42,099 nt of DNA from Bacteroidales bacterium (GTDB taxonomy: Bacteria; Bacteroidota; Bacteroidia; Bacteroidales; UBA932): positions 1 through 42,099 of the forward strand of contig JAFYTP010000014.1 in assembly GCA_017558775.1 (NCBI GenBank), written 5' to 3'. Shown piece by piece: positions 1 to 42,099 of this stretch. Below the pieces are notes generated by a model. It saw only the letters and a program-made list of their open reading frames with translations, was not told where the DNA came from and searched no databases. The position numbers and the translations under genes were made by a program. Positions within the stretch are counted from its first letter, which is position 1. Every line of letters starts with the position of its first letter.

Positions 1-572
1 CCGCCGGGACCGCCGGGGCCCATGCCACCGCCGGGGAAGCCGCCAGGGCCCATGCCGCCGGGACGTCCGCCGCCCATGCCGCCCTGCATACGACGCTGCA
101 TCTCAGCTTCCTGACGACGACGGTCCTTGCGGTAAGCCTTCAGTTGGTCCTTGGTCAGGACCTCTTCCAGCTCCTTCTCATAATCCTTGCGGGCCTGCTG
201 CATCTGCTGCATGCGCTCCTGCATGTCGCCCATCTGCTCCTGCATCTTCTGGAAGAACGCCATGCGCTCCTCGTCGCTCATCTTGCGCATGTCGATGCGC
301 TCGCCGTTCTCGTCCACCATACCGGTACGGGCGGGGGTGAAGTTCATCTGGGGGGCATACTTGAGGTTGATCGCGAGCACGGCAGCCGCCTGCTCGCCGG
401 AAAGCTGGTACTTTTTAACCATCTCGTTGGTGCGGTTGACCACCCAAACGCTGTCAGACACAGGCTCCTGGAACGCGGGACGATCGCCGCGCTCGGGCCT
501 TCCTTCCTGCGCAAACAGGGACACAGCGCACAGCACTCCCGCTGCCGCTGCAAGGATTCTCAGGGTTTTCAT
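1..572 (-). CDS. Secreted DUF4890-like Gly/Met-rich periplasmic protein (3' end off window)
   Basis: Translation from the ATG at 572 gives MKTLRILAAAAGVLCAVSLFAQ, a clean signal peptide, followed by a mostly helical, Met/Gln/Glu/Lys-rich segment and then a Gly-Pro-Met tail of repeated GGMGPGG-like units that runs off the left edge. At least 190 residues are present and no stop is seen. The helical core (a segment with DEERMAFFQKMQEQM, then LTKDQLKAYRK) resembles the small periplasmic Spy/CpxP-like proteins annotated as DUF4890 in Bacteroidales. In such proteins LTxxQ-type repeats form helical hairpins. The family assignment is recalled and not tested. It lies 87 nt downstream of ispF on the same strand. 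I see no TAnnTTTG box in that gap, so it may be co-transcribed with ispF or use another promoter type. The Gly-rich tail resembles the C-terminus of the lipoprotein encoded at 37469-39211. Confidence 0.7.
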   Translation of the reverse strand, partial: MKTLRILAAAAGVLCAVSLFAQEGRPERGDRPAFQEPVSDSVWVVNRTNEMVKKYQLSGEQAAAVLAINLKYAPQMNFTPARTGMVDENGERIDMRKMSDEERMAFFQKMQEQMGDMQERMQQMQQARKDYEKELEEVLTKDQLKAYRKDRRRQEAEMQRRMQGGMGGGRPGGMGPGGFPGGGMGPGGPG

Positions 573-588
573 TGTGGAAATATGTTTT

Positions 589-623
589 GAAACTGTCATC
601 ATTTATGGGTCATGGACAGTTTC
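589..623. repeat. 9-bp inverted repeat in ispF/DUF4890 gap
   Basis: GAAACTGTC (589-597) and GACAGTTTC (615-623) are perfect inverted repeats separated by 17 nt. They sit between the stop of ispF and the start of the downstream gene. Neither side is followed by a run of T, so this does not look like an ordinary intrinsic terminator. A 5' UTR hairpin or an operator is possible. Confidence 0.45.
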
Positions 624-659
624 TTTGACACGGCCGGGCCGCGCGGGTTTAACCGGAGA

Positions 660-1139
660 TCAGTCTTTTATGACAATTGCGGAGGCCCAGACCTCGCATC
701 CTTCGCCGCGGCCCACGAATCCGAGCCGTTCGGTGGTGGTGGCTTTGACGGAGACCGCGTCGACAGAAACGCCAAGGATCGGCGCGAGGGTTTCCCGCAT
801 CAAGACGATATGCGGGGCAAGTTTAGGCCGCTGCAGGGCGATGGTGACATCGACATTCCCCACCCGGAAGCCGCGCTCCTGGATGAGGGCGACGACTTTC
901 CCGAGAAGGATCTTGCTGTCGATGCCTTTCCACTCGTCGGAGGTGTCGGGGAAGAGGTGGCCGATGTCCCCGAGGGCGAGGGCCCCGAGGAGGGCGTCGC
1001 AGAGGGCGTGGATGGCCACGTCGCCGTCCGAATGGGCGACGAAACCGGTTTCCGACGGGATGCGCACCCCGCCCAGCCACATCGGCAGGCCCTCCGCGAG
1101 GGCATGCACGTCGTATCCGTTTCCAATTCTGAGTTCCAT
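660..1139 (-). CDS. ispF: 2-C-methyl-D-erythritol 2,4-cyclodiphosphate synthase
   Basis: IspF of the non-mevalonate (MEP) isoprenoid pathway cyclises CDP-methylerythritol 2-phosphate to MEcPP with release of CMP. It is a cytosolic homotrimer. The 159-residue length is typical. Visible signatures are the metal ligands in GYDVHAL (Asp and His near residues 10-12), the HSDGDVAIH segment carrying the third ligand His, and the C-terminal nucleotide-binding signature ATTTERLGFVGRGEG. A GTG two codons upstream (1145) could also start the frame. However, the -7 promoter box at 1145-1152 ends exactly there, so the ATG at 1139 is the better start and would give a nearly leaderless mRNA. It is divergent from the mutL operon. 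Confidence 0.97.
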   Translation of the reverse strand: MELRIGNGYDVHALAEGLPMWLGGVRIPSETGFVAHSDGDVAIHALCDALLGALALGDIGHLFPDTSDEWKGIDSKILLGKVVALIQERGFRVGNVDVTIALQRPKLAPHIVLMRETLAPILGVSVDAVSVKATTTERLGFVGRGEGCEVWASAIVIKD

Positions 1140-1144
1140 GTCCA

Positions 1145-1152
1145 CAAAGGTA
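1145..1152 (-). promoter_or_regulatory. -7 box of ispF promoter (TACCTTTG)
   Basis: The minus strand reads TACCTTTG, a perfect match to the Bacteroidetes -7 consensus TAnnTTTG. It ends 5 nt before the ispF ATG at 1139. No clear -33 TTTG is seen. The predicted transcription start falls at or next to the start codon. Confidence 0.55.
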
Positions 1153-1165
1153 ACGAAAAAAATGC

Positions 1166-1173
1166 TACATTTG
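1166..1173 (+). promoter_or_regulatory. -7 box of the mutL operon promoter (TACATTTG)
   Basis: TACATTTG matches TAnnTTTG and lies 25 nt upstream of the first gene of the plus-strand operon (ATG 1199). It is only 13 bp from the divergent ispF box, so the two promoters are essentially back to back. Confidence 0.6.
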
Positions 1174-1198
1174 TAAATTAAGAAATATAGGAACGGCC

Positions 1199-1507
1199 AT
1201 GGCTATTTTCAATTTCGGTTTCTTCGGAAACCCGGAGCACCGGGTATTCAATTACAAGCCCCGCTATTACGATCCCGAGGAGGAGGAGCGCCGCCGCATG
1301 TTCGGCGACGTGGACGGCACCAACGAGAAGGCGAAGGCGGAGGGCAAGTACGTGCCGGGCAGCAGCATCCGCGGCGCCTGGCGTGACGGCAACTACAAGC
1401 GCTCCCGCTCGACGGCCTCCCGCACCCAGACCATCATCGGCCTCATCACCCTCCTGCTGATCGCGGCCGTGCTGATCTTCATTACGAAATTCTACGCGCT
1501 CCTGTAA
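1199..1507 (+). CDS. Small C-terminally membrane-anchored hypothetical protein
   Basis: This 102-residue protein has a charged, Tyr/Arg/Glu-rich N-terminal part (PRYYDPEEEERRR near residues 21-33). A basic stretch rich in Arg, Ser and Thr follows. A single hydrophobic segment occupies roughly residues 76-98, and almost nothing comes after it. That arrangement suggests a tail-anchored protein with a cytosolic N-terminus. It has no signal peptide and no motif I can assign. It is the first gene of the operon and ends 3 nt before mutL, so it is probably translated together with it. Short proteins of this kind preceding mutL are my recollection for Bacteroidales and give no function. Confidence 0.75.
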   Translation: MAIFNFGFFGNPEHRVFNYKPRYYDPEEEERRRMFGDVDGTNEKAKAEGKYVPGSSIRGAWRDGNYKRSRSTASRTQTIIGLITLLLIAAVLIFITKFYALL

Positions 1508-1510
1508 CCG

Positions 1511-3319
1511 ATGCAACTGAAAATCCTTCCCCGGAACATCGCGGACATGATTGCCGCGGGAGAGGTCGTCCAGCGGCCGTCTTCCGTGGTGAAGGAACTC
1601 ATGGAGAATGCCGTCGACGCCGGCGCGGACCAGATTTCCGTGACGGTGACCGATGCCGGCCGGACGCTCATCCAGGTGATTGACAACGGCTCCGGCATGT
1701 CGCCCGACGACGCCGTGCTGTGCTTCGAACGCCACGCCACCTCCAAGATCGCCACCGCCGATGACCTGCAGGAAATCACCACCTTCGGTTTCCGCGGCGA
1801 GGCCCTCGCCTCCATAGCCGCCGTCGCCGATGTCGTCCTGCGGACCCGCCGTGAAGAGGACGAAGTGGGCGTTGAGGTGGAGATCTCCGGCTCCGAGCAC
1901 CTCTCCACCCGGGAGGTCGCGGCCCCCAAGGGTTCCAACTTCGCCGTCCGGAACCTGTTCTACAACATCCCCGCCCGCCGCAAGTTCCTCAAGTCCGACA
2001 CCGTGGAGTTCCGCCACATCGTGGAGGAGTTCCAGCGTGTGGCTCTTACGCGGCCGGGAATCGGCTTCACCCTGATGCACAACGGCCGGGACGTCCATGT
2101 CCTGAAGTCGGCCAAATCCCTCAAGTTCCGGATTATGGACCTGCTCGGCCCCGGCGTCGTAGGCGAGGTGGTGGACATCGCCGCGGATACCTCCCTGGTC
2201 CGTGTCCATGGTTTCGTGGGCCGTCCGGAATCCGCCAAGAAGACCCTTGGCAACCAGTTCCTCTTCGTCAACGGCCGCTACTTCCGCAGCGCTTATCTCC
2301 ATAAGGCGGTGATGAAGGCCTACGAGGCCCTGATTCCGGAAGGGACCACCCCGTCCTACTTCATCTTCCTGGAGGTGGACCCCTCCACCATCGACGTGAA
2401 TATCCATCCCACGAAGACCGAGATCAAGTTCGAGGAGGACAGCGTCATCTTCCAGACGCTGTACGCCTGCGTCCGCGAGGCCACGGCCCGGGGCGGTGCC
2501 GGCGGAGACATCGACTTTGACAATCCCGAGGCCCGGGAGATGCCCCTCATCGGCCCCCGCTTCGAAGAATACCGTCCGGTCAGCATTCCTACGGCCGGCG
2601 TGGACCCGGACTACAACCCCTTCAATGCGGGTGGCAAGTATCTGGACGACCGGGATTTCGGCCCCGCGCCGGCACCGGACTATACCCAGCATCCGTCCTA
2701 TACCATCGACAAGCACGAAGACTACGGCAAGCTCTTCGAGGACCGGACGATGCCTACGGCACAGGTCCTGGTGGTCCAGGGGAAGTACATCTTCTCCCAG
2801 TCCGCTTCCGGCGTGATGGTCGTGAACGTCCGCCGCGCCCGCGAGCGCATCCTTTTCGACCGCTTCCTGAAAGTCCTCAGCGAGGATGTCCCCGTGAGCC
2901 AGAGCACCCTCTTCCCGGTGCAAGTCAATGTGGGCATCCAGGGCCGTCTGCTCTTCGACGCGAACCAGGACCTCCTGAAGCGCCTGGGCTTCGACATCGA
3001 GGCCTTCGGCTCGGACACGGTCGTGGTGAACGGCGTCCCGGAAGGGTACGTCACCGACCCCGGCAAGGTCCATACGATGGTGGGGGACCTCATCCTCATC
3101 CTCAATGACGACCACGGCGCCCTGCCGGAGATGATGGTCCAGTCCCTGGCGCAGAAGTTCGCCGTCCTGGGCGCTTCCGGCGGCGAAAAACTGTCCTCGC
3201 CGGTAGAGGCCCAGCGCCTGCTGGACGCCCTCCTCGGCTCTTCCAACCCCGAATTCACGTCCTCCGGCCGCCGGATCATCAGCATCCTCCCGCTGGACGA
3301 AATTGAAAAAAGATTCTGA
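1511..3319 (+). CDS. mutL: DNA mismatch repair protein MutL
   Basis: MutL is the GHKL ATPase that couples MutS mismatch recognition to downstream excision. The N-terminal ATPase half is intact: ELMENAVDAGA (Mg/ATP motif with Glu and Asn), DNGSGM, ATSKI and GFRGEALASIAAV in order within residues 30-105. The transducer domain follows, with DVNIHPTKTEIKF near residue 297. The C-terminal dimerisation domain begins near residue 415. There the usual metal-binding endonuclease motif DQHA(x)2E(x)4E is replaced by NVRRARERILFD (residues 439-450): Asp, Gln and His are gone and only one Glu remains. The end TSSGRRIISIL also lacks the CPHGRP-type zinc motif. The protein is 602 residues and the start codon is 3 nt after the preceding gene. 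Its stop overlaps the next start (TGATG). Confidence 0.97.
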   Translation: MQLKILPRNIADMIAAGEVVQRPSSVVKELMENAVDAGADQISVTVTDAGRTLIQVIDNGSGMSPDDAVLCFERHATSKIATADDLQEITTFGFRGEALASIAAVADVVLRTRREEDEVGVEVEISGSEHLSTREVAAPKGSNFAVRNLFYNIPARRKFLKSDTVEFRHIVEEFQRVALTRPGIGFTLMHNGRDVHVLKSAKSLKFRIMDLLGPGVVGEVVDIAADTSLVRVHGFVGRPESAKKTLGNQFLFVNGRYFRSAYLHKAVMKAYEALIPEGTTPSYFIFLEVDPSTIDVNIHPTKTEIKFEEDSVIFQTLYACVREATARGGAGGDIDFDNPEAREMPLIGPRFEEYRPVSIPTAGVDPDYNPFNAGGKYLDDRDFGPAPAPDYTQHPSYTIDKHEDYGKLFEDRTMPTAQVLVVQGKYIFSQSASGVMVVNVRRARERILFDRFLKVLSEDVPVSQSTLFPVQVNVGIQGRLLFDANQDLLKRLGFDIEAFGSDTVVVNGVPEGYVTDPGKVHTMVGDLILILNDDHGALPEMMVQSLAQKFAVLGASGGEKLSSPVEAQRLLDALLGSSNPEFTSSGRRIISILPLDEIEKRF

Positions 3320-4002
3320 TGGCATCTACCAATACTTTCCTTGACAGGATACCGCCGGTCACCCGGAGCCTTCTCATCGTGAACGTGATCATGTTCGTGG
3401 CCACGCTGTTGAACGAGAACTTCATGATCAGGACCTTTGCGCTGTTCTATCCGGCCTCTCCGCTGTTCCACTGGTGGCAGCCCCTCACGCACTTGTTCAT
3501 GCACGGAGGCTGGTGGCACATCCTCTTCAATATGTACGCCCTCGTGATGTTCGGCTCGATCGTGGAGCGGTCCCTCGGGACGAAGAAGTTCCTGATCCTG
3601 TACTTTGTCACGGGCTTAGGCGCCGTCGCCCTGCACTTGGGCGCGGAATGGCTGGACATCCAGCGGCTGGCCGCATCGGCCGATCCGACCGCCCCGACGG
3701 CCATATTCGATATCTACCGCAGCCCGATGGTCGGTGCTTCCGGTGCGGTTTACGGTGTGATCGTCGCTTTCGCGATGCTCTATCCCGAGGCGCGGATGAC
3801 GCTCATCTTCCCGCCGGTCACTCTGGACGCCAAGTGGATGGTCATCATCTTCGTGGGCATCGAACTGCTCACGGGTATTGCTCAATTCCACGGATTTTCC
3901 GGGGGGCTTAACATCGCCCATTTCGCGCATCTGGGCGGCGCCTTGTTTGGTTTCCTGCTGGTCTGGTACTGGCGTAAACGCGGCGAACTTTGGCGGAGGT
4001 AA
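3319..4002 (+). CDS. Rhomboid-family intramembrane serine protease
   Basis: This 227-residue multi-pass inner-membrane protein has the rhomboid signatures. These are HILFNMY (His67 and Asn71, oxyanion region), the catalytic serine in GASGA (Ser141), and the catalytic histidine in AHLGG (His204). About six membrane segments can be traced, starting at residues 17-32. Rhomboids cleave single-pass membrane proteins within or near the bilayer; the substrate here is unknown. The start overlaps the mutL stop by one base and its own end overlaps the next gene by 13 nt, so the operon is probably translationally coupled. In many Bacteroidetes two rhomboid genes stand in this position; only one is seen here. 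Confidence 0.93.
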   Translation: MASTNTFLDRIPPVTRSLLIVNVIMFVATLLNENFMIRTFALFYPASPLFHWWQPLTHLFMHGGWWHILFNMYALVMFGSIVERSLGTKKFLILYFVTGLGAVALHLGAEWLDIQRLAASADPTAPTAIFDIYRSPMVGASGAVYGVIVAFAMLYPEARMTLIFPPVTLDAKWMVIIFVGIELLTGIAQFHGFSGGLNIAHFAHLGGALFGFLLVWYWRKRGELWRR

Positions 4003-5072
4003 GGAAAAAGCATGGCTTGTTCTCCCGGATCACTTTCGGGACGGCGACTCTCATTCTTTGCGGGTTGCTGGCGCTTTGTTACCTGTCTGTCATCGTGAAT
4101 CCGGCCCGGGCCTGGTACTTCACCATCTTCGGCCTGCTGTTCATTCCGCTGGTGCTGCTGGCCGTCGCGTTCTTCATCTGGGCCATCTTCCGCCGTTCCC
4201 GGATGACGGCGCTCCTGCTGGTGACGCTCCTTCCGGCGGTGTTCTTCATCGGCAGGTATTATCAGCGCAAGGCGCCGGAGACGGAGCGCGAGCCCACGCT
4301 CAAAGTCGTCTCCTACAACGTCGGCCTTTTCGCGCACGGGAATAAGGGTGACAAGCGGTTGGTTTTGGCCGATTCGGTCGCGGCGTACCTGCGCCGCACG
4401 GATGCCGATATCATTTGCCTGCAGGAATTCTACCTGCCGAACACCCTGAACATGGACGCCTGGTTCCGGGATCATTTCCCGGGATATCGGGCTGAATATT
4501 ATGTGCTTACCGGCGCGAAAGGACATGCCGGCAACGTCACGCTCTCCCGCCGTCCCGTCTTGAACAGGGGGAAGATCGACTTTGAAAAGTCCACGAACCT
4601 GGCCCTCCATACGGACATCCAGCTGGACAGCGCCGTCCTGCGCTTCTACAACTGCCATTTCGAGAGTTACAACATCTCCCTGTCGGGTCTGGTGAAGTCC
4701 ATCGGCCACCGGGACGACGAGGTCGTGGAGGACACCGGCCGCAAGATGCGCCGGTCTATCACCCAGCGGCCCAAGCAGGTGGAGGAGGTGATCAAGGACA
4801 TCGACGCATGCCCTGTCCGCTCGGTCGTGCTGGGCGATTTCAACGACAATCCGCTTTCCTATACGGTGCACCGGCTCCTGCGCGGCGGCCGCAAGGACGC
4901 CTTCGTCCAGGCCGGCAAGGGGTTCGGCGCCACTTTCCGCACCTTCTGGCCTCTCTTGAGGATCGATTACGTCCTCTATCCGCGAGACCTCCACGCCGTC
5001 AGCTACGAGGTCCCGAAAGTCAAGTATTCCGACCATTATCCCGTCATTGCCACTTACTATGAAACGCGATGA
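3990..5072 (+). CDS. Membrane-anchored endonuclease/exonuclease/phosphatase (EEP) family protein
   Basis: The N-terminal ~90 residues hold three hydrophobic segments (about 15-35, 42-66 and 73-88), followed by an EEP fold of the DNase I/exonuclease III type. EEP motifs are VVSYNVG (metal Asn), CLQEFY (metal Glu), HFES, VLGDFNDN (Asp/Asn catalytic region) and SDHYPV (catalytic Asp-His). The catalytic domain should face the periplasm or cytosol depending on topology, which I cannot settle. Substrates of this superfamily include nucleic acids, phosphoinositides and sphingomyelin, so specificity is open. The frame opens at TTG 3990, overlapping the rhomboid gene. A second TTG at 4017 preceded by GGAGGTAAGG is an alternative start. 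The end overlaps the next gene by 14 nt. Confidence 0.88.
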   Translation: MAEVRKKHGLFSRITFGTATLILCGLLALCYLSVIVNPARAWYFTIFGLLFIPLVLLAVAFFIWAIFRRSRMTALLLVTLLPAVFFIGRYYQRKAPETEREPTLKVVSYNVGLFAHGNKGDKRLVLADSVAAYLRRTDADIICLQEFYLPNTLNMDAWFRDHFPGYRAEYYVLTGAKGHAGNVTLSRRPVLNRGKIDFEKSTNLALHTDIQLDSAVLRFYNCHFESYNISLSGLVKSIGHRDDEVVEDTGRKMRRSITQRPKQVEEVIKDIDACPVRSVVLGDFNDNPLSYTVHRLLRGGRKDAFVQAGKGFGATFRTFWPLLRIDYVLYPRDLHAVSYEVPKVKYSDHYPVIATYYETR

Positions 5073-5661
5073 AGTCCTTGCCGAGGCGCTGAAAACGCTC
5101 CGCGCCGGCGGCACGATCCTCTATCCCACCGACACCGTGTGGGGGCTCGGCTGCGACGCCACGAACCCCGAGGCCGTAGCCAAGATCTTTGCCATCAAGA
5201 AACGCAGCGAGGCGAAATCCCTGGTCCTGCTGGCTTCCGACCTGGACATGGTCGCGAAGTACGTGCGGCAGATTCCGTCCATCGCCGTGGACCTTGTGGA
5301 GGTCAATGACAAGCCGATGACGATCATCTATCCCGAGGCCCAGGCGGGCGTCGAGGGCGAACCCGGCGACCGCTGGCACCTGGCCTGGAACGCTGTCGCC
5401 GAAGACGGTTCCGTGGGCATCCGCATCCCGCTGTTCGACCTGTGCAAGGACATCGCCTTCAAGCTGGGCCGTCCGTTGGTATCGACCTCCGCGAATATCT
5501 CCGGCGAACCCACGCCGGTCCGTTTCAGCGACATCCCGCAGGAGATCAAGGACGCTGTCGATTTCGTCGTCCCGCCCTCCTTCGACACCGATTCCACCGG
5601 CAAGGCCTCCCAGATTATCAAGGTCGGGATGGACGGGGAAGTCGAGATCATCCGGATGTAA
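5059..5661 (+). CDS. L-threonylcarbamoyladenylate synthase (Sua5/YciO/YrdC family)
   Basis: The enzyme makes threonylcarbamoyl-AMP from threonine, bicarbonate and ATP, the first step of tRNA t6A37 modification. The 200-residue single-domain YrdC form is seen: ILYPTDTVWGLGCDA near residue 20, KKRSEAKSL (basic nucleotide-binding patch), SVGIRIP, and the signature STSANISGEP near residues 145-154. I chose ATG 5059 (MKRDEV) over an upstream TTG at 5047. The ATG begins inside the last codons of the EEP gene and gives the normal N-terminus. Its stop overlaps the rsmE start (TAATG). YciO-type paralogues are related, so the exact activity is likely but not certain. Confidence 0.93.
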   Translation: MKRDEVLAEALKTLRAGGTILYPTDTVWGLGCDATNPEAVAKIFAIKKRSEAKSLVLLASDLDMVAKYVRQIPSIAVDLVEVNDKPMTIIYPEAQAGVEGEPGDRWHLAWNAVAEDGSVGIRIPLFDLCKDIAFKLGRPLVSTSANISGEPTPVRFSDIPQEIKDAVDFVVPPSFDTDSTGKASQIIKVGMDGEVEIIRM

Positions 5662-6383
5662 TGGAAATCTTCTACGCATACGAGGCCGACGGCCGCTTCT
5701 GCCGGCTGGACGCCGACGAGTCCGGGCACTGCGTCCGTGTGCTGCGACACCGCGCCGGGGACGAGATCAACGTCATCGACGGGCAGGGGACGATGTTCCG
5801 CTGCCGTTTGGTCGATGACAACCCGAAGGGGGCCGAGGCCGAGGTGCTGGAGGCTTTCCCCGGCTGGGGCGGGCACCCGTACCGGCTGACCGTCGCCTGC
5901 TGCCCCACGAAGAATAACGACCGCTTCGAGTGGTTCGTGGAAAAGGCCACCGAGGTGGGCGTGGACCGCATCGTGCCGGTCATCGGCGAGCGCTCCGAGC
6001 GCAAGGTCTACAAGACCGACCGCGCCCTCCGCATCGCCCTCTCCGCTACCAAACAGTCCCTCAAATCCCGCATCCCTCAGATTGACGAGCCCATTTCCGT
6101 GAAGGACTTTATCAGTCATTCCGGGCTTGACCCGGAATCTCTGAAACTCATCGCCTATTGCTTCGAAGGCGACACGAAGCGCATCTCCATCCAGGAAGCC
6201 TTGCGTTCCTACACCGGCCGGGACGTGACCGTCCTCATCGGCCCGGAAGGGGATTTCTCTCCGGAGGAAGCGCGCCTGGCCGTTGAGAAGGGCTACATCC
6301 CCGTGCACCTGGGCGCCTCCCGCCTCCGCACGGAGACTGCCGCCGTCGTCGCCGCCACGGCCGTTTATCTTGCCTTCGAGTAG
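5661..6383 (+). CDS. rsmE: 16S rRNA (uracil(1498)-N(3))-methyltransferase RsmE
   Basis: RsmE is a SPOUT-class methyltransferase that makes m3U1498 of 16S rRNA with S-adenosylmethionine. The 240-residue protein shows the N-terminal PUA-like part (HCVRVLRHRAGDEI), KATEVGVDRIVPV, and the SPOUT knot signatures LIGPEGDFSPEE and LGASRLRTETAAV. The ATG at 5661 overlaps the previous stop by one base. The frame is open far upstream, but that is read-through into the preceding gene. Oddly, codons near 6115-6141 coincide with a perfect palindromic element that encodes SHSGLDPES inside a variable loop before the knot (see separate entry). Confidence 0.96.
   Translation: MEIFYAYEADGRFCRLDADESGHCVRVLRHRAGDEINVIDGQGTMFRCRLVDDNPKGAEAEVLEAFPGWGGHPYRLTVACCPTKNNDRFEWFVEKATEVGVDRIVPVIGERSERKVYKTDRALRIALSATKQSLKSRIPQIDEPISVKDFISHSGLDPESLKLIAYCFEGDTKRISIQEALRSYTGRDVTVLIGPEGDFSPEEARLAVEKGYIPVHLGASRLRTETAAVVAATAVYLAFE
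6115..6141 (+). repeat. Palindromic REP/RPE-like element inside rsmE
   Basis: ATTCCGGG (6118-6125) and CCCGGAAT (6131-6138) form a perfect 8-bp stem around CTTGA. The surrounding bases fit the widespread GTCATTCCGGGCTTGACCC type of palindromic repeat. It lies in frame within rsmE and encodes SHSGLDPES. From memory, this repeat is common in other bacterial genomes, and peptides reading HSGLDPES are typical read-through of it. I found no second copy in this window. Confidence 0.7.
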
Positions 6384-6889
6384 TGTACATCGGCCTCATA
6401 TCGGACAGTCACGGGACATTCAGTTCCGAATTCAAGGAGTTTTTGGCGCCGGTCGATGAGATCTGGCACGCCGGGGATTTCGGCGGGGGACTGGAGACGG
6501 AGAAGGAGGTCGCGGCGTTCAAGCCGATGAAGGGCGTTGTGGGCAACTGCGACGACCGGCGGCTGCTGGACGAGTGCCCGATGTACCGCTTCTGGGAGTG
6601 TGAGGGCCTGAAAATCTTGATGATGCATATCGGCGGTTCTCCGGGACATTATTATCCCGAAGCGCGGAAATTGATCCGGCAGTATCACCCCGACATTTTC
6701 GTTTGCGGTCATTCTCACATATTGAAAGTGATGAATGATAAGTCTGAAAATCTGCTGTATATCAACCCCGGGGCCTGTGGAAAGCAGGGTTGGCACACCT
6801 TTCGGACCGCGCTCCGCTTTCACATTGATAGTGGGAAAGTGCACGGTATGGAGGTGTTCGAACTGAAACGCGGCTCTGATGTGATTTGA
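6383..6889 (+). CDS. YfcE/MJ0936-type metallophosphoesterase
   Basis: This 168-residue calcineurin-like phosphodiesterase has all metal-site motifs: DSH (Asp8, His10), AGD (Asp32), GNCD (Asn55), His82 in MMHIGG, and GHSH (His110, His112). Small cytosolic members hydrolyse phosphodiester model substrates; natural substrates are mostly unknown. The start is GTG at 6383, sharing its first base with the rsmE stop (TAGTG). It is the last gene of the overlapping operon that begins at 1199. After its stop there are 63 nt of AT-rich DNA before the next promoter, and I see no clear terminator hairpin. Confidence 0.93.
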   Translation: MYIGLISDSHGTFSSEFKEFLAPVDEIWHAGDFGGGLETEKEVAAFKPMKGVVGNCDDRRLLDECPMYRFWECEGLKILMMHIGGSPGHYYPEARKLIRQYHPDIFVCGHSHILKVMNDKSENLLYINPGACGKQGWHTFRTALRFHIDSGKVHGMEVFELKRGSDVI

Positions 6890-6929
6890 CGCCGCAGATT
6901 GGTTGATTATAAATTTTTTGCGAAAATTC

Positions 6930-6960
6930 TTTGAAGTGTCAAGAAAACACATTACCTTTG
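6930..6960 (+). promoter_or_regulatory. Full Bacteroidetes promoter of the small lipoprotein gene
   Basis: TTTG (6930-6933) is followed by 19 nt and then TACCTTTG (6953-6960). Both boxes and the spacing match the Bacteroidetes housekeeping consensus (TTTG, 19-21 nt, TAnnTTTG). The 5' leader to the ATG at 7004 would be about 38 nt. This is the best promoter in the window. Confidence 0.85.
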
Positions 6961-7003
6961 CCGCCGGAAAGTGTTTTGTTTAACTAGTTATACTTATTAG
7001 ACC

Positions 7004-7219
7004 ATGAAAAAGGTATTTATGTCCGCCGCTGTCGTCGCTATGATGATCTGCGCTGCCGCTTGCGGCAACAACAATTCCAAGAAGGCTGCTGAGGCTGCTG
7101 CCGACGCCGCTGTCGAGGAGGCCACCGAGGCTGTCGAGGCTATCGACTCCACCGTTTCCGCCGCCGCCGACTCCGTGATCGCCGCCGCCAACCAGGTTGT
7201 CGAGGAGATCGCCGAGTAA
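7004..7219 (+). CDS. Small Ala-rich lipoprotein
   Basis: A 71-residue protein starts with MKKVFMSAAVVAMMICAAACG, a lipoprotein signal with Cys near residue 20 as the lipidation site. The mature ~50 residues are almost entirely Ala, Glu, Val, Asp, Ser and Lys with no aromatic residue. They read as one continuous amphipathic helix with hydrophobic residues recurring every 3-4 positions. That layout recalls Lpp-type or other coiled-coil lipoproteins, but no homology is shown. It is monocistronic, driven by a consensus promoter and closed by a strong terminator, so it is likely abundant. I do not recognise the family. Confidence 0.85.
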   Translation: MKKVFMSAAVVAMMICAAACGNNNSKKAAEAAADAAVEEATEAVEAIDSTVSAAADSVIAAANQVVEEIAE

Positions 7220-7245
7220 GCTTTACGCATACATCATCGCGATGA

Positions 7246-7279
7246 GATATTGTCCCAATTGGAACAATATCTTTTTTTT
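7246..7279 (+). terminator. Intrinsic terminator after the small lipoprotein gene
   Basis: GATATTGT (7246-7253) pairs with ACAATATC (7264-7271). The inner CCAA/TTGG extends the stem after one C/A mismatch, and eight T follow. It starts 27 nt after the stop codon. The T-run is followed directly by a degenerate -7 box for radA. Confidence 0.88.
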
Positions 7280-7280
7280 G

Positions 7281-7288
7281 TATCTTAG
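7281..7288 (+). promoter_or_regulatory. Degenerate -7 box upstream of radA (TATCTTAG)
   Basis: TATCTTAG differs from TAnnTTTG at one position. A TTG at 7259-7261, inside the upstream terminator, lies 19 nt before it and could serve as the -33 element. The radA ATG is 22 nt downstream. Confidence 0.35.
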
Positions 7289-7309
7289 CGGAACCAAAAC
7301 GACGGACAG

Positions 7310-8683
7310 ATGGCTGTGAAAGGTACGACGAAAGCGACGAAGACCGTGTGGTTCTGCTCGAACTGCGGCAACGAATACGCCAAGTGGATGGGCAAGTGCC
7401 CCGCCTGCGGGGAATGGAACACCCTGGTGGAGCAGGAGGTGGCGACCGGCAAGCGGCCGCTTTCCGTATCCGTTCCGGGCAGCGGGCGTAAGCCGATGCC
7501 CCTCCGCGACGTGTCCACGGCGGCGGAGGACCGCGTCTCCCTCGGCAGCGCCGAGGTGGACCGTCTCCTGGGCGGTGGCATCGTCAAGGGTTCCCTCGTG
7601 CTGATGGGCGGCGAACCCGGCATCGGCAAATCGACACTTTCCCTCCAGATTCCCCTGAGTTGTCCTTCCCTGAAAGTGCTCTATGTCACGGGCGAGGAAA
7701 GCGTCAAGCAGGTGAAGATGCGGGCGGACCGCCTGGGCGGCGATGCTTCCAATTGCCTGATTTACAGCGAGACATTGATGGAGAATATCATTGCTGAGGC
7801 CGAGGCGACGGCGCCCGACCTCGTGATCGTGGACTCCGTCCAAACGATGTACTGCCAGAATGTGGAGTCTACGGCCGGCTCCGTGTCGCAGGTCAAGGAA
7901 GTGGCTGCGACCCTGCTGCGTTTCGCCAAGGGCAGCGGCATCCCCGTCATCCTCATCGGCCATATCACCAAGGAAGGCACCATCGCGGGCCCGAAGGTCC
8001 TGGAGCACATTGTCGATGTGGTCCTCCAGTTCGAGGGCGAGAACCGCGGCGCCTACCGCGTCCTCCGCAGCATCAAGAACCGCTTCGGCTCCACCTCCGA
8101 GCTCGCCGTCTTCGAGATGACCGGCGCCGGACTCCGCCAGGTGGCGAACCCGTCGGAACTGCTGATCCCTCAGCACGAAGACGGCCTCAGCGGCACGGCC
8201 GTGAGCGCCATGCTGGACGGTAATCGCCCCTTCATGTTCGAGGTGCAGGCGCTCGTTTCCTCCGCCGTGTACGGCACGGCCCAACGCAGCGCGACGGGCT
8301 TCGACGTCCGCCGCTTGAATATGCTCCTGGCCGTTCTGGAGCGTCGCGCGGGCTTCAAGCTCAGCCAGAAGGACGTGTTCCTGAACATGGCCGGCGGTCT
8401 CCGCATCACGGACCCGGCCTGCGACCTCGCGGTCGTCGTGGCTGTCCTGTCGTCTAACTTTGACTTCGCCATCCCGGGCGACGTGTGCTTCGCCGGGGAA
8501 GTGGGCCTCAGCGGCGAGATTCGGCCGGTTTCCCAGGCCGAGCGCCGCGCTGTCGAGGCTGCCCGTCTCGGCTTCCGCCGCATCTTCGTCTCCTCCTACA
8601 CGCGCTTCGACCGCAAGCCGGAGGGCATCGAGGTCGTGAAGGTCGCCGACATCCCCGCTCTCGTCAAATCCCTGTTCCGATGA
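7310..8683 (+). CDS. radA: DNA repair protein RadA (Sms)
   Basis: RadA is a hexameric RecA-like helicase that promotes branch migration in recombination. The 457-residue protein has the N-terminal C4 zinc finger (CSNCG, then CPACG, residues 15-40). The RecA-like core follows, with Walker A GEPGIGKST (near residue 103) and Walker B LVIVDSVQ. The RadA-specific KNRFGSTSE motif lies near residue 263. The C-terminal Lon-protease-like domain begins with LSGTAVSAMLDG and lacks a catalytic role in this family. Length and domain order are standard. Its TGA overlaps the ATG of the next gene (ATGA), indicating coupled translation. Confidence 0.97.
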   Translation: MAVKGTTKATKTVWFCSNCGNEYAKWMGKCPACGEWNTLVEQEVATGKRPLSVSVPGSGRKPMPLRDVSTAAEDRVSLGSAEVDRLLGGGIVKGSLVLMGGEPGIGKSTLSLQIPLSCPSLKVLYVTGEESVKQVKMRADRLGGDASNCLIYSETLMENIIAEAEATAPDLVIVDSVQTMYCQNVESTAGSVSQVKEVAATLLRFAKGSGIPVILIGHITKEGTIAGPKVLEHIVDVVLQFEGENRGAYRVLRSIKNRFGSTSELAVFEMTGAGLRQVANPSELLIPQHEDGLSGTAVSAMLDGNRPFMFEVQALVSSAVYGTAQRSATGFDVRRLNMLLAVLERRAGFKLSQKDVFLNMAGGLRITDPACDLAVVVAVLSSNFDFAIPGDVCFAGEVGLSGEIRPVSQAERRAVEAARLGFRRIFVSSYTRFDRKPEGIEVVKVADIPALVKSLFR

Positions 8684-9378
8684 ATGACCGTACGAAGACC
8701 TCTCTGATCAAGTGGCTGCTGGTGGCACTGCTGTGCTTTGCCGTCGGCGGCCTGACCGCCCTGTGGAACAACCATCGCCCCTTCACCAAGGAGCAGCGCC
8801 TCATCATCCGCCAGTCCGATTCCGTGATGTACGTGACCACCTGGCCGGAGGACAGCGCGGTCCTGCGCACCCCTTGCGCGAACCTCACCAAGGCCGAACT
8901 TAAGTCCAAGGATCTCAAGACATTGACAGCCAAGATGCTCAAGACGCTGCGCTCCCCGCAGCACGACGGCGTGGGCATCGCCGCCCCGCAGGTGGGCATC
9001 AGCAAGCGTATCATCTGGCTCCAGCGCTTCGACAAGGACGGCGGTCCCTTCGAGTGCTACCTGAACCCGCACCTGGACAGCCTTTTCGGCGACATCGGCA
9101 AGGGCCCTGAAGGCTGCCTTTCCGTCCCGCCGATGCGCGGCCTTGTCCCGCGCTACACTTCCGTGATTGTCTCTTACGTGGAACCGGAAACGCTGAAACC
9201 CCGGCGTGACACCGTCCACGGCTACACCGCCGTCATATTCCAGCACGAATGCGACCACCTGGACGGCATCTTGTACATTGACAAAGCCGACACGGTCTAT
9301 GCCTCCTCTTCCTGGGAGGCTGAGCGCAAAATGTATGATTACTCGCGGTCGGACTGGTGGCCGCTTCCCTCAGAATAG
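8680..9378 (+). CDS. def: Peptide deformylase with N-terminal membrane anchor
   Basis: The three peptide deformylase motifs are complete: GVGIAAPQ (residues 97-104), EGCLS (metal Cys146) and QHECDHLDG (His189, Glu190, His193). The fold normally removes formyl from nascent N-termini in the cytosol. Unusually, the core is preceded by about 45 extra residues with a hydrophobic segment at roughly 10-30 and Lys11 before it, and there is no lipobox Cys. The enzyme is therefore predicted to be anchored in the membrane with the catalytic domain probably periplasmic. The start ATG 8680 overlaps the radA stop. The 3' end overlaps the convergent radical SAM gene by 9 nt. Whether it is the only deformylase of the cell cannot be seen from this window. 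Confidence 0.93.
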   Translation: MNDRTKTSLIKWLLVALLCFAVGGLTALWNNHRPFTKEQRLIIRQSDSVMYVTTWPEDSAVLRTPCANLTKAELKSKDLKTLTAKMLKTLRSPQHDGVGIAAPQVGISKRIIWLQRFDKDGGPFECYLNPHLDSLFGDIGKGPEGCLSVPPMRGLVPRYTSVIVSYVEPETLKPRRDTVHGYTAVIFQHECDHLDGILYIDKADTVYASSSWEAERKMYDYSRSDWWPLPSE

Positions 9379-10236
9379 TTTCCCCTGCCAAGTTTCGCGC
9401 GCTGCCAGACGTCTGTCCAGCAGGGCGGAGAATGTCGATGCCTTGACGCCCCAGCCGGGGACGGCGAGGTAACGGGGCGGTACGCTCGCGGCCAGCCGAC
9501 CAACGGCGATGTCGGGTCGCAAGCGTTCCAGGATATCGACAAGCAGGTCAATGTATTCGTCCAGCGTCCAACGGACGAAATCCTCCGGATGAGCCTCGAA
9601 CTCCGCCGTCATAGGCGTCCCTTTCAAGAATTGCAACTGATGGAATTTGACGCTGTCCAGGGGGAGGGCGTTGATGTGCGACACGTCTTCCAATATGGTC
9701 TCTCTCGTCTCTCCCGGCAGGCCCAAGATGAAGTGTCCACAGACCGGGATACCTCGTGCGGCGTTCTCCTGGACCGCCCACTCTGAGCATGCGAAATCGT
9801 GCCCCCGATGCACCCGGAGCAAGGTTTCATCCCGGCAGGACTCGATCCCATACTCCATTCGCGCGCATCCAAGCGAAGCGATATAATCCAGTTTCTCCGC
9901 ATCCACACAGTCCGGCCGCGTTCCGATGACGATGCCCTCTACGGCCGGATGCGCCAGCGCTTCTTCGTATGCCTCGCGCAGTCGCTCCAGCGGTGCGTAT
10001 GTATTGGAATAAGACTGGAAATATGCGAGATAAGGTCCTTCGGAGCGCCCCCGCTTCGCATGAAACGCGATTCCCTCGTCCAGCTGCTGCGTAATGCTCT
10101 TGGAAGGCGTGCTATAAGCGGGGTGAAACGCCGCATTGTCGCAGAACATACACCGTCCCGGACAACTGAATCCCGCGTCCAACACCAGCTTCAATCCCGG
10201 CTCCTTGGCGGAGTTATATAAAATCTTATCAGACAT
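9370..10236 (-). CDS. TIGR01212/YhcC-like radical SAM protein
   Basis: This 288-residue radical SAM enzyme has the 4Fe-4S cluster motif near residue 25 as CPGRCMFC, i.e. C-x3-C-x2-C. The following segment FHPAYSTPSKSITQQLDEG and the later YFQSYSNTYAP, IGTRPDC, EYGIES and GHFILGLPGET match the YhcC/TIGR01212 group as I remember it. Those proteins usually carry a longer insert between the cluster cysteines, which is missing here. Function in this group is not firmly known. I chose ATG 10236 (MSDKILYN) over the far upstream start at 10284, because the upstream region holds promoter-like sequence and would overlap the divergent promoter. Confidence 0.85.
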   Translation of the reverse strand: MSDKILYNSAKEPGLKLVLDAGFSCPGRCMFCDNAAFHPAYSTPSKSITQQLDEGIAFHAKRGRSEGPYLAYFQSYSNTYAPLERLREAYEEALAHPAVEGIVIGTRPDCVDAEKLDYIASLGCARMEYGIESCRDETLLRVHRGHDFACSEWAVQENAARGIPVCGHFILGLPGETRETILEDVSHINALPLDSVKFHQLQFLKGTPMTAEFEAHPEDFVRWTLDEYIDLLVDILERLRPDIAVGRLAASVPPRYLAVPGWGVKASTFSALLDRRLAARETWQGKLF

Positions 10237-10243
10237 TCGACCA

Positions 10244-10251
10244 CAAAGTAA
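10244..10251 (-). promoter_or_regulatory. Near-consensus -7 box for the radical SAM gene (TTACTTTG)
   Basis: The minus strand reads TTACTTTG, one mismatch from TAnnTTTG, ending 7 nt before the ATG at 10236. No -33 box is evident. Confidence 0.35.
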
Positions 10252-10262
10252 AAAATATTTTC

Positions 10263-10270
10263 TAACTTTG
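10263..10270 (+). promoter_or_regulatory. -7 box of the MBL-fold gene promoter (TAACTTTG)
   Basis: A perfect TAnnTTTG match lies 33 nt upstream of the ATG at 10304, inside an AT-rich divergent intergenic region. No convincing -33 TTTG is seen. Confidence 0.6.
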
Positions 10271-10303
10271 TAAATAGGTATCACATAATTATTTCCAACA
10301 ACT

Positions 10304-11893
10304 ATGGCTGGTAAAGTATTAAAAAAAGCATTTGCTGTCTATCCTTCAGTGAAAATGTTTACACTGAACGAGCAGAAAAAACTGGTATTTGCAAAAGAGT
10401 TGCTTTTTGGCGACTATATTAAACCCTTACTGAACGAGGATGGCACATATAAGATACATACGGTTACCATAACGGACAAGAAGGGAAACGTGAAGAAGGA
10501 AGAATACATCAGGGTCCATTGCCGGGGTATAGATGGTTATATCCAAGAATCCGATATGCAGACGAAGCGACCCCTCGAGGTCAATTTCGTCGATGTGGGC
10601 CAAGGCGACGGTTGTCACATCGTTACCCCCGATGACCAGCATTTCGTGATTGATGCGGGCGAAAAAGACAATATGTTCCGTTACCTGAAATGGCGGTTCA
10701 ATCTTCGGAAGAAAGAGAATAAGTCGCCGGAATTAACGGTGGTCATTTCGCACCCGGATGCGGATCATTATGCAGGTTTTGGAAAGATTTTCGACGACCC
10801 GGAGAAGTTCCCTCTCAACAAGATTTATCACAATGGGTTGGTGGAGGCCGGAAGTAATCTCAAATATTTGGGAACGTTGAAAAAAGTCAACAACCAAAAT
10901 TATGTTACCGAGTTATGTGATGATGAGAAAGCTTTCGAGCAACGTGTCGAAGGCGTCAAAGCCGGCGAGATTTATCCTGGTAAGACTTCTCTTGGAGACT
11001 TTATGAAGTTGCTCGAGAAAGCGAAAGTTGAAAAGGAATCGTTGCGGCAGGGCTCGGCCCCCATCTATGATAATAAGAAGCACGATATGAAATTGGAGGT
11101 CATGGCCCCCGTGGCGGAAATGGTTGATGGGAAACCCGCCCTGCGTGTCTTTGACAGTAATGTGGGCCCGACCAAGAACGGTCATTCGATCGTTCTCAAG
11201 TTAACCATCGGCCATTTGAGAATTCTGCTGGGAGGCGATTTGAATACATTGTCGGAGTACTGGCTGATTAAGCATTATTCCGATTATGATATCGCGGCCA
11301 TCAAGGAAAAGCTCTCGTCCAAGGATATAACCGACCAGGAAAAAGAAAAACTTGAAGCGGATTTGAATAATGCCATCCTGCTTGCCCGAAAACAACTGGA
11401 AGTGGATATTGCAAAATCCTGCCACCACGGCAGCGCCGACTTTTCAAGTGAGTTCCTGCAGGTGCTGAATCCGATCGCGACGATTATTTCCAGCGGTGAC
11501 GAGGAGCCGCATTGTCACCCTCGTCCCGATACGTTGGGAACCATTGGCAAGTACAGCCGCGGAGAGCGCTCCTTGATTTTCTCCACGGAATTGGCGCGGT
11601 CTGGCATGGAATTCTATGATCCCGACAAAAAGACCAAAAAGAAGGCGGGGAAAAAAGAGAACACCGAGGGAGAGGGTAAGCAGGAAAAACCGAAAGAACT
11701 TTCCGCCCAGAAGAAGAAGGAGCGGGTTGTGACCGTGTATGGTATGATCAATGTCCGTACGGATGGCGAAAAAGTTGTCATCGCGCAGAAACTTGAAGCC
11801 AAGGCCAGTGGACGGAGTTGGGACAAGCATATGCTGGTCTGGAACGAAGAGAAACAGGAATTTGAATACGTTAAGGACAAAAATACAGATTAA
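10304..11893 (+). CDS. ComEC-like metallo-beta-lactamase-fold hydrolase, accessory
   Basis: This 529-residue protein has no signal peptide and is probably cytosolic. Residues 1-88 look like a small beta domain, possibly SH3-like (ending GYIQESDM). The MBL fold follows: NFVDVGQGDGCHIV near residue 94, the metal motif SHPDADH (His150, Asp152, Asp154, His155), the HSIVLKL strand, GGDLN (Asp312), CHHGS (His374/375) and the final His405 in CHPRP. This is the pattern of the soluble C-terminal domain of ComEC/Rec2, which acts on nucleic acids. A Lys/Glu-rich linker at about 441-473 leads to a short C-terminal beta region. Base composition is visibly more AT-rich than all neighbours, and it is a lone cistron with its own promoter and terminator. 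Acquisition by transfer is likely. The biological role is unknown; a nuclease or defence function is only a possibility. Confidence 0.85.
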   Translation: MAGKVLKKAFAVYPSVKMFTLNEQKKLVFAKELLFGDYIKPLLNEDGTYKIHTVTITDKKGNVKKEEYIRVHCRGIDGYIQESDMQTKRPLEVNFVDVGQGDGCHIVTPDDQHFVIDAGEKDNMFRYLKWRFNLRKKENKSPELTVVISHPDADHYAGFGKIFDDPEKFPLNKIYHNGLVEAGSNLKYLGTLKKVNNQNYVTELCDDEKAFEQRVEGVKAGEIYPGKTSLGDFMKLLEKAKVEKESLRQGSAPIYDNKKHDMKLEVMAPVAEMVDGKPALRVFDSNVGPTKNGHSIVLKLTIGHLRILLGGDLNTLSEYWLIKHYSDYDIAAIKEKLSSKDITDQEKEKLEADLNNAILLARKQLEVDIAKSCHHGSADFSSEFLQVLNPIATIISSGDEEPHCHPRPDTLGTIGKYSRGERSLIFSTELARSGMEFYDPDKKTKKKAGKKENTEGEGKQEKPKELSAQKKKERVVTVYGMINVRTDGEKVVIAQKLEAKASGRSWDKHMLVWNEEKQEFEYVKDKNTD

Positions 11894-11904
11894 ATGATAT
11901 TATC

Positions 11905-11937
11905 AAAGGCCGCAGCGATGCGGCCTTTCTTTTATTT
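11905..11937. terminator. Bidirectional terminator between MBL and GH43 genes
   Basis: AAAGGCCGCA (11905-11914) and TGCGGCCTTT (11919-11928) form a perfect 10-bp stem with a GCGA tetraloop, followed by a T-rich tract. It lies between two convergent genes, 11 nt after the MBL stop, and can serve both strands. Confidence 0.92.
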
Positions 11938-13581
11938 AAACATCAAACTTTCCAATCGACAAATGGACGTTTCCGGAACGGGGGAGGAGAATTTGAGGAA
12001 AATGGCGTGCTTGCCTTGCAGGGTGCCGAGGTCTGGCAGTGTGGCTTTCATTTCCGTGGCGGCCTGAGGCATGTCCGCCTTCAGTTCGATGGCGCCCAGC
12101 AGTTTTCCGCCCTGGGAGGTCCAGGGACGGTCGGCCAGGATTTCAATGGTACCGTCGATGCCTTCGGGAATGAGCGTCAGCCGCAGTTCCACATCTTTCC
12201 GGCCCTTCGTGACGTCGAAGTTGAAATACTTATAGCCGACGATCGAACCGTCCGTGTTGTTCACGACTTCATTTGTGTTGTTGTGCAGGGCGTAGGGGGC
12301 CTCGAAGTTGTCGTCGGTTCCATAGCTGGCGGCCACGTATGAGCCGAAGAAGCGGTTGTTGGGCCACTCGTGGACGGCGGTCTTCGGGCCGGTGTACCAG
12401 CAGGCGATGCCTGCGGAACGGTGCTCCAGCGGGTCCAGGCCGTTCAGGGAGAATCCTTCGGAGGTGTACTCTCCTTCGGAGATTTCCACCTTGCCGCCTT
12501 CGCCTTCTTCCACTTTCACCTCGATGGGCGTCACCATGGCCTGCCGGGCATACTCGTCGGTTCCCGTCTGTCGATGGTAGAAGACGTACCACTGCCCGTT
12601 GATTTCGCAGATGGAGCCGTGCGTGTTGCCATCGACCGTAGCGGTGGCGATGATATGGCCCTGCTCGTCGACATCGCGGGCGCGGCCGTCGATGATGGTG
12701 CCGCCGTAGGTCCAGGGTCCCAGCGGACGGTCGCTATAGGCATAAGCCAGCGTGTAGTTCGATACGGGCAGGCCGAACTCGCCGTCCTTCGTGAAGCGGC
12801 TGTAGATGAACACATATTTATCCTTGATCTTGCGGATGGACGAAGCTTCGAAGAAGCTGAAGACGCCGTCCTGGTAGCGGCCGCTGACCATATCCTCGAC
12901 AATTTCGGCGCCGGGCTTCACGGTCGCCATCGTGGCGGGGTCGAGCTCCGCCGCATACGAGCGCTCGAAGCCCCAGTAGCCGTACACGCGGCCGTCGTCA
13001 TCGACAAAGACGGCGGGGTCGAAACGCAGCACGCCGTCCGTTTCATCGGGGTTCTCCTGGCTCCAGTTGCATACCTCGAAGGGGCCGTCGGGCCGGCTGC
13101 TTTTGGCGACGAGACCGTTTCGCCCGCCGTGCTGGTCGTTGGGGAACAGGTAGTAGGTCTTGGCGCCGTCGGGAGCCGTGACCAGCGTTACGTCAGGGGC
13201 ATACAGCACGTCGGCCAGCCCTTCGGCGAAGGGTTTGCCTTCGGCGTTCTTGTCTACACTGAAGATGATGCCGTCGTAGCGCCAGTGGCTCAAGTCTTCC
13301 ACGGGGGCCGACCACACCACCTGGTCGCGTCCGCAGTATTCTGTCACCAGATTGTCGTGCGATCCATAGAGATAGACACGGTACTTCCCGGGCTGGTCCG
13401 GATCTTCAAACACATAGGGCTCACCATCCGGGATGTGCTCCCACAGGGGCAGGAAAGGGTTTCCCGGCGTGGCGGGTACGGAGTCCGTTTGTCCGGCTTT
13501 CGTGGAACAGGAAGCCGCGAGGGCTATACAGCAGGCCGCGACGGCAAAGCCTGAAAAGCGGTTCATGGAGATCTTTCTCAT
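11932..13581 (-). CDS. Glycoside hydrolase family 43-type lipoprotein
   Basis: The protein (549 residues from ATG 13581) begins MRKISMNRFSG, followed by a hydrophobic stretch and the lipobox LAASC (Cys25). A five-bladed propeller of GH43 type follows. Visible elements are EPYVFEDPD (Asp near residue 60, candidate base), YAPDVTLV, RFDPAVFVDDDGRVYGYWG, FFEASSIRKI (Glu245, candidate acid) and HGSICEINGQWYVFYHR. The last ~130 residues form a beta-rich accessory domain that could bind carbohydrate. GH43 enzymes cleave arabinose, xylose or galactose linkages; the subfamily cannot be read here. It is probably displayed at the cell surface. I rejected the longer start at 13665 because it lacks a signal peptide and crosses the divergent promoter. 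Confidence 0.88.
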   Translation of the reverse strand: MRKISMNRFSGFAVAACCIALAASCSTKAGQTDSVPATPGNPFLPLWEHIPDGEPYVFEDPDQPGKYRVYLYGSHDNLVTEYCGRDQVVWSAPVEDLSHWRYDGIIFSVDKNAEGKPFAEGLADVLYAPDVTLVTAPDGAKTYYLFPNDQHGGRNGLVAKSSRPDGPFEVCNWSQENPDETDGVLRFDPAVFVDDDGRVYGYWGFERSYAAELDPATMATVKPGAEIVEDMVSGRYQDGVFSFFEASSIRKIKDKYVFIYSRFTKDGEFGLPVSNYTLAYAYSDRPLGPWTYGGTIIDGRARDVDEQGHIIATATVDGNTHGSICEINGQWYVFYHRQTGTDEYARQAMVTPIEVKVEEGEGGKVEISEGEYTSEGFSLNGLDPLEHRSAGIACWYTGPKTAVHEWPNNRFFGSYVAASYGTDDNFEAPYALHNNTNEVVNNTDGSIVGYKYFNFDVTKGRKDVELRLTLIPEGIDGTIEILADRPWTSQGGKLLGAIELKADMPQAATEMKATLPDLGTLQGKHAIFLKFSSPVPETSICRLESLMFK

Positions 13582-13602
13582 AGGGTTCTTTTTATTTGCT
13601 GA

Positions 13603-13610
13603 TAAAGATA
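13603..13610 (-). promoter_or_regulatory. Near-consensus -7 box of GH43 gene (TATCTTTA)
   Basis: The minus strand TATCTTTA differs from TAnnTTTG in the last base and lies 21 nt before the chosen GH43 start. Confidence 0.35.
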
Positions 13611-13642
13611 CGGATTTATTAGTCATTACGGGTATAATTGAG

Positions 13643-13650
13643 TATCTTTG
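13643..13650 (+). promoter_or_regulatory. -7 box of the CE15-type esterase gene (TATCTTTG)
   Basis: A perfect TAnnTTTG match lies 20 nt before the ATG at 13671, in the divergent region shared with the GH43 gene. No -33 TTTG is visible. Confidence 0.6.
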
Positions 13651-13670
13651 GAAGAGGTAAACCATCTGAT

Positions 13671-15185
13671 ATGAAAAAGATACTCGTTTTGCTTGCCGGT
13701 TGCCTGATGTGCGCAGCGTCGTTTGCGCAGGAACCGGTCACTTTCACTGCCGAGCAGGACCACCAGAACATGTTGGACCAGCTGGGTATCAAGTCCATCC
13801 GTCGCGGGTTCGATGCGGACGAAAAGAGCCCTTACGCCGCCAACTATGACGAAAGCAAGGCCAATCCCTTCCCGGTGCTTCCGGAGATTCTCCGGACGAA
13901 CGCTGGCAAGAAGGTGACCACCGCGAAGCAGTGGTGGGAGGTCCGTCGGCCGGAGATCGTCGAGGGCTTCGAGAGCGAGGTGTACGGCCGCGTTCCGGCC
14001 AATGTCCCCGGCGTGACCTGGACTGTCGAGGCCGAGGAGGTCGAGTTCGTCGGCCGGATGCGGGCTAAGGCGAAACTGCTCCGGGGGCATGTGGACAATT
14101 CCGCCTGTCCGTCGATCAATGTCGATATCAAGATGGTCGTCGTGACGCCTGCCGATGCCAAGGGCCCCGTGCCGCTGCTGATGATGTTCGGCCAGGCGAA
14201 CCTTCCAAACCCGGTCAAACCCGGGGGAGAAGATATGGCCGTCATCAACAGAGCGCTGCGCCGCATGCTGGAGAACGATCCCGAGACGGCGGAGCTGATG
14301 AAGAAATATCCCGCCTGGCAGCCCTTCGAGCCGGCGAATCCTTTCGCGGCGTTCATGCGCCCGCAGCAGCAGGCTCCCGGCCAGGACCCGCCGTCCAACC
14401 AGCAGCTGCTTGCCGCCGGCTGGGGTTACGCGATGATCGACCCCAGCAGCATCCAGGCCGATAACGGTGCTGGCCTCACCCGTGGTATCATCGGCCTGAC
14501 CAATCATGGCCAGCCGCGCAAGCCGGACGATTGGGGCTCCCTGCGCGCCTGGGCTTGGGGTGCCGCCCGCGGTCTGGATTATCTTGAGACTGACCCGGAT
14601 GTCGACGCCAAGCATGTCGGTATCGAGGGCGTGTCCCGCTACGGCAAGGCCGCGCTGGTGACCTTGGCGTTCGAGGATCGTTTCTACATGGGCCTAATCG
14701 GCTCCTCCGGAAAGGGTGGTGCTACTCTGCATCGTCGTATCTTCGGCGAGGGCCTGGAGAACCTCTCCAATTCCGGAGAATATCACTGGATGGCCGGCAA
14801 TTACATCAAATACGACGCGATTGAATCGAAGACGGGTGCCTGGAATGCCGGTATGCTGCCTGTGGATTCCCACGAGCTCATCGCCCTGTGCGCTCCGCGC
14901 CTGGTGTTCATCAGCTACGGTGTCCCTGAGCAGGGTGACGCCCTGTGGCTGGACCAGTATGGCAGCTGGCAGGCTACCATCGCCGCCGGCGAGGTGTTCA
15001 AGCTGCTCGGTGCGAAGGACCTCGGCCTGTCCAACGACTACCGCAAGGAGCCGATGCCGCCGGTGCTCACCGGCCTCCTGGACGGCGAACTCGCCTGGCG
15101 CCAGCACGACGGCGGTCACACGGACGGTCCGAACATGAAGTATTTCATCGAATGGGCGACGGGCAAGATCCGCGAGAATAAATAG
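13671..15185 (+). CDS. Carbohydrate esterase family 15-like (glucuronoyl esterase-type) secreted hydrolase
   Basis: The 504-residue protein has the signal peptide MKKILVLLAGCLMCAASFAQ and then an alpha/beta-hydrolase of CE15 type. The nucleophile elbow is GVSRYGKAA (Ser322), corresponding to the family's GCSRxGK motif. LPVDSHELIALCAPRLV lies where CE15 proteins have the HHxLxALxAPR strand. HDGGHTDGPN supplies the catalytic His483. CE15 enzymes hydrolyse the ester between lignin alcohols and 4-O-methylglucuronic acid of xylan, and some gut members act on other uronate esters. The Pro/Gln-rich stretch at residues 223-242 is a likely flexible insert. It is divergent from the GH43 gene and 31 nt upstream of the AraC-type regulator. 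Confidence 0.85.
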   Translation: MKKILVLLAGCLMCAASFAQEPVTFTAEQDHQNMLDQLGIKSIRRGFDADEKSPYAANYDESKANPFPVLPEILRTNAGKKVTTAKQWWEVRRPEIVEGFESEVYGRVPANVPGVTWTVEAEEVEFVGRMRAKAKLLRGHVDNSACPSINVDIKMVVVTPADAKGPVPLLMMFGQANLPNPVKPGGEDMAVINRALRRMLENDPETAELMKKYPAWQPFEPANPFAAFMRPQQQAPGQDPPSNQQLLAAGWGYAMIDPSSIQADNGAGLTRGIIGLTNHGQPRKPDDWGSLRAWAWGAARGLDYLETDPDVDAKHVGIEGVSRYGKAALVTLAFEDRFYMGLIGSSGKGGATLHRRIFGEGLENLSNSGEYHWMAGNYIKYDAIESKTGAWNAGMLPVDSHELIALCAPRLVFISYGVPEQGDALWLDQYGSWQATIAAGEVFKLLGAKDLGLSNDYRKEPMPPVLTGLLDGELAWRQHDGGHTDGPNMKYFIEWATGKIRENK

Positions 15186-15216
15186 GAGTCATCTTTGACG
15201 GGCGGTGCGCACCCAA

Positions 15217-18150
15217 ATGATTAAGAAAAGCATGTTGGCGCTGGCGATAGCGCTGATAGCAATCCCTCTGTTTGCGGCATCGGCGGGCGATGACGCGGAG
15301 TATGTGTTTAAACGGGTGGGCTGCCCGGAAGGGCTGTCGCACAGTGCCGTGCTGTCCATCTTCCAGGACAATACGGATTTGGTCTGGATGGGGACGTACG
15401 ACGGTCTCAACTGCTACGACGGTGCGTCCATGCAGACGTATCGGTCCGACTTCCGGGCCGACGGAGCCCTCACCAACAACATCATCGGCTCCATCTGCCA
15501 GGCCGACGGAGACAACCTATGGGTCAACACCTTCCAGTCCCTGAACCGGCTGTCCAAGCTGTCCGGGGAAATCACCAGGACCTATTCCTTCCCGGGAGAC
15601 GTCTATCTTTCTTCCAACACGCGGGGGAACACCTGGCTCACCTGCGGGAATACCCTGTACTACTACAACACCACGAACGAAAAGTTCGTGCAGGCGAATG
15701 TCGACTTCGAGGCCGATGAAGACCCCGACCGACGCCTGGCCTTCGTGAGCGAGCAGGGGGAAATGATGTACTTCAGCCGGGCCGATGGAAACGTCAGGAT
15801 CTATTCCCTCTCTTCCTGGGAGGCTGACTCGACGGATGTGAAAGCGAAGCTGAAGGTGGAGAACTTCCATCCCAAGCCCCTCAGCGAGCTCTATTACCAG
15901 TCCGGGATGATGTGTTTCATCGACCAGGACGATGACCTGTATCTCTACGACACCGCCCGGAAGACGAAGGTATATATCAGGAATCTGTCGGACCTCATCC
16001 AGGAATACGGCTATATCGCGGGCATCGTCCCGTTCTACGAGGACTTCCTCATCGGCTTCCAGGTGAACGGCCTGTTCCGGCTGAAGGCCTTCAGCAAATA
16101 CGAGGCGGAGCCCGTGGACAGGAACATCCGAATCTTCTGTCTGTACCACGACCTGCACCAGGGCGTGATTTGGATCGGCTCCGACGGCCAGGGCGCCGTG
16201 ATGTATGCCAGGAAGTATTCCATCGGCCGGAACATCCTGTCCCAGTCCATCTCCGAGAACCTTTCCCGCCCGGTACGGTCCATCCTTACCGACAAACACG
16301 GCGCCATGTGGGTGGGAACCAAGGGGGACGGCATCGTCTATCTTCCGGAATGGCAGAATGGTACCGCCGGCTGCGAAATCATCACCCCGCGGGGCCGCCG
16401 CCCGGCCCAGGGATATAAAAGGGAATCCCGCGAGTTCAAGGTCTACGCCCTCAAGGAGAGCCGATACAGGAATGGCGTCTGGATCGGTACTGGCGATGAA
16501 GGCCTCATGTTCTGCCCGTACGGCGGCGTGCCGCAGCAGGTACTTCCTCAGGCCACGGTGGACGTCCACGACATCTACGAAAAGGACGCGCAAACGCTGT
16601 ATATAACCAGTGCCGGCGGGGGCATCCATAAGCTCACCCTGGAAGGGAACAACGTAGTCTCGGATAAGAAGTACGCTTTTTATTTCGAGGGCAGGGAAGT
16701 GGACAACTTCTATTCCATGAAAGCGGTGGGGGACTCGGTCCTTTTCGCCGGCAGCCGCGGGGATGGCCTCATCAGGCTGGACCTGAAGACCAACGCGTAC
16801 AGCGTCATCTCCATGCGCTACCTCTACAACGAAGCCATCGACGACATCCTGAGCCTTTGCCCGGCGTCGGACGGCAGCCTTTATGTCGGCACGGTTTCCG
16901 GCCTCCTTCGGCTGCATAACTCCGACAAGGACATCCAGGCCGAGCATATCGGCCGGAAGAACGGCCTTGTCAACGATATGATTCACGGCATCCTGGAGGA
17001 CAGCGACGGCATGATCTGGCTGGGCACTGACCGGGGACTGGTGAAGTACAATCCGGCCAATTCCCTGGCACAGACCTATCTTTTCTCGGCCGGCATCGAG
17101 CTGGGCGAGTTCAGTGACGACGCCTACTACAAGGACCCCCGCACGGGCCAGCTCTTCCTGGGTGGAAACGGCGGCCTCATCGCGCTGGAGCCGCATACCC
17201 CGGAGATGGTGCAGTACTTCACCCAGATCCGGCTCCGTCGCCTGGAGGTGGCCCACGAGGAGGTACGGATGTCGGACTACACGGACAAAGACGGGAACCT
17301 GATCTTCAAGGGCAGCCCCGTCTCTTTCGCCGTCACATTCGCCGTTCCGGATTATCAGGCCTCGGGCCTGGTGGAGTATTCCGCCTTCCTGGAAGGCCAT
17401 GACAAAGAATGGTCGGCCTTCACGCTGGGCAATCAGGTTTCCTATACGGACGTGCCCGCCGGCACCTATACGCTCCGCCTCCGCTACAAGAAAGACGTGT
17501 ACGACGCCTCGCCGGAGGAGTTTCATATCAAGGTGCGCATCCGCAGGAGTTTCTTCAAGTCTCCGTTCTTCTTCGGGCTCGTCGGCCTTGCCTTCCTCGC
17601 CCTCCTCATCTATAGCCTGATCTCTTACCGCAAAATCCGCGAAGCACGGGAAGAGAGTACCGCCGTCCGTGCCTCTTCAGACGAAGTGCTGAAGGGACTG
17701 GCCGACGCCATCGCCCTCGCGATAGAGGGCAAGAAAGACCGCATCGAGATGGAGGAACTGGGGTCCCTGGCCGATGATATCGGCTGCTCCAACGAAGACG
17801 ATATAGCTTTTGTGCGCAAAACCATCAAAGTCCTTTCGGAGAATATCACCCGGGAAGACCTGGGTACGGCCCTCATCGCCGACCGCCTGGCCATGACGCC
17901 CCGCTCCTTCTACCGCCGCTTCCGCAGCATTTCCCACATTACGCCCGGAGCCCTCATTAAATTCTACCGGCTGGAGATGGCTTCGCGCCTCCTGCTGGAT
18001 GATTCCAAGCAAATCATGGACGTTCTTGCCGAAGTGGGTATTTCCAGCCGTTCCTACTTCTACAAGGAGTTCACCGCGCGCTTCGGGATGACGCCCGGCG
18101 CCTGGAAAGCCGCGCATGGCGGCAGTGCTGAAGAGTTGTGCGCTAAATGA
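15217..18150 (+). CDS. One-piece membrane regulator: Reg_prop propeller, Y_Y_Y domain, TM segment, AraC HTH
   Basis: The protein has 977 residues from ATG 15217. A signal peptide (to about AASA) precedes a periplasmic propeller with recurring blades, for example VWMGTYDGLN, IWIGSDGQG, MWVGTKGDG, VWIGTGDEG, LYVGTVSGL and IWLGTDRGL. A Y_Y_Y-type beta domain and one TM segment near residues 785-805 follow. A short cytosolic linker leads to an AraC-type HTH (DRLAMTPRSFYRRFRS, then SSRSYFYKEFTARFGMTPGAW). Hybrid two-component systems of Bacteroidetes share this sensor and HTH. Here, however, there is no histidine kinase, ATPase or receiver between TM and HTH, so the signal must pass directly. Its position just before susC makes it the probable regulator of that locus. 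A GTG at 15205 is a possible alternative start. Confidence 0.92.
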   Translation: MIKKSMLALAIALIAIPLFAASAGDDAEYVFKRVGCPEGLSHSAVLSIFQDNTDLVWMGTYDGLNCYDGASMQTYRSDFRADGALTNNIIGSICQADGDNLWVNTFQSLNRLSKLSGEITRTYSFPGDVYLSSNTRGNTWLTCGNTLYYYNTTNEKFVQANVDFEADEDPDRRLAFVSEQGEMMYFSRADGNVRIYSLSSWEADSTDVKAKLKVENFHPKPLSELYYQSGMMCFIDQDDDLYLYDTARKTKVYIRNLSDLIQEYGYIAGIVPFYEDFLIGFQVNGLFRLKAFSKYEAEPVDRNIRIFCLYHDLHQGVIWIGSDGQGAVMYARKYSIGRNILSQSISENLSRPVRSILTDKHGAMWVGTKGDGIVYLPEWQNGTAGCEIITPRGRRPAQGYKRESREFKVYALKESRYRNGVWIGTGDEGLMFCPYGGVPQQVLPQATVDVHDIYEKDAQTLYITSAGGGIHKLTLEGNNVVSDKKYAFYFEGREVDNFYSMKAVGDSVLFAGSRGDGLIRLDLKTNAYSVISMRYLYNEAIDDILSLCPASDGSLYVGTVSGLLRLHNSDKDIQAEHIGRKNGLVNDMIHGILEDSDGMIWLGTDRGLVKYNPANSLAQTYLFSAGIELGEFSDDAYYKDPRTGQLFLGGNGGLIALEPHTPEMVQYFTQIRLRRLEVAHEEVRMSDYTDKDGNLIFKGSPVSFAVTFAVPDYQASGLVEYSAFLEGHDKEWSAFTLGNQVSYTDVPAGTYTLRLRYKKDVYDASPEEFHIKVRIRRSFFKSPFFFGLVGLAFLALLIYSLISYRKIREAREESTAVRASSDEVLKGLADAIALAIEGKKDRIEMEELGSLADDIGCSNEDDIAFVRKTIKVLSENITREDLGTALIADRLAMTPRSFYRRFRSISHITPGALIKFYRLEMASRLLLDDSKQIMDVLAEVGISSRSYFYKEFTARFGMTPGAWKAAHGGSAEELCAK

Positions 18151-18209
18151 CACGCGTTCTGTAGAACTGTCTGAAATACAAGCCTTTAAATTGTGCTCAA
18201 TTTTGATTG

Positions 18210-18243
18210 GGGGTGTCCTCTTGACGGACACCCCTTTCTTTTG
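18210..18243 (+). terminator. Terminator after the AraC-type regulator gene
   Basis: GGGGTGTCC (18210-18218) and GGACACCCC (18226-18234) form a perfect 9-bp stem with a 7-nt loop, followed by TTTCTTTT. It separates the regulator from susC, which lies 82 nt further. In the rest of this gap (18244-18324) I see no TAnnTTTG promoter, so the susC operon may depend on an activator-assisted, non-consensus promoter. Confidence 0.9.
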
Positions 18244-18324
18244 TCACGCACGAGGAAACCTTTCTTGTTTTTCCTTCTTTACTTTATGCTGCACATAAAC
18301 TAAAGCAACCAAAAACACCTATTT

Positions 18325-21300
18325 ATGGATTTTTCTAAAAACAAACCTCTTGCCGGTAAGATCTGGCTTGCAGTGGTGATGTTCATCACCTCGGGTATCA
18401 TGATGTCTGCACAGACATTGAATGTATCCGGTCGTGTTTCCGATGAAAAGGGTGAAATGCTTGCAGGTATTGCAGTGTACGAGAAGGGAACCACCAATGG
18501 TACCCTCACCGACGACAACGGTCAGTACAGCATTACCGTGGCGGGCGCCGATCCTGTTCTTGTATTCTCGGCCCTCGGTTACGAGGAGCAGGAGATTCTG
18601 GTGGGCAAGCGTACTCTTATTGATGTGGCGCTTGTGACGGTCATCAACGAACTGGACGAAATCGTCGTCGTGGGTTATGGTACCCAGCGAAAGATTTCGG
18701 TCGTCGGTTCGCAGGCTTCCATCAAGTCGGACCAGATCAAGATGCCGTCGGCCAGTCTGTCCTCCGTCGTCGCGGGACGCCTTGCGGGCGTGGTCTCGGT
18801 GCAGCGTACCGGCGAACCCGGCCATGACGAGACCGACATCTGGATCCGCGGTATTTCCACCTTCGCGGACCAGCATACTCGTCCGCTGGTGCTGGTCGAT
18901 GGTGTTGAACGCAGCTTCAACAATATCGACCCCGAAGATATCGAAAGTTTCACGGTCCTCAAGGATGCATCGGCCACCGCCGTCTACGGTGTGCGCGGTG
19001 CTAACGGCGTCATTATCATCACGACCAAGCCCGGTAAGGTGGGTAAGCCGAAATTCACTTTCGACTACTACGAAAGTATGACCCGGCTCACCAAGATCCC
19101 GCAGCTGGCCGATGCCTATACCTACATGGATGCCGCCAACGAAGCTTACATGAACAGCCGCGGCACCATCCTTTATACACCGCAGTATATCGAAGCTACC
19201 AAAAAGGCCGACGGTCTCATTCCGAACGACAATCCGCAGCTGTACAACAGCTACCTCTATCCGAATGTGAACTGGATTAACGAGCTCTTCAAGCCGTTTG
19301 GCCACAACCGCCGCGCGCAGATGAGCGTACGGGGCGGTGTTCCCAACGCTACCTATTATGTATCCCTCACGTATTACAATGAGAGCGGTCTTACCCGGAA
19401 TGCCAGGATGGAGAACTACAACGCCAACATGCGTTATGACCGCTATAATTATACGGCCAACCTGAACCTCCGTCCTACGGAGACCACGACCGTGGACCTG
19501 GGCTTCAGCGGATACCTTTCGGAGGGTAACTACCCGCAGCAGTCTACCGAGGAGCTTTTCGACTCGGCCTTCAAGATCAACCCGGTCTATCTGCCCTTGA
19601 CGATGCCCGATGGCTCGATCCCGGGCCTTTCCGCCGCGGGCGACCTGCGCAACCCCTTGGCCGACCTTACCAAGCGCGGTTACAAGAAAGAACTGCGGAA
19701 CCAGCTGAATTCCAATATCCGTCTTACCCAGGACCTGGGCTTCTTCGACTGGAGCAAGGGCCTTTCCGCCCGCGCGCTCCTGGCCTTTGACGTGAACAAT
19801 GCCCGTGATAACAAGTACGAGAAGTTGGACGACACCTTCGCCTTCTCCGGCACCAAAAACACGGAAACCGGTCTGTGGAACAGCGATGTGTATGATGAAG
19901 ACGGTAACTGGAACATCGTCCGCACCCACACCGGCAGCCGTGAACTCGAATATCACCGGAGCCAGTCCATGAACCGCAATGTTTATTTTGAAGCGGCCCT
20001 CAACTACGACCGGGAGTTCGGAAAGCATGCCGTAACGGGCCTGCTGCTCTATAACCAGAATGTCTATGCTCCGGGCTCTCCCGACGGTCTGGTGGAATCG
20101 CTGGACTACAAGCAGCAGGGTATCGCCGCCCGCGCCACCTATTCCTATGACGACCGTTACTTCGCCGAACTGAATGCCGGTTACAACGGTTCCGAGAACT
20201 TCGACCCCGACCACCGCTTCGGTTTCTTCCCGGCAGCGGGCATCGGCTGGGCCGTTTCCAATGAATCCTTCTGGAAGAAGGCCTTCCAGGATGTCTGGTC
20301 CTTCTTCAAGGTGCGTTATACCATCGGCCTTGTCGGTTCCGACTCAGCTACGGGACGTCGTTTCATGTATCAGGACGAGATGGGCAGCGCCGATGGTATC
20401 TACTTCGGCACGGCCAACAGCTACAAGGAGGGCTGGGCTTACGCCAAATACGGCTCCAACGTGGGTTGGTCCACCTCCCTGAAGCAGAACCTGGGTTTTG
20501 ACCTCAAGTTCTTCAAGGACGAGCTTTCCCTGACCGTGGAACTCTTCAAGGAGCACCGTACGGGTATCTTCCTGCAGCGTGCCACCATTCCCGAATACTG
20601 CGGTTTCATCGAGATGCCGTATGCGAACCTGGGTGTCGTGGACAACAAGGGTATCGACCTCAACATGGAGTATAACAAGCAGCTGGGCCGCAAGACTTTC
20701 CTGACGCTCAGAGGCAACCTTACTTGGAACGAGGACCGGATTATCGAGGATGATCAGCCTACGCCGGCTTACCCCTGGCTGGAGACCCGCGGCACGAACG
20801 TGCTCGCCCGCTGGGGATGGATTGCCGACGGCCTCTTCACCAGCGAGGATGAAATCCTGGACCACGCCCGCCAGTTCGGTGAGGAGTATCCGGGCCAGAT
20901 CTCCCAGATTGGTGATATCAAGTACCGCGACCTCAATGGCGACGGTGTCATCGACAACTACGACAAGTGCGTCATCGGCCAGGGCGACGTCCCGAAGCTC
21001 TATTACGGTTTCGGCGGCGATCTGCAGGTGGGCCATTTTTCTGTCGGCCTTCTCTTCTCCGGTAACGCCTTTGCCGACCGCCTCCTTCGGGGGAACGGCA
21101 TCAATGCTTTCTCGGACCAGGCTGCCATCTCCAACCTCCTGGCCAACATTACCGACCGCTGGTCGGCCGAGGACCCGACGAACACCGATGTGTTCTATCC
21201 CCGCCTGCGCTTCGGCAAGACCGACAACCTGAATAACAGCAAGGAAAGCACCTGGTGGCAGAAGGACGTGAGCTTCCTCCGCCTGAAGCAGGCCACGATC

Positions 21301-21486
21301 TCTTATAATGTGCCTTCCCGGTGGGTGGAAAAGACCTTCATGGACGAGGCCAGCTTCTACATCACGGGTACGAACCTGCTGACCTTCTCCCCCTTCAAGC
21401 TTTGGGATCCCGAGCTGAACACCGACAACGGCAGCGCCTATCCTAACGCGATGACCATTTCTGTAGGTGTCAATGTCAAATTTTAA
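18325..21486 (+). CDS. SusC/RagA-family TonB-linked outer-membrane transporter
   Basis: This 1053-residue importer starts with a signal peptide ending near MMSAQ. It continues with a carboxypeptidase-D-like beta domain (NVSGRVSDEKGEMLAGIAV to about residue 105), the SusC-type TonB box region DEIVVVGYGTQR, a plug domain (IWIRGIST, LVLVDGVER, IESFTVLKDASATAVYGVRGANG) and a long 22-strand barrel ending in F. SusC proteins pair with a SusD lid to take up oligosaccharides or peptides across the outer membrane. The neighbouring peptidases and alpha-mannosidase suggest a glycopeptide or high-mannose-type ligand, which is inference. The susD gene follows 14 nt downstream. Confidence 0.97.
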   Translation: MDFSKNKPLAGKIWLAVVMFITSGIMMSAQTLNVSGRVSDEKGEMLAGIAVYEKGTTNGTLTDDNGQYSITVAGADPVLVFSALGYEEQEILVGKRTLIDVALVTVINELDEIVVVGYGTQRKISVVGSQASIKSDQIKMPSASLSSVVAGRLAGVVSVQRTGEPGHDETDIWIRGISTFADQHTRPLVLVDGVERSFNNIDPEDIESFTVLKDASATAVYGVRGANGVIIITTKPGKVGKPKFTFDYYESMTRLTKIPQLADAYTYMDAANEAYMNSRGTILYTPQYIEATKKADGLIPNDNPQLYNSYLYPNVNWINELFKPFGHNRRAQMSVRGGVPNATYYVSLTYYNESGLTRNARMENYNANMRYDRYNYTANLNLRPTETTTVDLGFSGYLSEGNYPQQSTEELFDSAFKINPVYLPLTMPDGSIPGLSAAGDLRNPLADLTKRGYKKELRNQLNSNIRLTQDLGFFDWSKGLSARALLAFDVNNARDNKYEKLDDTFAFSGTKNTETGLWNSDVYDEDGNWNIVRTHTGSRELEYHRSQSMNRNVYFEAALNYDREFGKHAVTGLLLYNQNVYAPGSPDGLVESLDYKQQGIAARATYSYDDRYFAELNAGYNGSENFDPDHRFGFFPAAGIGWAVSNESFWKKAFQDVWSFFKVRYTIGLVGSDSATGRRFMYQDEMGSADGIYFGTANSYKEGWAYAKYGSNVGWSTSLKQNLGFDLKFFKDELSLTVELFKEHRTGIFLQRATIPEYCGFIEMPYANLGVVDNKGIDLNMEYNKQLGRKTFLTLRGNLTWNEDRIIEDDQPTPAYPWLETRGTNVLARWGWIADGLFTSEDEILDHARQFGEEYPGQISQIGDIKYRDLNGDGVIDNYDKCVIGQGDVPKLYYGFGGDLQVGHFSVGLLFSGNAFADRLLRGNGINAFSDQAAISNLLANITDRWSAEDPTNTDVFYPRLRFGKTDNLNNSKESTWWQKDVSFLRLKQATISYNVPSRWVEKTFMDEASFYITGTNLLTFSPFKLWDPELNTDNGSAYPNAMTISVGVNVKF

Positions 21487-21500
21487 TTCGGATGTCAGTT

Positions 21501-23468
21501 ATGAAAAACATAGTTAAATGGGCGGTTGCGGCCCTGGTCATCTCATCAGTCGCGTCATGCAACGACTTCTTCCCGTCCATTCCGGGAACACAGTATGACT
21601 TGGAAGACACTTTCTCGGACCGCAACAAGACGGAGGAATTCCTGAACAATGTCTATAGTTATGTCCCCGACGAGACCTGCGAACGCTGGCCCTCTTATTA
21701 CGGCGGCGGTATCTGGACAGGCGGCTCCCTCGAGGGCGATATCACCTGGAGCAGCGACGGCGAGGAAGCCACGGGCTGGACGATGGGAACGGCCTATGCC
21801 TCCACCGACTGGATCGGCTATTGGTATAACCGCTACTACATGGCCATCTCCAAGGCCAGCACCTTCATCTGCAACGTGGACAAATGCACGGATGCGAGTG
21901 AGGCCGACCGTACCCTGTGGAAAGCGCAGGCCCGCGCCCTTCGCGCTTATTACTACTTCAACATCTTCCGCAGCTACGGTCCGGTGACCATCCTCGGCGA
22001 GGAACCCGTTGCGCTGGATACCCCGCTGGAGGAACTGCTCAAGGGAAGAAACACGGTGGACGAGAACATCGATTTCATCGTCTCTGAACTGGACAAGGCC
22101 GCCGAAGACCTTCCCGCCAAGTACGGGGACGCCAACCTGGGCCGCATGGACCGGGGCATCTGCAAGGCTTTGAAGGCCAAGGCGCTGCTCTATGCCGCCA
22201 GCCCGCTGTTCAACTGCAACCCCGACTATGCCGACATCAAGGACATCGACGGTAACCAGCTGTTCCCGCAGGACAAGAGCAAGGAACAGGCAAAGTGGGA
22301 GCGCGCCAGGAATGCCTACAAGGAGTTCCTGGACGAGTTTGACGGCCGCTATTACTCCCTTCAGACTGTGAGGAATTCCGACGGCACCATCGACCATTAC
22401 GAGTCTTACCGCCAGGCCGCCTCTATCTCCGACTTCACGCACAATACGGAGCAGATCCTGATCCGTCTGTCCGACCACAATCTCATCCACTATCAGCTCA
22501 CTCCTTTCCACAAGGGCTGCCAGGATGAGAGCATCCGCGGCGGTCTGGGCTTCGGCACCACCCAGGAAATGGTGGACCTCTACTTCACCGACAAGGGCCT
22601 CCGCATCTCGGAAGACCCCGACTACGACGAGTACACCGGCGTCCCCGACGCCTCCCATTATGGCTGGGCCGAGGATTACAAGGATCCCTTCAACCCGGAC
22701 CGTACACTCTTCAAGGCCAATACCGACAAGACCCTCAAGCAGTGGGCCCATCGTGAACCCCGCTTCTATGTCTGCGTCACTTTCAACGGCTCTACCTGGC
22801 TGAACACCAATACCAATGACGGCGAGGTGACCACCGAGCTGAACGTGAACGGCAACTCCGGCTTCAATGCCGCCAACTGGGATGCTCCTTACACCGGTTA
22901 CGGCGACCGCCGCATGGCTCCGCTCAACGGTGACGAGGAAGGCTCGCACTGCGCCGTGCTCCTCCGCCTGGGTGACATGTACCTGGGCTATGCCGAATGC
23001 CTGAGCGCCTGCGGCCAGTACGACGAGGCCATCAAGTATGTGAACTACATCCGTGCAAGAGCCGGTATCCCTTGCTACGGCAATGGTGGTGGCGTCGATG
23101 CCAACGGCATGGCCTACATCAACTATCCCCAGACCCGGGAGGAAGTGGACAGCCGTATCCGTCGTGAGCGCCTGGTGGAACTCTCCTTCGAGTGGAACCA
23201 CTTCTTCGACGTCCGTCGTTGGAAGGTGGCCGATATGGCCGTGGGCGACAACTGGATCTATCCTTCCTACCACCGCGGCGGCGAAGGCGGCGTCATCCAT
23301 GCCATGAACTTCATGGCCGACCCGCCCGAGTTCTTCGAGAAAGTGGAAATGGAGACCCGCGTCTTCGGCAAGCAGCACTATCTGTTCCCGATTCCCGACG
23401 CCGAAATGAGAAGAAATCCGAAGATGGTACAGAACTACGGATGGACTTCCGCCGCCACTGAAAGATAA
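21501..23468 (+). CDS. SusD/RagB-family surface glycan/peptide-binding lipoprotein
   Basis: The protein has 655 residues from ATG 21501 (an in-frame ATG at 21492 is an alternative). The N-terminus MKNIVKWAVAALVISSVASC carries the lipobox Cys. SusD hallmarks follow: the TPR-type helical region with KAQARALRAYYYFNIFRSYGPV, VALDTPLEE, then LRLGDMYLGYAECL, YVNYIRARAGIP, and RIRRERLVELSFEWNHFFDVRRWK. The C-terminal FPIPDAEMRRNPKMVQN is typical. It forms the lid of the SusC barrel encoded just upstream. Its stop codon overlaps the next ATG (TAATG), tying it to the peptidase genes. Confidence 0.97.
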   Translation: MKNIVKWAVAALVISSVASCNDFFPSIPGTQYDLEDTFSDRNKTEEFLNNVYSYVPDETCERWPSYYGGGIWTGGSLEGDITWSSDGEEATGWTMGTAYASTDWIGYWYNRYYMAISKASTFICNVDKCTDASEADRTLWKAQARALRAYYYFNIFRSYGPVTILGEEPVALDTPLEELLKGRNTVDENIDFIVSELDKAAEDLPAKYGDANLGRMDRGICKALKAKALLYAASPLFNCNPDYADIKDIDGNQLFPQDKSKEQAKWERARNAYKEFLDEFDGRYYSLQTVRNSDGTIDHYESYRQAASISDFTHNTEQILIRLSDHNLIHYQLTPFHKGCQDESIRGGLGFGTTQEMVDLYFTDKGLRISEDPDYDEYTGVPDASHYGWAEDYKDPFNPDRTLFKANTDKTLKQWAHREPRFYVCVTFNGSTWLNTNTNDGEVTTELNVNGNSGFNAANWDAPYTGYGDRRMAPLNGDEEGSHCAVLLRLGDMYLGYAECLSACGQYDEAIKYVNYIRARAGIPCYGNGGGVDANGMAYINYPQTREEVDSRIRRERLVELSFEWNHFFDVRRWKVADMAVGDNWIYPSYHRGGEGGVIHAMNFMADPPEFFEKVEMETRVFGKQHYLFPIPDAEMRRNPKMVQNYGWTSAATER

Positions 23469-24241
23469 TGGTTATGAGGAAATACCTGATTATTCTATTT
23501 GCGGCGATGGCCACAGCCTGCGTGCAACAACCCGGCAAAAACGTGGACTGGAAGGCTTACAATGTGGGCAAGATCATCTTTGAGGATCAGGCTAAAGAGA
23601 CGGAAGGCTCGAAGATTTACGCCAAGATCATCAAGGACCCCGAAACCTATATTGCGGAGCAGGCCCGGGACGTGCTGGCCACGCTGTACTTTTCTCCGGC
23701 CGATAGCATCCCGCCGGTAGAGAATATCTACTACACGCTGGAAGATGTGGATGGAATCTCCGCCAAGGACGGCGAAGGAAAGGATGCATACGTGTTCTAC
23801 AGCACCCAGCATATCGAGCACTCCTTCGCCGGAAGCAACGTGGAGAAAGTGCTGTTCGAGACGCGCGGCGTCCTGCTCCATGAGCTCACGCACGTGTATC
23901 AGCTTTCCCCGCAGGGGATCGGCGGCTACGATGATGACCGGGTGTACTGGTGCTTCATCGAAGGCATGGCCGATGCCGTGCGAGTCGCCAACGGCGGTTT
24001 CCTGCCGGAAGACCGGCCGAAGGGCGGAAACTACATGGACGGCTACCGTACCACGGGCTTCTTCCTGAACTGGCTGAAGGACAACAAAGACCCCGACTTC
24101 CTGCGGAAATTCAATGCCAGTACCCTGGCCGTGATTCCCTGGTCGTTCAACGGAGCCATCAAGCATGTTCTCGGCGAGCAGGCCGATATTGACGAGCTCT
24201 GGTACGAATACCAGGTGGCCGTGGGGGACATCAAACTCTAA
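23468..24241 (+). CDS. Basic-secretory-protein-type zinc metallopeptidase lipoprotein
   Basis: The 257-residue lipoprotein (lipobox MATAC, Cys18; a second ATG at 23474 may be the real start) carries the zincin motif HELTHVYQ (His138, Glu139, His142). The downstream motif CFIEGMADAVR follows, and the pair is characteristic of the plant/bacterial basic secretory protein peptidase family. That family is thought to be metallopeptidases by motif; substrates are unknown to me. It follows susD with a one-base overlap and is probably on the outside of the outer membrane. Together with the calpain-like gene downstream it suggests that this locus processes protein as well as glycan. Confidence 0.88.
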   Translation: MVMRKYLIILFAAMATACVQQPGKNVDWKAYNVGKIIFEDQAKETEGSKIYAKIIKDPETYIAEQARDVLATLYFSPADSIPPVENIYYTLEDVDGISAKDGEGKDAYVFYSTQHIEHSFAGSNVEKVLFETRGVLLHELTHVYQLSPQGIGGYDDDRVYWCFIEGMADAVRVANGGFLPEDRPKGGNYMDGYRTTGFFLNWLKDNKDPDFLRKFNASTLAVIPWSFNGAIKHVLGEQADIDELWYEYQVAVGDIKL

Positions 24242-24247
24242 GCAAAG

Positions 24248-25723
24248 ATGAAAAAGTTCTCCTATTTGATCGTCTTTGCGACGCTGCTGGTGGCTTCCTG
24301 CGCCAAGGATGCGCCGGAGGCCCCCGAGCAGCCGAAAGTCTATCCTTATGCGTCGGTCATGTCCGGCAACGAGAATCTTCCCTGCGGCGGCGTCATTTCC
24401 ACCCAGTTTGCTGACTCTCCTTATGGCTCTGACATCAGCAAATTGGTGGATAACGACGTGACGACGGCTTTCGTTACGGAGCACAACGATTTCTATGTGC
24501 TCTGGAGCGGAAAAAAGGCTTTTTCCCTGAAGTCCTATGCCCTCGTTTCCGCTACAGGTGAAGGCACGGTTCCTTCTTCCTGGGTGCTCTCCGGCTCCAA
24601 CGACAACAAGTCCTGGATCCGGCTGGACGCCAAGAAGGGGGAGACCTTCTCCGGTGAGCATGTAAAGAAGGAGTACAAGATCAGAGGCGCGTCTTCGTAC
24701 AAGTATTATCGCTTCGCCTTCACCGCTACCGACAAGACATCGGCCATTGCCGAACTCTATCTGGTCGACGGCACGGCGACGGACATCAACGACTTGATGC
24801 CGTTCTCCAATGGCGATACGCACAGTACCTGGACGCCCATGGGCCAGTTCTGCGAGAATAGGCACAAGACCACGGATTCCGACCTGGAGTGGCTTGCCAA
24901 TCCGGAGAATGAGCCCACCATCGCCATCGAGGCCGAACATCTCGATTGGCACGACTGCGACGTGGTTCTCTATCCTTACGGCACCCCGGTCCCGGCCGAT
25001 GTGAACCAGCATGCGATCGGGGACTGCTGCGCCCTCGCCGTCTTTGCTTCCATGGCCTATCTGTATCCCTCGTTCATCAAGGACATTATCACCGACAATG
25101 GCAACCATACCTACACGGTGAAGATGTATGATCCACAGGGTGAGCCGGTAAACGTCACCCTGTCTTCCAAATTCCTGTGCAACGGAGAGTTAAACTGCGA
25201 CGGTGTGACCGGTAAGCATGGCGTCGTATGCTGGTCTTCGATCCTGGAGAAAGCCGTCATGAAATGGAACAGTGTCTATCACTGCAATAACCTTCTGGAC
25301 GGTATCGCAACCGAACACACCTCTCCTCTTTTCACTGGCAACGGAGACAGCTTTGCCTTCAGCTCCGGCGTCCTGGACTATGAACAGATGGAAAGGGCCG
25401 TGACCGTGCTTCTGAACCAAGGCTATCTGGTGATCGGCGGCTTTAAAGATGATGGCGAGCTCATTGGCGACGGTCCTTATAAGACGGTCAACGGTCACGC
25501 TTTCACTTTCCTGCTGGATGAGAGCACCAATGCCCTTTATGGCATGCGGAATCCCTGGGGCTATGCCAACGGCGGCGACCCCTCCGACCCGAAAGACGGT
25601 GTGGCTGCCATTGTCAATGACGGCAGGACGCAGCCGCAGATCGATATCCGGGTGTGCCATCCTGGCGCCGCCCTTGCCTACAAGCAGCCGCTCCTGCTTC
25701 CTTATACCCCTCCTCAGTGGTAA
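24248..25723 (+). CDS. Discoidin (F5/8C)-calpain-like cysteine peptidase lipoprotein
   Basis: The 491-residue lipoprotein has a lipobox VASC (Cys18). Residues ~40-175 look like an F5/8 type C (discoidin) beta sandwich (ISKLVDNDVTTAF, SWVLSGSNDNKSW, YYRFAF). The C-terminal half matches the calpain catalytic core: QHAIGDCCALAVFASMA (Gln254, Cys260), the WSSILEKAVMKW helix, NGHAF (His417) and RNPWG (Asn435), giving a complete Cys-His-Asn triad. Calpains are papain-like cysteine endopeptidases; bacterial forms such as Porphyromonas Tpr are known. No EF-hand is seen. Adjacent residue Cys261 replaces the usual Trp of GDCWFL. The location between a metallopeptidase and a DUF4302 gene in a Sus locus points to extracellular glycoprotein cleavage, which is inference. 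Confidence 0.82.
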   Translation: MKKFSYLIVFATLLVASCAKDAPEAPEQPKVYPYASVMSGNENLPCGGVISTQFADSPYGSDISKLVDNDVTTAFVTEHNDFYVLWSGKKAFSLKSYALVSATGEGTVPSSWVLSGSNDNKSWIRLDAKKGETFSGEHVKKEYKIRGASSYKYYRFAFTATDKTSAIAELYLVDGTATDINDLMPFSNGDTHSTWTPMGQFCENRHKTTDSDLEWLANPENEPTIAIEAEHLDWHDCDVVLYPYGTPVPADVNQHAIGDCCALAVFASMAYLYPSFIKDIITDNGNHTYTVKMYDPQGEPVNVTLSSKFLCNGELNCDGVTGKHGVVCWSSILEKAVMKWNSVYHCNNLLDGIATEHTSPLFTGNGDSFAFSSGVLDYEQMERAVTVLLNQGYLVIGGFKDDGELIGDGPYKTVNGHAFTFLLDESTNALYGMRNPWGYANGGDPSDPKDGVAAIVNDGRTQPQIDIRVCHPGAALAYKQPLLLPYTPPQW

Positions 25724-25743
25724 CCAATTAACAATTCGATATT

Positions 25744-27009
25744 ATGTCTAACTACGTAAAAATAGCAACGATGGCCCTCTGCCTCATACTGAGCGGCTGT
25801 GGCCTTACCAACCCTTACGAGAAATGGCTCAATGACGATCAGGACCCGGACAGACTGCGTCCGTCGGAACTGAAGGCCGTGCTCTGTGATGTAGGAACCT
25901 GGATGGTGGATTATGATGGAACCGACGTGTTCTTCCAGTTCGGTACCGACTGGTCGCTCACTTCCGATTCCGAAATCCCGCAGGTGGCTACGAATTCCAC
26001 TTATAACCTCATGTCCATATCGGCCCGGGAAATCAGCCTGACACTGGTTGGCGCGGGACACTTTTCGTATATTGAGAGCGGTGCGGAGGAGACCTACATC
26101 GTGAAGGAGTTCTCCAAATCTTCCATCAGCGCCGTCGGAAAAAGCAGCGGCAAGGCCCTTACCTTCGTCCCCGGAGACGAGACTGCGCTGGCCGCCATCG
26201 CCGCCTCGAAAGAAGCGCTGCTGGTGACCGTCGAGCTTTGCAATTCCTTCGTTTCCGCCGGCTTCAAGACGGCTGTTGTCCATAATGCCGACGGCGACTT
26301 TGTCTGCCACTTCTCCATCAATCCCGAACCTCGCACCATGCAGTTTGACGTGATTGTCGATGGTGAACTCAGCCATACCACCATCGGCGTTGAGGCCAAT
26401 GAAGACGGGAGCCTGGATTTCGTGTCCTCCATCACCCTGGAAGGGGAGGAAGTCTCCGGCCTTGTCTCCACCAGCAACGGCGTGGCTTTCAAGGGCGGCG
26501 ACGGTCTGAAAGTGAAGTCGAACGGGGACTCCCGGATTTTCTACCTGGGCGGCGACTATTATACCCATGCCATCAACCTGCGTGATGGACGCGGTGAGGC
26601 CGTGCAGTATGTTTACGATGAGATTACCCCGCATGATGAATGGGGAGACATCGAGCTGAATGAGCGTGAGACCCGGCCCCTGGTTTTCTGCCCGGACAAT
26701 GACAAGGAACGTTACTGGTACACCTTCTTCGACAGCTTCAAGGAAGAGGAAGGCCCCAAGGTATCGGCCCAGTACAATGATATTATCTTCATGTCCAAGT
26801 CGGACGGTTATATGCCCTTCGGCTGCTGGGAAGATGACAAGGGAGAAATTGACAATGCGCCGGAGATCCTGAACACGATGCCCCGTTTCATGAACGGCTA
26901 TTTCCACAAGGATGGCCTTATCCTGGTGCATGACTATGATGATGAGGGCTACTCCTACATGTGGATCATCAGCCCCACGACGGATTTCTGGGTTAGAGCG
27001 AGAGATTAA
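25744..27009 (+). CDS. DUF4302-like lipoprotein
   Basis: The 421-residue protein starts MSNYVKIATMALCLILSGC (lipobox LSGC, Cys19). The mature part is beta-rich. Its early segment DRLRPSELKAVLCDVGTWMVDYDG followed by FFQFGTDWSLTSDSEI resembles the DUF4302 family, which I recall next to SusD and zinc peptidase genes in Bacteroidales. There is no recognisable catalytic motif. It may be a surface glycan- or peptide-binding partner of the SusCD complex. It lies 20 nt after the calpain-like gene and 1 nt before the GH92 gene, so it belongs to the same operon. Confidence 0.7.
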   Translation: MSNYVKIATMALCLILSGCGLTNPYEKWLNDDQDPDRLRPSELKAVLCDVGTWMVDYDGTDVFFQFGTDWSLTSDSEIPQVATNSTYNLMSISAREISLTLVGAGHFSYIESGAEETYIVKEFSKSSISAVGKSSGKALTFVPGDETALAAIAASKEALLVTVELCNSFVSAGFKTAVVHNADGDFVCHFSINPEPRTMQFDVIVDGELSHTTIGVEANEDGSLDFVSSITLEGEEVSGLVSTSNGVAFKGGDGLKVKSNGDSRIFYLGGDYYTHAINLRDGRGEAVQYVYDEITPHDEWGDIELNERETRPLVFCPDNDKERYWYTFFDSFKEEEGPKVSAQYNDIIFMSKSDGYMPFGCWEDDKGEIDNAPEILNTMPRFMNGYFHKDGLILVHDYDDEGYSYMWIISPTTDFWVRARD

Positions 27010-27010
27010 G

Positions 27011-29098
27011 ATGTATCGTAAGTTTTTAAGCGGCTGCCTGCTGGCCATGACCATGGCGGCATGCGTTTCCCCGCGTGTGATGGAAGTGGATCCTTTCATC
27101 GGTACGGGTTTCCATGGGCATACCTTCCCCGGAGCCACCACGCCCAACGGCCTGGTCCAGCTGAGCCCGGACACCCGTACCGAAGACTGGGATGCCTGCA
27201 GCGGCTACCACTATAGCGACGACGCCATCCTGGGCTTCTCGCACACGCACCTGAGCGGTACCGGCTGCTCCGACCTGGGCGACTTCCTCTTCACCCCGGC
27301 CGTCGGCGAGGTCCAGGAGGTGGACGGGCAGTACGTGATCGCCCCGCTTCCGTTCTCGCACGCCAATGAAAAGGCTTTGCCCGGCTATTACACGGTTCGT
27401 TTTCCGGAAAGGGGAGTGGACGTGTCCCTGACTGCCACGGCCCATGTCGGCGTGCATAAATACAGCTTCACCGGTGCCGGCAAGCGGCAGATTCTCATCA
27501 ACCTGGTCCACGGAATGGGCGAGCCGGAGATTCATGAAGTCTCCGTGACCCAGCTCGGCGCCGACGAGATCTCCGGCACCAAGGTCCAGTCCTGGTGGAT
27601 TCCGCAGCGCGGGGTGTACTTCAATGCCAAGTTCTCGTCCCCGATCCTGCAGCTCGAGAAAAAAGGCTCGACACAGGTGCTGCTCACCTTCGCCGAGGAT
27701 GTCAAGGACCTGACCGCCTTCGTGGGCATCTCCATGACCGACGAGGCCAACGCCCGGACGAACCGCATCAAGGAGACGGAAGGCAAGACCTTCGAAAAGA
27801 TTATGGCCGATGCCTTGCTGACCTGGCAGAACAAGCTGGGCGTCATCGAGGTGGAAGGCGGCAGCGAGAACCTCCGCAGGGTGTTCTACACTGCGCTGTA
27901 CCACACGATGATCGCCCCCAACCTCATCAGCGACTGCGACCAGGCGCCTTTCTACTCCACGCTCTCCCTATGGGATGTGTTCCGTACCTGGGCCCCGCTG
28001 CAGAACCTCATCGACCCGCAGCTCATCTCCGGTATGATCGACAGTATGCTGGATTCCTATGACCGCAACGGCATCCTCCCGGTATGGCCCCTGGCCCACG
28101 GCGAGACCTGGTGCATGATCGGCTATCACAGCATCCCGGTCATTGCCGATGCCTGGCTCTGCGGCATCCGCACCTTCGACGGCAACAAGGCCCTCGACGC
28201 TATGGTGTCGTCCTCCAACCAGGACTGGACGTCTCCCGGCTACAACAAGTACGGCTATGTCCCTTCGGACTTGTATGGACAGGCCGTGTCCGAGACGCTG
28301 GAGATGGCCTACGACGACTGGTGCATCGCCCGCATGGCCGAGAATCTGGGCCGGAAGGATGTGGCCGATGAATACTATGCCCGTTCCAAGCGCTACGAGA
28401 ACCTCTTCGACCCTGCCACCCGTTTCTTCCGGGGAAAGGACAGCAAGGGGAACTGGGTGGAGCCTTTCGACCCGCTCGTGAAGACGGAAGATTTCACCGA
28501 GGCCGTTCCCTGGCAGTTCCGCTTCTTCGTTCCGCACGATGTGCAGGGGCTCGAAAAGCTGATGGGCGGCCGGGAGAAAACGCAGGCCGCGCTGGACTCC
28601 CTCTTCACCTACGAAGCCCTGGAACTCACCGATGACATTGTCGATATGACCGGACTCATCGGCGAATACGCCCATGGCAACGAACCCAGCCACAACATGG
28701 CTTACCTCTTCACGTACCTGGGCCAGCCGGAAAAGACGCAGCATTATGTGCGCCGCATCCTTTCCGAACTCTATTCGGCTACCCCGGAGGGCATTTCCGG
28801 CAACGAGGATTGCGGACAGATGTCGGCCTGGTATGTCATGTCGGTCCTCGGCTTCTACCCGGCTTGCCCGGCCTCCTGCGAGTTCGTGCTCACCTCGCCC
28901 ATCTTCAACAAGGCTACGATAAAGCTGGGCAACGGCAAGACGCTCACCGTCAAGGCCGATAAACCCGAGTACGAGTACATCTCGGCGGTTTACTTCAACG
29001 GTAAGAAGCTTGACACCATGTTCATCACTTACGATGACATCCTCCAGGGCGGCACCCTTGAATTCAAGCTCTCCGAAACCCCCGCTGCTGAGATTTAA
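27011..29098 (+). CDS. GH92 alpha-mannosidase lipoprotein
   Basis: This 695-residue enzyme has the signal MYRKFLSGCLLAMTMAAC (Cys18 lipidated). GH92 hallmarks are DPFIGTGFHGHTFPGA at the N-terminus, GFSHTHLSGTGCSDLGD, SLWDVFRTWAPL, PVWPLAHGETWCMIGYHS, YAHGNEPSH near residue 555 and GNEDCGQMSAWYV near residue 597. GH92 enzymes are calcium-dependent inverting exo-alpha-mannosidases, mostly acting on alpha-1,2 or related linkages of N-glycans or yeast mannan. Linkage specificity cannot be read with certainty. The lipid anchor suggests the outer membrane. I chose ATG 27011, one nt after the previous stop. A frame open upstream overlaps the DUF4302 gene and is not the start. Confidence 0.96.
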   Translation: MYRKFLSGCLLAMTMAACVSPRVMEVDPFIGTGFHGHTFPGATTPNGLVQLSPDTRTEDWDACSGYHYSDDAILGFSHTHLSGTGCSDLGDFLFTPAVGEVQEVDGQYVIAPLPFSHANEKALPGYYTVRFPERGVDVSLTATAHVGVHKYSFTGAGKRQILINLVHGMGEPEIHEVSVTQLGADEISGTKVQSWWIPQRGVYFNAKFSSPILQLEKKGSTQVLLTFAEDVKDLTAFVGISMTDEANARTNRIKETEGKTFEKIMADALLTWQNKLGVIEVEGGSENLRRVFYTALYHTMIAPNLISDCDQAPFYSTLSLWDVFRTWAPLQNLIDPQLISGMIDSMLDSYDRNGILPVWPLAHGETWCMIGYHSIPVIADAWLCGIRTFDGNKALDAMVSSSNQDWTSPGYNKYGYVPSDLYGQAVSETLEMAYDDWCIARMAENLGRKDVADEYYARSKRYENLFDPATRFFRGKDSKGNWVEPFDPLVKTEDFTEAVPWQFRFFVPHDVQGLEKLMGGREKTQAALDSLFTYEALELTDDIVDMTGLIGEYAHGNEPSHNMAYLFTYLGQPEKTQHYVRRILSELYSATPEGISGNEDCGQMSAWYVMSVLGFYPACPASCEFVLTSPIFNKATIKLGNGKTLTVKADKPEYEYISAVYFNGKKLDTMFITYDDILQGGTLEFKLSETPAAEI

Positions 29099-29119
29099 CC
29101 AGATTTGATGTATTCCAAA

Positions 29120-29152
29120 AAAAAGAGAACGGCGTTACACCGTTCTCTTTTT
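29120..29152. terminator. Bidirectional terminator between the GH92 locus and the second susCD pair
   Basis: AAAAAGAGAACGG (29120-29132) and CCGTTCTCTTTTT (29140-29152) form a perfect 13-bp stem with a 7-nt loop. The A-run on one side and T-run on the other serve both strands. It sits between convergent gene ends. Confidence 0.93.
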
Positions 29153-29172
29153 CTTGTCTATTCTATTGAGCG

Positions 29173-30945
29173 CTACTTTTCAGTAGCCCAACCGTTGAGC
29201 TGATGGAGTGCAGGATTGATCTGGCAGACATCGGCAGGGAACGGGAAATACTCGTGTTTGCCCTTGATGAACTGGTGAGGAATGCCTTCATAAGGCTTTC
29301 TCTCGACGTAGTACCATCTGTGCTCGGGCTCTTTATCCTTTGACATGGCGTCGAAGGCCTCAGGATATCTGTCGAGGTCCTTACCGCAAACCTGGTCGGC
29401 GATGCCCCAGCGGACAACATCGTGGAACCGGCAGCTTTCGAACCAGAGTTCGTACTGCTTCTCTTCCTGGACAATGGCGAGCGTAAGCTCGGTCTCAGGC
29501 ACTTCTGCACGGCGCTGAATCTGGTTGAGGGCTTCTTTACCCTTTGCGGCGTCGCTGCTTCCGATGCAGGCCTCGGCATAAAGCAGAAGGGCTTCGGCAT
29601 AGCGGGCGCACTTGGAATTGGACTGATTCGACGCACCGTTAGAAACCTCAGGGACGACATCGATGCCGTTGAGAGACATGAACTTCCAGTTCATATAGTA
29701 GGTACGGCCGAAGAAGCCGTTGGCATTCATGCCTCGCTTCGGATCTTTCTTCTTGTCTGCAAGCGTCCATTCGGAAGCCGGCTTCAGCTCGCCGGAAGTA
29801 TGGTTGTTGCCGACATAGTCGGTATCCCAGCGCATCCAAGGGAATTTATCAAAAATCTCATTGCCATCACTATCGATGCCGTAAAGCCATTCATCGGCCG
29901 TGAAGAAGGTGCCCATACGGCGGGGACCGTTACCATCATGCGCAAGGAACTTGTCTGCGAAATAACCGTTGATGGCTCCGCCGTTCCAGCCGGTCGTTGC
30001 CTGGCAAACCGGCCAGGAATTCATGTTCTTGCCACGCCAGTTAAGCGTGTTGTTCTGATTCCACTTGGCACGGGACTGGTTATCCCCGGACGAGTTATTC
30101 GAGTCATAGACCCAGTTCGGCTCGAAGATCTTTTCCTCGTTGCCATCTCCCGGGGTATGGAAATTCTCCCACCAGCGTTCGCCGGGGACAAGCGCATATT
30201 TGCCGGAGTTGATCAGGTCGCCGAGAAATCTGCGGGCTACATCCATTTCGTTGGCGAATACCGCGGATTTTCCCGCTACAAACTGAGCAAAGCCCTTGGT
30301 CGCAAAAGTGGTAGCGTCCTTGTCTGCCGTGCTGGCTCTTTCTTTCAGATTAGGAATAGCGGCTTCGCATTCAGCGATACACCAGTCAAGAAGGAACTTC
30401 TGAGACTCCACGTTCGTAGGATCCTCATCGGTCAGACAATGATCCACAAGCGGAGGGCACTGCCAGTTGAGAGCCGCAGTCATGTGACACCAGGCGCGGA
30501 TAACCCTCGCCTCGGCGACACAGCGGTCTACCACGGGGCTTGAATAGGCCCCTTCCTTGGTGAAGTTGTCGATAACGAGATTGCAGGCGTAGATTGTTTG
30601 ATACAAGCTTGTATACACCCTCTTGATGATTTCATAAGAGGCGTCATAGCGATACTCGTTGAAAAGACGCACATCAAGATGGTCGTCCTTGTTTTTTCCT
30701 GCAGCGAACACATCATCCGCCGAGTAGTTCAACATGAAGAAATACGGATTCCAGTTTCCGATGGAGCCGTAAACACTCTGAACCAGCTTGGCATAGACAT
30801 TCACCAGGGCGGCTTCTGCAGCTTCGTCGGAGGTGTAATAGGTTTCGTAGGCGACGACACCCTTCTGCGGGATATCCAACTGCTTTGTGCAGGCAGAGAA
30901 AAACAATGTGCAAACCGCCGTTAAGGCTACAATATATTTGTTCAT
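29173..30945 (-). CDS. Second SusD/RagB-family lipoprotein
   Basis: The protein has 590 residues from ATG 30945 (an ATG at 30951 is also possible; AGGAG lies at 30955-30959). It carries the signal MNKYIVALTAVCTLFFSAC with the lipobox Cys. SusD features are DEAAEAALVNVYAKLV, CVAEARVIRAWCHMTAALNW, ARYAEALLLYAEACIGSS, and EEKQYELWFESCRFHDVVRWG with a C-terminal FPFPADVCQINPALHQLNGW. It is a surface-exposed ligand-binding lid paired with the susC gene 19 nt upstream. No enzyme gene is attached to this pair in the window, so its ligand cannot be guessed from context. Confidence 0.97.
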   Translation of the reverse strand: MNKYIVALTAVCTLFFSACTKQLDIPQKGVVAYETYYTSDEAAEAALVNVYAKLVQSVYGSIGNWNPYFFMLNYSADDVFAAGKNKDDHLDVRLFNEYRYDASYEIIKRVYTSLYQTIYACNLVIDNFTKEGAYSSPVVDRCVAEARVIRAWCHMTAALNWQCPPLVDHCLTDEDPTNVESQKFLLDWCIAECEAAIPNLKERASTADKDATTFATKGFAQFVAGKSAVFANEMDVARRFLGDLINSGKYALVPGERWWENFHTPGDGNEEKIFEPNWVYDSNNSSGDNQSRAKWNQNNTLNWRGKNMNSWPVCQATTGWNGGAINGYFADKFLAHDGNGPRRMGTFFTADEWLYGIDSDGNEIFDKFPWMRWDTDYVGNNHTSGELKPASEWTLADKKKDPKRGMNANGFFGRTYYMNWKFMSLNGIDVVPEVSNGASNQSNSKCARYAEALLLYAEACIGSSDAAKGKEALNQIQRRAEVPETELTLAIVQEEKQYELWFESCRFHDVVRWGIADQVCGKDLDRYPEAFDAMSKDKEPEHRWYYVERKPYEGIPHQFIKGKHEYFPFPADVCQINPALHQLNGWATEK

Positions 30946-30964
30946 AATCATTATCTCCTATAAG

Positions 30965-33900
30965 TTAGAAAGAAACAGTTACACCGAACATACATTTACG
31001 CATGCTGGGATATGCACCGATGTCCACACCGCGGCCGGACGCCGAACCGGAAGTCGCCGTCTCGGGATCCATACCCGGATAGCTGGTGAAAGTGAAGAAG
31101 TCATCCAGGGAAACATACAGGCGAAGCTGATTGATGAGAACCTTCTTCGTCAGCTTCTGAGGAATGGTGTAACCGAGCTGGACCTGCCGGATCTTGAAGA
31201 AAGAGCCGTCGAACACGGAAGCGGTGGACCCCCAGAAATTCATGTCGCCGGACACCTTCGCGGGTTCAGGGAACAGGGCGTTCGGGTTTTTCTCGCTCCT
31301 TGAATTCAGATAGAAGTATCTGAGGCTGTTGTGATAACCGGGACGGTAGAGCGTATTCAGGATCTCGCAGCCACCCTGTCCGGAACCGAACACGATGAAG
31401 TCCAAGCCTTTCCACTCAAGATTGAGGGTAATGCCATAGGTATAATCCGGAAGACCCTTACCGATATTTGTCATATCGGCGTCGCTGATCTGCTCATCGC
31501 CGTTGACATCTCTGAGGTTGGGGGTTCCGTCCTCCTTGACGCCGTCATAAATATATCCGCGGATATACCAGATCGGCTGTCCGACTTCAAAGACCGTCTC
31601 GATCGGGTAGTTACTGCCCGAGGCCGGGCTCTGGGTGATTCTCGGAAGAGAGGGGAGGAGGTAGGTAACCCGGTTCTTCAAATAAGAGAAGTTTCCATTG
31701 ATGCCGTAACTGAAGTCACCGATGGTATCTTTCCAGCCGAGTTCGGCCTCAATACCGGTATTGAGCACGTTACCGGCATTGCTGGTAACCCTAGACACAC
31801 CGTACTCCGGCGGCGGAGAATAGGACACAAGCAGATCCCGGGTTTCTTTGCGGTACCAGTCCAAGGTGAAGGAAAGCCTGTTATTGAGGAAGCGTGCATC
31901 CAAACCCGCGTCAATCTGATTTGACTTCTCCCAGGTGAGGTTCGGGTTTGCCAGTCCGTCAGGGGCGGATCCGTAGACGTTTCCGGTCTGATCGACATGG
32001 TATTGGTACCACTGGCTGTTGAGGGAGATGGACGTGGAGTACGGATATCCGCTAAGCACGTTGACGTTACCATTGTAACCCCAAGAGGAACGCACTTTCA
32101 AGAATGAAATGGTGTTGGGGGAAACTGAATTCTTGAACCAAGGCTCATTGCTGATGGTCCAACCTGCAGATACTGAAGGGAAGTAACCCCAGCGGTTCTC
32201 GGGAGAGAGTTTCGAAGAGTCAAAGGCATCTGCGCGGAAGTTCGCCTGGATGCTGTAACGGTTGTCATAGCTATATCCCAGACGGGCGAAATAGGAAAGG
32301 CTGGCAGATTCAGAGGGAGAGTTGCTGAATTTCTTCGTCGCATCGTCCTTCACATAGTTCAGGTAACGGAAGTTAGGGTCGTATCCTTTCAGGATGTCTG
32401 AACCGGAAGCCGTACCGCTGACGTTATCCGAAGTGTTCTTGATGAAGGACATGCCGGCCATCACATTAATGTTGTGCTTGTTTGCAATGGTCGTGTTGTA
32501 GTTGGCAAAATTTTCCCACTGATAGTAGAGTCCGGTATTGGCCGTGGCATTGAGGGAGTATGTCTTGACGTCCGCCTTACCATTGGAGAAATAAGGAGCC
32601 GAATAACTGTGATTGTTGCTCTGGGTGATGCGGAAACCGAAGCGGCTGGTGAAGACCAGACCCTTGAACGGCTTGAGATTCGCAAACAGGACTCCATGGA
32701 CATTGATGCCTCCGCTGGAGCCATCGGTAGCGTCCCTCTGTACGAACGGGCTGCCGCCTCGGGTTTCGTCGATGGCAGAAGTGGCAAACCAGCCATTTTC
32801 GTCACCGAGGAAACTGTAGGGGTACTCGGAAGTGCCTTCCTGAACCGCGTCGTATTTATTTCTGTAATCCTGGTTGAACTGACTCGGGTCGGTCCAATAG
32901 ACAGGCGTGGTAGGGTCGATGGTCATGAGGGACTCGAAGGCGGAACCATAGCCCTGCTGGGAAACGGATTTGGTCGACCATTGTTCGATGGAGATGTTGT
33001 TGCCGACCTGAAGCCAATTGGTGAGATTGTAATCGGCGTTCAACTGGGCGGAAAGTCTCTTGTAAAGATCCTTGTCACCCTTGACGATACCATCCTGGTT
33101 GACATAGTTGATCGATGCGAAATAATGGCCATAATTGTTACCACCCTGGAAGGAGACGGTGTGCTGGATATTCCAGGAAGGGTTGAAGTATTCGCTGAAC
33201 CAATCCGTATCAGTACCATTGTAATGCGCATTCTCCAACTGCTCCTGAATGGCATAGCCTTGCAATCCCTTGTAGTCGATAAACTGCTCGGCGTTCAACA
33301 TTTCAGGCTTATGCGCAAGCGACTGATTGATGAATTTACCGGAATAAGTAATGGATGCATGTCCTTTTCCACCCTGCTTGGTGGTGACGAGAACCACACC
33401 ATTACCAGCCTCTGCACCATAAATTGCCGCGGAAGCCGCGTCCTTGAGGACTTCCATGGACTCGATCAAGGAAGGATCAAGATACTGGATGCTGTTGACC
33501 TTGAGGCCGTCGACAATGATGAGCGGTCCGATGTTGCCGCTGTTGGACGAGACACCACGGACGTTGATCGAAGCGCCGCTTCCGGGAGCGCCGGAGTTGG
33601 TGATGATCTGGACGCCGGCCACCTTTCCCTGGAGGGCGGCAGCCGCATCCGAAGTCGAACGGTTCTTGAGGTCATCCTGACGCACGGAAGCGACAGCGCC
33701 GGTGAGGTCGGACTTCTTCTGGACACCGTAACCGATGACCACCGTCTCGTCAAGGTACGTCACATCCTCCTCGAGCATGATGGTGACGACAGATTGATTG
33801 CCAACGGCGACCTGCTTGTCGGCAAAACCGAGGCAGCTTACGATAAGCGTCGCATTTGCGGGGACTGTCAGCTGGAACTGTCCATTAAAATCCGTGACGG

Positions 33901-34075
33901 TACCATTGCTGGTTTGACCAGCAACCATGACTGCCGCTCCGATAATGGGAGCACCAGTGCCGTCAACAACCTTTCCGCTCAAAGAGCGGTTCTGTGCAAA
34001 AGCATTGCCTGAACACAGAACGAGTGCTGCAGCCATCATAATGGAGGCAGCAACCTTTAAAAAGTGTTTTAACAT
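30965..34075 (-). CDS. Second SusC/RagA-family TonB-linked transporter
   Basis: This 1036-residue protein has a signal peptide ending SGNAFAQ and a carboxypeptidase-D-like domain (SLSGKVVDGTGAPIIGAAV). The TonB box region DETVVIGYGVQKK, the plug (INVRGVSS, LIIVDGLKV, IESMEVLKDAASAAIYGAEAGNG) and a barrel ending SF follow. It is clearly divergent from the transporter at 18325-21486 and is not a recent duplicate. It forms a bicistronic unit with the downstream susD and has a good promoter at 34119-34147. Coding GC looks somewhat lower than in the GH92 locus. Confidence 0.97.
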   Translation of the reverse strand: MLKHFLKVAASIMMAAALVLCSGNAFAQNRSLSGKVVDGTGAPIIGAAVMVAGQTSNGTVTDFNGQFQLTVPANATLIVSCLGFADKQVAVGNQSVVTIMLEEDVTYLDETVVIGYGVQKKSDLTGAVASVRQDDLKNRSTSDAAAALQGKVAGVQIITNSGAPGSGASINVRGVSSNSGNIGPLIIVDGLKVNSIQYLDPSLIESMEVLKDAASAAIYGAEAGNGVVLVTTKQGGKGHASITYSGKFINQSLAHKPEMLNAEQFIDYKGLQGYAIQEQLENAHYNGTDTDWFSEYFNPSWNIQHTVSFQGGNNYGHYFASINYVNQDGIVKGDKDLYKRLSAQLNADYNLTNWLQVGNNISIEQWSTKSVSQQGYGSAFESLMTIDPTTPVYWTDPSQFNQDYRNKYDAVQEGTSEYPYSFLGDENGWFATSAIDETRGGSPFVQRDATDGSSGGINVHGVLFANLKPFKGLVFTSRFGFRITQSNNHSYSAPYFSNGKADVKTYSLNATANTGLYYQWENFANYNTTIANKHNINVMAGMSFIKNTSDNVSGTASGSDILKGYDPNFRYLNYVKDDATKKFSNSPSESASLSYFARLGYSYDNRYSIQANFRADAFDSSKLSPENRWGYFPSVSAGWTISNEPWFKNSVSPNTISFLKVRSSWGYNGNVNVLSGYPYSTSISLNSQWYQYHVDQTGNVYGSAPDGLANPNLTWEKSNQIDAGLDARFLNNRLSFTLDWYRKETRDLLVSYSPPPEYGVSRVTSNAGNVLNTGIEAELGWKDTIGDFSYGINGNFSYLKNRVTYLLPSLPRITQSPASGSNYPIETVFEVGQPIWYIRGYIYDGVKEDGTPNLRDVNGDEQISDADMTNIGKGLPDYTYGITLNLEWKGLDFIVFGSGQGGCEILNTLYRPGYHNSLRYFYLNSRSEKNPNALFPEPAKVSGDMNFWGSTASVFDGSFFKIRQVQLGYTIPQKLTKKVLINQLRLYVSLDDFFTFTSYPGMDPETATSGSASGRGVDIGAYPSMRKCMFGVTVSF

Positions 34076-34118
34076 TGGTTTAATAGGTAAAAAAGAATTG
34101 TATGGTTACTAATTTTTA

Positions 34119-34147
34119 CAAAGATATTCTTTAGGTAAAAAAGACAA
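34119..34147 (-). promoter_or_regulatory. Promoter of the second susCD operon
   Basis: On the minus strand TTG (34147-34145) is followed by 18 nt and TATCTTTG (34126-34119), a perfect -7 box. The leader to the ATG at 34075 would be about 38 nt. The region between 34148 and 34253 is AT-rich, with no gene or repeat that I can see. Confidence 0.72.
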
Positions 34148-34253
34148 TTTTAAAAATATGTCATAAATTTTCAATCTTCGGTCTATTGGCCCCTTTACGG
34201 GGCGTGTGGTTTGGTTTCCATTCCATCACAGCAAGCATCTCAAATAAAATTTG

Positions 34254-34261
34254 TATCTTTG
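34254..34261 (+). promoter_or_regulatory. -7 box for the 93-residue protein gene (TATCTTTG)
   Basis: A perfect TAnnTTTG match lies 22 nt before the ATG at 34284. No well-spaced -33 element is visible. Confidence 0.6.
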
Positions 34262-34283
34262 CAGCGAATTAATTCAGAAAGCT

Positions 34284-34565
34284 ATGAATCTCAGAGAAAT
34301 CAAGAAAGACATCGAGTATGTGATCGGTGCGTTCGTGGACGACTGCGCCCTCTTCCTTTCCGTGCATCCGGGCAAGAACGCCGACGAAGTCGCGAACCTG
34401 ATCGACGGTGCCGTGGACCTGTTCAATGACCTCCGCAACCGGCTTGGCAAGCCGGAGGGCAACAAGCGCGCCTACTACGACGGTATCCGCAAGGAGCTCC
34501 TCGAGAAGACCGACGCCCTCTACGACAAGCTCAGCGAGGCGGTGAAGAAAGGCCTCGGCGACTAA
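34284..34565 (+). CDS. Small conserved cytosolic helical protein, unknown function
   Basis: This 93-residue protein starts MNLREIKKDIEYVIGAFVDDCALF. It is highly charged and appears entirely helical, with no signal peptide or membrane segment. The clean promoter, the normal codon use of the region and a dedicated terminator make it a real gene. It resembles small conserved proteins of unknown function seen in Bacteroidales, but I cannot assign a family. It is monocistronic between the second susCD operon and the polyphosphate-polymerase operon. An upstream in-frame start at 34251 would overlap the promoter and was rejected. Confidence 0.82.
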   Translation: MNLREIKKDIEYVIGAFVDDCALFLSVHPGKNADEVANLIDGAVDLFNDLRNRLGKPEGNKRAYYDGIRKELLEKTDALYDKLSEAVKKGLGD

Positions 34566-34582
34566 GCATACCTCCATAAGAA

Positions 34583-34614
34583 AAAGGTGTCCGGAGAACG
34601 CTCCGGGCACCTTT
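34583..34614. terminator. Terminator between the small gene and the DUF2490 gene
   Basis: AAAGGTGTCCGGAG (34583-34596) pairs with CTCCGGGCACCTTT (34601-34614), with one T-G wobble and an AACG tetraloop. It lies between convergent genes and could act on both strands. Confidence 0.88.
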
Positions 34615-34634
34615 CGTCGTCTTAAGTGGCCTCG

Positions 34635-35471
34635 TCAGAACGACCACTTGTAACCCACGCCGGCGGAAATCAGGTTGCCGGTGTACCAGTCGATGGATTT
34701 GAGGACGAGCCCGTTCTCTTTCCAGCTGGCGGACCCTTCCTTGTTCGTGTCGATCTCCTTGTCCTTGTAATGGTCCCCGAGGAGGTAAAAGTCGAGGGCG
34801 TGGCGCTTGTCAAACTTCACCGTCACGCCAATCTGGGCGCGGAGGCGGCTGACGTAAGAGTGATTGTAGCCCAGGAACTTTTCATTCTTGTAGAGGTCCT
34901 TATTGGGCGTATCCTCGGTAGCGTACGGATTGGCCTCGCCGTAGTATCTCGCGTCGTTCAGGGCTGTCTTGACCTCGAATCCGGCATAGGGGACAACACT
35001 CCCCAAGCCCAGGTACTTGACGGAAACCTTTGACTTGAGAGCCAGCGCATTGCGTGGTGCCTGGAGCGTATTCATCTCGCCTGGCCTGTGCGTGATCCGG
35101 AAGGTTTCCTTGAGCCCGAACTGCCAGTCCGTCGTCTTATAAGTTCCCGTGAGGAAGAAGTTGCCGCGATGGCGCTGTGTCCAATCCTTGGACTCCAGCT
35201 TGTACCGGTTGATCAGCTCGTATTCAGCACCGACCTTCAGGAAGGAGAGCACCTTGTATTCCACGCCGATTCCCGTGTAGGAACGCATGAGGTCGTTTCC
35301 GGAGCTGTACCAGCGGAACTCCTCATGGGCCATTACATGCAGTCCTTTCGCCACTTTGGCATCGGCCTCCACCGTCGCGCGGGCGCCGAAGGACGTCCCC
35401 TCGTTATAGGTCGTCTGCGCGAAGGCCGCGGCCGGAACCGCCAGCAGGAGTGTCAACAGCAGCTTCTTCAT
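34635..35471 (-). CDS. DUF2490-like outer-membrane beta-barrel protein
   Basis: The 278-residue protein has the signal MKKLLLTLLLAVPAAAFAQ. It then shows alternating hydrophobic/polar strands rich in Tyr, Trp and Phe, ending with the barrel-type C-terminus GVGYKWSF. The pattern (EEFRWYSSGNDLMRSYTGIG, VGAEYELINRY, QRHRGNFFLTG) resembles DUF2490 proteins, small outer-membrane barrels of unknown function. It is the last gene of the minus-strand operon, and its start overlaps the DUF4956 gene by 4 nt. In this setting it may be the outer-membrane component of whatever the polymerase and membrane protein do, which is inference. Confidence 0.8.
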   Translation of the reverse strand: MKKLLLTLLLAVPAAAFAQTTYNEGTSFGARATVEADAKVAKGLHVMAHEEFRWYSSGNDLMRSYTGIGVEYKVLSFLKVGAEYELINRYKLESKDWTQRHRGNFFLTGTYKTTDWQFGLKETFRITHRPGEMNTLQAPRNALALKSKVSVKYLGLGSVVPYAGFEVKTALNDARYYGEANPYATEDTPNKDLYKNEKFLGYNHSYVSRLRAQIGVTVKFDKRHALDFYLLGDHYKDKEIDTNKEGSASWKENGLVLKSIDWYTGNLISAGVGYKWSF

Positions 35472-36235
35472 TGCTCCACGTAATCTTTAGCGCGGGTGAT
35501 CTGGTCGATGGAACCGGTCTCGTCCTTCCCGAGGGTATAGAACACCTTGATGAAGGCGGCATCCTTCAGGAAGTCCACGTGCCCGATTTCCACGTTGTCG
35601 ACCTTGATGCCGAGGCGCTTCTCCAGGTCGGCGACGAGCTCGGCCCGGCGCTCCGGGACGATGAGCTCGATCCGGTCGTAGAGGACCAGCTTGGTGGAGG
35701 TCCGCTTCTGGAGCTTGTCGCTCTCCAGGAACCAGATCAGGCCGATGACGAGGAGGTTCGAGATGATGGTGACCAGCAGCGCGCCCATGTTCAGGGCGTA
35801 GTGCGGGGCGTCGGATGTCGCGCCGACGACCCGGTACAGCGGCGCCAGGCCGTTCATCGCCGCCAGGGCGATGATCACGAACAGGTAGGTCATCTCCCGG
35901 ATGGGCACGGTCTCGGTCCGGTACCGGATGACGCCGAAGATGGCGAACAGGCCCAGGGTGAGGCCCACGCCCACCTCCACATTGCCCATGATATACAGGA
36001 GCATCAGCATCGCCGTGGAGAACACCATGAAGGTGAAATAGTAGTCGCGGCGGCGGCTCTTCCGGTAATAGAAGAGGCCCACGATGACCCAGCACACGGC
36101 GAGGTTCAGGAAGAACCGGATCGCGAGTTCCGTGAGGCTCTGAGCGGTGGTCATCATCGCGTCGGTGATGGACTGGATGTCGAGGAAGTTCTCGTCGGCG
36201 AGATCGTACTCGCCGAGGTCTTGCATCGTAATCAT
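35468..36235 (-). CDS. DUF4956 multi-pass inner-membrane protein
   Basis: The 255-residue protein has about four to five hydrophobic segments between residues 38 and 172. One segment is highly conserved in the family (VGLTLGLFAIFGVIRYRTE, VPIREMTYLF). A soluble C-terminal domain of about 80 residues (LVLYDRIELIVPERRAELVADLEKRLG) probably lies in the cytosol. DUF4956 proteins are commonly encoded beside VTC-domain polyphosphate polymerases and CotH-type proteins; their activity is not established as far as I know. Its ends overlap both neighbours by 4 nt, so the three proteins are likely made in fixed ratio. A transport or anchoring role for the polymer is a reasonable hypothesis. Confidence 0.88.
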   Translation of the reverse strand: MITMQDLGEYDLADENFLDIQSITDAMMTTAQSLTELAIRFFLNLAVCWVIVGLFYYRKSRRRDYYFTFMVFSTAMLMLLYIMGNVEVGVGLTLGLFAIFGVIRYRTETVPIREMTYLFVIIALAAMNGLAPLYRVVGATSDAPHYALNMGALLVTIISNLLVIGLIWFLESDKLQKRTSTKLVLYDRIELIVPERRAELVADLEKRLGIKVDNVEIGHVDFLKDAAFIKVFYTLGKDETGSIDQITRAKDYVEQ

Positions 36236-37029
36236 GCTACGGTGATTTTACGGTTGATGGTCTTTTCGATGAGCCGCACCTTCTCCTTGAACCGGTTGGA
36301 ACGGGCCGACGGGTCCGTGAGGGTGACGGCGATGCAGTATTTGCTGATCCGGGCGACTTTCACCCGGTGGTCCAGGAGGATACCCTTCATCGCGCTGGCG
36401 GAGCGTCCGTCCTGTTTGAGTTCGATGACGACGGCGTCCCCGAGATCCGTCTCAAGTCCGGTGCGGAAGTTCTTGAACCGGAGGTCCGTGTCGATGGTGA
36501 TCCGCTCCGTCATCGCGGGGTTCACGAGCGTGATCCGCCGGAAGGCGGTCTCCAGGGTGGGGAGGAGTTCCTCCGCGCGGAAGTCGGACCAGTCGGCAAG
36601 ATACCGGCACGCGGCGGCATCGGCCCGGAAATCAGGCAGTTCCGCCATCGGGATGGCGGTGCGCTTCTTCTTGGTCCGCCCGCGGTTATTCTTCCGCTTG
36701 ATCTCCAGGAAGGCGTCGCCGGAATTGACATAGGCGCGGGTGCGCACCTTCTGCCGGCGGAGCCGCTGGTTGTGATGGTCGGAGAACATCCGGAGGCCCG
36801 GGGTGTCGAAATAGACGGAGTCGTAGGGGCTGATCCGGGACCCGCCGGCGACGAGGACGCGGTAGCCGGCGGCGGCCGCGTCGCGGAGCACGCCCGCGAG
36901 CGTCGCCTCATCCGAGAGATACTTCGTGTCCACCCGGTTCATCAGACGCACCGCGTCCATCTCCGCCAGGGAAACGGGCGCGAAGCCGTCCAAGGTTGCG
37001 GCAGGGAATATGCGCGCAGGGTCAGGCAT
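36232..37029 (-). CDS. VTC-domain polyphosphate polymerase
   Basis: The 265-residue protein matches the catalytic tunnel domain of yeast Vtc4. It shows NRVDTKY near residues 31-37 (Arg32, Asp34, Lys36), YFDTP, the basic strand RRQKVRTRAY, LEIKRK (Glu109, Lys111), TERITIDTDLRF, VVIELK (Glu203, Lys205) and SKYCIAVTL. In the family these charged residues line a tunnel that turns ATP gamma-phosphates into polyphosphate. There is no membrane segment, so it is cytosolic and probably bound to the DUF4956 protein encoded next. The start overlaps the upstream small gene by 8 nt. Whether the product is inorganic polyphosphate is inferred from the family only. Confidence 0.88.
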   Translation of the reverse strand: MPDPARIFPAATLDGFAPVSLAEMDAVRLMNRVDTKYLSDEATLAGVLRDAAAAGYRVLVAGGSRISPYDSVYFDTPGLRMFSDHHNQRLRRQKVRTRAYVNSGDAFLEIKRKNNRGRTKKKRTAIPMAELPDFRADAAACRYLADWSDFRAEELLPTLETAFRRITLVNPAMTERITIDTDLRFKNFRTGLETDLGDAVVIELKQDGRSASAMKGILLDHRVKVARISKYCIAVTLTDPSARSNRFKEKVRLIEKTINRKITVA

Positions 37030-37441
37030 CCTCGGCGATGTATTCGAACACCTTGATGGTCAGGAGCTTTCCCTTCGCGTTGTAGTTATACTGGGTTTTC
37101 TTGCGGCCGAACTCGTTGTATTCGTACTTCTTGACGGATTCCAGCCGGTTCCGCTCGTTGTACACCGACTCCTTGATGCATTTACCCTCGGCGCCGGGGG
37201 CATACTCGAAGCGCTTGCGCCACTTCTGACCTTCGGAATTGTATTCGATCTCCTCGATCTTCTTGCCGTCGGCATCGTAGGTGGTGACATGGTCCAGCAC
37301 CTTCTTCCCGCTCCGGGGATCGGTGTTCCATTCCTTGATGACCAGATTCTTCTTGTTGATCTTCTGGCCAGTGGTATTCTGGGCCGCGGCCGGCGCGACG
37401 AGCGCGAAGGCTAGGGCGATGATGGCGAGTAACTTTCTCAT
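37022..37441 (-). CDS. Small secreted YD-repeat-like protein
   Basis: The 139-residue protein starts MRKLLAIIALAFALVAPAAAQ, a clear signal peptide. The mature part consists of short beta repeats of the type TTYDADGKKIEEIEYNSEGQKWRK and KYEYNEFGRKKTQYNYNAKGKL. These recall antitoxin- or Rhs-like YD/toxin_YwqK repeats, which fold as extended beta sheets and have no enzymatic motif. It is probably periplasmic or surface-exposed. It is the first gene of the polymerase operon and overlaps the VTC gene by 8 nt. I chose ATG 37441, since a frame start at 37462 lies upstream of the -7 box. Confidence 0.8.
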   Translation of the reverse strand: MRKLLAIIALAFALVAPAAAQNTTGQKINKKNLVIKEWNTDPRSGKKVLDHVTTYDADGKKIEEIEYNSEGQKWRKRFEYAPGAEGKCIKESVYNERNRLESVKKYEYNEFGRKKTQYNYNAKGKLLTIKVFEYIAEDA

Positions 37442-37448
37442 AATTTTG

Positions 37449-37456
37449 CAAATATA
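37449..37456 (-). promoter_or_regulatory. -7 box of the polyphosphate-polymerase operon (TATATTTG)
   Basis: The minus strand TATATTTG is a perfect TAnnTTTG match. It ends 7 nt before the ATG at 37441, in the 27-nt gap after the beta-helix lipoprotein gene. The mRNA would be leaderless or nearly so. Confidence 0.55.
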
Positions 37457-37468
37457 CAACAATTCTCA

Positions 37469-39211
37469 TTACCGGCCGCCCGGACCGCCGCCGGGACCCA
37501 TGCCGCCACCGCCTCCGCTATAGGAGGAAATCGTGCAGGCCGTGCCATCAGTGACGGTTGCCTCAGTCCGGTACAGACCGCCGAAGTACTCCGTTCCGCC
37601 GCTCACTTTGACACCATATTTGATGGTTTTCAGGGAAGGGTTGGATACAACCAGCGTCAGGCTGCTGACGTTCGGGGTCTTGAAAGCGCAGAGGACATTG
37701 CCCTTTTCGTCGAACATGGCATAGTCGGTATTGGCCTTGACCGTCCCGGCCGACCAGCATTGCTGGCTGAGGGACGCGCCGCTCTCCAGCCCGCCGACGG
37801 CGATGACGGTGCCGCCGGTGAGATAGAGCTTCTTATGCTCCTCCGAGTTCGCGTCGATGGCGATTTCCGGTGAGCGGGAGCCGATGGCGTACACGACGCC
37901 GCCCTTGATGTAGAGGTCGCCGTTGGCGTCCAGGCCGTCGTTGCCGCTGGAGTAGGCAAAGACCGCCCCGCCTTCGACGGACAGGTCACTGTCGGCGTTG
38001 ATGGCGTCGTCGCTGGAATAGGCATACACCTCGCCGCCGGAGATGACCAGCACGCCCTTGGCCTCCAGGGCTTCATGGCTGGCGCTTTTCGCGGTGAGCT
38101 TGCCACCGGAGATATACATGTTGCCATCGAACTTGACGGCCTTGGAGGCGACGGAATTGTCTTCTGTCGATGAACCCTGCCCGTGCCCGCCGGGACGCCC
38201 GCTGGGGCCGAAACCGCCGCCGGAACTGGTTCCGTAGTTGGCGCCGGTGACATTGACAGTCACGGTTCCGCCCTTGAAGTACGCGACGTTGTCGCCGCTG
38301 ATGCCCTTGGCGCCCGTACCGGAGCTGGTGATGTTCAGGATACCGTCGACCATCTCGAAGCGGAGGTCCGCCTTGATGCCGGCGACGCCGGTCAGCTCGC
38401 CGTCCACTTCACCCGCGGAACCCGTGGTCACAATGTTCGTCACTCCGCCGGCGAAATACACCAGCGTGTCGGAGGAAAAACCCTTCTTGCCCGTCCCGGA
38501 CACGTTCACGTCGATGGTTCCGTCACTGACGATGATGGATTCCTTGCCCCGGACGCCGTGGCCGGCGCTGGAAGTGACCTTCACGGTAGGGGAGGCCATG
38601 AAACGGACGTAATCGTCGGAGGTGATGCCTGCCTTGCCGGTGGCATTGACCGTCAAGGTGCCGTCGCCGCTGAAGACGAGCTGGCCTTCGGAGAAGAAGG
38701 CGGCCTTTTCGTCCTCGTCGTCCGGCGTTTGCGAATAAGACACGCCGTCGGCGAGGGTGTTTGTGCCCTTCACGACCACGAAAGTGCGCTTGTGGCTCTG
38801 GTTGTTGATGGCCGCGCCCTTCGTGTTCGTCAGATTCAGCCCGTTGAGGAGGATCTGCTGCTTCCGGGTGCTGTACAGTTTGAAATAGCCGTCGGAGGAG
38901 GAGCCGGAAAGGTCGTAGATGACGGCCTCCTGGCCATTGTTGGTGATAGTGACGCCGGCGCCGGATATACTTATGGTAAAATCCTCGGTAGTTCCGGTGA
39001 CTTTGGCGCTAGTTCCGGAAAAGACCACTTTCACGGTGCGGTCAAACGTGGAGTTCGCCACGTTGTCGTCTTCTTTGTCTGTTTGGATGTTGCTTCCGGC
39101 CGTATCGTCTCCGGCGACGACGGTCTCGGTCTTGTCTTCCGGGCTGATGATGTCATCTTTGCCGCAGGCCAGCAGAAGCAGGCAGGCCACGGCTAATGCT
39201 ATGTTCCTCAT
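37469..39211 (-). CDS. Cthe_2159-like beta-helix (carbohydrate-binding, DUF4353-type) lipoprotein
   Basis: The protein has 580 residues from ATG 39211, with MRNIALAVACLLLLACG (lipobox Cys16) and an acidic linker. The body is built from right-handed beta-helix-like turns with recurring motifs such as AAFFSEGQLVFSGDGTLTV, KAGITSDDYVRF, KGISGDNVAYFKGGTVTV, HEALEAKGVLVISGGEVYAY and DDAINADSDLSVEGG. These match the Cthe_2159 family, reported as calcium- and acidic-polysaccharide-binding. A Gly/Ser-rich insert interrupts the helix (GGGFGPSGRPGGHGQG), and the C-terminus is GGGGGMGPGGGPGGR. In other bacteria this family occurs beside CotH, VTC and DUF4956 genes, as it does here. The frame stays open upstream to 41245, antisense to galE and the PBP gene; that part is not coding. 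Confidence 0.87.
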   Translation of the reverse strand: MRNIALAVACLLLLACGKDDIISPEDKTETVVAGDDTAGSNIQTDKEDDNVANSTFDRTVKVVFSGTSAKVTGTTEDFTISISGAGVTITNNGQEAVIYDLSGSSSDGYFKLYSTRKQQILLNGLNLTNTKGAAINNQSHKRTFVVVKGTNTLADGVSYSQTPDDEDEKAAFFSEGQLVFSGDGTLTVNATGKAGITSDDYVRFMASPTVKVTSSAGHGVRGKESIIVSDGTIDVNVSGTGKKGFSSDTLVYFAGGVTNIVTTGSAGEVDGELTGVAGIKADLRFEMVDGILNITSSGTGAKGISGDNVAYFKGGTVTVNVTGANYGTSSGGGFGPSGRPGGHGQGSSTEDNSVASKAVKFDGNMYISGGKLTAKSASHEALEAKGVLVISGGEVYAYSSDDAINADSDLSVEGGAVFAYSSGNDGLDANGDLYIKGGVVYAIGSRSPEIAIDANSEEHKKLYLTGGTVIAVGGLESGASLSQQCWSAGTVKANTDYAMFDEKGNVLCAFKTPNVSSLTLVVSNPSLKTIKYGVKVSGGTEYFGGLYRTEATVTDGTACTISSYSGGGGGMGPGGGPGGR

Positions 39212-39273
39212 AGTTCTTTTATTAGTACACGTGCCGGACATTGAAGCAAGGATAATGCCGCAATTTAGTAAAA

Positions 39274-39289
39274 ATCGAAATATTTCGAT
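39274..39289. promoter_or_regulatory. 16-bp perfect palindrome in divergent promoter region
   Basis: ATCGAAATATTTCGAT is a perfect palindrome located 63 nt upstream of the beta-helix lipoprotein start and 88 nt upstream of galE. It has the look of a dimeric repressor operator. No similar palindrome was seen elsewhere in the window. Confidence 0.45.
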
Positions 39290-39345
39290 ACGTTTTTTTC
39301 TCATCAATCCGCGCCGGTGAATAACACGGGTATACCTAAATTTCG

Positions 39346-39353
39346 TATCTTTG
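39346..39353 (+). promoter_or_regulatory. -7 box of galE promoter (TATCTTTG)
   Basis: A perfect TAnnTTTG match lies 23 nt before the galE ATG at 39377. No -33 TTTG at usual spacing is visible. Confidence 0.6.
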
Positions 39354-39376
39354 TAATTCACTAAAATACAAAGCTC

Positions 39377-40405
39377 ATGAAAAAGACAGTTCTTGTATCT
39401 GGTGGCGCGGGCTTCATTGGAAGCCATGTGACCGTGGAACTCATCGAGGCGGGCTACGATGTGGTGGTAGCCGACAATTTCTCCAACTGCGACCATACCT
39501 GTTTCGAAGGCGTGAAGAAGATTACCGGCCGGGAAGATATTCCGCTCGTGGAAATGGACTTCTGCGACGCGGCCGCCGTCAAGAAGATCTTCCGGGACTA
39601 TCCCATCGACGCCGTCATCCATTTCGCCGCCTACAAGGCCGTGGGTGAGTCCGTGGAGAAGCCCCTGATGTACTACAAGAACAACCTCCTCAGCTTCATG
39701 AACGTGCTGGAGGCCGCCCAGGAGAAGGGCAATTTCAATGTCCTGTTCTCCTCCTCCGCCACCGTGTACGGCGAGCCAGACAAGGTCCCCGTGACCGAGA
39801 AAACGCCCCGCAAGCCCGCCATCTCGCCTTACGGCAACACCAAGACGATGTGCGAAGACATCCTCCAGGATACCGTGAAGGCCAGCCACGGCTCTGTCAA
39901 GGGCATCCTCCTGCGTTACTTCAACCCGATCGGCGCACACCCGAGCGCCCTCATCGGCGAACTCCCGCGCGGCGTTCCCAACAATCTCGTCCCTTTCATC
40001 ACCCAGACCGCCATCGGCAAGCGCGAGTGCCTCAGCATCTTCGGTGACGACTATCCCACCCCCGACGGCACCGGCCTGCGCGACTTCATCGACGTCGTCG
40101 ACCTGGCCAAGGCCCATGTCTTCGCGGTCACCCGGATGCTCGAGGGCAAGATGAAGAAAGACTGCGAGATTTTCAACATCGGCACCGGCACCCCGCTCTC
40201 CGTGATGGAGCTGGTCAAGGCGTTCGAGAAGGTGAACGGCGTCAAGGTCAATTACCGCATCGCCCCGCGCCGTCCCGGCGACATCATCGCCATCTGGGCG
40301 GACCCTACCCTCGCCAACGAGGAAATGGGCTGGAAGGCCACCCGCAGCATCGAGGAAACCCTCGCCGCCGCCTGGGCCTGGGAGAAGCACCTGGCCGGTA
40401 AGTAA
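39377..40405 (+). CDS. galE: UDP-glucose 4-epimerase
   Basis: GalE interconverts UDP-glucose and UDP-galactose (or their N-acetyl forms) with bound NAD, feeding galactose metabolism and surface polysaccharide synthesis. The 342-residue protein has the Rossmann motif GGAGFIGSH (residues 9-17), HFAAYKAVGES, SSSATVYG (Ser127) and the catalytic PYGNTK (Tyr152, Lys156), followed by LRYFNPIGAHPS and GTGLRDFIDVVDLAKAH. Length and motifs are canonical. The gene is monocistronic, with its own promoter and a terminator. Confidence 0.96.
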   Translation: MKKTVLVSGGAGFIGSHVTVELIEAGYDVVVADNFSNCDHTCFEGVKKITGREDIPLVEMDFCDAAAVKKIFRDYPIDAVIHFAAYKAVGESVEKPLMYYKNNLLSFMNVLEAAQEKGNFNVLFSSSATVYGEPDKVPVTEKTPRKPAISPYGNTKTMCEDILQDTVKASHGSVKGILLRYFNPIGAHPSALIGELPRGVPNNLVPFITQTAIGKRECLSIFGDDYPTPDGTGLRDFIDVVDLAKAHVFAVTRMLEGKMKKDCEIFNIGTGTPLSVMELVKAFEKVNGVKVNYRIAPRRPGDIIAIWADPTLANEEMGWKATRSIEETLAAAWAWEKHLAGK

Positions 40406-40434
40406 TCCGGTTTTCCGGACCCTATTTATAGAAG

Positions 40435-40465
40435 AAGGTGTGACGTTAAAATCACACCTTTTGTT
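40435..40465 (+). terminator. Terminator of galE, abutting the next promoter
   Basis: AAGGTGTGA (40435-40443) and TCACACCTT (40452-40460) form a perfect 9-bp stem with an 8-nt loop, followed by TTGTTT. A smaller TCCGG-TTTT-CCGGA hairpin (40406-40419) lies just after the galE stop. The T-rich tail runs directly into the -7 box at 40466. Confidence 0.85.
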
Positions 40466-40473
40466 TATCTTTG
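40466..40473 (+). promoter_or_regulatory. -7 box of the PBP4 gene (TATCTTTG)
   Basis: A perfect TAnnTTTG match ends only 4 nt before the ATG at 40478, so transcription is predicted to begin at the start codon. The expected -33 position falls inside the galE terminator hairpin and shows no TTTG. Confidence 0.55.
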
Positions 40474-40477
40474 CAGT

Positions 40478-41950
40478 ATGCGGAAATGGATGTTTTCCGG
40501 GGCTCTTCTGCTGACGTGCCTCGGGCTGCAGGCGCAGTCGCTGCAGCAAAAAGTCGATCAGGCGGTCACCGCCGAACCGCTGAAAGGGGCGGTCGTGGGG
40601 GCGATGGTCCAGGATATGTCCGGACACGTCGTCGCGCAGCGCGAGGCGGGGCGGCGGATGGTGCCGGCGTCGAACATGAAGCTCATCACCACAGGAACGG
40701 CCCTGCACGCCCTCGGCCCCGGTTTCCAGTTCGAGACGGGCATCGGTTACACCGGTGAGGTCGATGCGGACGGCACCCTGCACGGAGACGTGTACATCGT
40801 GGGCGGGGGAGACCCCACCATCGGCGTGGCCGATACGGTCGCCGTGAAGCCCGAGTCGCTGTTCTGGCGCTGGAAGTCGCTCCTGAAGGACGCAGGAATC
40901 AGCCGCATCGACGGTCGCATCATCGGCGACGGCCGGGCCTATGAGGGACACCTGGAAAACCAGAGCTGGTCCTACGACGACACGGGCACCTATTACGGCG
41001 CCGGCTGCAACGCCCTCAGCTTTTACGAGAACGCCATCGACTATGTGGTATCGGCGGGCGTGGAAGGCGCCCCGGTTAAGGTAACCCAGCGCTATCCCGA
41101 AACGCCCTGGATGCACTTCGGCAACCTGACATCGACAGGGCCCAAGGGCACCGGCAACAGCCTCTATCTTTATACCACCGACCTGGCGCCTTACGCGGAG
41201 ATGCGTGGCACTTTTGCCGTGGACCGGAAACAGAAGCTGGAACATTTTGCGAACAAGTACGGCGCCCTGACCTGCGCCTACTATTTCTGGCAGAACCTGC
41301 GCGGCACCGGCTGGGAAGTCTCCGGCGGTTATGCCGACATCGACCGTGGCGGCTATGTCCGCGGGCGGGATTTTGTTCCTGTCGATAAGGCCGGCACGCC
41401 GAAGCTGGTGGGGACATCCGCCTCGCCGGTCCTGTCCCGGATCGTCCGCCAGACCAATGTCAACAGCGACAATTTCTATGCGGAGGCCATCTTCCGCCAG
41501 ATGGGCGAAAGGGCTTCTGGCATCGCGGTTTATGACAGCTGCCGCGTGGCGGTGGCGGATGTGCTGGAGAGTCTGGTTCCCGGCACCCTCGATGGTCTGC
41601 GCATGGAAGACGGCAGCGGTTTGTCGCGCCTGAATACCGTATCGCCAGCCTTCCTGGCAGGCTTCCTTCGGGCGATGACCCGCTCCCGCGGCTTCGACGC
41701 CTTCCTCGCCAGTCTCCCGAAACCCGGCGAGGGCACATTGGCCACCCTGCTGCCCAAACTCCCGGCTGACCAGAAGGCCCGCGTCCGCGTCAAGAGCGGC
41801 TCCATGGACGGCGTCCTCTGCTACAGCGGCTATATCCTCGACGAAAGCGGAAAACCTAAATTTGTTTTCTCGTTGATGGTCAATGGCGCCACGGCCAAAA
41901 CGGCCGTTTTGCGGGATACTTTGGGCGCCTTAATCGAAGGGTTATTGTAG
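40478..41950 (+). CDS. dacB: D-alanyl-D-alanine carboxypeptidase/endopeptidase (PBP4 family)
   Basis: This class C, low-molecular-weight penicillin-binding protein trims or cuts peptidoglycan cross-links in the periplasm. The 490-residue protein has a signal peptide ending LGLQAQ. The three active-site motifs are SxxK in PASNMKL (Ser65, Lys68), SxN in NVNSDNFYAE and KSG in RVKSGSMDG. The large insert between SxxK and SxN (GGGDPTIG, the RIDGRIIGD segment) is typical of PBP4/DacB. The final RDTLGALIEGLL is a common C-terminus. The start ATG 40478 gives a good signal peptide and follows the -7 box by 4 nt. Confidence 0.95.
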   Translation: MRKWMFSGALLLTCLGLQAQSLQQKVDQAVTAEPLKGAVVGAMVQDMSGHVVAQREAGRRMVPASNMKLITTGTALHALGPGFQFETGIGYTGEVDADGTLHGDVYIVGGGDPTIGVADTVAVKPESLFWRWKSLLKDAGISRIDGRIIGDGRAYEGHLENQSWSYDDTGTYYGAGCNALSFYENAIDYVVSAGVEGAPVKVTQRYPETPWMHFGNLTSTGPKGTGNSLYLYTTDLAPYAEMRGTFAVDRKQKLEHFANKYGALTCAYYFWQNLRGTGWEVSGGYADIDRGGYVRGRDFVPVDKAGTPKLVGTSASPVLSRIVRQTNVNSDNFYAEAIFRQMGERASGIAVYDSCRVAVADVLESLVPGTLDGLRMEDGSGLSRLNTVSPAFLAGFLRAMTRSRGFDAFLASLPKPGEGTLATLLPKLPADQKARVRVKSGSMDGVLCYSGYILDESGKPKFVFSLMVNGATAKTAVLRDTLGALIEGLL

Positions 41951-41970
41951 TTTTTCAGAAAAAGAATAGT

Positions 41971-41978
41971 TACCTTTG
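41971..41978 (+). promoter_or_regulatory. -7 box upstream of atpD (TACCTTTG)
   Basis: A perfect TAnnTTTG match lies 20 nt before the atpD ATG at 41999. The usual -33 TTTG is not clear; a TTG at 41945-41947 is 23 nt upstream. Confidence 0.6.
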
Positions 41979-41998
41979 TGGTTCCAAAACAGCAGCCT

Positions 41999-42099
41999 AT
42001 GGCAATGAGTTCTACAGGATATATCACCCAGGTGGTGGGACCGGTGGTGGACGTTCATTTCACCCTGGAAAAAGGCGGGGACCTGCCCCGGATCCATGA
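41999..42099 (+). CDS. atpD: F-type ATP synthase beta subunit, N-terminal fragment (runs off window)
   Basis: The 33 codons present read MAMSSTGYITQVVGPVVDVHF and continue to PRIH at the edge. The pattern GxIxQVxGPVVDVxF is the conserved N-terminal beta-barrel of the catalytic beta subunit of F1 ATP synthase, with no signal peptide. An in-frame ATG at 42005 could also be used. The gene has its own -7 box and follows the PBP4 gene by 48 nt. Bacteroidetes often have atpD-atpC at the head of the atp operon, so atpC may follow outside the window. Confidence 0.9.
   Translation, partial: MAMSSTGYITQVVGPVVDVHFTLEKGGDLPRIH

Follow-up and report, generated by a model that had tools for sequence, protein, structure and literature searches.

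One of the closest described systems is the yeast VTC complex (Vtc1/Vtc3/Vtc4), a polyphosphate polymerase-translocase in which Vtc4 is inactivated by replacing R264/R266/E426; we take K200, K281, R361, R373, K428 and K458 of Vtc4 to be tunnel/metal residues. How bacteria could place polyphosphate outside the cell is, to our knowledge, an open question. A core of VTC, DUF4956 and CotH genes is already published. Genetic data came to light for Streptococcus intermedius alone. In the sections of one report drawn on here, S. intermedius without its VTC gene still aggregates and retains Pel, and loss of two neighbouring genes alters Pel level and aggregation (PMC12345266). DUF2490 proteins are given as putative porins in TCDB 1.B.81, according to the part of the source used (PMC4827864). 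No description of DUF2490 and VTC as a system, or of outer-envelope modules in Bacteroidota, was found in the literature searched, which excludes most subscription journals.

The window, a 42,099-nucleotide stretch from a Bacteroidales bacterium, carries five neighbouring minus-strand genes (coordinates rechecked), followed by a stem-loop:

37469..39211, minus strand: first of the five genes; beta-helix protein of the Cthe_2159 family, 580 aa (PF14262 2.5e-45; 155.2 bits, cut-off 25.8)
37022..37441 from ATG, minus strand: YD-like small secreted protein, 139 aa (TIGR01643 0.0011)
36232..37029, minus strand: VTC-domain protein, predicted cytosolic polyphosphate polymerase, 265 aa (PF09359 1.1e-30; 107.4 bits, cut-off 23)
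35468..36235, minus strand: DUF4956 membrane protein, 255 aa (PF16316 2.4e-47; 161.3 bits, cut-off 30.6)
34635..35471, minus strand: predicted DUF2490 outer-membrane beta-barrel, 278 aa (PF10677 6.3e-11; 42.8 bits, cut-off 29.8)
34591..34606, minus strand: terminator-like stem-loop and T-run, 29 nt past the DUF2490 stop

The VTC/YD-like, DUF4956/VTC and DUF2490/DUF4956 pairs overlap by 8, 4 and 4 nt, and a gap of 27 nt lies between the Cthe_2159 and YD-like genes. The earlier note had claimed this set, spacing and common strand, and the coordinates and Pfam matches agree. The stem-loop is suggestive of a possible operon end; the region has 3 terminator-like sites vs 5.2 in shuffles, i.e., fewer than shuffled sequence. 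Position 37462 has a TTG from which the YD-like gene could start instead. A tRNA scan of the window found none.

The idea that such an operon exports a polymer across the whole envelope is partly supported. The analysis establishes the gene order, its conservation, an exchange of outer modules and a barrel model, and from these we infer product, translocation, exit and surface role. Our preferred but tentative reading, to which we give slightly less than even odds, is that the gene products form a synthase-exporter which spans the envelope and handles polyphosphate or an anionic polymer closely related to it.

The first step would be the synthesis of a chain from ATP in the cytosol by the VTC protein, which we propose because its tunnel residues are conserved. 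K36, R96, R98, K111, R165, R176, E203, K205 and K230 correspond to Vtc4 tunnel residues in an alignment to 3g3q made via profile A1 (full-sequence E 0.0024, later pieces weak alone); a direct phmmer search against the PDB gave no match for the VTC protein. The earlier note had named a lack of conservation of the tunnel residues as grounds against its reading; the Vtc4-type tunnel/metal residues are 99-100% conserved over 141 VTC loci, and this objection falls away. The window chain has no SPX domain in Pfam and no hydrophobic segment in its 265 aa. A role as replacement for PPK1 was rejected: PPK1 occurs in 90 of 144 VTC genomes vs 101 of 151 others (p 0.47, Fisher, kinship ignored), and VTC and PPK1 are thus independent over the order, which fits a separate job for VTC. 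PPK1 was not found in the window genome, which is 88% complete.

The survey of the order covers 141 VTC loci, namely the window and 140 fetched from about 149 other places among the matches listed, and the places outside the set (9 plus any beyond those listed) include the lowest-scoring. DUF4956 is present in 137 of the 141 loci. Its model (pLDDT 75.8, pTM 0.60) has five helices (30-60, 63-86, 90-107, 112-130, 150-171) and a C-terminal beta-alpha-beta-beta domain, and R104 and R106 are conserved at 98% and 100% over 138 sequences. Because the pairing with VTC is near-universal and the two conserved arginines lie at the predicted cytosolic mouth, DUF4956 may carry the nascent chain across the inner membrane, in the role that the transmembrane channel has in yeast VTC. 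Fold and sequence searches of the PDB with DUF4956 returned nothing convincing, with neither Vtc1 nor MgtC among the matches listed.

DUF2490 lies within 2.5 kb of VTC in 64/141 order loci, spread over 40 family codes, where its density in the genomes predicts about 0.1 (using about 150 DUF2490 places, counted by eye), and the neighbourhood is therefore not due to chance. The earlier note had linked DUF2490 and the YD gene to VTC-DUF4956 and would have taken their absence from most such loci as evidence against itself. The link to DUF2490 stands for these loci with their fixed order; taken at its word, the objection half applies, with 77/141 loci lacking DUF2490 and 94/141 lacking YD. The YD family profile is present in 47 order loci and absent from 94, and it is present in 72 of 80 named close relatives (directly upstream in 70). 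These relatives have DUF4956 in 77 and DUF2490 in 65, Cthe_2159 upstream of YD in 49 and the full five-gene order in 40, with several of the absences being contig ends. The gene set turns up again in related gut and rumen bacteria. Taking the start codon nearest to the preceding stop, which biases toward short gaps, VTC and DUF4956 of the close relatives overlap by exactly 4 nt in 51/77, YD and VTC by exactly 8 nt in 27/72, and DUF4956 and DUF2490 by 4 nt in 19/64. The conservation counts for DUF2490 (92), YD (62) and Cthe_2159 (38) refer to aligned pieces and not to proteins.

The earlier description of DUF2490 as an outer-membrane barrel agrees with its model, a confidently predicted beta-barrel (pLDDT 90.4) in which DSSP lists 11 strands, and its N-terminus is signal-peptide-like. 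The best PDB fold matches of the model are 12-stranded barrels, with NanC and KdgM among them, tied with autotransporter barrels; the Pfam scan of the window protein gave no match to the KdgM/NanC family. Conserved K/R line the inner face of the barrel. We dropped this charge as specific evidence of an anion route, since 12 unlinked DUF2490 proteins are at least as positive. Among 20 DUF2490 loci chosen as lying away from VTC, 17 had a called DUF2490 gene, one does have VTC and DUF4956 (L266), and two have DUF4956 at a contig end (L261, L265). A small-solute transporter adjoins 2/7 scanned non-VTC DUF2490 loci, and the barrel may therefore be a general anion porin. One is a sulfate permease whose gene overlaps DUF2490 (L253), and the other a sodium:solute symporter beside the second DUF2490 copy of the window genome (L252).

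These unlinked copies bear on the view that the operon unites two functions, with VTC-DUF4956 handling polyphosphate at the inner membrane and YD, DUF2490 and Cthe_2159 forming an independent, co-expressed surface or uptake module, e.g., an anion porin. DUF2490 and YD do occur away from VTC, and one genome (G065) has CotH-TTR-YD-DUF2490 in one cluster and VTC-DUF4956 in another. This genome and two others (G080, G024) have a VTC locus without DUF2490 and a DUF2490 gene beside CotH elsewhere. However, across 40 family codes the order is fixed and the 4-nt overlaps recur, and no surveyed locus combines this module with a HlyD-like one, all of which suggests a joint function; we consider the two-function view distinctly unlikely.

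Many of the loci without DUF2490 or YD have another arrangement. A HlyD/CusB-like membrane-fusion gene is found in 21/141 order loci, 3 of these with a TolC-like gene, and the reversed order DUF4956-VTC in 25/141. Between the 21 HlyD-like loci and the 73 loci with DUF2490, YD or TTR the overlap is 0. TolC-like OEP genes lie beside the HlyD-like loci L049, L052, L059 and L286, and no exporter ATPase family is among the recurrent clusters beside the HlyD/CusB-like module. The rest of the phylum adds 29 further loci (from 33 listed places; the window, a fragment and two second copies account for the rest), with HlyD-like in 15, DUF2490 in 8, neither within about 1.5 kb in 6 and both in 0. On the VTC tree the classes are clustered, with 1 change for the HlyD-like class and 12 for the DUF2490/YD/TTR class; a paired test for independent gain of DUF2490 at VTC had only 5 supported pairs. 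Under the synthase-exporter reading, VTC-DUF4956 in diderms would join one of two outer modules: a DUF2490 barrel, or else a HlyD/CusB-like adaptor to which a TolC-like channel is sometimes added. The outer module of the window would be the DUF2490 barrel, and the HlyD-like profile has no match near the window VTC.

Loci outside the phylum also favour the synthase-exporter reading. In Pseudoalteromonas, 1 nt separates DUF4956 from the phosphate-selective porin O/P that follows it (PF07396 2.4e-47); near other VTC loci, porin O/P gave one match, about 5 kb from VTC on the opposite strand (L040). Shinella and Aminobacter have DUF4956-VTC followed by a phytase-like gene, and in Deinococcus QL22 the neighbours of VTC-DUF4956 are an acid phosphatase-like gene and an ABC operon for phosphonate/phosphate.

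The last step of the proposed mechanism is that secreted partners (YD and Cthe_2159; elsewhere CotH kinases and TTR-fold proteins) would bind or use the product outside. The YD-like protein has a signal-peptide-like N-terminus, MRKLLAIIALAFALVAPAAAQ, as judged by eye. Its name is weak, with 19.4 bits against TIGR01643 (cut-off 15.8, no single stretch passing) and E 0.024 against Pfam RHS_repeat, which is below the cut-off. By eye, the N-terminus of the Cthe_2159 protein contains a lipobox-like LLAC and, directly after it, GKDD. A pattern test found a lipobox in 18/75 Cthe_2159 proteins and overlooked that of the window protein, since the open frame there extends far upstream. Acidic residues, taken as a signal of surface export, were counted for 11/18 Cthe_2159 proteins vs 44/113 other ORFs, which is no clear excess.

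CotH genes occur in 123/144 VTC genomes vs 62/151 others (odds ratio 8.4; Fisher, kinship ignored) and within 5 kb of VTC in 39/141 order loci. The start of the VTC-near CotH proteins is hydrophobic or lipobox-like in 42/43 (by eye), and one scanned member has a type-IX sorting tail at its end (L090). In 4 further loci, DUF4956 is directly followed by a secreted protein whose catalytic motif resembles that of CotH (hhalign E 0.0014, probability only 17%). The window genome has four CotH genes elsewhere and none within 5 kb of VTC. The co-occurrence would fit a system that exports polyphosphate, or some other chain, chiefly to supply secreted CotH-type kinases with a substrate for phosphorylating surface proteins or glycans. 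However, CotH is near VTC in only a minority of loci, the window not among them, and is also present in many VTC-less genomes, and the genome-level test ignores kinship. We know of no kinase that uses polyphosphate outside the cell. Moreover, the portion of the literature consulted describes B. subtilis CotH as a kinase acting on Ser/Thr of coat proteins (PMC7821199). We therefore regard such a phosphoryl-donor system as distinctly unlikely; if the CotH link were true, it would propose a phosphate source for secreted kinases. A broader version is more doubtful still. Here, VTC-DUF4956 would be a bacterial core for polyphosphate synthesis and translocation that diderms equip with exchangeable conduits through the envelope (DUF2490; HlyD-like with or without TolC; perhaps porin O/P), feeding surface polyphosphate to secreted CotH-type kinases as phosphoryl donor and thus allowing surface phosphorylation without ATP outside the cell.

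The CotH co-occurrence also favours an accessory or regulatory module, in which the phosphate chemistry of VTC and DUF4956 adjusts a surface protein layer or an exopolysaccharide and the exported product is not polyphosphate. In the excerpts used, streptococci, clostridia and bifidobacteria have the CotH-VTC-DUF4956 core next to pelDEADAFG (PMC7112168). In those on S. intermedius, deletion of SIR_1592, probably a DUF4956 protein, raised Pel, deletion of SIR_1594 lowered it, and Pel was still present after deletion of the VTC gene (PMC12345266). Against this, none of the annotated neighbour clusters that recur in the 141 loci is a polysaccharide synthase family, and the window operon has no glycosyltransferase. 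We consider this alternative rather unlikely.

Compared with the yeast VTC complex, the window shares the VTC/TTM catalytic domain with its conserved tunnel residues and the pairing of the polymerase with a membrane partner, and the coupling of synthesis to translocation is, by analogy, the principle proposed here. It differs in that the VTC chain has no SPX domain or membrane helices, the membrane part is DUF4956 and two membranes must be crossed. With the Gram-positive pel accessory set CotH-PPP(VTC)-DUF4956 it shares, as far as the excerpts go, the adjoining VTC and DUF4956 genes and, in the wider Bacteroidales set, frequent CotH (PMC7112168; PMC12345266). However, the window operon has neither CotH nor a polysaccharide synthase, and DUF2490, YD and Cthe_2159 lie outside the sets described in those excerpts. 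The HlyD-TolC tripartite exporters resemble the HlyD/CusB-like module, sometimes with OEP, beside VTC-DUF4956 in other Bacteroidota, but the window operon has no membrane-fusion protein. KdgM/NanC porins come close to the window's DUF2490 in predicted fold, on a par with autotransporter barrels. A conserved operon in which a Vtc4-type polymerase is joined by a membrane partner and a way through the outer membrane would make the question of extracellular polyphosphate testable by gene deletion. Two of the families occur in a model genus: in the part of the source used, which gives them no function, BT3498-BT3499 of B. thetaiotaomicron, a model gut strain, are DUF4956 and DUF2490 neighbours as in the window (PMC10434189).

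The five genes of the operon (34635-39211, minus strand; Cthe_2159, YD-like (YD), VTC polymerase, DUF4956 membrane protein, DUF2490 outer-membrane barrel) have the positions and overlaps given in the earlier note when recomputed on the window. Its family assignments hold for four of the five proteins, which score over curated Pfam cut-offs, while the YD-like name goes back to one weak NCBIfam match. Beyond the operon, the window contains:

34251-34565, plus strand, 104-aa open reading frame convergent with DUF2490, between the operon and the SusC/SusD-like pair; no Pfam or NCBIfam family matched
30965-34075, minus strand, SusC-like TonB receptor gene, after the operon
29173-30951, minus strand, SusD/RagB-like gene, after the operon

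A profile of 14 VTC relatives found Vtc4 in the PDB (E 0.0024), with later alignment pieces weak alone. By profile alignment and chain numbering, Vtc4 K200, R264, R266, K281, R361, R373, E426, K428 and K458 correspond in the window's VTC protein to K36, R96, R98, K111, R165, R176, E203, K205 and K230, and the conservation of tunnel residues on which the earlier note depended is borne out, as these nine equivalents are 99-100% conserved in 141 loci. Besides R264, R266 and E426, the comparison takes in K200, K281, R361, R373, K428 and K458 as tunnel or metal residues of Vtc4. The former three are the positions replaced to inactivate Vtc4 in a cryo-EM study (PMC9911596).

In the DUF4956 model (pLDDT 75.8, pTM 0.60), five membrane helices are joined to a beta-alpha-beta-beta domain at the C-terminus, and a fold search of the PDB gave no convincing structural relative. 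Positive loops (56-65, 104-114, 172-182), together with signal-peptide-like starts in some relatives, suggest an outside N-terminus and a cytosolic C-terminal domain. R104 (98% conserved) and R106 (100%) both lie where helix 3 is predicted to meet the cytosol.

VTC occurs in 144/295 genomes of the order. We fetched 140 VTC loci with flanks up to ~8 kb per side and searched these and the window with profiles built on the window's own proteins; other recurrent partners were identified by clustering neighbour genes. DUF4956 is present in 137 of the 141 loci and Cthe_2159 in 17. The proposed membership of DUF2490 and YD stands in part: DUF2490 is found in 64/141 and, with few exceptions, follows DUF4956 there; YD is found in 47/141, and the complete YD-VTC-DUF4956-DUF2490 order in 37. 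A small secreted TTR/CarboxypepD-like protein (TTR) lies immediately upstream of YD or VTC in 40 loci, and a histidine kinase and LytTR regulator recur 3' of DUF2490.

The loci sort into 73 with DUF2490, YD or TTR, 21 with an HlyD/CusB-like (HlyD-like) protein immediately upstream of VTC, 25 with reversed DUF4956-VTC order and 22 with none of these, with zero overlap between the first three classes. DUF2490 loci spread over 40 family codes, HlyD-like over 14 and reversed order over 18; three HlyD-like loci additionally carry a TolC-like gene. In the VTC tree a branch with SH-aLRT 93 separates the HlyD-like class from all other loci, and the remaining classes are clustered. Among 29 more loci found elsewhere in the phylum (~1.5 kb per side), 15 have HlyD-like, 8 DUF2490 (upstream of VTC in 3/8), 6 neither and 0 both. 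We regard this swapping, in which two types of outer-envelope part alternate around a shared core, as the strongest sign that the system spans the envelope. The reading we tentatively prefer, at a little under even chances, is that polyphosphate or a similar polymer is exported via a modular envelope route.

In the reversed class, L074:4276-7299 and similar loci encode, ahead of DUF4956-VTC, lipoprotein-like proteins of ~1000 aa that combine a weak CotH domain (1.4e-7) with a beta-helix. Four more loci carry a secreted protein that bears a resemblance to the catalytic region of CotH over 55 columns (hhalign E 0.0014, probability 17%):

L121:6215-7291, L127:6197-7270, L119:9371-10429 and L149:6158-7231, secreted protein without Pfam match, directly after DUF4956

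DUF2490 is not reserved for the VTC system, since it also adjoins a sodium:solute symporter (second copy in the window's genome) and overlaps a sulfate permease gene (L253:5018-7584), the latter a hint that the barrel may be a general anion porin. The VTC locus of G065 contains DUF4956 only, and CotH, TTR, YD and DUF2490 form a separate cluster (L159, L258); G080 and G024 keep YD and DUF4956 at the VTC locus, with DUF2490 elsewhere, adjoining CotH. One operon with two unrelated functions could accommodate such placements; set beside the exchange of parts around the core, we give it the lowest probability of the readings considered. DUF2490 is found in 84/144 genomes with VTC vs 36/151 without, kinship ignored.

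CotH kinases lie within 5 kb of VTC in 39 loci and never share a locus with Cthe_2159, so Cthe_2159 in the window takes the place held elsewhere by CotH and TTR. CotH is found in 123/144 genomes with VTC vs 62/151 without (odds ratio 8.4, kinship ignored), as might be expected of a phosphoryl-donor system serving CotH kinases, an explanation that we judge improbable; the window's genome has one Cthe_2159 and four CotH genes, all of the latter away from the operon. PPK1 occurs independently of VTC across the order (kinship ignored), and had no match in the window's genome (88% complete).

Outside the phylum, a few contexts were read on plasmid records:

L306:5273-7651, on a Pseudoalteromonas plasmid, consecutive genes for a lamin-tail protein, DUF4956 and phosphate-selective porin O/P, the porin gene 1 nt after DUF4956; VTC absent from this record
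L307:7347-8285 and L309:7345-8280, Shinella and Aminobacter plasmids, phytase-like esterase gene directly 3' of DUF4956-VTC in the two regions read

Deinococcus taeanensis has the order CotH-VTC-DUF4956, and Deinococcus QL22 an acid phosphatase-like gene and a phosphonate ABC operon near VTC-DUF4956. These contexts, few as they are, favour phosphate chemistry.

The literature searched held no account of VTC-DUF4956 combined with outer-envelope parts. DUF2490 is described as a putative porin of unknown function (PMC4827864), and B. thetaiotaomicron BT3498-BT3499 (DUF4956, DUF2490) appear in a table with a fold change that was not significant (0.175; PMC10434189). VTC, DUF4956 and CotH are known to accompany Gram-positive pel clusters in an accessory capacity (PMC7112168), VTC and CotH share one C. 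perfringens locus, and among deletions made in S. intermedius that of the VTC gene has no reported effect on aggregation or Pel (PMC12345266). An accessory role of the operon for another polymer would suit the pel clusters; it is in our view unlikely, if the strongest of the alternatives. For polymer export, one of the closest known systems is yeast VTC, for which the cryo-EM study describes synthesis coupled to translocation via a basic-walled channel (PMC9911596).
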